Shown here piece by piece: positions 1-27,943 of a stretch of DNA of 27,943 nucleotides (the stretch's first letter is position 1; each line of letters begins with the position of its first letter). Origin of the DNA: a virus. A program made the translations under genes and the position numbers. Location of the stretch: positions 1 to 27,943 of IMG/VR virus record IMGVR_UViG_3300044653_000031. One strand, 5' to 3'. The notes beneath the pieces are model-generated. The model searched no databases. It saw only the letters and a list, made by a program, of their open reading frames with translations, and had not been told where the DNA came from.

Positions 1-1
1 C

Positions 2-313
2 GACAAGGTGATCGTCCCGATCATCACCGATGGCGGCGAAAACGCCAGCAAGGAGTTTTCCCGCGAACGCATCAAGGAAATGATCCAGCATGCGGAAAAA
101 CACAACTGGGTCTTCATCTTCTTGGCAGCGAATCAGGACGCTTTCGCGTCGGGCGGATCGATTGGCATCCGAAGTGCGATGACGCAGACCTACGACGCTA
201 CCGGTGCCGGTACGCGTGCGGCATACGAGTATGCATCCATTTTGGTGGGGAATTTGCGCACCGACCCCAATCTCAACCAAAACCTGTTGTATCAGTCCGC
301 CAAGCCCAAATAG
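2..313 (+). CDS. VWA-like domain protein, C-terminal part (5' truncated)
   Basis: The reading frame is open to the left edge, so this is the last 103 residues of a longer protein; the GTG at position 8 is probably an internal codon. The stretch with TDGGENAS followed by EFSRERI and the hydrophobic VFIFLAANQDAF segment resembles the second half of von Willebrand factor A-type domains found in phage and bacterial proteins, where the TDG turn helps form the metal-binding face. The MIDAS DxSxS motif would lie outside the window, so metal binding cannot be judged. It is on the same strand as the next genes but is separated from them by a promoter-like region. The partner and role are unknown. Confidence 0.65.
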   Translation, partial: DKVIVPIITDGGENASKEFSRERIKEMIQHAEKHNWVFIFLAANQDAFASGGSIGIRSAMTQTYDATGAGTRAAYEYASILVGNLRTDPNLNQNLLYQSAKPK

Positions 314-337
314 TCGATATCAAACAGTAATAATTCA

Positions 338-366
338 TTGACAAGTTGCCGGAAATTACTTATTTT
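338..366 (+). promoter_or_regulatory. Candidate sigma70 promoter for the 408-3396 gene group
   Basis: A perfect TTGACA -35 box (338-343), a 17-base spacer and a TATTTT -10 box (361-366) lie in the 94-base gap after the VWA-like gene. A good ribosome site (AGGGAG near 397-402) then precedes the ATG at 408. The boxes are visible in the sequence; activity is inferred. Confidence 0.55.
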
Positions 367-407
367 TGAACCCGTCATTAATTTGACACGCATCATAGGG
401 AGTTTTC

Positions 408-2027
408 ATGTTGCAAACTAGCGCTGGAAGTGCAAAAGGGCACCAAATCCGTTGGTCGAATGACGAGTTTGACGCAATCGCACGTGAACTTGTCAAACGC
501 TACCCAATGCGTAATTTCTTCGCCAATGGCTTGAAGGTGACGAATGCGCAAGAAGTGGAAGACGCCGCAGATGCCGTGATCCGGCAAGAGCGGCAGCATT
601 CGATTTCGGAAATGTTTCAGGTGGAAGTGTTCTTGAAAGATGCCTTTGAGCGCATTGCGCACAATCCTTCTTCACATCGCCAAGGTATATCGTTTATGAG
701 CACGCCTCTTAAGTCCCCGATCAAGTGGTCCCCGGAAGAATGGGAATTGGTCGCGCTTGAAATGCATCGCATGCTGCCCAATGCGTTCGCGGACAATCTG
801 CAATTCATCAATATGAAGCAGATTCACCAATCGGTAGAGGTATTGCCGCCGCACCGCCGTCGCGCGTTCGCGGCGAAGGAGCAATACACCAAGGGTATTC
901 TTGCCGCATGGCAGATGATCCCGGAGGGGCAGCGCAATCCGGCCAAGGCGGAAACCCAAGTTGTCGACTTTGCGTCGGGACCGATTGTCGAGCCAGCGCC
1001 ACGAAGCAGCGACAGTCAAAGCGCGATGGCAAGCGCCATGCATGAGGCTTTCCAGCGGCCTCAGGAAAAGAAGAAACAGAAGACGAAGGTGTTTTGGACC
1101 AGCACCGAATTCATGCAATTGGCGCGGGAAATGTATCGGCAAAACCCGTTCGGCAATTTCTTGAAAACGCACGTGATCGACTTGGATGCCGTCCGTGGCG
1201 CTCAACGGGCGTTGCTGGAAAATGGAACCTTCCCGCCCCACCGTCGCCGGGACATTAATTCGGTAATTAATGTCCGCGATTCCCTACTGGACGCCTTCAA
1301 GCGGCTGAGCCTTGAACTCGAAGAAGAGGCGCAGAAGATGCAGGCCGAAGTGTCCGAAGCCATGGACGAAGCTGAGGCCAGTCTACCGAACACTCCTGAA
1401 ATCGACCCCACCCCAGAAGTGGAGCCGCAACCCCAAGTGCGGGAGCCGCAACAGGTGGCCCCGGCTCAGGGTCAATTGTTCGTCGCAAAGCTGGCGAGCG
1501 CAACCGCGCCGTTGGTGAATTTTTTGGTCAAGGAGTTGGTGGCCGCGATGCTGCCCGATTTGGTTTCGGCCATGTCGCCAGCCATAGCGCAGGCAATCCA
1601 AGACGGGATCGCAAATCATGTCCGGCAAATTGCGCCCCCTGTCCAGGCCAAAGAAGACCCGAAACCTCCGGTGGCACAAATATCGGATGAACCAGAAATC
1701 AACACGCAGCCGAAGCCCGACGCGGTGCAACCCATATTGCAGCCGGTCAAGAAACCGAAAATCGTGGTGATGGGGCCGATCCCGCGTCAGCAAAACGACC
1801 TGATCGAGACCTTTCCTGAATACCGCTTTGCGTTCATCGAACACAATCACGGCATCAAGGAAAATGGACCCACCTGCGAACTGTTCATCGTCAACACCAG
1901 CAGCATGAGCAGGATGAACAAAACGGCGGTGAAAAAATACGTGCCGGAACCGGTCTTGAAATACGCCCATGGTGGCAATACTGGGATCAAGCGCGTCATA
2001 TGGGCGCATAAGGCCAGCAAACAGTAA
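408..2027 (+). CDS. Unknown 539-residue protein with three W-rich helical repeats and a Rossmann-like C-terminus
   Basis: I do not recognise a named family. The protein contains three diverged copies of a repeat of about 65-70 residues (about 14-81, 104-168 and 227-297). Each begins with a Trp, then an acidic turn, a helix with the pattern A.E..R..P, a short I/V segment and a second helix ending near AF or AW. Copies 2 and 3 share PPHRRR. The W-rich helical layout recalls Myb/SANT-like DNA-binding repeats. A Glu/Ala-rich and Pro-rich linker (about 300-447) contains a hydrophobic helix at 355-410. The C-terminus (449-534) starts with KIVVMGPIP and looks like a small alpha/beta (Rossmann-like) domain, weakly like DUF2325. 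A nucleic-acid-binding role is a guess. It lies two bases before the next gene, so the two are probably co-transcribed. Confidence 0.8.
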   Translation: MLQTSAGSAKGHQIRWSNDEFDAIARELVKRYPMRNFFANGLKVTNAQEVEDAADAVIRQERQHSISEMFQVEVFLKDAFERIAHNPSSHRQGISFMSTPLKSPIKWSPEEWELVALEMHRMLPNAFADNLQFINMKQIHQSVEVLPPHRRRAFAAKEQYTKGILAAWQMIPEGQRNPAKAETQVVDFASGPIVEPAPRSSDSQSAMASAMHEAFQRPQEKKKQKTKVFWTSTEFMQLAREMYRQNPFGNFLKTHVIDLDAVRGAQRALLENGTFPPHRRRDINSVINVRDSLLDAFKRLSLELEEEAQKMQAEVSEAMDEAEASLPNTPEIDPTPEVEPQPQVREPQQVAPAQGQLFVAKLASATAPLVNFLVKELVAAMLPDLVSAMSPAIAQAIQDGIANHVRQIAPPVQAKEDPKPPVAQISDEPEINTQPKPDAVQPILQPVKKPKIVVMGPIPRQQNDLIETFPEYRFAFIEHNHGIKENGPTCELFIVNTSSMSRMNKTAVKKYVPEPVLKYAHGGNTGIKRVIWAHKASKQ

Positions 2028-2029
2028 CC

Positions 2030-2272
2030 ATGGGCCGTGAATTGTGCCTGTACATGGTCTACCGCAGCCCCGACGATTATCCGGGCATGTACATTGCCCG
2101 GAAATTTTTGATCAATGAAATGTTGGTGGCAACGTCGGATGTGTATTACGGGCTAACTTTGCAATCGGTGCGCGATCAACTCCCAAAGGGGTTGATCCGC
2201 TTGCCGCGCTCACCCGACGATGCGATAACCGTTGTTGAACTTTGGATGCAAGAATATGACCTTTCCATTTGA
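2030..2272 (+). CDS. Small phage protein of unknown function
   Basis: This is an 80-residue protein whose ATG lies two bases after the stop of the repeat protein, so translation is probably coupled. The sequence is a compact mix of charged and aromatic residues (YMVYRSPDDYPGMYIARKF near the start) with no membrane segment, cysteine cluster or catalytic motif that I can name. Its 3' end overlaps the next gene by 17 bases. Length and context fit the small accessory proteins common in early phage regions. Confidence 0.7.
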   Translation: MGRELCLYMVYRSPDDYPGMYIARKFLINEMLVATSDVYYGLTLQSVRDQLPKGLIRLPRSPDDAITVVELWMQEYDLSI

Positions 2273-2750
2273 CGCCGTGTATGATTTTTTTGCGCACCCC
2301 ATCATCGAATCATACAGCGGCAAGGGATTGATACGTCCGTCTGTAATTTGTGCGTTTGTTCATGAGGCGATGGTTGTCCATACGGAATTCATGCCTGAAA
2401 GGTTGATGGACTTTTATTTTGGCACTGAAACCGGAAAGGATGCGCTTGCCAGGATGCAGAAAGCAACGCTTTCCGTGTTGCCAAAAGGTAGGTCTTGCAT
2501 CGTTGTTATTGCAGAAACGTATGTCAGAAAATTGGAGGACGGAGAAGCGTACGATAGCCAACCGCTCAAGGACGATCCGAAAGCACATGAGGCTGTGGTA
2601 ATCACGATCCGAACTCATGACAAGTTACGATTTGGGCAAATGCCGATTTTGGCGGATCGGCGCATTGAATATCAACCGTTGATCCCGGAAGCTTTCGCAG
2701 TAATGGAAGGAAGCGAGATTCCCGAATGGTTTGGTGAAACGAGGCACTGA
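2256..2750 (+). CDS. Phage protein of unknown function
   Basis: This encodes 164 residues from the ATG at 2256. The frame is open further upstream to a TTG at 2232, but the ATG is the more usual start and overlaps the previous gene by only 17 bases. The protein has alternating hydrophobic and charged segments typical of a small soluble alpha/beta fold, including a strongly hydrophobic strand (CIVVIAETYV) in the middle. I see no recognised catalytic or binding motif. It is followed immediately by the YkgJ-like gene, so the group is likely one operon. Confidence 0.7.
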   Translation: MTFPFDAVYDFFAHPIIESYSGKGLIRPSVICAFVHEAMVVHTEFMPERLMDFYFGTETGKDALARMQKATLSVLPKGRSCIVVIAETYVRKLEDGEAYDSQPLKDDPKAHEAVVITIRTHDKLRFGQMPILADRRIEYQPLIPEAFAVMEGSEIPEWFGETRH

Positions 2751-2751
2751 T

Positions 2752-3396
2752 ATGGATGATATGCCAGACGAAGCGACGACGGCTCGCGCACAGGCCCGCG
2801 CCGACAAGATCAGTCGACGGACGAATTGGGATGCAGTGAAGACATTCGGGAATCTGGCGATAAAAACACGGGAACCAAAAATCAAGGTCTGGTATTTGCA
2901 CAAGATCGGGGACGAGATTGTAAGGGCCGCAAAAGGCTTTACAGCCTGCGACAAGGGTTGCTCCCACTGTTGCCATCAACCGGTCATGATGTCGCTGTCT
3001 GAGGCCCGCTATATCGGCGCAATGACCGGAAAGACGGTAACGACCCCCGCCGAATTCACGTTGGAACCCGCGAAGCAATATTCCGGGGTTGCTTGCCCAT
3101 TTTTGGTACAGGGGCAATGTTCAATCTACGAACACCGTCCCTATACTTGTCGCTTACATTTCAGCCTAGAAGACAACGAAGACCCTTGCAAAATCGACGG
3201 AAGGGTCGGCAAGGTGCTATATCTGAATCAGAAGGAATATCATGAACTTCAGGTGCTGGCATTTCAAGAACTGGTCTTGGAAATGCAGGATATCCGGGCC
3301 TTCTTTCCTGACTTACCAAAAACTTTAGGTGATAATAGCGGTGCGTCAGACCAACCCAGCAACGACAGCGATAGCAACGTACAGAATGGCAACTGA
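2752..3396 (+). CDS. YkgJ-like cysteine-cluster protein
   Basis: The ATG at 2752 is chosen because it lies one base after the previous stop; a TTG upstream in frame is less likely. The 214-residue product carries the YkgJ/CxxCxxxCC-type signature: C66, C70, C73 and C74 (CDKGCSHCC), then C115, C123 (QGQCSIYEHRPYTCR) and C133. This family (zinc- or iron-binding) is thought to coordinate a metal or Fe-S cluster through these cysteines, but its reaction is poorly known. The C-terminal 35 residues are Ser/Asn/Asp-rich and probably disordered. It is the last gene before the integrase control region. Family assignment is fairly sure; function is not. Confidence 0.8.
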   Translation: MDDMPDEATTARAQARADKISRRTNWDAVKTFGNLAIKTREPKIKVWYLHKIGDEIVRAAKGFTACDKGCSHCCHQPVMMSLSEARYIGAMTGKTVTTPAEFTLEPAKQYSGVACPFLVQGQCSIYEHRPYTCRLHFSLEDNEDPCKIDGRVGKVLYLNQKEYHELQVLAFQELVLEMQDIRAFFPDLPKTLGDNSGASDQPSNDSDSNVQNGN

Positions 3397-3402
3397 TATT
3401 TT

Positions 3403-3416
3403 CCTGCTACAAAAAC
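3403..3416 (+). repeat. 14-base direct repeat, copy 1 (possible integrase arm site)
   Basis: CCTGCTACAAAAAC occurs here and again at 3588-3601, flanking the integrase promoter region. Paired short repeats around an integrase gene are typical of arm-type sites of tyrosine recombinases. The repetition is seen directly; the role is inferred. Confidence 0.5.
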
Positions 3417-3442
3417 CCGCAAACCCTTATTCCACGCCATCA

Positions 3443-3471
3443 TTGACTTATTTTCAAATTGGTTTTACAAT
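3443..3471 (+). promoter_or_regulatory. Candidate sigma70 promoter of the integrase
   Basis: A TTGACT -35 box (3443-3448) and a TACAAT -10 box (3466-3471) are separated by exactly 17 AT-rich bases. The predicted leader would run about 170 bases to the integrase ATG and include the inverted repeat and the second direct repeat, so it could be subject to control by bound integrase. Confidence 0.6.
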
Positions 3472-3587
3472 GATTTCCAAGGTGTTGTAAGATATTGATT
3501 CTCATAGAAATGTCCTTATGAATCAGTAACTTGTTTCACTTTCGCATTTACCGGGATTTACTTTGTTTTACTTAGCGGGCCAATAAA

Positions 3588-3610
3588 CCTGCTACAAAAA
3601 CTGCTACCGG
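3588..3610 (+). repeat. 14-base direct repeat, copy 2, plus a third partial copy
   Basis: CCTGCTACAAAAAC repeats the element at 3403. It is followed at once by CTGCTACC, a partial third copy, giving two CTGCTAC units 12 bases apart. It sits 35 bases before the integrase start, a usual place for arm-type binding or autoregulation. Confidence 0.5.
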
Positions 3611-3644
3611 GTTGCGCTTTTTTAACATCAAAAAGGGGAATCAA

Positions 3645-4772
3645 ATGGCAAGCATAACCGAAATCAAGGGCAAATTCCGCGCCCAAATCCGCCGCGCTGG
3701 TCATCCGTCCGTTGCCAGCACATTCGACAGCCGCGCTGAAGCCGAAAAGTGGGTCACCCTGCAAGAGGCCGAAATCATCAAGGGCAACAAGATCGGCAAG
3801 CAAGGCAAGTCCGGCATCAAATTCACTGACGCCATCGACAAGTACATCGAAGTCAAGGGCGACCTGAGCAAAACCTACATTACCATGTTGCGCAAAATTC
3901 AGCGTGTCATGGGCCACTTGATGGTGGACAAAATGACGGATGAGGATATCGTCAAGTACATCCGCGAAAAAAGCAGCGGCCCAGTGACCAACAAGATGCA
4001 CCTTGGCGTGATCGGCCAAGTTCTGCAAATGTGCCGCCACGGCTGGAAGTACCACGTTCAGCATGACATCATGAAAATTGCCTACACGCAATTGAAAATG
4101 CTCAAGCTGGTCGGCAGTTCCCCGGCGCGGGATCGCCGCCCGACGAACGAAGAAATCGCCATGCTGTGTGCCCATCCGTGGCCGTCAAAAATCCCCATGG
4201 CCGAAATCATCATGTTCGCCATCCACAGCGCCATGCGGCAATCCGAAATCACGCGCATCCGCTGGGCAGACTTCGATGAAATCGACATGACAACCCGGAT
4301 CACCGACCGGAAAGACCCCCGCGCCAAGAAGGGCAATAATTGCACCGTGCCCTTGTTGGCCGAAGCCATCGAGATTATCAAGCGTCAACCGCGTACCGGA
4401 TCGCAATTTGTTTTCCCATACAGCGCACATACGATATCATGCCTTTTCAGCGCCGAAGTGCCGAAAATGGGCATCGAAAACCTGCATTTCCACGACTTGC
4501 GCCATGAAGGGGCTAGTCGGTTGTTCGAAATGGGGTATCAAATCCCCCAGGTCGCGCTATTCACCGGGCACAAGACGTGGAGCCAATTGGCGCGTTATAC
4601 CCAGTTGAAGGCCAAAGACTTGCGCAGGCCGGGAGCGCCAAAGGGCGAATTGCGGGCTGTCCCCGATCCGGCCAAGGTCGGGACAAGCACGGAAATCGAT
4701 GAAGCGGAATACAAGGAATTTTTGCAGTTCAAGGCCATGAAAAAGCTGATGGAGCAACAGCAAGCGGCGTAA
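3645..4772 (+). CDS. int: Phage integrase, tyrosine recombinase family
   Basis: This 375-residue site-specific recombinase would integrate and excise the phage genome. The ATG at 3645 is chosen over an upstream TTG because AAAAGGGG lies just ahead of it. The N-terminal 60 residues look like an arm-binding domain, about 60-150 is a core-binding SAM-like domain, and the catalytic domain follows. The catalytic set is complete: R198 (AMRQSEITRIRW), a candidate K near 229, H283 and R286 (HDLRH), H309 (FTGHK) and the nucleophile Y318 (ARYTQL). A charged tail of about 50 residues follows. Intact motifs and normal length suggest an active enzyme. It ends at a strong terminator. Confidence 0.95.
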   Translation: MASITEIKGKFRAQIRRAGHPSVASTFDSRAEAEKWVTLQEAEIIKGNKIGKQGKSGIKFTDAIDKYIEVKGDLSKTYITMLRKIQRVMGHLMVDKMTDEDIVKYIREKSSGPVTNKMHLGVIGQVLQMCRHGWKYHVQHDIMKIAYTQLKMLKLVGSSPARDRRPTNEEIAMLCAHPWPSKIPMAEIIMFAIHSAMRQSEITRIRWADFDEIDMTTRITDRKDPRAKKGNNCTVPLLAEAIEIIKRQPRTGSQFVFPYSAHTISCLFSAEVPKMGIENLHFHDLRHEGASRLFEMGYQIPQVALFTGHKTWSQLARYTQLKAKDLRRPGAPKGELRAVPDPAKVGTSTEIDEAEYKEFLQFKAMKKLMEQQQAA

Positions 4773-4791
4773 TGTCGGGATCGGCAGACGC

Positions 4792-4820
4792 GGGCGGCAT
4801 CGAAGAGGTGCCGCCCTTTT
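4792..4820 (+). terminator. Rho-independent terminator after the integrase
   Basis: A perfect 8-base stem, GGGCGGCA (4792-4799) pairing with TGCCGCCC (4809-4816), has a 9-base loop and is followed by TTTT. It lies 20 bases after the integrase stop and separates the integrase from the small-gene cluster. Confidence 0.85.
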
Positions 4821-4842
4821 GCATATTTAAAAGGGGGATAAA

Positions 4843-5175
4843 TTGGGGCATGATCTTGAAGTGGTCGATCACGAAATCGATGTATGGCATCTGTTTTTTG
4901 ACGGGGTTGATTTCTATCTTGATGTCAGGACCGGCTTGAACGGGGGGTTCTGGCTGCTGATCAAAATCAACGAGGAGGAAAGGGAGTTTTATGAGGCAAA
5001 GGGCAAGGCATACTTGAAATCGCTGGCGGAAGACATCACGCGCAACCCTTATCCATATTTCGGGCACAACGCGCCAATTGAAATGCAAAAAATCGTGCAT
5101 GCGACGTGGCAAAGATGGAGGCAGGGTCCGAATCGCCCGTGCATTATCAACGACAGGGCATGGGTGGCAAGATGA
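4843..5175 (+). CDS. Small protein of unknown function (TTG start)
   Basis: This encodes a 110-residue protein. The only suitable start is TTG at 4843, since the next in-frame Met is far inside, and it is backed by a strong AAGGGGG ribosome site. The N-terminal half is rich in acidic and aromatic residues (DVWHLFFDGVDFYLDV) and predicts beta strands; the second half is helical with a basic end. No known domain is recognised. It is the first of four genes linked by overlaps, and its stop overlaps the next start (ATGA). Confidence 0.65.
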   Translation: MGHDLEVVDHEIDVWHLFFDGVDFYLDVRTGLNGGFWLLIKINEEEREFYEAKGKAYLKSLAEDITRNPYPYFGHNAPIEMQKIVHATWQRWRQGPNRPCIINDRAWVAR

Positions 5176-5489
5176 TCTTACTTTATATCTTGGAAGACAA
5201 AAAGGCGGTCGCTTGTGACGACGCGATCCCATGGGCTATATGGATGGAGTCCCATAGAGACGAAAGGCGAGTGGCCGAAACCATGGTCGGCGAAACAAAA
5301 ATTTCGACTGTCTTTTTGGGGGTTGATATGTCCCCTTTTGTGATTGGACGCCCGCATTTATTTGAAACCATGACTTTTGGCGGAGGGGAATGGAATTTGC
5401 GCGTTCAGATGCGATATTCGACGTGGGAAGAAGCCGAGGCAGGGCATGAAGAAATCGTCAGGCAAGTAAAAGCCGATAAGGGGGAATGA
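5172..5489 (+). CDS. Conserved phage protein of unknown function
   Basis: This encodes 105 residues from the ATG at 5172, which overlaps the previous stop in an ATGA junction; the frame is open upstream but that start would be buried in the previous gene. The pattern CDDAIPWAIWMES, then TKISTVFLGVD, PHLFETMTFGG and a closing YSTWEEAEAGHEEIV is, as I recall it, shared by a widespread group of short phage and prophage proteins of unknown role. It overlaps the next gene by four bases, and the two often seem to travel together. Confidence 0.75.
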   Translation: MILLYILEDKKAVACDDAIPWAIWMESHRDERRVAETMVGETKISTVFLGVDMSPFVIGRPHLFETMTFGGGEWNLRVQMRYSTWEEAEAGHEEIVRQVKADKGE

Positions 5490-5869
5490 TGAAAACCCGA
5501 TACTTCGGCCCGGATCAGTTTCGCAAGGATCACGAAATTCAAGTCACAGCACCGGTCGGGCAAAAATGCTTGTGGTGCGATGAGGAAATTCAGCCGCTGG
5601 ATGTTGGCACGATAGATCATGCAGATCAAATCCTGCATTATGAATGCTCAATGAGGATGATATTGGGATCGGTAGGGCATATACGCAAGAGGTGTTCATG
5701 CTACGGCGGCACGGAAGAAGACCCGGCAGGCATGACAAGAAGGCAGGCGGCAAAGGAGTCCGTCCGAGAGTGGGAGCGGGGAGCAGCTAAAGCCGTGTTT
5801 GGTGGAAGTTTTGATGACACCCAAATTCAAGTCGGGAGAATGCGGGTACGAAAAGGGGAAGAAAAATGA
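5486..5869 (+). CDS. Conserved phage protein with a zinc-finger-like CxxC...HxxC motif
   Basis: This 127-residue protein starts in an ATGA overlap with the previous gene. It has CLWC near residue 30, then HYEC about 25 residues later, then GSVGH and CSCYGGTEEDPAGMTRRQAA. The CxxC plus HxxC arrangement suggests a structural zinc site. The segment from GSVGH to TRRQAAK is typical of a common short phage protein family without known function. The basic C-terminal end could contact nucleic acid, but that is speculation. Operon context links it to the genes on both sides. Confidence 0.75.
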   Translation: MMKTRYFGPDQFRKDHEIQVTAPVGQKCLWCDEEIQPLDVGTIDHADQILHYECSMRMILGSVGHIRKRCSCYGGTEEDPAGMTRRQAAKESVREWERGAAKAVFGGSFDDTQIQVGRMRVRKGEEK

Positions 5870-6144
5870 TGCCGCAATGGGTTTATTGGTTGTGTGACTT
5901 GACGATGCTGGCCGCGCTCTGTTCGGTATTCTTGAGCAATAGAAAAATGAGGGCGGTTTACAAAGAAGCTGATGCCGTTTTGGAGCGAGCCATCATCACC
6001 AATCGCAAAGCAATGGCGAATGCCGCCATCATAAACGGCGTCCTTGAAAAAATACGGAAAGGGCAATCGACGGAGGAAATTCTAGCCATCATCGCTTCCG
6101 AAATCGCAATTCAAGAAGTCATGTATGGAGACCCACCAGAATAA
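5866..6144 (+). CDS. Small membrane-anchored protein of unknown function
   Basis: This 92-residue protein begins with ATGATG overlapping the previous stop. Residues about 5-25 (WVYWLCDLTMLAALCSVFL) form a hydrophobic segment that could anchor it in the inner membrane, followed by a positively charged junction and a long charged helix likely to lie in the cytoplasm. It is the last gene of the four-gene (+) cluster and stops just before a terminator where the opposing late operon also ends. No family is recognised. Confidence 0.65.
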   Translation: MMPQWVYWLCDLTMLAALCSVFLSNRKMRAVYKEADAVLERAIITNRKAMANAAIINGVLEKIRKGQSTEEILAIIASEIAIQEVMYGDPPE

Positions 6145-6152
6145 GCGAAATA

Positions 6153-6174
6153 AAGGCCCATACGGGCCTTTTTT
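6153..6174 (+). terminator. Terminator between convergent operons
   Basis: The stem AAGGCCC (6153-6159) pairs perfectly with GGGCCTT (6164-6170) around an ATAC loop and is followed by TTTT. It ends the (+) small-gene cluster. On the minus strand the same hairpin is followed by a weaker T-rich stretch, so it may also stop the late operon. Confidence 0.85.
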
Positions 6175-6175
6175 C

Positions 6176-6472
6176 TTATGCGGGGGTGGCAGGTGCCGGA
6201 CTTGGCGTTGTGGTCGTGAAGGACTTGAAGATGCCCTCTGCGGCGGTGAAAACAGCTTCGATGGTCGGCCAGATCGCTTCAACGTCGGATTCGATGCCGC
6301 CCGCCGCAGTCACGGTGGCATTCAGGCCCGCTTTGGCGCTATTCAACACGGCAGCGACTTCCGTACCGGCAGGGGCAACAGCAGCGACAGCGGAAACGAG
6401 TGTCGCAGCGGGGGTCAGGAGGCCGACGAAGTTTTCAACGTCAGCGGCAATTTGCGAGAAATTCAACGACAT
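6176..6472 (-). CDS. Alanine-rich small protein of unknown function, end of the late operon
   Basis: This encodes 98 residues from the ATG at 6472, chosen because GAAAGGAAA lies at the right distance upstream; an in-frame start at 6487 lacks this. The product is rich in Ala, Val and Thr, with few charges and long amphipathic or hydrophobic helices (AATLVSAVAAVAPAGTEVAA), and ends in a Thr/Pro/Ala tail. It is the last gene of the minus-strand operon, after the holin-like gene, so a lysis role is possible, but no motif supports one. Confidence 0.65.
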   Translation of the reverse strand: MSLNFSQIAADVENFVGLLTPAATLVSAVAAVAPAGTEVAAVLNSAKAGLNATVTAAGGIESDVEAIWPTIEAVFTAAEGIFKSFTTTTPSPAPATPA

Positions 6473-6547
6473 GATATTTCCTTTCAATTTTTACAGTTAA
6501 GATCGACTTGAAGGCCGTCGATAGAGCCTAGATACCCCTCAATGGGG

Positions 6548-6949
6548 TTACTCAATGTTTTGGCCGCGTCCGGTGCCGGATTGGTCGGTGGCTTGGTTAG
6601 CAAAGTTAATCCCGGCCTGCACGTCGTCCGCAGTGATTCTTGCTCCTGCAAACGGTTCATCGTCTGACACAACGTTTCCCTTGGCAGGCAAGCCGACATT
6701 GGGGGAGGTGATTGCCGAAATGGCGGGATGGACGAACAGGCCGACAACAGCAACGACAGCCCCACCAATCGTGACCAACTGATCGTCGGTGAGTGGGACG
6801 CTATAACCAAAGGCTTTCGCCACGACCAACAGTGCGGCCAAGAAGCCGCCAACCATGCTTCCGGTGATTTGGCCTGTCTTCCACGCATCAGGATTCGAGA
6901 CACATTCACCCTTTCGAAACAAATTCCACAAGGCTGAAATTTTGTTCAT
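6548..6949 (-). CDS. Holin-like membrane protein
   Basis: This 133-residue protein has two predicted membrane helices, at about 27-49 (GSMVGGFLAALLVVAKAFGY) and 60-78 (VTIGGAVVAVVGLFVHPAI), separated by a short LTDDQ turn, with a basic N-terminus and a charged hydrophilic tail of about 50 residues. This topology, and its place directly after the endolysin with an ATGA overlap, fit a class II-type holin that opens the inner membrane at lysis. The tail is long for a holin. No unique signature proves the role. A second frame inside this gene is discussed in the findings. Confidence 0.65.
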   Translation of the reverse strand: MNKISALWNLFRKGECVSNPDAWKTGQITGSMVGGFLAALLVVAKAFGYSVPLTDDQLVTIGGAVVAVVGLFVHPAISAITSPNVGLPAKGNVVSDDEPFAGARITADDVQAGINFANQATDQSGTGRGQNIE

Positions 6950-7404
6950 GTCGCCCCCGCGTCGTATTGAGTCATATTGTGGGCGTCGATGATTTCGCAG
7001 ATCAGTTGCGCATAGTTCGGCGCGGTCGCATACCCTGCCGCCGCAATTGCCTGCGCAAATTGGTCGCTGTTGGTCGTATTGAACGCAGCGGCATAACGTG
7101 GGTTCGCTTGCAAGAACTGCGCATGATCAATCACGCTCGCACCGAAATCCGGGTAAGCGCGAAAGGCATCGTCTTCTTCCACGGGGTTACCGTGAACCCA
7201 CTCATGGGTTACTTCCGTGACGGTCGGTCCGGTCCAACTTGGATCGGCCTTGATGCCAAACAAGTTGTTCCCCGGTGGCGTCACTTTCAGCCATCCGGTT
7301 TCGACGGCAGACTGTGCGATGGAAAACCCGGCAGGCACTTGATATTGAGTCTGTGCAGATTGCGCGCCGGGGAGAAAGAGGCTGATGAAGTCAGATGGGT
7401 TCAA
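6946..7404 (-). CDS. Endolysin, glucosaminidase-like domain
   Basis: This 152-residue protein looks like a single-domain peptidoglycan hydrolase of the FlgJ/N-acetylglucosaminidase family, which cleaves cell-wall glycan. It has the conserved AQSAVETGW segment with the likely catalytic Glu at 35, then NLFGIK (47-52) and the FRAYPDFGASVIDHAQFL block with the family's conserved Y and S..DH residues. The start must be TTG at 7404, in a TTGA overlap with the previous stop, because no ATG or GTG occurs before the catalytic region. There is no signal peptide, so release probably depends on the holin. Family assignment is good; exact bond specificity is not shown. Confidence 0.88.
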   Translation of the reverse strand: MNPSDFISLFLPGAQSAQTQYQVPAGFSIAQSAVETGWLKVTPPGNNLFGIKADPSWTGPTVTEVTHEWVHGNPVEEDDAFRAYPDFGASVIDHAQFLQANPRYAAAFNTTNSDQFAQAIAAAGYATAPNYAQLICEIIDAHNMTQYDAGAT

Positions 7405-7703
7405 TTTGGTCTGTCCTGTTTGCGATCTAGTTCGCGGTAGAACTGGCGGATTTCGTCTTGGATGATGTCAAGTTTCTTGAACATCGCATCGAACAAGACG
7501 CGCTGTTCCTCCGCTTTCTTGTCGACGTAAACTAAAGTTGCATGCTCAATCGCCACGTGCAATTTGAATTCGGCCAAGTCAATTGCGCTCTTTTGCGTAG
7601 CCTTTTCAACCGCAACCAACTTTGTCCAGAGCATGAAAGCCATCGGCGTAATGAATACGCCGATGACTACTTCCACGATTAAGCGTGTCGTTTCGAAGTC
7701 CAT
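7401..7703 (-). CDS. Membrane-anchored coiled-coil protein of the lysis cassette
   Basis: This 100-residue protein has one N-terminal membrane helix (about 8-28, IVEVVIGVFITPMAFMLW) followed by a charged helical region likely to form a coiled coil. It sits immediately upstream of the endolysin and shares a four-base overlap with it. This layout resembles small phage holin-like or inner-membrane spanin-like proteins, but nothing separates these choices. The AAAGGA ribosome site and the start codon lie in the loop and stem of a possible hairpin (7701-7730). Confidence 0.65.
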   Translation of the reverse strand: MDFETTRLIVEVVIGVFITPMAFMLWTKLVAVEKATQKSAIDLAEFKLHVAIEHATLVYVDKKAEEQRVLFDAMFKKLDIIQDEIRQFYRELDRKQDRPN

Positions 7704-7730
7704 GTGCGTCCTTTAAAAAATGGGCACATG
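7701..7730 (-). promoter_or_regulatory. Possible translational-control hairpin over a lysis gene start
   Basis: A perfect 7-base inverted repeat (CATGTGC at 7701-7707, GCACATG at 7724-7730) encloses 16 bases. On the minus-strand message the start codon is at the end of the 3' arm and the AAAGGA ribosome site is in the loop, so folding could limit initiation. The pairing is seen; the effect is inferred. Confidence 0.35.
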
Positions 7731-7736
7731 TAAGAC

Positions 7737-8042
7737 TTAACCGTTATCCAGTTGTTCGATGGAAGACAAGGCGGAGGATTTGAACGTCCCCCAATCGCCA
7801 GCGAGTACATTCAGCGCATATGCCCAAGCCGCGCCTTGTGCGCCGGGAGTAGCGGACGGAACAACGCCGAAATTTGTGCCGGTCTCATATTCCGTGCCAG
7901 CAGTCCCCCCATAAGAACTGGCCGCTGTTGCCACCGCAGCCGCAAGGCGCGTCATGGCCTCATCGACCGCCCAAATGTTTTCGATCATCTGATTCGACAT
8001 TGCGCCGAACGGGGTTGATCCATTAACGACGACAGAACTCAT
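7737..8042 (-). CDS. Small phage protein of unknown function
   Basis: This 101-residue protein is rich in Ala, Ser, Gly and Thr, with an amphipathic N-terminal helix (NQMIENIWAVDEAMTRLAAAVATAA) and a Gly/Thr-rich middle. It overlaps the preceding gene's stop in an ATGA junction and precedes the lysis cassette. Its position between fibre-like genes and lysis genes fits a minor virion or fibre-accessory protein. No family is recognised. Confidence 0.65.
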   Translation of the reverse strand: MSSVVVNGSTPFGAMSNQMIENIWAVDEAMTRLAAAVATAASSYGGTAGTEYETGTNFGVVPSATPGAQGAAWAYALNVLAGDWGTFKSSALSSIEQLDNG

Positions 8043-8326
8043 GATGTGATCCCTTGTGATTTAAGTAGCAGTTGAACCGCGAGATAAGTTTTGCCTTCTA
8101 AGGCAAGCTTGTTGGCTTGGCGCTGCAATGCCGAGCAATAGGACGCCTCAATAATTGGCGCATAAGATGCCTGCGGGACTGGTGGTGCAGTCGGATTGAT
8201 GAACGTCGTTCCATTCCAGACCGAGCCGATGACGGCATTCAGTGGAGGCAGAAAGTTTCCACCGAAGGCCGGGACATCCACGAAGTTGATAACGGTGTTG
8301 GTCGAATCTATTTCGGCGGCGCGCAT
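8039..8326 (-). CDS. Small phage protein of unknown function, downstream of the glycine-rich fibre gene
   Basis: The frame stays open much further upstream through the glycine-rich gene, but the codons there are a shadow. The ATG at 8326 lies two bases after the stop of that gene and gives 95 residues. The N-terminal half has a beta-like segment with Pro and Gly (NAVIGSVWNGTTFINPTAPPVPQ), a pattern often seen in short phage fibre or tail-assembly proteins where IGSVWNGT begins a strand. The C-terminal half is helical. A fibre-accessory role is plausible only from position. Confidence 0.6.
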   Translation of the reverse strand: MRAAEIDSTNTVINFVDVPAFGGNFLPPLNAVIGSVWNGTTFINPTAPPVPQASYAPIIEASYCSALQRQANKLALEGKTYLAVQLLLKSQGITS

Positions 8327-8328
8327 GA

Positions 8329-9285
8329 TTACCACCAATAGACAATGCAACGTCCGTTGCCGCCAGCGCCAGAGGTGCCGTTTGCGTTGCCACCGCCACC
8401 ACCACCCGGAAATCCGCCATTTCCACCACCACCACCACCGCCGCCGCCACAGGTCATAACGGTGACGGCGTTGGCTCCATTTGCGCCAGCAGCAGCGCCA
8501 GTGCCAAAGGTATAAGAACCGCTTGCACCGCCAGCTTGTCCGACATTCACATGACCGCCGCCGCCTGCTGGCCCAAAATATGAGCCGCCGCCCGTTCCGC
8601 CAGTCGCAGCACCGCCACCACCGCCGCCGCCCCATTCGGCACTGAAACCCGGTGCGACTCCACTTCCACCGCCAGCCCCAGCAAAGCTCATCGTATTGCC
8701 GAGATTGACGCCAGTACCCATATACGGCGCACCACCCGGCGCAGTAGCGCTACCGCCAACGCCGTTCGAACCCGCGCTCAAGCTTCCGCCACCACCGCCG
8801 CCAGATGAAGTAGTAGAGGTTCCTGCGAAGCCGCCACCGCCGCCGTAGGCGCTTGCAAATGAACCAAACGTGGTCGTACCGCCTTGATTGCCGCTTGCGC
8901 TGGAGCCTGTAACGGCAGCGCCGCCCGCGCCGATGGTCACGGCAACGCGGCCCACTTGCGCCACAAGATAAGCGGGAATGATGAGCCAGAATCGCCCCCC
9001 GCCACCACCGCCGCCCGCGCCAAGACCGCCGCCGTTGCTTGCTGCGCCACTGCCACCACCGCCAACGACATCAATCATGTAGTAGTTGGCTGTTGTTATT
9101 GCTGTGAAAACGCCTGATGTGGTGAAAGTGATCGACGGTTGATTCCAAACCGGCCCGAAAAAACTTTGCCCGATCAAGCCGGTATTCGGGATGTCCGAAA
9201 TCGAAATGGTCGCGGTGGGGCTGGTGGGCTGTGTCGGTGTTGGCGGTACAGGGGGGTTCGACTGGAAAGACTTGTCGAAACTCAT
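8329..9285 (-). CDS. Glycine-rich fibre or adhesin-like protein
   Basis: This 318-residue protein has a Pro/Thr-rich lead (residues 1-30), a short beta-like domain (about 30-75) and then a long region dominated by runs of glycine interspersed with aromatic and beta-branched residues (from GGGGSG at about 75 to the end). Such glycine-rich domains occur in phage tail-fibre tips and adhesins, where polyglycine helices can pack into a receptor-binding tip. It sits with other fibre-region genes before lysis, so host recognition is a reasonable inference. It ends in WW. Low-complexity coding explains its many shadow frames on the other strand. Confidence 0.75.
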   Translation of the reverse strand: MSFDKSFQSNPPVPPTPTQPTSPTATISISDIPNTGLIGQSFFGPVWNQPSITFTTSGVFTAITTANYYMIDVVGGGGSGAASNGGGLGAGGGGGGGRFWLIIPAYLVAQVGRVAVTIGAGGAAVTGSSASGNQGGTTTFGSFASAYGGGGGFAGTSTTSSGGGGGGSLSAGSNGVGGSATAPGGAPYMGTGVNLGNTMSFAGAGGGSGVAPGFSAEWGGGGGGGAATGGTGGGSYFGPAGGGGHVNVGQAGGASGSYTFGTGAAAGANGANAVTVMTCGGGGGGGGGNGGFPGGGGGGNANGTSGAGGNGRCIVYWW

Positions 9286-9287
9286 GA

Positions 9288-9731
9288 TTAATACGCGCCA
9301 CCGAACGCGGTAACGATCAAGGCCGTCGTCGTCGCCGTCGTGGTCACAGTGGTCGCCGCATAAAGCGCATAGGTCGACGGCAACACCAGATTGGTATATT
9401 GGTGAAAGGCGTTGAATGCGGGCGCGACGGTCGACGGAATGGTCGCGGTAACGACGATTTCATCGATCACCCATGCGGTCGTGCCGTCCCACAGCCAGAT
9501 CAAGACAGTTTGCGCGGCGGTCGTGGCGGTGATCGCGCTGGATGCGCCCTGCACTTGAATGCGGTCAATGCGGATGCCGTTGGTGGAAACCGGGACCAGC
9601 GAGAAAATGTTTGCGCCAGCAAGCGAGGCTGTGACGGTCGGCGCACGTGTGGCGCAAGCGGTAACCGCAGTCAGATTGCAGGAATTTGCATACGGCGTGA
9701 GGGGGTAAATCGGTGCGGTATTTGCTGCCAC
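9288..9731 (-). CDS. Beta-rich virion-type protein (GTG start)
   Basis: The codon at the start is GTG, backed by a clear AAGGAG ribosome site eight bases upstream. The 147-residue product is almost entirely beta-branched and small residues: MAANTAPIYPLTP, then RIDRIQVQGASSA, VLIWLWDGT and a Thr/Ala-rich end. This layout is familiar to me from small phage proteins found beside capsid, fibre and glycine-rich genes, without a proven role. It overlaps nothing and lies two bases before the glycine-rich gene, so they are likely made together. Confidence 0.7.
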   Translation of the reverse strand: MAANTAPIYPLTPYANSCNLTAVTACATRAPTVTASLAGANIFSLVPVSTNGIRIDRIQVQGASSAITATTAAQTVLIWLWDGTTAWVIDEIVVTATIPSTVAPAFNAFHQYTNLVLPSTYALYAATTVTTTATTTALIVTAFGGAY

Positions 9732-9745
9732 ATTGTTCTCCTTGG

Positions 9746-10201
9746 TTAAAGTCCTTGCGCGCTTTTGTAGCGCGAGTCATTGACGTACACAGTCCACGAC
9801 GCGAAGCTGTTCCGCGTCGTCAGAAAGTAAATTGGCTGTCCACCGGGTTGCCCCGGCAAGACACTGGAAAGACCGGCCTGCACAATCGCGGCCATGGTGG
9901 CGATTTGGTTGGTATTGGTGCCGGTCGGAAGCGTGACGGCGGTTGAGGTCGAATCGATGCTGACGCCGGTAAGCGTGCCGCCAGTGATGTTCGGGGCGGT
10001 CAAATCCCAGTCCACAACGGTCAACCCACTGGGCAACGAGACCAGCGCGTTTAGCGCGGTGATGTCATTATTGACGCCACTTGCGGCAGCATTTGCATTG
10101 ACGTTCGACGCGATGGCGTTCAAGTCGGTCATGACCTGACCACCATCCGCGACGTTCCCGTTCACAAGCTGAATCGGAAGCGGTAGAGATACGATTGGCA
10201 T
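9746..10201 (-). CDS. Short fibre-like protein
   Basis: This 151-residue protein has an N-terminal helical part with many Asn and Ala (LNAIASNVNANAAASGVNNDI), then beta-repeat-like text (NITGGTLTGVSIDSTS) and a C-terminal region. The TGGTLTGVSI pattern resembles the triple-stranded beta segments of phage tail fibres. It is the first gene after the terminator at 10215-10240 and starts the fibre-lysis group. Too short to be a whole receptor-binding fibre, it may be an adaptor or a trimeric stub. Confidence 0.65.
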   Translation of the reverse strand: MPIVSLPLPIQLVNGNVADGGQVMTDLNAIASNVNANAAASGVNNDITALNALVSLPSGLTVVDWDLTAPNITGGTLTGVSIDSTSTAVTLPTGTNTNQIATMAAIVQAGLSSVLPGQPGGQPIYFLTTRNSFASWTVYVNDSRYKSAQGL

Positions 10202-10214
10202 AGCTTGCGCCCAT

Positions 10215-10240
10215 AAAAAAACCGCCCCGAAAGGCGGTTT
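10215..10240 (-). terminator. Rho-independent terminator between the ATP-grasp gene and the fibre genes
   Basis: On the minus strand the stem AAACCGCC/GGCGGTTT (10240-10233 and 10226-10219) has a 6-base loop and is followed by a run of T. It lies 16 bases after the ATP-grasp stop and just before the fibre-lysis group, so read-through or a separate promoter must feed the lysis genes. Confidence 0.85.
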
Positions 10241-10256
10241 GTTGGAGTGGAGATTT

Positions 10257-11564
10257 TCAGTAACTCAGGGTCTTGCAATAACCCAATCGATGCAGTTCGG
10301 GCAGTTCCTTTTGCAGGCGCTTGCCGATATCCGTGCGATAGCCTGGGCTGTTTGGAATGCTGATGCCGTCAATGACTTCATAGGCTTTTTTCGCGGACGC
10401 AGAGACCGTATTGCCGATGCCAGTAACGACCAGCAAATAATTTCCGGCCGAAACCCAGGTCGGCAAATCGATTACCTTGTTCCCGACCACATGCGCAGCC
10501 ACCCCGGCCATGATTTCGCAAGGATGGATATGTTCGTTTTGATCGCAGTAGATCGGAATGCCCGTCAGATTTTCACGCGGGAGTTTGTTGTAGGGGAAGT
10601 CAGGCATCGTCACCACAACCCCGGTACAGACGCCTTTCTTGACTTGCAACGTATCGTACCCGCGCATCAAATCCAAAATCCATTCAACCGGATCACCCTC
10701 ATGCAGTGACGTGATGATTTGGAAGTGGGGCCATCCAGGGCGCGCTGTGAACTCCAAGGGCCAAGGGTTGCCGTCTTTATCGATGATCACCGCGACATCG
10801 ATATAACCGGTGTATCCGATGCTTTCCAGATAGGGCGAAATCGGCAGCAGCACTTTCTCTGCCAATTTTTCTTTATCGGTGTAATAAATCACCGTTCCCT
10901 GTTCGCCGGTATTGCAACCCAGGTCATCGTTCAGGTGCTTTTTGTGTTCGAAGTTGATGTTGAACTGCGACGACCAACCATGGGGGCCGAACCACCCGCC
11001 AACTGCCACTTCAATCCCTGGTTGAAATTCCTGAAGGATGAACGGACCGGCGAGAACCTTTTTCTTCTTCCAGCGACGGAGCATTTCAATCATGTCGCCC
11101 GAATGCTTGGAGACGTATGACAATGCCTTATCAGCATCACCGCTTGGCTTCGATACCCAGCGTTTCCCAGCGTTCTTTTCTACAAAACGAATCGCATCGT
11201 CGTATGACGTGAACGTCTTGTAATCCATGATCGGAACGCCCGCGTCCTTCCAGACTTTTTGACCAAGCGTGCGATTCAATTCCATTTCCGCACCCTTGAC
11301 GTTCGGCCCGAAAATCGGACAACCGAGTTTGCGGAAGGGTTCGAGTTGCGACATATAGCGTGTGTTGTCTGCTGTGATAACCAGATCAGTCAACCCCACC
11401 CACTTTTGCCATTCCTTGACCTTTTCGATCAAGCCATCGCCGACCGGCAGACGTTCGCCGTTCTTACCGGGAGCGATGAACCAACGAACAGTGTGTCCGT
11501 GGGCTGCGCAACGCAAAGCGAAGTCGAGGAAATTACCCCCGACATCCAGCAACAAAATCCGCAT
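10257..11564 (-). CDS. PurD-like ATP-grasp ligase
   Basis: This 435-residue protein (ATG at 11564, AGGAG upstream) has the length and domain order of phosphoribosylamine-glycine ligase. The N-terminal Rossmann part starts MRILLLDVGGNFLDFAL. The ATP-grasp core has K139 (VSKPSGD), the FILQEF strand (175-180), an HKKHLNDDLGCNTG block (208-220) like the PurD DHKR...DGDxGPNTGG motif, and EFTARPG (271-277) in place of the usual ExNxRFGDPE. The C-terminal part keeps the PurD features VTGIGNTVSASAKKAYE and YRTDIGKRL. PurD joins phosphoribosylamine and glycine with ATP. The changed substrate and metal motifs suggest a different substrate here. Its position among ejection and fibre genes is unusual for purine synthesis. 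Confidence 0.85.
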   Translation of the reverse strand: MRILLLDVGGNFLDFALRCAAHGHTVRWFIAPGKNGERLPVGDGLIEKVKEWQKWVGLTDLVITADNTRYMSQLEPFRKLGCPIFGPNVKGAEMELNRTLGQKVWKDAGVPIMDYKTFTSYDDAIRFVEKNAGKRWVSKPSGDADKALSYVSKHSGDMIEMLRRWKKKKVLAGPFILQEFQPGIEVAVGGWFGPHGWSSQFNINFEHKKHLNDDLGCNTGEQGTVIYYTDKEKLAEKVLLPISPYLESIGYTGYIDVAVIIDKDGNPWPLEFTARPGWPHFQIITSLHEGDPVEWILDLMRGYDTLQVKKGVCTGVVVTMPDFPYNKLPRENLTGIPIYCDQNEHIHPCEIMAGVAAHVVGNKVIDLPTWVSAGNYLLVVTGIGNTVSASAKKAYEVIDGISIPNSPGYRTDIGKRLQKELPELHRLGYCKTLSY

Positions 11565-11572
11565 GCAGACTC

Positions 11573-13237
11573 CTATTGCCCAATGGGCGGTTTCGGGATC
11601 ATGTAGGGACCGAGACGATTGTAAAGATTGGCAGCACCCCACACGCCACCGGCAGTAGCCGGGTTAATGGCCGTACCGCCACCCAGGAGTCCATACGCGG
11701 CCATGCGTTCAGCAGTACCAGAAGATGGTGGCGGTTTCATGATGCGCTGCCCGATCCGAGCAAGATCGCCAAGATCGCCGCCCTCACCACGGGCCATGCG
11801 CGCCTTGCCAGCATCGTTCGCCGTCACGCGCCCCATGAGACCAGGGCCGGAAATATCCCCCGTATCCGATTTGGCGACAAGCGGTTCAATCGTCTTGCCT
11901 TTGGCGTATTGCATCTTGGCTTCTTTGTATGCGCCCACTTTATCGGCAGGGAGGGATTTCTCCTTGGCGTCTTGGAGCATGTCTTGCAGATCGCTCAAAG
12001 CGCTGCGCAGTTCGGTGTTTCCACCTGACGCACGAATCTGCCGACCCAGCATCGAATCGAAATTCTTGAAGGTCTCGCCATCGATAGAGCCGTTCTTGAT
12101 CGCGCCCTTAATTTCTTTGGCGTAGTTGTTCACAATTCGACCAACATCTGCGGTTTGGTACTTCTTCACATCGCCAAGATAGCCATCGAGTTCGGATTTC
12201 GCGTCCGCGCCAAATTTGACGTTATGATCCATGCCGATATCGCCAATCAAGCCGCCAGACTTATCCATCGCGGCCTTGAACACATCCGGGGTCAAACGTT
12301 CTGCCTTGGAATCGCCGCCAATTTGCTTGATCAGCGCTTGATTGAAGGCGGTTTGGCGTGCGCCCTCTTTGGAGCCGGACAAGGGCACTTTTTCCAGCGC
12401 CTCGCCCATCATTTTCGCAATTTTGTTGTTGTAGATCATGTCCGGGCGAACGGGAATGCCATACGACTGGGCCTTCTGCGCCAACTTCACCGCTTCCGGG
12501 TCGGCCTTCACCGCCATCTTGATCTTTTCAGGGACTTCGGCAGCGGCCCTCAGAGCCGCATTACCGGTTTCCGCTGCCTTGTCTAGGCCGCGCACAACCG
12601 GACCCACCACGGGCGCTTTTGCGGCCTTGTCGACGCCTTTATCGACCAACGCAAGCCCTTTGTTCAGACCGGACCCAATGGCGTCGGCTGTTTGACCGGC
12701 TTTTGCGATTGCCGGATAGGCATAAGGCTTCATGTTTCGCAACGCACTTGCCGTTCCGGCGACTTCCGGCCCCAATGCAGGGATGCCACCGACAAAACCT
12801 TGGACCGCATCTGAACCCATCACATCGCCAAGCTTTTTCGTCAGGTTCTGGCCCATTTCGGTACGCGGGCGGTAGCTCAGTTCATCTTGAACCTTGTCAC
12901 CGATCCCGGACCTTCCGCCAGTGAAGACATCGGCCCACGCGCCAAGCAATGTCCCCGCCGACCCGGTTGCCGCCGCGACCGGCGTTTCAACCAGCCCAAT
13001 GGCGTCTTCTTTCTTCTTCAAAATCTGGTCATTCAGCGCATCGTGATACATGGAGAGACCGGATTGACCAGAATTTTCCTTGGCTTCTTCGGCCTTCTTC
13101 ATGTACTCCGCTTGGCTCAGGCGCGGCGCGGATTTTTTTGCGGGCGTGTCATCAACTGGCTTCGCCGATGCCAAATCGAATTTACCCTTGGTCGGCGCGT
13201 CATCGACGGGCTGTGCGCTTGCAAGATCGAATGACAT
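11573..13237 (-). CDS. Large ejection-type internal virion protein
   Basis: This 554-residue protein is mostly predicted helix and rich in Ala, Lys, Gly and Asp. It begins with two tandem copies of FDLASA(Q/K)PVDD (residues 3-13 and 20-30), a pattern I associate with phage internal virion or DNA-transfer proteins. Several Gly/Ala-rich, potentially membrane-active stretches follow (about 90-190 and at the C-terminus, YGLLGGGTAINPATAGG). It is in the classic place of short-tailed-phage ejection proteins, after the tail genes, and its start overlaps the previous gene in a TAATG junction. No catalytic motif is visible. Confidence 0.7.
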   Translation of the reverse strand: MSFDLASAQPVDDAPTKGKFDLASAKPVDDTPAKKSAPRLSQAEYMKKAEEAKENSGQSGLSMYHDALNDQILKKKEDAIGLVETPVAAATGSAGTLLGAWADVFTGGRSGIGDKVQDELSYRPRTEMGQNLTKKLGDVMGSDAVQGFVGGIPALGPEVAGTASALRNMKPYAYPAIAKAGQTADAIGSGLNKGLALVDKGVDKAAKAPVVGPVVRGLDKAAETGNAALRAAAEVPEKIKMAVKADPEAVKLAQKAQSYGIPVRPDMIYNNKIAKMMGEALEKVPLSGSKEGARQTAFNQALIKQIGGDSKAERLTPDVFKAAMDKSGGLIGDIGMDHNVKFGADAKSELDGYLGDVKKYQTADVGRIVNNYAKEIKGAIKNGSIDGETFKNFDSMLGRQIRASGGNTELRSALSDLQDMLQDAKEKSLPADKVGAYKEAKMQYAKGKTIEPLVAKSDTGDISGPGLMGRVTANDAGKARMARGEGGDLGDLARIGQRIMKPPPSSGTAERMAAYGLLGGGTAINPATAGGVWGAANLYNRLGPYMIPKPPIGQ

Positions 13238-15030
13238 TACTTGATTTCCTCATACTGTGTGCCGTCCGGGCTGACATAGGCTTGATTGCCGTCTTTGTCT
13301 TTTCTCAAGACCCAGCCTTTTGCGTTGGTAGGTGGCGGTTTCGGCGTTGCGCCCGGTGTTGGATTGATTTTCTGTTGATTCATCCGATACTTGATTTCCT
13401 CAACCTTATCCGCTGAAGCCTTCTTGCCGTTCTCAATTTCTTGGAGAATCACCGGCAGAATTGACATGATCTTTTCAGGCGACATGTCTTCGTTGAGCAA
13501 TGCTTTAGCGTCTTCCGCCGCGCCTGCATGCAATTGGGCAGCAGACAAAGCGCCGCCTTGCAACAGCTTTTCGTATTCCGTGCCGACTTGTTTTGCAGCG
13601 AGTGCGAACTGACCCAATGCCGGGTCTTGCACTTCGGTCTTGAGTTGGTTAATCGCCTTGTTCGTATGCAGCCAACCATTAGAAGCACCGGCAGGCATGT
13701 ACTTCTTGAGCGTGTCGACATCCAATGCGATTTTCTTGCCACCGCGATCAATAGCGTCAGAAGTTGTGGTTTGTTTCGACAACGACGAAGCATCCGCTTT
13801 GTATTCGGCCTGAGACGTAACGATGGAGCCAGAACCCGCGCCGCCTTTTTCGCGGTCACCGAGACGATTCAATTCGTCGACATCCACTTCACCACGGCGA
13901 TTTTTCGGAACCGTCTTACCGGCCAAGACCATTTCATCGTAGACCGCCGCGCCCGCATCGCTCAATTTCTTGCCTTGCGATGTTTCAGCGGCTTTGATGG
14001 CCGCACTTGCTTTCATGCGCGCAGTATCGGCGTTCTCTTGGACGGCAGTGGTGCGCAGGTCGCGGTTCCTGTTTTGGTTGTCCGCTGCTGATGCGCCAGT
14101 ATCGGCACGTTCTTTTGCAGTACCTTCCGAGGCTTGGTTATGACGCTCTTGTTCCGCGATCTTGCGTCCGCGATCTTCAGCCAGCATGATTTGCGCTTGC
14201 TGCTTCGCCTCGTTGTTCAAATAAGGCGCGAGCATGCCCAACATTTCCGTTGCTTCTTCAGGATCGGTTACGCCACGCGACTTCAAAAATTTCGCAGCAT
14301 CTTGAATCGACATCGAATTCGGGCGGGGCGTTTGCGGCGGCGCACTTGGCGGGGGCGGTAGGCCGGTCGGGCTGGCTTGAGGTTGCGGGATGTTCCCGCC
14401 GCCTCCCGCGCCGCCGCCACCAGTTGCACTGGCCCCGCCAGACAACGATTGGTAGGGAGGGATGCCAGTAAGGCGCGACAACTCACGTTGCAAGGCCGCA
14501 CGATTGCCGGGGTCTTGTTCCGTCTTTAGTTCATTCTGAATAATCTGAATTTGCTGTTGGGTACGCTGCGCCTGCAATTGCGGCGGAATTTGCCAAGACG
14601 GGTTATTTCGATTTCCCGTCGGAATTTGCCCAGCGTTCACGATAGAAGGCGTTTGCGGCGGTTGTTGAGGCTGTTGCGGTGGCTGCTGTGGCGGTTGTTG
14701 CATTTGTTGCGACGGTTGCACCATCGGCACAGATGGTTGGCCCGGAGCCGGTGGGGGATTCGCGGGGGCAGAATCATCGGAGGTCGGCGCAGTCGGATTG
14801 ACCATTGCAGCCATTTTGGGCGGCGGCGGGATCGTCAGTTGGCCGTCTTCACTGTTGTTCGCCAAAAAGTCCAAGAGGTCTTGCGATGCCTTCTTGTGAC
14901 GATCCGCCTCAGCTTTGATTTGATCGACCTTCATCTTGTTCAAATCGCGCTGCAATTGCGCATCTTGAGCCGAAGTCATCCCATTTTGGAACGACGACAG
15001 ACCCAACAGCCCATTCATGAAGTTAGCCAT
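13237..15030 (-). CDS. Large internal virion protein with Pro/Gln-rich linker
   Basis: This 597-residue protein has an N-terminal helical part (1-60), a Pro/Gln-rich low-complexity linker (about 65-150), a Gly-rich hinge near 200-215, a long coiled-coil-like helical region (about 255-345), a mixed domain and a short C-terminal beta tag (WVLRKDKDGNQAYVSPDG). That composition fits a structural ejection protein that can unfold and pass through a tail channel. It lies between two other ejection-type genes with minimal spacing, so the three are probably made in a fixed order. No enzyme motif is seen. Confidence 0.7.
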   Translation of the reverse strand: MANFMNGLLGLSSFQNGMTSAQDAQLQRDLNKMKVDQIKAEADRHKKASQDLLDFLANNSEDGQLTIPPPPKMAAMVNPTAPTSDDSAPANPPPAPGQPSVPMVQPSQQMQQPPQQPPQQPQQPPQTPSIVNAGQIPTGNRNNPSWQIPPQLQAQRTQQQIQIIQNELKTEQDPGNRAALQRELSRLTGIPPYQSLSGGASATGGGGAGGGGNIPQPQASPTGLPPPPSAPPQTPRPNSMSIQDAAKFLKSRGVTDPEEATEMLGMLAPYLNNEAKQQAQIMLAEDRGRKIAEQERHNQASEGTAKERADTGASAADNQNRNRDLRTTAVQENADTARMKASAAIKAAETSQGKKLSDAGAAVYDEMVLAGKTVPKNRRGEVDVDELNRLGDREKGGAGSGSIVTSQAEYKADASSLSKQTTTSDAIDRGGKKIALDVDTLKKYMPAGASNGWLHTNKAINQLKTEVQDPALGQFALAAKQVGTEYEKLLQGGALSAAQLHAGAAEDAKALLNEDMSPEKIMSILPVILQEIENGKKASADKVEEIKYRMNQQKINPTPGATPKPPPTNAKGWVLRKDKDGNQAYVSPDGTQYEEIK

Positions 15031-15032
15031 GC

Positions 15033-16412
15033 TTAATTCCCGCCATAGCCGAAGTCAGTGCCACCGCTGACGCCAATCGAGTTCACGTTTCCGCCGTTAT
15101 AAGCGCCCGCATTGGTGCCGCCGTTCCATGTATTCCACAAGCTGGAAACGCCGTTGCCCAGGCTATTGCCGAGGCCGGAATTGCTGAAAGCCGAGCCGAG
15201 TTGGTTCATGTTGCTCATCATCTGGTTTTGATTCGCCATGTTTTGCGACCAGCCGACTTGCTGCGCACCGGACGCATAGTTGTTGTAACCCAGCGCGTTC
15301 GACATCAGTTGATTGTTTCCAGACAAATAGGCCGTCTGATCGCTGTTGTACCCGGTGATCGCGTTTTGCTGATTGCCGTAAATCGTCTGGTTGGCGTTGT
15401 ATGGTTCTGCCCCGGCATTCTGATATGCGCCAGCGGCGGTGTTAGCCAGCCCCGTGGCAGAGTTGTAGGTATTGGCTAGACCTTGAGCACTCAAGTTTGC
15501 GTTGGTCGCCTGTGCGTTCAAATAACCGGTGTACTGTTGTTCTGCCGCGCCGGTCAGGTTCGCATAGTTTGAATTCTCTGCGGTCTGCAATCCAGACTGC
15601 GCTCCAGCGTAATTCGTGCCCTGGCCCAGCGCGGACGAATAGGCACCGGAGGCCGAAGACAAACCAGATTGTTCACGCGCAAGCTGCTGGTTGTTCCAGT
15701 TCAGTTGAAATTGTTGGTCTGCGTTGGCTTGGACTGATGCACCATAAGGCGTGTTCTCAATACCACGCGAATATTCCGCCGCGTTGGTCGCGTCATTCAA
15801 TTGGCTCAGGTTGTTCGCATAAAGGGCGTTTTGCGGGTCGAAAGCGGACTGCAAAACCGAGTTCGCGGCGGAATTCAAGTTGTTTTCAGAGTTCGCCACG
15901 CTTCCATACTGGGAACCAAGTTGGTTTTGCAGGGTGGAATAGTTCTGGTTCGAGGACGTGCCCATGCCGTAGAGCGTGTTCGTGGCGTTCTGGACATTGC
16001 CGAAGTTCGCGTTGTAGTCGCTCTGCATTTGCGATGCGTTCGCGGCCATCTGATTGCCATAGCCCTGCAAAGTATTCGCGTCGGCAGTACCCAAACTGCC
16101 TGCTTGGTTGTAGGCATTTGCCGAATTTTCTGCGCCCTGCATCAACCCGCTGTTGTAGGGGTTGCTCATTTGGCTGTTGAACAAGCTGGTTGCGTACGGG
16201 CTGGTCAGCGCCTGATTTGCGTTCACCGAGTTCATGTAATTCGAATATTCGGTGTTGAAATTCGCATACATGCCAGCTTGATTCGTCGGCTGATAGACCT
16301 GGGGCGCACTACCCCCGCTGGTCCCGCCGCCGTTCCCGCTACCGGAACTGGAATTGAGAAAGTGACCTGCCACCGCGCTCACAAGTCCACCTACTGCTGC
16401 TGTCCACGGCAT
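15033..16412 (-). CDS. Lysine-free Asn/Gln/Ser/Ala/Tyr-rich virion protein
   Basis: This 459-residue protein has an extreme composition: very rich in Asn, Gln, Ser, Ala, Gly and Tyr, with no lysine, no cysteine and only two arginines by my reading. The N-terminus (PWTAAVGGLVSAVAGHFL) is hydrophobic, like the membrane-active end of ejection proteins; the middle is helical heptad-like; the C-terminus is Gly/Asn-rich. It begins 22 bases inside the end of the sulfotransferase-like gene and precedes two other internal virion proteins. I take it as the first of three ejection proteins. Its Tyr and Asn content makes it a candidate target for the adjacent enzymes, but this is only inference. Confidence 0.7.
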   Translation of the reverse strand: MPWTAAVGGLVSAVAGHFLNSSSGSGNGGGTSGGSAPQVYQPTNQAGMYANFNTEYSNYMNSVNANQALTSPYATSLFNSQMSNPYNSGLMQGAENSANAYNQAGSLGTADANTLQGYGNQMAANASQMQSDYNANFGNVQNATNTLYGMGTSSNQNYSTLQNQLGSQYGSVANSENNLNSAANSVLQSAFDPQNALYANNLSQLNDATNAAEYSRGIENTPYGASVQANADQQFQLNWNNQQLAREQSGLSSASGAYSSALGQGTNYAGAQSGLQTAENSNYANLTGAAEQQYTGYLNAQATNANLSAQGLANTYNSATGLANTAAGAYQNAGAEPYNANQTIYGNQQNAITGYNSDQTAYLSGNNQLMSNALGYNNYASGAQQVGWSQNMANQNQMMSNMNQLGSAFSNSGLGNSLGNGVSSLWNTWNGGTNAGAYNGGNVNSIGVSGGTDFGYGGN

Positions 16413-16918
16413 AGCGCTCCCTTTCGAATAAGGTCAAACATGATGTTCACGTTGGGTTTCCACTTTCTGAGGTCCGGCTGCACCTGCATTTCGCACAAGT
16501 ACCTGTATCGCTCTGGATCGAAGGGAATGTCGGGCAATAAAAAAGACCACATTTCTGTGGCCTTCTTTTGATCCCATAAATCTTTGTATCGGTATCGTCT
16601 GCCGCGTGCGGCCCGGAATTTATCGAGCATTTCCCCGGAAATCCCGCCCATGCCTATCGCATGCAAACTGTCATTGATGTCGCAGACATCACGGTCGATC
16701 AGGATCGTCGGACAGTTCTGTCGCTCCAGCCATTCGGGGAACATGAACGCCCCGGTACATGAAATGCCGATGCGCTTTTTTGATTGGTATTCATCCACGT
16801 CCAACGGGTACATATACGAAAACGGATCGTGTATGCACAAGGTGTTGTCGGTAGTCAGGAAATTGGCAAGCCATGTACTCCCTGATCGAGGGAGACTCAA
16901 CACCATGAATTCAATCAT
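16391..16918 (-). CDS. Small sulfotransferase-like protein
   Basis: This 175-residue protein starts with MIEFMVLSLPRSGSTWLANF. The LPRSGSTWL segment (9-17) matches the PAPS 5'-phosphosulfate-binding loop of sulfotransferases, and IDRDVCDINDSLHAIG (74-89, R76 and S84) resembles the 3'-phosphate-binding region. These enzymes transfer sulfate from PAPS to a hydroxyl or amine group. It is shorter than most (about 250-300 residues), so it may be a minimal form. It overlaps the hydroxylase-like gene by eight bases and the next virion gene by 22. An alternative ATG at 16906 would spoil little. A terminator-like hairpin lies within the coding sequence. Confidence 0.75.
   Translation of the reverse strand: MIEFMVLSLPRSGSTWLANFLTTDNTLCIHDPFSYMYPLDVDEYQSKKRIGISCTGAFMFPEWLERQNCPTILIDRDVCDINDSLHAIGMGGISGEMLDKFRAARGRRYRYKDLWDQKKATEMWSFLLPDIPFDPERYRYLCEMQVQPDLRKWKPNVNIMFDLIRKGALCRGQQQ
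16539..16562 (-). terminator. Terminator-like hairpin inside the sulfotransferase gene
   Basis: On the minus strand GGCCACA (16562-16556) pairs with TGTGGTC (16551-16545), one pair being a G-T wobble, around a GAAA tetraloop and is followed by six T. It has the form of an intrinsic terminator but lies in coding sequence about 130 bases before the next gene, so it could reduce expression of the ejection genes or be neutral under ribosome cover. Confidence 0.4.
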
Positions 16919-17486
16919 CGGTCTTCATGCAGATAATGAGGGTCATGCGGTCGTCGTTGCTGTTGTTGATCACTTCGTGTTCGACGTGATTATTGAAGTA
17001 CCAGCACTCCCCGGTCTTCATCGAAACGAATTCGTCATCACATCGGTTCACGCAGCCCGGAAGGCTCAGCAGAGGCACATACAGCTTGCAGTTGTAGAAA
17101 TCGGCGTGCCAACCACGGTCGACGTGAGGGTCGACCTTTCCGCCAGAAGGAATTTTGGTGATCAAGATGCCGCCCAAGTGGGTCGCGCCCATTTTCGCCA
17201 TCAAACCCAATGCGATTTGCCGGATGCTCGGCAGTATTTCGATTGCCGGATACCAGATCGGGAAGTGTTCGTCGTTGAACTTCGAATAGTCCCCGCTTCG
17301 CTTGGCGTCCGTGTCGTCGTTGTAGCGCACCCAAATATCTGACATCTGCGTATGGGGGGAATTGCCATGCTTTCGCAAGGTTCTCTGATCCCATAAGTCC
17401 GGGTTTTGCAATATGGCGAGCGTGATCGGTTCGACGTTAATGCCGTCGCATATCTTGAGAAAGTTCTTCACATTCCAGAAGACCAT
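16911..17486 (-). CDS. Aspartyl/asparaginyl hydroxylase-like 2-oxoglutarate oxygenase
   Basis: This 191-residue protein resembles the aspartyl/asparaginyl beta-hydroxylase family of iron/2-oxoglutarate dioxygenases. It has ITKIPSGGKVDPHVDRGWHADFY (109-131) with the likely iron ligands H121 and D123, KLYVPL strands, then the closing CWYFNNHVEHEVINNS with a distal His (H167 or H170) and R180 (DDRMTLII) suited to bind 2-oxoglutarate. The set needed for catalysis is therefore present. These enzymes hydroxylate Asp, Asn or other residues in proteins, or small molecules. The start overlaps the preceding low-complexity gene by 19 bases and the end overlaps the sulfotransferase-like gene by eight, so the pair is tightly coupled. 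Confidence 0.83.
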   Translation of the reverse strand: MVFWNVKNFLKICDGINVEPITLAILQNPDLWDQRTLRKHGNSPHTQMSDIWVRYNDDTDAKRSGDYSKFNDEHFPIWYPAIEILPSIRQIALGLMAKMGATHLGGILITKIPSGGKVDPHVDRGWHADFYNCKLYVPLLSLPGCVNRCDDEFVSMKTGECWYFNNHVEHEVINNSNDDRMTLIICMKTDD

Positions 17487-18322
17487 GGGCCATAAGAAGT
17501 GCCGGGGTTGTAACCGGTATTGCCGGGGTTGATCGTGCCGCCCTGTGGGCTTCCCAAGGTGCTGGGTTGACCGGCAAAGGCACCGAGATTTCCCGCAGCG
17601 GGATTACCCGTCATGTTGACGGGGCCGCTCATCGTAGTGCGCGACGGATAGGGCGCACCGCCCATGCTTGCGGTAGAACCCAAGTTAGCCGAACCGCCGA
17701 AATTCCCGCCTTGCGGGCCACCATATCCACCCAAGCCCCCACCCGACGACATGCCGGGATAAGCGCTCATGCTCATCCCGTTACCGTTGAAACCGCCGCC
17801 CATATTCGAGCCGTAACCTGGGTAAGCGCCCCCCATGCCTTGCACACCATTCATGCCGCTTTGCTGGCCGTACATCGGCCCCTGAACAGGAAAGGAGCCG
17901 TTGAAGCCGCCTTGCTGGGAACCGACCATCGTTGTCTGGCCTTGGCCGTTCATGCCCTGCATGCCGTTATTGCGGCGATACCCGCCGTTCTGCCCACCGG
18001 GGCGCGCCACATTACCAAAACGTTGCGGCGTTTGCAGTTGTCCCGACTGTCCACCGCCAGACGGCACGAAGTTGGGGTTAGTACCGGGGCCGTTCAGTGA
18101 TGGATTGCTGACGGGCATAGCGGTCGGGCCACCGTTGGCGACCGCGCTGCCCTGCGGCGTGCCGTTCCAAAAATTGCTTTCGCCCGCATTGGCCTTCGCC
18201 AACGCCGCCATGAAAGCAGGACTGGGTTGACCGCCACCCGACATGCCACTGATCGTTCCGTTCCCTGCATTCGAAGAATTGATACTGTTCATCAAAGGGG
18301 AAGCCAGCATCGAGCCGTACAT
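17468..18322 (-). CDS. Gly/Asn/Met/Ser-rich low-complexity protein
   Basis: This 284-residue protein is built of Gly, Asn, Ser, Met, Pro, Gln and Tyr with short GMxG-, GG-, NG- and YPG-like units, one lysine and almost no acidic residues. No folded domain is visible beyond the first 45 residues (PAFMAALAKANAG helix). The ATG at 18322 has AAGGAAA upstream. It lies between the nozzle-like tail gene and the hydroxylase-like gene, whose start it overlaps, and is probably a virion or assembly protein of disordered type. No family is recognised. Confidence 0.65.
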   Translation of the reverse strand: MYGSMLASPLMNSINSSNAGNGTISGMSGGGQPSPAFMAALAKANAGESNFWNGTPQGSAVANGGPTAMPVSNPSLNGPGTNPNFVPSGGGQSGQLQTPQRFGNVARPGGQNGGYRRNNGMQGMNGQGQTTMVGSQQGGFNGSFPVQGPMYGQQSGMNGVQGMGGAYPGYGSNMGGGFNGNGMSMSAYPGMSSGGGLGGYGGPQGGNFGGSANLGSTASMGGAPYPSRTTMSGPVNMTGNPAAGNLGAFAGQPSTLGSPQGGTINPGNTGYNPGTSYGPWSSGM

Positions 18323-18331
18323 AGATTTTCC

Positions 18332-19945
18332 TTAAGCGTTGGTGTAACCCAGTGTCTGCACACGCAGTTGCGTCTCTTTAACCGAGACGTTTTCAGCGGC
18401 AAGCACCAAAACAGAGAGAACCATTTTTTTGAAGACAACCGGGTTCACCCAAGGAATGGAGAACACTTGACTGTTTGTGATGCTGGAGCGCCATTGGAAT
18501 TGCGCCCAGCGGTTCACGCCCCAAATTGGGTCCACGGCATACAACGAAATCGTCGCAGGGGACAGGGCGTTGTTCTTGTCGTCGTACATTGAAATGTAGT
18601 AACTGACGCCAAGACCGGCACCGCCCAATTCGATGGTCGACTCAACGACTGCGCTCATCGTCATCGGCGCACCAGCCATGCAGGTGCTGACAAGTTGGCA
18701 GAAATAATTGTTACCAAAATCCTGATACACGGTCTCGCCGGTCGGAACGACAGCGCTGGAAAAGATTTGGCCGTAGATGTTATTGTTGGCGAGATAAAAG
18801 TTATTTCCCGCCGCGCAAATCTGGTGATACTGAAACGTATGCGGCCCATTCCAGCGCTGGAAGATCAAGTCATACCAATATTCTTGAAACGTGACTTGCG
18901 TATCCCATATTTGCGCAGGACCATCGAAACCAACACGATAGATTCCATTGGCGAACGCAGCACTCATTCTTGATGGTGTGATCGCCGCATTGAATGCTGA
19001 AACGAGGTCTGGCGTGGGCGTATCGAAGTTTTGCAGGTACAAAACCTGACCCGAGAAATTAATGATGCGCGGACCATCTGTGGCGATGAAGATAATCCCA
19101 ATGGGAGTTGCTTCGATGGTCAGCGGCGCAACACATCCGATATTTTGAGAAAGGCGATTCAACGAAAGGGTGTTTTCCGTAATATCGCCGGTAATACACC
19201 AAATCGAATCTTGTTTGAACACGCACAATGCTTGCAGTACTGCGCCCGACGTTTGCGATAGAGGAAGGCCCGCCGCGCCTGTTGATGGAGCCAGATCGGC
19301 GATGGTCAAGACGCCAGCAAAGTTCGTGTTGCTAATGGTAAGTGCGAGAGAGTCAGTGAAATAAACGGCATTGCCCACACCGAAATAAGCGCGACCGAAA
19401 AATTGCGCCACCCACTGGGGCGGCGTCGGCAAAGCGTTGGTCCCCGTGTTCCCTGCGCTCCACGTCGGGACGGTCGGCGTCGTGAGATTGAACCAACCGA
19501 AAAAATTTGGCGACGAAAAGCCCGGATGCGTCACGATGACGTAAATACCCAAGGCATCCATCGTCGGCGGCACCCAAGCACCTGTGGTGGGCTGAGTTAC
19601 CGGCACGTTCGCCGCAGTCACCCCTTGGACAACATAGAACGTCTGCGTAGCTTCGTTCCAAACAAACGGTTCGTCATATCCGGGGAACCGTTGGGACGCG
19701 ACCATGCCATAAATGATGTCCCCGGACTGGAACATGCACGAAATCGGTCCCGGAACGGTAAAAAGCGGCACGAAACTCTGCACCGGAACCACACCGGGCC
19801 GAGCAATCGCCGCGCCGCGATTATCCCGGTCGAAAATCAGGTTTTGCAACAACTGACACGCACCATTGAACGCCGACGATTGATCGAACGCATCGCTTGT
19901 GCCGGTCGGGAAAAAACTGACGGGGGTGGAATTGCGGATTGGCAT
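18332..19945 (-). CDS. Tail nozzle/stabilisation-like protein (beta-propeller type)
   Basis: The ATG at 19945 overlaps the adaptor stop (TAATG), so I prefer it over an upstream TTG. The 537-residue product is all-beta in pattern, with repeated strands and turns such as WVAQFFGRAYFGVGNAVYFTDS, CVFKQDSIWCITGD and GIIFIATDGPRIINFSG, as expected for a propeller. In P22- and T7-like phages the proteins right after the adaptor (gp10 or tubular/nozzle proteins) have this layout and close the portal channel. Location after the adaptor supports this. The N-terminal RPGVVPVQSF motif fits. Assignment is by architecture, not by a specific motif. Confidence 0.75.
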   Translation of the reverse strand: MPIRNSTPVSFFPTGTSDAFDQSSAFNGACQLLQNLIFDRDNRGAAIARPGVVPVQSFVPLFTVPGPISCMFQSGDIIYGMVASQRFPGYDEPFVWNEATQTFYVVQGVTAANVPVTQPTTGAWVPPTMDALGIYVIVTHPGFSSPNFFGWFNLTTPTVPTWSAGNTGTNALPTPPQWVAQFFGRAYFGVGNAVYFTDSLALTISNTNFAGVLTIADLAPSTGAAGLPLSQTSGAVLQALCVFKQDSIWCITGDITENTLSLNRLSQNIGCVAPLTIEATPIGIIFIATDGPRIINFSGQVLYLQNFDTPTPDLVSAFNAAITPSRMSAAFANGIYRVGFDGPAQIWDTQVTFQEYWYDLIFQRWNGPHTFQYHQICAAGNNFYLANNNIYGQIFSSAVVPTGETVYQDFGNNYFCQLVSTCMAGAPMTMSAVVESTIELGGAGLGVSYYISMYDDKNNALSPATISLYAVDPIWGVNRWAQFQWRSSITNSQVFSIPWVNPVVFKKMVLSVLVLAAENVSVKETQLRVQTLGYTNA

Positions 19946-20622
19946 TACCAAGAACCCTGCAACTTCGTCGGGCGCACTTTGCGCACCGACTTGAACGCAC
20001 GCGGGTCTTTCTCCACGATGATGGCGCGATTTTCGCGGTCGTTCGACATCTGGATCAGGCGGCGGAACTTTTCATCGTTCTGCTGGAACATCATTTCTAC
20101 TCGCGTATCGTCCGAAATCGACATCAGGTCTTCGGCGATCATCTTGACCAACAGAAGTTGATCTTGGAACCATGGCACGGTCTGCGAATTTTCCGGCGTC
20201 GGAATTTCGACGTTGTTGTCCATGTAACGGATGTTCAGCGTGAAAGCGAGCGACGGCGGCGGGTAGAGCAAGAGCGTGGGCGGCGTGGTGCCGATGTCCG
20301 TAGAGTAGTAATACGGGTAGTCAGTCAGGCCGGGGTTGGTGTTCAACTGGTCGTAGTCCTTCAACGCCAGTTGAATCAGCCAAAACACAGACCCATTGAT
20401 GTTGTAGAACGCCTCCCGCATACGCAAATAATTCACCGGCAATTCATACGCGACTTGACCGGTGATGACATTGATTTCCGTCGTGCGACGAATGATGTCC
20501 ATATCCTGTTCAAGCGCCAATTGAATCAGCCGCGCATTCATAAACTGCCCGGCCTGTTGGACCATGCCGGGAGTTTTGGCGATTTGCGTGGCGAGTGAAA
20601 TCATCTGCGTTGCGGTCAGCAT
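19945..20622 (-). CDS. Head-tail adaptor protein
   Basis: This 225-residue protein begins with a helical bundle (TQMISLATQIAKTPGMVQQAGQFMNARLIQLALEQDMDIIRRT) followed by a beta-like part (GQVAYELPVNYLRMREAFYN and LLLYPPPSLAFTLNIRYM) and a C-terminal helix with many charges. This is the arrangement of P22 gp4/T7 gp11-like gatekeepers that bind below the portal. It lies between a coiled-coil head gene and the nozzle-like gene, and is linked to both by TAATG overlaps, which fits a stepwise head-completion operon. Confidence 0.82.
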   Translation of the reverse strand: MLTATQMISLATQIAKTPGMVQQAGQFMNARLIQLALEQDMDIIRRTTEINVITGQVAYELPVNYLRMREAFYNINGSVFWLIQLALKDYDQLNTNPGLTDYPYYYSTDIGTTPPTLLLYPPPSLAFTLNIRYMDNNVEIPTPENSQTVPWFQDQLLLVKMIAEDLMSISDDTRVEMMFQQNDEKFRRLIQMSNDRENRAIIVEKDPRAFKSVRKVRPTKLQGSW

Positions 20623-21008
20623 TACGCGGCCTCTTTTTCCAATGCGTCCAGGATTTCTTCGCCCTTCGAAACTTGCTCGGTCAGCTTCTTGAGTTGCACG
20701 ACGCAGGTTTCATACTGGGCACGCTCAGCCGTACTGAGCTTGCGCCCTTGTTCGGCAAACTTGAGTTCTTCCAAGGCTTTGTGCGTGCGGTCCAGGGCGT
20801 CTTTTTGGTCCTGCAACGCGCCCCTGACGGCGGGAATTTTCATGCGTTTGGTATTCTGCTTCGCCATGGCTTCGAAGATTTTGTCGAACTCGGCTTCGAT
20901 GCCTTTTTGATCCAGTTCCTTGGCAAAATTGCCGGTCACGGTCAGGGCCATGCCTTCGCCGATTTGGATCGAGGCATTGAACAGGTATTGCTTTTCGTTT
21001 TGATCCAC
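20622..21008 (-). CDS. Coiled-coil head-region protein of unknown function (GTG start)
   Basis: The start is GTG at 21008, with AAGGAA upstream and two bases after the previous stop. The 128-residue product has a short beta-like N-terminus (YLFNASIQIGEGMALTVTG) and a long charged helical region (about 35-125) with heptad-like Leu, Ala and Glu spacing. It is placed between capsid and adaptor genes and overlaps the adaptor start in a TAATG junction, so a head-completion or assembly role is likely. No known family is recognised. Confidence 0.68.
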   Translation of the reverse strand: MDQNEKQYLFNASIQIGEGMALTVTGNFAKELDQKGIEAEFDKIFEAMAKQNTKRMKIPAVRGALQDQKDALDRTHKALEELKFAEQGRKLSTAERAQYETCVVQLKKLTEQVSKGEEILDALEKEAA

Positions 21009-21010
21009 GA

Positions 21011-21391
21011 TCAGTTCCTTCCGCTGAGGTGCTGGGCTTTGCGTTGGCGACCTTGTTCAGGCTCATGCAGGGACGCCTCATGCGACCAGCAGCGGCGCAT
21101 GACTTCTTCCAAGGCCCACTTGGTGTTGTTGTCGACCGATACCGTCTGGCCGTGCTTATAAGCCTTCCCCGCGAGGTGAATGGCCCTACCAGCAGCCGGG
21201 GGCAGATTGATCACCAGAGACCCCGCAATCCGCTCCTCAAGCTCAGCCTTGTCTTTGTCGGCCTTGTCGCGGCGGGCGATTTCTTCCCGCAACTGTTCGA
21301 GTTCTTCACGGTCGGCGCTGTCGAGCAATTCCGCCGTTTTGTGATCGGTAATACCTTCGGGTTCCGTGACCGGATGCGATTTGTCTTTCAT
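21011..21391 (-). CDS. Charged helical head-region protein of unknown function
   Basis: This 126-residue protein has a strongly charged helix (ADREELEQLREEIARRDKADKDKAELEERI) followed by a short beta-like region (GSLVINLPPAAGRAIHLAGKAYKHGQTVSVD) and a basic tail. An AGGGTAAG ribosome site lies before the ATG. It is the first gene after the capsid terminator and two bases before the next gene. The HLAGKAYKHGQTVSV stretch could be a small SH3-like fold. No role can be named. Confidence 0.65.
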   Translation of the reverse strand: MKDKSHPVTEPEGITDHKTAELLDSADREELEQLREEIARRDKADKDKAELEERIAGSLVINLPPAAGRAIHLAGKAYKHGQTVSVDNNTKWALEEVMRRCWSHEASLHEPEQGRQRKAQHLSGRN

Positions 21392-21405
21392 GACTTACCC
21401 TTCAT

Positions 21406-21428
21406 AAAAAAAGGGGGCCGAAGCCCCC
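21406..21428 (-). terminator. Terminator after the major capsid gene
   Basis: On the minus strand GGGGGC (21428-21423) pairs with GCCCCC (21418-21413) around a TTCG tetraloop and is followed by seven T. It is five bases after the capsid stop. A strong terminator here lets capsid be made in excess of the downstream tail genes, which need read-through. Confidence 0.92.
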
Positions 21429-21433
21429 TATGA

Positions 21434-22825
21434 TTAGCTCAATGCGCCGTTGGTGATCAGGTTCGAATAGTTCGAGCCGGATTCGAAACGGAGGAAGAAC
21501 GCTTGATTCAAGATCATGGTTCCGTAGAAAATCTTCCACGAAATCACGCGCAGCTGGTTGTGCGGATCGGACTTGTCCGCTTTGTTCAGGTATTCGAACT
21601 GCGCGCTGTCCAACGTGACTTGCCCATAGGCGTTTTTGCCGATGAAGAAGGCCGGATAGACGGTCACGCCGGTAGCCGGTGCAGCCGGGGCCACCAACGA
21701 CGGGGTTGCGCTGGTTTGCAGCGATGCGACAGTCGGGCCAGGACCGCTCAGGAGGACGGTTTGAGAACCGGCCAGTTGGGTGGCATAACCTGCGAACGCG
21801 CCCACGGTCGGACCCGAAGCGCAGAGCGCCAGAGTCGACGGGGTGGTGCCAGCAGCAGCGGACAGATAGCAGTTGAACGTGTATCCGGTGACGGTCGGCG
21901 CAGGCAAGGTAACCGACATGCCTTGGCCGGAAGTCATCGAGATATTGCCGCTGCTTTGGTGGACGATACGTTCGTAACCGAAGATCGGGTCGGTTTCCGT
22001 CACGAACAGTTGATAGTTCGCGGTGGTGAACGTGCCGACGCCCGAAGACGTGCCGGTGACCAGCGCAGCGCCCGTGTACCACGGCGTCATGTTGGTCGAG
22101 GTGAAGCGCACACCGCCCCAAACGCCGACTTCCATGTTGTACAGCACATCGATGTCGCTGTAGCTCCATGCGTTTGCCATGACGGTATTCGAACGCAGGT
22201 CCATTTCGACCAACGGATGAATCACGCCGACATAGTGTGGCTTGTTCTTGCCGCCGCCACGGATTTTGTCGAGTTCTTCCTTCGTGTCTTCGAAATCAGG
22301 AGCGCCGTATTTCGGTGCGCCAGCGGTGTTCAGCGAACCCACCGCCTTGTTGATTTCGGTGACGCCCAACACGTCAGTCGACAGCAGCGCAGCGCGGTTG
22401 GCCTTGCTGTTGGCATAGCCGATGTTGGTGCCGGACATCAAGGCGTTTTGCGTATTGCGTTCCAGCGTTTCGGCCAGTTGCAATGCGGTCAGGCGCATGG
22501 CTTCCTTGAACAAGTTGTGTTCAATGGTCAGCATGTCCACGTCGGTGATGTAGATCGAATCGCCCCATTGTTGGGCGGTTGCGACCTGTTGGCTGATCGG
22601 CATGATTTCGCCGACGCTCGGCACGCCTTCAGCGAGTGGCGCACCCGGCAGATTGACACGCGAATAGCGGGTCGCGGTGTAGCTCGTACCGCGATTTTTC
22701 GGCAGCGTCAGTGGCGTGCCGAATTGGAAGGCGACCAGTTGGCGCTGTGCCAGCGGGAGGGTCTTCTTTTGGATGTAATTGGAAATGTCCGCGCTAAAAC
22801 TAGCGGACTTATTTACGTTTGCCAT
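21434..22825 (-). CDS. Major capsid protein, N4-gp56-like family
   Basis: This 463-residue protein forms the phage head. The N-terminal arm (ANVNKSASFSADISNYIQKKTLPLAQRQL), the GTSYTATRYSRVNLPGAPLAEGVPS segment, the helix with ALQLAETLERNTQNALMSG (113-132), the HYVGVIHPLVEMDLR strand and the VYPAFFIGKNAYGQVTL block near 388-405 match the N4-gp56/HK97-fold group. An inserted region rich in Thr, Ser, Gly and Ala (about 255-385) is larger than I expect for this family and may be a surface Ig-like domain. A GGAG ribosome site precedes the ATG. The gene lies between the scaffold and a strong terminator. Confidence 0.92.
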   Translation of the reverse strand: MANVNKSASFSADISNYIQKKTLPLAQRQLVAFQFGTPLTLPKNRGTSYTATRYSRVNLPGAPLAEGVPSVGEIMPISQQVATAQQWGDSIYITDVDMLTIEHNLFKEAMRLTALQLAETLERNTQNALMSGTNIGYANSKANRAALLSTDVLGVTEINKAVGSLNTAGAPKYGAPDFEDTKEELDKIRGGGKNKPHYVGVIHPLVEMDLRSNTVMANAWSYSDIDVLYNMEVGVWGGVRFTSTNMTPWYTGAALVTGTSSGVGTFTTANYQLFVTETDPIFGYERIVHQSSGNISMTSGQGMSVTLPAPTVTGYTFNCYLSAAAGTTPSTLALCASGPTVGAFAGYATQLAGSQTVLLSGPGPTVASLQTSATPSLVAPAAPATGVTVYPAFFIGKNAYGQVTLDSAQFEYLNKADKSDPHNQLRVISWKIFYGTMILNQAFFLRFESGSNYSNLITNGALS

Positions 22826-22842
22826 TTTTTAGGACTCCAAGT

Positions 22843-22868
22843 AAAAGACCGCCCTACATGGACGGTCT
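22843..22868 (-). terminator. Weak terminator or attenuator between scaffold and capsid
   Basis: On the minus strand AGACCGTCC (22868-22860) pairs with GGGCGGTCT (22854-22846), with one G-T wobble, around a 5-base loop and is followed by only TTTTAC. It overlaps the scaffold stop. The hairpin is clear but the T tract is poor, so it may instead be an mRNA-stabilising or processing element at the capsid leader. Confidence 0.5.
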
Positions 22869-23613
22869 ATAAGATGAGGTCTTTGAGTCGGTCGAATTCC
22901 GTACTCTCGGACCGCTGTGCTGCCACATTCGATTTCGTGGGGACAGGTTTTCCCTTAGCGGCGGTGACGCGCTGTGCGGCCTCACGTTTCACTGCCGGTG
23001 CTTTTGCAGCACCATCGAGCGCGGCTTTCCGTGCGTCCATCCCCATTAGGCGGATAAGAACGTCTTCGCGGCGCGGGTTGAAGCCATTGCGGCGAGCTTC
23101 AGCAAGCGTGCGTTCAACGCGTTCGATGTATGCCGCTTCTGCGGTATTTTTGGAAACTTGAAACAAGAACTCAGACTTGTCGGCCATGTCCGCGTTTTGG
23201 AACTGGACTTGACGGATAGTGCTATCGGCCTGACGCTGCCACCGTTCCAGCGGCGTCAACTCTTCTTCTTCAGCGCTGCGTTGTTGGTATTGCTGCTGTT
23301 GCATCCGCTGGATGCGTTCAGTCTCCAACTGCTGTTCTAAGAGTTGCGCACGTTGTTCAGCCAACTTTTTTTCGTTGGCGAGGTTTTGAATGCGGAGTTG
23401 TGCCCGCGTTACGGGCTTGTCCGGTTCATCGATGTGGGCATCGTCTTCGGGCTTCGTTTCCGCTTCGGCTTCGTCGGCCTCTTCTTCAGCGGGTTCGGCC
23501 TCTTCGGCTGGCGCTGCTTCAGTTTCCGGCTCATCTTCTGCGGGGTACGCGTCACTATCATCGGTCGGCGTGTTCAATGCGTTATTCAGTGCATCTGCGT
23601 CTTCGTTTTCCAT
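22867..23613 (-). CDS. Scaffolding-like protein
   Basis: This 248-residue protein has a very acidic, Pro/Ala-rich N-terminus (about 1-65, Glu and Asp throughout), a long coiled-coil helix (about 68-125, with QLLEQQLETERIQRMQQQQ) and a basic Ala/Lys-rich C-terminus (about 195-235). Phage scaffolds are small, helical and charged, with a basic capsid-binding end, and are encoded right before the capsid gene, as here. There is no protease domain. An AGGATG ribosome site lies before the ATG. Role is inferred from composition and order. Confidence 0.82.
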   Translation of the reverse strand: MENEDADALNNALNTPTDDSDAYPAEDEPETEAAPAEEAEPAEEEADEAEAETKPEDDAHIDEPDKPVTRAQLRIQNLANEKKLAEQRAQLLEQQLETERIQRMQQQQYQQRSAEEEELTPLERWQRQADSTIRQVQFQNADMADKSEFLFQVSKNTAEAAYIERVERTLAEARRNGFNPRREDVLIRLMGMDARKAALDGAAKAPAVKREAAQRVTAAKGKPVPTKSNVAAQRSESTEFDRLKDLIL

Positions 23614-23702
23614 GTTTCATCCTGTCAGTGAATTTACGATCACCATTTCGAAGTTGGTCATTACGTGACCGGTCGAATGTGGCCGCTTACGGAGGCCAGT
23701 CG

Positions 23703-23725
23703 AAAAAAAAGAGCCTTTCGGCTCT
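23703..23725 (-). terminator. Terminator before the scaffold gene
   Basis: On the minus strand AGAGCC (23725-23720) pairs with GGCTCT (23715-23710) around a GAAA loop and is followed by a run of seven T. It ends the upstream portal-to-decoration group. The 89-base stretch from here to the scaffold ATG could hold a scaffold promoter, but I see no strong boxes. Confidence 0.9.
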
Positions 23726-23750
23726 CCCTAATGCGTGAAGCTAAAACTTA

Positions 23751-24215
23751 TTACGTGGACGAACCCTTGATCACCACGAAGTTGATGATCGGCGCGCCCG
23801 TATCGGCGGTAGCCGTGTTCATGTTCTGTGCGGTGATGTTGAACGTCCCGGCAGTAACGGCAGTTACGAAGAACTGCGACGTTGCCGTCGTGGGGCCGGA
23901 CTGCACCGACAAAATGATCACGTCATGCAGACCAACGAAGCTGTTGGTGACTGTGAAGGTTGCAGCGGTAGACGCGGCCAGCGACGTACCTTGACCAGTG
24001 ATTTGGCCGGTCAGGGCATTGATGGTCACGCCGGTCGAACGGCTGGTGAGTTGCGAAACCGTCGAACCGACGCCGGAACCGGAGACATAACCCAATCCCG
24101 TGCCCGTCGCCCCGTTCAGTTGCTGTACAACGTTGTACAGGTCGATCATGGTTTGCGTGTTGTCCGCAGGCCGAATGCTGGCATTCTGGTATGTTGCGGG
24201 AAGAGTTACAGGCAT
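23751..24215 (-). CDS. Head fibre or decoration-like protein
   Basis: This 154-residue protein has an N-terminal segment (PVTLPATYQNASIRPADNTQTMIDLYNVVQQLNG) and a C-terminal beta domain beginning GSTVSQLTSRSTGVTINALTGQIT and closing with INFVVIK. The TVSQLTSRSTGVTINALTGQI pattern, with T-F-T-V-T-N-S later, recurs in small phage proteins that attach to capsid or fibres. An AAGGAG ribosome site precedes the ATG. It lies after the glycine-rich gene and before the scaffold, so a head-surface role is likely. It could also be a fibre part. Confidence 0.68.
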   Translation of the reverse strand: MPVTLPATYQNASIRPADNTQTMIDLYNVVQQLNGATGTGLGYVSGSGVGSTVSQLTSRSTGVTINALTGQITGQGTSLAASTAATFTVTNSFVGLHDVIILSVQSGPTTATSQFFVTAVTAGTFNITAQNMNTATADTGAPIINFVVIKGSST

Positions 24216-24231
24216 GATTGCTCCTTGAGAA

Positions 24232-25137
24232 TTAATAGATGATTACTGCTATACCAATGCCACCGGCACCATTGCCACCACCACCACCGCCGCCAAAATT
24301 TGCGCCGCTGCCGCCTGCCGTGGACGGATTACCATTGCCACCACCACCACCGCCGCCTGGACCAGTGGACTGCCACCCCGAAATCATATGCATAGCGCCA
24401 TTGCCGCCAGTGGGATGCGTGCTGGTTGAAAACCCACCACCACCACCACCACCGTCTGTGCCGTTTGTCGCGGCAGCGGAGTTTGTCGCGCCCGCGCCGC
24501 CCGCGCCGCTTACCGGCCCCGTGCCACCAGCACCACCATGAGTTGAGATACCGACAGCGCCAGCAGTGCTCGTTAGGCCATCTGCACCGCCACCACCACC
24601 GGCACCCGTATTTCCTGGCGTTGCCGAATTGCCGCCGTTTTGGCCTGCGCCATCCGGCCCCGCAGCGCCGCCACCGCCGCTTGCGTTGTTGACGCCCGAT
24701 GCCGTACCAGCATTACCGCCGCTGTAGACAATCTGCCCAAATCCTGAAGCCGCTTGCCCGCCAAGCGTGCCTGAGCCAGATGGAGCCAAGACGCCAGCCG
24801 CACTAGATGTTGGTGCTGCGTTTGCCGAAAGATTGATCCAGCTAGAAGCACCACCGTTAACGGCATCCACGTTGATGTAGACCGTGGCTCCGGGCGTGAC
24901 GGATACATTCGTTGAAATGGCGCATGCGCCAGCACCACCGCCCACCGATGGGCTAGACGAAGCGCCATTCGCACCAGAACCAATGACGGCGATGGTATAG
25001 AGCGTATTGACACCGGCAGGCACAACAAACGTGTGATTGCCAGCAGTCATGTAAATAAAGTTACCGTCCGAAGCATTGCCAGAGGCCGCGATGATCTTTC
25101 GACCATGCGGCCTTGCGAAACCGCCACGCGTTGCCAT
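24232..25137 (-). CDS. Second glycine-rich protein, in the head module
   Basis: This 301-residue protein has a beta-like N-terminal domain (residues about 30-130, with FVVPAGVNTLYTIAVIGSGANG and VTPGATVYINVD) and then a long region of glycine runs with Ala, Ser, Asn and Thr (about 135-295), ending in GIGIAVIIY. The start overlaps the previous stop (TAATG). It resembles the fibre-region protein at 8329-9285 in composition, but with a different N-terminus. A surface or adhesin function is likely for both. Its place between portal and scaffold genes suggests it may decorate the capsid or neck. Confidence 0.72.
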   Translation of the reverse strand: MATRGGFARPHGRKIIAASGNASDGNFIYMTAGNHTFVVPAGVNTLYTIAVIGSGANGASSSPSVGGGAGACAISTNVSVTPGATVYINVDAVNGGASSWINLSANAAPTSSAAGVLAPSGSGTLGGQAASGFGQIVYSGGNAGTASGVNNASGGGGAAGPDGAGQNGGNSATPGNTGAGGGGGADGLTSTAGAVGISTHGGAGGTGPVSGAGGAGATNSAAATNGTDGGGGGGGFSTSTHPTGGNGAMHMISGWQSTGPGGGGGGGNGNPSTAGGSGANFGGGGGGGNGAGGIGIAVIIY

Positions 25138-25475
25138 TAAATGCCTTCACCCACCGTCAGATAAATCGTGGGTGTACCCGACGAAATTGCGCCCATGTTC
25201 GACGCACCGGCAGGCGGGGTGAATGACTGCGTAGTATTGCCAAGGACGCAGATGCCATTCGTCGGCGTGGAACTCGTTGGCACTACCACCGTTACCGGGT
25301 TGGGGTCGAATTGAATGAATGCCGCAGTTGAACCAAGCACCGTCACCAGCACCTGCTTTTGCGGCACGAACGGCAGGTTTTGGCTGGTGTTCGCAACCAA
25401 GGTCATTGCGTATGAGTTATTGCCCAATTCGGGGCAAAACGTGCCGATATACATATCCGCTTGCTGTTGAATCAT
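25137..25475 (-). CDS. Small beta-rich head-region protein of unknown function
   Basis: This 112-residue protein is rich in Val, Thr, Pro and Gly, with strands such as KQVLVTVLGSTAAFIQFDPNPVTVVVP and TPTIYLTVGEGI. It begins two bases after the portal stop and overlaps the next gene in TAATG. The form is that of a small beta-sandwich structural protein. Positions next to portal and glycine-rich gene suggest a head-decoration or neck-accessory role. No named family is recognised. Confidence 0.68.
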   Translation of the reverse strand: MIQQQADMYIGTFCPELGNNSYAMTLVANTSQNLPFVPQKQVLVTVLGSTAAFIQFDPNPVTVVVPTSSTPTNGICVLGNTTQSFTPPAGASNMGAISSGTPTIYLTVGEGI

Positions 25476-25477
25476 GA

Positions 25478-27523
25478 TTAGCCTCTCATGCCCGCTTGGG
25501 GGTCTTGCATTTGGTCAGGATGGACAGCGCCAGGAGGTTGTTGCGGCCCCTTCGGTCCGGCTGGCATCGCGCCTGGGCGAGGTGTGCCAGCGACCCCGGG
25601 TCCAGCGCCCCCCGGCACGCCCTGTTGCCCACCACCGCCGCCCTGTTGTTGCTGCATTTTTCGCTGGATCGCCTGAATGTGGTCCTGAATGTGACGACGG
25701 AAGATGCCGGTCGGATCGCCCGTACTCTGCGCGCCCTGCTGATGTACTTCGATGTGTTCAACGTCGTTATCGAGCGGCGATACATGCACCGGCATGTTGT
25801 TCGCCAAGATTTCGTTTTCGATGGTCGGCGGGATCGAAATATGGCTGCGCTCATCGATCAGGATGTTTTGCGCCATCGTCGGACCGCAGACCGATTCATT
25901 CAAGAAGTCGATCAGCGGGCCAAGGTCCAGCCTGCGACCGTTCAAGACATTCGGCGGCAGACCACGGAGAACGTTCATCCACGCGATCAACTGCTGATTG
26001 TTTTGCGCACTCATGGACTTATCGGCACCGAGCCACTTGAACCAGTAGCGATGTCCGACTTGTTGTGGGGGGATTTTTTCGATAGTGCTTTGCACGCCGT
26101 GTTCGCCATCGATCAACACGGCAAGTTCTTCATCACGGAACTGTAGGTCCAGGTCGTAGAACCATTCCATGATGTTGTTCATAATGCCCAATTCGAAACG
26201 CTTCACCACGTCACCAATGGTCGCCATGGCTTCGGCAGATTGTTGGCCGATGGCTTGGGCATTCTTCCGACCGGCAGGCGCTTTGCCTAACATGGTTTCG
26301 TTCACCTCCATCGACTCCATGATTTGCGACTTGATGGCCTGCTTGATCGTCAAGGCATGTTCATAGAGCGGCGGGAATTCGATGACCTTCGTGTCGTTTG
26401 GGTTGGTCGACCACACTGCCGCCATCGCCATAATCATGGTCGAATATTGCGGGTTCTTGAGCGGGTCGGTCATCACGATAGGCATCAGCGAATACATCGC
26501 CGAATCCATGCCCATGTTGGTGATGTCGTTCAATTCGTATTGCAACGGTGCGACGGTCTTGACCTTCGAGCGCCCCCAAAACGATCCCGACACACGATCC
26601 ATCGGCTCGGAAATGATGGGGATTTTCTGCGACCAATAAGGGTTGGCGATGATCCCCAGCACATTGTATTGACCACCGAGATACACCACGCACGGCTTCT
26701 TTTCACCTTCGATTTTCAACTGCGTGAAAACCATATAGATCAAGGCGAATTTCTGACCGGCCTTCATCTTGATACCGGCTTCGATGGTCCGCTTCTTGTC
26801 AGCCCACACGACGCGATCTTCTTCGGCATCCTTGGTCAGCTTATCCACCGCCGATTTCAAGAACAGCCCTTCTTTGACCATATCGTCAATGGTATCCATC
26901 GTCAGTCGCTGGGCGACCGCGACGATTTCCATTTCCTGAATGTCGTTGTTTGTGGCCGGAAAAACCCATAGATCGGTTGCCGGAAGAATCCTGACATCCG
27001 GGCCTTCGTCGATGATGGTTTCTTCTTCAACATCCGAGTAGTCTTCGTCCGTCCCTTCGACAGTCTTCTTGACCTTGCGCGTGATCTTGCGTTCGCTGCG
27101 CTTCCAAGACAGCATCACCGTCCATTGACCTTCGATGTCCCCGTTCAGGAACAAGGCGGAGGCGACGGAACGCAGGTTGGTATCTTTGATATAGCGCTGA
27201 AGCACGGACAGCGTGGCTTGCGGGATGTCCCCCTGTTCCGAAATCACTTCCAGATTGTTCCCCACGTTGGGGAAGGTCATGCCGGTAAAGCGCTTGCGAC
27301 GGGCTTCTACCGCGTCATGCACAATCGGTTCATAGATTTCGGAATCGCCGTCGTACTGTTGGTAATCACCGAGCGCGCAGTTATAGATATCCCAGCACTC
27401 TTCGATGACATCGTTTTGTTCCTTCTTTTCTTCGCGAAAGCCGGTCAGGATTTGGTCGTACAACTTGACGCATTTCTCCTGTAGCGACTTATCGTTCGCA
27501 AAATTCTTGATCTTTTCAGTCAT
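25478..27523 (-). CDS. Portal protein
   Basis: This 681-residue protein forms the ring through which DNA enters and leaves the head. It has the typical start (helical DKSLQEKCVKLYDQILTGFREEKKEQNDVIEECWDIYNC), a region with SEIYEPIVHDAVEARRKRF, the GSFWGRSKVKTVAPLQYELNDITNMGMDSAMYS segment (wing/stem part) and a helical crown (GDVVKRFELGIMNNIMEWFYDLDLQF). The last 80 residues are Gln/Gly/Pro-rich, as in other portals with a disordered end. Length, order (after terminase, before scaffold) and TAATG overlap with the small gene agree. It resembles portals of P22-like short-tailed phages more than long-tailed ones. Confidence 0.92.
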   Translation of the reverse strand: MTEKIKNFANDKSLQEKCVKLYDQILTGFREEKKEQNDVIEECWDIYNCALGDYQQYDGDSEIYEPIVHDAVEARRKRFTGMTFPNVGNNLEVISEQGDIPQATLSVLQRYIKDTNLRSVASALFLNGDIEGQWTVMLSWKRSERKITRKVKKTVEGTDEDYSDVEEETIIDEGPDVRILPATDLWVFPATNNDIQEMEIVAVAQRLTMDTIDDMVKEGLFLKSAVDKLTKDAEEDRVVWADKKRTIEAGIKMKAGQKFALIYMVFTQLKIEGEKKPCVVYLGGQYNVLGIIANPYWSQKIPIISEPMDRVSGSFWGRSKVKTVAPLQYELNDITNMGMDSAMYSLMPIVMTDPLKNPQYSTMIMAMAAVWSTNPNDTKVIEFPPLYEHALTIKQAIKSQIMESMEVNETMLGKAPAGRKNAQAIGQQSAEAMATIGDVVKRFELGIMNNIMEWFYDLDLQFRDEELAVLIDGEHGVQSTIEKIPPQQVGHRYWFKWLGADKSMSAQNNQQLIAWMNVLRGLPPNVLNGRRLDLGPLIDFLNESVCGPTMAQNILIDERSHISIPPTIENEILANNMPVHVSPLDNDVEHIEVHQQGAQSTGDPTGIFRRHIQDHIQAIQRKMQQQQGGGGGQQGVPGGAGPGVAGTPRPGAMPAGPKGPQQPPGAVHPDQMQDPQAGMRG

Positions 27524-27696
27524 TATTTACGCCGAGTCGTCGGAGGCTTTTTCGCAACGACCGATTGCATTTCTTTGACTTTGGATGCCGCCATTTTTTG
27601 GGCAGCAGCCATGCGCTTGCGGTCTGCTTCGATTTCTTTCGCACGCGTCAAAGTCCGCAAATCTTCTTCTGCGCGCCACTTGGCTTCATCCATCAT
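27523..27696 (-). CDS. Small charged protein between terminase and portal
   Basis: I choose the ATG at 27696 (57 residues), which has GGGGTGA just upstream and overlaps the terminase stop by 11 bases; the frame is open a little further, to 27726. The product is one highly charged helix (DEAKWRAEEDLRTLTRAKEIEADRKRMAAAQKMA) with a basic Thr/Arg/Lys end. Small proteins of this form occur between terminase and portal genes in short-tailed phages. Its function is unknown. Confidence 0.75.
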   Translation of the reverse strand: MMDEAKWRAEEDLRTLTRAKEIEADRKRMAAAQKMAASKVKEMQSVVAKKPPTTRRK

Positions 27697-27943
27697 AGAA
27701 ATCACCCCGAGAGTTTTTGAGACCATATTCTTTGTACCTTTTCGGTGGCCGCGAAGTCACATAGCTGATGCCAGATTGGGTCGTCGCATAGTGGGCTTCT
27801 TTGGTTTTTCCGTACTGAAGATAGGGAATGGCCCGAACCAAATACCGCATGCAATCCATCAAGTGGTCATTCTTCTTGACCACCTTCCCGGTATCGTCGC
27901 GGTGATACAGCGCCAATTCTTTTTTCAGGTTCACAAGCGTCGT
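27686..27943 (-). CDS. terL: Terminase large subunit, C-terminal part (5' truncated)
   Basis: The frame is open to the right edge, so this is the last 85 residues of a longer protein. The segment GKVVKKNDHLMDCMRYLVRAIPYL is typical of the end of the terminase nuclease domain, where the Asp in NDHLMD is a conserved metal ligand. Terminase packages and cuts the phage DNA. It lies just before a small gene and the portal, as expected in a packaging-head order. The ATPase region is outside the window, so integrity cannot be judged. Confidence 0.82.
   Translation of the reverse strand, partial: TTLVNLKKELALYHRDDTGKVVKKNDHLMDCMRYLVRAIPYLQYGKTKEAHYATTQSGISYVTSRPPKRYKEYGLKNSRGDFYDG

Follow-up and report, generated by a model that had tools for sequence, protein, structure and literature searches.

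We found that, in a large group of apparently P22-like short-tailed phages, the genes immediately upstream of the DNA-ejection genes E1-E2-E3 predict the first residue of the E1 protein, as if their products modified that end of it. This position, here called the slot, is filled from a small set of predicted enzymes: a 2-oxoglutarate (2OG)/Fe(II) oxygenase, a mini-sulfotransferase, a cupin, a GNAT protein and, once, a methyltransferase. The association of slot enzyme and first residue extends over hundreds of related phages. In the window, a 27,943-nucleotide stretch of viral DNA (IMG/VR record IMGVR_UViG_3300044653_000031), two coupled genes, one oxygenase-like and the other for a short PAPS-sulfotransferase-like protein, lie directly upstream of E1.

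Two predicted enzymes next to the ejection genes

The four open reading frames of a preliminary description of this DNA were all recovered at the same coordinates on the minus strand (Table 1), with overlaps of 8 bases between the two enzyme genes and 22 bases between the sulfotransferase-like gene and E1. A third overlap, of 19 bases, is only nominal. Translation of the oxygenase probably begins at GTG 17471, where VKNFLKI... aligns with MRNFMKV... of the near relative L006, so the overlap with the preceding gene (17468-18322) is probably a 4-base GTGA.

Table 1. Positions of the genes and key residues of the cassette and its neighbours in the window
Feature	Position	Strand	Remarks
Conserved 539-aa protein, "stopper" by position only	18332..19951	-	61-65% identity in L006 and L016, where it abuts the oxygenase
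284-aa Gly/Asn/Ser-rich protein	17468..18322	-	No relatives found; missing from L006
2OG/Fe(II) oxygenase-like protein	16911..17471	-	186 aa from likely GTG; 191 aa from ATG 17486
HxD metal ligands H121, D123 (oxygenase-like)	17118..17126	-	Conserved in 49/49
Distal metal ligand H170 (oxygenase-like)	16977..16979	-	Conserved in 49/49
R180, expected 2-oxoglutarate carboxylate ligand	16947..16949	-	Conserved in 49/49
Short PAPS-sulfotransferase-like protein, 175 aa	16391..16918	-	phrog_10855, 2.8e-34; AF2 pLDDT 93.5; weak PDB matches
5'-phosphosulfate-binding loop PRSGSTW, residues 10-16 (sulfotransferase-like)	16871..16891	-	P10, R11, W16 in 52/52
3'-phosphate-binding motif R76...S84 (sulfotransferase-like)	16667..16693	-	R in 52/52, S in 49/52
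E1, first ejection-module protein, 459 aa, MPWTAAVGG...	15033..16412	-	43% identity to L006 E1; place held by phrog_598/P22_gp7 proteins in relatives
E1 codon 2 (CCG, Pro), proposed target residue	16407..16409	-	Pro2 in 155/156 loci with oxygenase and no GNAT; fresh sample 31/31
E2, second ejection-module protein, 597 aa	13237..15030	-	By position; relatives in 75 loci
E3, DNA ejection protein, 554 aa	11573..13237	-	phrog_26400, 1.6e-36

The assignment of the first enzyme as an aspartyl/asparaginyl hydroxylase-like oxygenase was borne out. The protein belongs to Pfam Asp_Arg_Hydrox (E=2.8e-11; 44 bits, cut-off 22.6), and the tabulated residues are invariant among its relatives. Its AF2 model (pLDDT 95.9) has the double-stranded beta-helix with the metal triad and 2OG-binding Arg, and its PDB matches include 4p7w and AspH. 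The free-proline hydroxylases 4p7w and 1e5r were among its sequence and fold neighbours. A contig scan with the single window oxygenase as query gave no matches.

The second enzyme had been described as PAPS-type sulfotransferase-like, and this stood in part. The protein belongs to phrog_10855. Both PAPS-binding motifs agree with the description, H30 being a further residue conserved in 52/52 relatives, and 21/52 relatives match Sulfotransfer_3 (up to E 5e-6), whereas the window protein itself falls below the curated cut-off (E 0.018; 15.8 bits vs 27). The top Foldseek matches of its model were sulfotransferases but weak (E 5.8e-4, TMq 0.38-0.58), with P-loop kinases also present. A P-loop NTPase or kinase was rejected on motif, not on fold alone, as the protein has no Walker A Lys and carries R-x7-S. 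Structure prediction, a check proposed in the preliminary description, returned the guessed fold for the oxygenase and, by a weak match, a possible sulfotransferase fold for its neighbour. The invariance of the oxygenase triad with R180 and of P10, R11, W16, H30 and R76 in the sulfotransferase relatives suggests that the active sites of both predicted enzymes are kept. Neither matched a GNAT or PF11090 domain.

Both flanking proteins had been taken for low-complexity virion proteins. Ejection proteins form a channel for DNA delivery by short-tailed phages. The 15033-16412 product (N 17%, S 12%, Y 6.5%) is conserved and holds the first ejection-protein position: the order is E1-E2-E3, E3 is of the gp16 type, and relatives have phrog_598/P22_gp7 proteins in this place. 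Window E1 gave no direct match to phrog_598 or PF25688 (hhalign probability 34% over 18 columns), and its position and its identity to L006 E1 point to a probable ejection role. The 17468-18322 product (G 26%, S 11%, N 11%, Y 3.5%) had no relative in any locus searched, is not conserved and is not a demonstrated virion protein; in L006 the oxygenase gene directly follows the upstream gene. In oxygenase phages Asn and Ser are raised in E1, and Asn and Pro in the upstream protein. Asn/Tyr enrichment of E1 was therefore rejected as confounded when considered as a sign of an oxygenase substrate. Residue 2 of E1 appears to be a sharper candidate target than a low-complexity virion protein.

Slot contents and residue 2 of E1

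A survey of phage genomes, also suggested earlier, found the pair recurring beside virion genes. In many viral contigs the slot upstream of E1 holds an oxygenase and at most one of a sulfotransferase (in either order), a cupin or a GNAT. Among 124 non-redundant oxygenases, the partner was a cupin in 64, a sulfotransferase in 37 and a GNAT in 4, while 19 had no partner and 0 had two; the partner label changed 25 times on the tree. The window oxygenase falls in a clade of 30 whose other 29 members are paired with a cupin, indicating that in the window the sulfotransferase replaced a cupin. An E1-type gene followed within 1.5 kb for 150/165 oxygenases, 118/128 cupins, 16/17 GNATs and 52/89 sulfotransferases. 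We also took a census of 66 loci that used the upstream stopper, not the enzymes, as its seed (the E2 alignment was too divergent to serve as scan query). One of the four enzymes occupied the slot in 48/66 loci, and phrog_21390 was found in most others. Further contents were a cupin fused to SET and a methyltransferase, once each. The strict two-step scheme first put forward, hydroxylation and then sulfation, was not supported as it stood. Most phages with the oxygenase lack the sulfotransferase (having a cupin, a GNAT or no partner), and members of the sulfotransferase family are also found with no oxygenase, some next to ejection genes and others in siphophages amid genes for DNA metabolism.

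Residue 2 of E1 was Pro in 155 of the 156 loci with an oxygenase and without a GNAT (L175 was hand-corrected to a GTG-Pro start; L211, with an ambiguous start, was taken as the exception), Ser or Thr in 23/24 cupin-only loci, and Ala in 11/13 GNAT-only loci. A fresh sample gave Pro2 in 31/31 oxygenase loci and in 0/72 loci with both oxygenase and GNAT, 61 of which had Val. Pseudomonas fluorescens phage PfAn1 is a culturable relative with this combination of enzymes, and prophages of Variovorax and Paraburkholderia strains (L331, L335, L337, L338) are further relatives. In the control protein E2, Pro2 occurred in just 19/127 and 5/59. With a cupin adjoining E1, the residue was Pro in 84/84 loci with the oxygenase and Ser or Thr in 23/24 without it; with a sulfotransferase adjoining, Pro was found in 17/17 vs 9/20. 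Since the pattern holds even when the gene adjoining E1 is identical, residue 2 appears to follow the presence of the oxygenase. All four Pro codons are used, and residues 3 onward differ (MPW, MPA, MPI, MPF, MPL, MPY), Pro being kept across very different E1 families. Reading-frame overlap was rejected as the cause of Pro2, because it is absent in most loci. By a sign test on phylogenetically independent pairs (the E1 tree was built quickly from a gappy alignment), an oxygenase without GNAT went with Pro by about 6 to 0 (p 0.03), and an oxygenase or phrog_21390 by about 9-10 to 0 (p 0.002-0.004).

What the slot enzymes may act on

We propose that the likeliest role of the slot enzymes is to modify E1 at its N-terminus ahead of its packing into the head. 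Removal of the start Met from Met-Pro-Trp... would expose Pro, which the predicted oxygenase would hydroxylate; in GNAT phages the Ala or Val N-terminus of E1 would be acetylated instead. For the sulfotransferase, the cupin replacement in this oxygenase lineage, we propose a target within the same virion module. We give this explanation about an even chance of being correct. More tentatively, and with somewhat less than even confidence, interchangeable enzymes of short-tailed phages may mark an ejection protein bound for the host envelope with hydroxyproline, acetyl, sulfate and possibly methyl groups at its N-terminus, with enzyme and first residue co-evolving as a code. Such a code, if true, perhaps matches host envelopes or protects the exposed end.

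Several observations were counted against N-terminal modification as the main explanation. Phages with oxygenase and GNAT carry Val, not Pro, at residue 2. Pro2 is present in phrog_21390 phages although they lack an oxygenase, and residue 2 is not fixed in sulfotransferase-only phages.

The slot gene is physically linked to the 5' end of E1, so one crossover could move both, and the enzymes might act elsewhere while residue 2 tracks them through this joint exchange. Enzyme gene and E1 touch or overlap (187 of 236 enzyme-E1 distances are at most 5 bases), and one clade shows a switch of the whole first ~15 residues of E1 along with the enzyme. We nevertheless consider linkage unlikely as the whole explanation, in view of the link between residue 2 and the oxygenase even where the adjoining gene is the same, the diverse Pro codons, the constancy of Pro amid variable following residues, and the unbroken Pro2 of the fresh sample. 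Slightly less likely still, the enzymes could be directed at small molecules or the host, hydroxylating free proline or a metabolite and sulfating a host surface or signalling molecule, with late expression a matter of convenience. The closest solved relatives of the oxygenase use free amino acids, and the siphophage occurrences of the sulfotransferase fit as well, but the constant position beside E1 across diverse phages and hosts, the exchange of GNAT, SET and cupin at the same place and the residue-2 association argue against it. Hydroxylation creating an OH (e.g. on Pro2 or on Asn/Asp of E1) that is then sulfated is improbable: the pair is adjacent in both gene orders, accounts for the 37 oxygenases above and arose more than once, but this same-site scheme is disfavoured, since the slot can hold either enzyme without the other, a cupin or GNAT, neither known to make a sulfate ester, can replace the sulfotransferase, and the Asn enrichment of E1 is non-specific.

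Modification of the E1 N-terminus makes a residue-level prediction, hydroxylated Pro2 and acetylated Ala or Val, that is testable in cultured phage. If true, it would assign a function to the 2OG oxygenases of phages and to a family of phage sulfotransferases currently labelled NTP hydrolase, and it may have implications for T7 gp13, whose role is unexplained.

Comparison with known systems

In the literature searched, we found no phage-encoded sulfotransferase acting on virions and no description of a hydroxylase and sulfotransferase cassette or of enzymatic modification of ejection proteins. The OM43 phage paper reports that its phage lineage has both enzymes, and it terms the sulfotransferase function unclear.

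The solved structures closest to the oxygenase by profile are L-proline cis-4-hydroxylase (4P7W, 5.5e-4) and proline 3-hydroxylase (1E5R, 1.3e-3), the former also being closest in fold (E 3.8e-9), at 14% identity. AspH, the aspartyl/asparaginyl beta-hydroxylase of the matched Pfam family, is likewise a fold match (E 8.5e-8); unlike AspH, the phage protein has 186-191 aa and no TPR or membrane part, and it retains HxD. Cyanophages also encode 2OG-Fe(II) oxygenases, some annotated as asparaginyl beta-hydroxylase, but in T4-like phages, where the proposed role is in host 2OG/nitrogen metabolism and ejection proteins are not invoked (PMC3037559).

The sulfotransferase-like protein shares the 5'-PSB loop and the R-x7-S motif with PAPS sulfotransferases (SULT, TPST), its best fold matches. 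It differs from them in length (175 aa against about 260-330), in a C-terminal PAPS-binding part that is not recognised and in the weak fold score. The phrog_10855 proteins of Pseudomonas phages PaMx28 and NP1, labelled hydrolase or putative nucleotide triphosphate hydrolase, belong to the same family (30-36% identity); unlike the window gene, their genes sit among DNA-metabolism genes without an oxygenase.

For the slot itself, a GNAT precedent is pc40 of SIO1, which has been likened to T7 gp13, with a proposed role in virion morphogenesis (PMC6775973). In T7, gene 13 precedes gene 14, and gp13 matches only PF11090. As in T7 and in SIO1 and the cobaviruses (PMC6775973), small genes in the window immediately precede the gene for the first internal virion protein, but in the window this position is held by an oxygenase-like and a sulfotransferase-like gene, not a GNAT.

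The oxygenase and sulfotransferase genes beside the ejection module

The window, an IMG/VR record of 27,943 bases, has head, portal, adaptor and ejection genes of podovirus type, together with an integrase gene. The four ORFs of the preliminary description were present as described, all on the minus strand. The 19-base overlap of the oxygenase with the upstream ORF is probably one of 4 bases, because relatives start MRNFMKV... where the window has VKNFLKI..., pointing to GTG 17471 as the probable start. Relatives keep the starts of the sulfotransferase (MIEFMVLS) and of E1 (MPW), the first of three consecutive genes of the DNA-ejection module (E1 to E3).

The oxygenase passed the Pfam Asp_Arg_Hydrox threshold. 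The residues singled out earlier (H121, D123, the distal His, H170, and R180) are invariant across 49 sequences, as are R38, H45, D50, R54, H74, W126, H127, K134, N166 and N174. Foldseek ranked L-proline cis-4-hydroxylase first and AspH next for its AlphaFold2 model (pLDDT 95.9), and proline hydroxylases were the best solved relatives in profile comparison. The sulfotransferase-like protein belongs to phrog_10855. Its two PAPS-binding motifs (PRSGSTW loop, R76-x7-S84) are nearly invariant in 52 sequences; H30 is invariant and position 31 always D or Glu. Its model is confident but resembles sulfotransferases weakly, so that catalysis is likely. In L001 to L004, an HNH endonuclease-like ORF, the first part of which duplicates the 5'-PSB segment of the sulfotransferase, sits directly upstream of an intact sulfotransferase gene.

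Relatives were collected from viral contigs using single-protein and alignment queries. The pair recurs: the two genes are adjacent in many contigs, in either order, directly upstream of a gene starting MPW, MPA or MPI and then two larger genes. The downstream proteins match phrog_598 DNA ejection, P22_gp7 and phrog_26400 DNA ejection, and 150 of 165 oxygenases have an E1-type gene within 1.5 kb downstream. Among 50,697 deposited phage records, tblastn found the oxygenase in 3, the sulfotransferase in 48 and both together in none. Prophage-like copies occur in Variovorax, Undibacterium, Cupriavidus, Paraburkholderia and a Rhodanobacteraceae. Limnohabitans phage DC33 (PQ492659), filed under Inoviridae, shares an oxygenase-GNAT pair with Pseudomonas phage PfAn1; this pair and its 39-kb size suggest a tailed phage. 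Directly after the last ejection gene lies a PurD-like ATP-grasp gene (GARS_A/GARS_C), possibly a further modifying enzyme of the module, with relatives in 73 of 170 loci.

Coordinates of features in the window and in comparison loci (L-numbers)
Feature	Sequence	Coordinates	Strand
Integrase	window	3612-4772	
PurD-like ATP-grasp	window	10257-11642	-
E1	window	15033-16412	-
Sulfotransferase-like	window	16391-16918	-
Oxygenase	window	16911-17471 (probable start)	-
PurD-like ATP-grasp	L006	15492-16799	
PurD-like ATP-grasp	L007	14857-16191	
HNH-like ORF	L001	9406-10008	
HNH-like ORF between oxygenase and E1	L211	4603-5064	
HNH-like ORF between oxygenase and E1	L214	10483-10962	
phrog_21390 protein	L286	7840-8271	
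phrog_21390 protein	L113	10507-10965	
phrog_21390 protein	L135	10506-10982	
Cupin-SET fusion	L273	1280-2089	

Partner exchange upstream of E1

The neighbours of 124 non-redundant oxygenases in the slot just upstream of E1 were cupin (64), sulfotransferase (37), GNAT (4) or none (19); the sulfotransferase share is inflated because sampling was partly seeded on it. None had two of these partners, with 19 overlaps expected by chance (hypergeometric 5e-16, uncorrected for relatedness). Partner labels required 25 changes on the maximum-likelihood oxygenase tree. The window oxygenase falls inside a supported 30-member clade whose other 29 members carry cupin where the window has sulfotransferase, as do its nearest relatives (L006/L016, 63-66% identity). 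The window sulfotransferase is closest to the oxygenase-then-sulfotransferase group (49% to L095). Cupin was thus replaced by sulfotransferase in the window.

A census of 66 loci seeded on the stopper, a conserved gene upstream of the slot named by position, gave cupin 24, GNAT 13, sulfotransferase-oxygenase 6, oxygenase-GNAT 2, oxygenase 2 and oxygenase-cupin 1. The other 18 lacked all four and mostly held a phrog_21390 protein, small and helical-looking, with a DDLxD/DDWRD motif and no Pfam match; some of these genes directly follow a sulfotransferase. One held a fusion of cupin with a SET domain (8.5e-9; phrog_34170), which suggests that this slot enzyme methylates protein. Slot cupins match phrog_12032 and phrog_24280, whose names, short tail fiber protein and tail fiber adhesin, are probably misleading here.

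Residue 2 of E1 and slot content

For the E1 start we took the ATG closest to where the profile begins, without reference to residue 2. We found Pro2 in 154/156 oxygenase loci without GNAT; of the two exceptions, L175 has a clear GTG-Pro start and L211 lacks a clear start. Residue 2 was Ser/Thr in 23/24 cupin-only loci, Ala in 11/13 GNAT-only loci, Pro in phrog_21390 loci and mixed in sulfotransferase-only loci (P9 A6 F4 G1). All these types except Phe permit Met removal. In the control E2 of the same loci, Pro2 occurred in 15% and 8%.

The main rival explanation is that the slot gene and the E1 5' end are linked, which would account for the association. The association holds when the adjacent gene is kept constant and in loci that have no overlap, and all four Pro codons occur. 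On a tree of E1 bodies, first 15 residues left out, slot content and residue 2 switch together between sister rows, for example L270 (oxygenase and cupin, Pro) versus L271 (oxygenase and GNAT, Val), and L286 (phrog_21390, Pro) versus L287 (GNAT, Ala). Independent pairs joined oxygenase without GNAT to Pro about 6 to 0 (p 0.03), cupin-only to Ser/Thr 6 to 0 (p 0.03), GNAT to Ala/Val 4 to 0 and, in a post hoc grouping, oxygenase or phrog_21390 to Pro about 9-10 to 0 (p 0.002-0.004). With GNAT phages included, oxygenase versus Pro fell short of significance (p 0.125). The Pro prediction preceded fetching of a fresh sample from two later scans, in which Pro2 was found in 31/31 oxygenase loci without GNAT and 0/72 with GNAT; 61 of the latter had Val, a class with just two clear cases before.

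Proposed substrate and published systems

The data are most simply explained if the enzymes of the slot act on the N-terminus of E1. The proline-hydroxylase-like oxygenase would hydroxylate Pro, and GNAT would acetylate Ala/Val. N-terminal Pro is a poor substrate for acetylation, consistent with the GNAT loci having no Pro. Hydroxylation followed by sulfation, first proposed for the low-complexity virion proteins, is possible on the same residue, but the data do not need it.

None of the words post-translational, acetyl, hydroxyl and sulfat occurs in a review on ejection proteins (PMC8954989). Published work treats the 2OG oxygenases and sulfotransferases of phages as metabolic genes whose role is unclear (PMC10580990, PMC3037559), and a GNAT adjoining internal virion proteins was likened to T7 gp13, with a proposed role in morphogenesis (PMC6775973).
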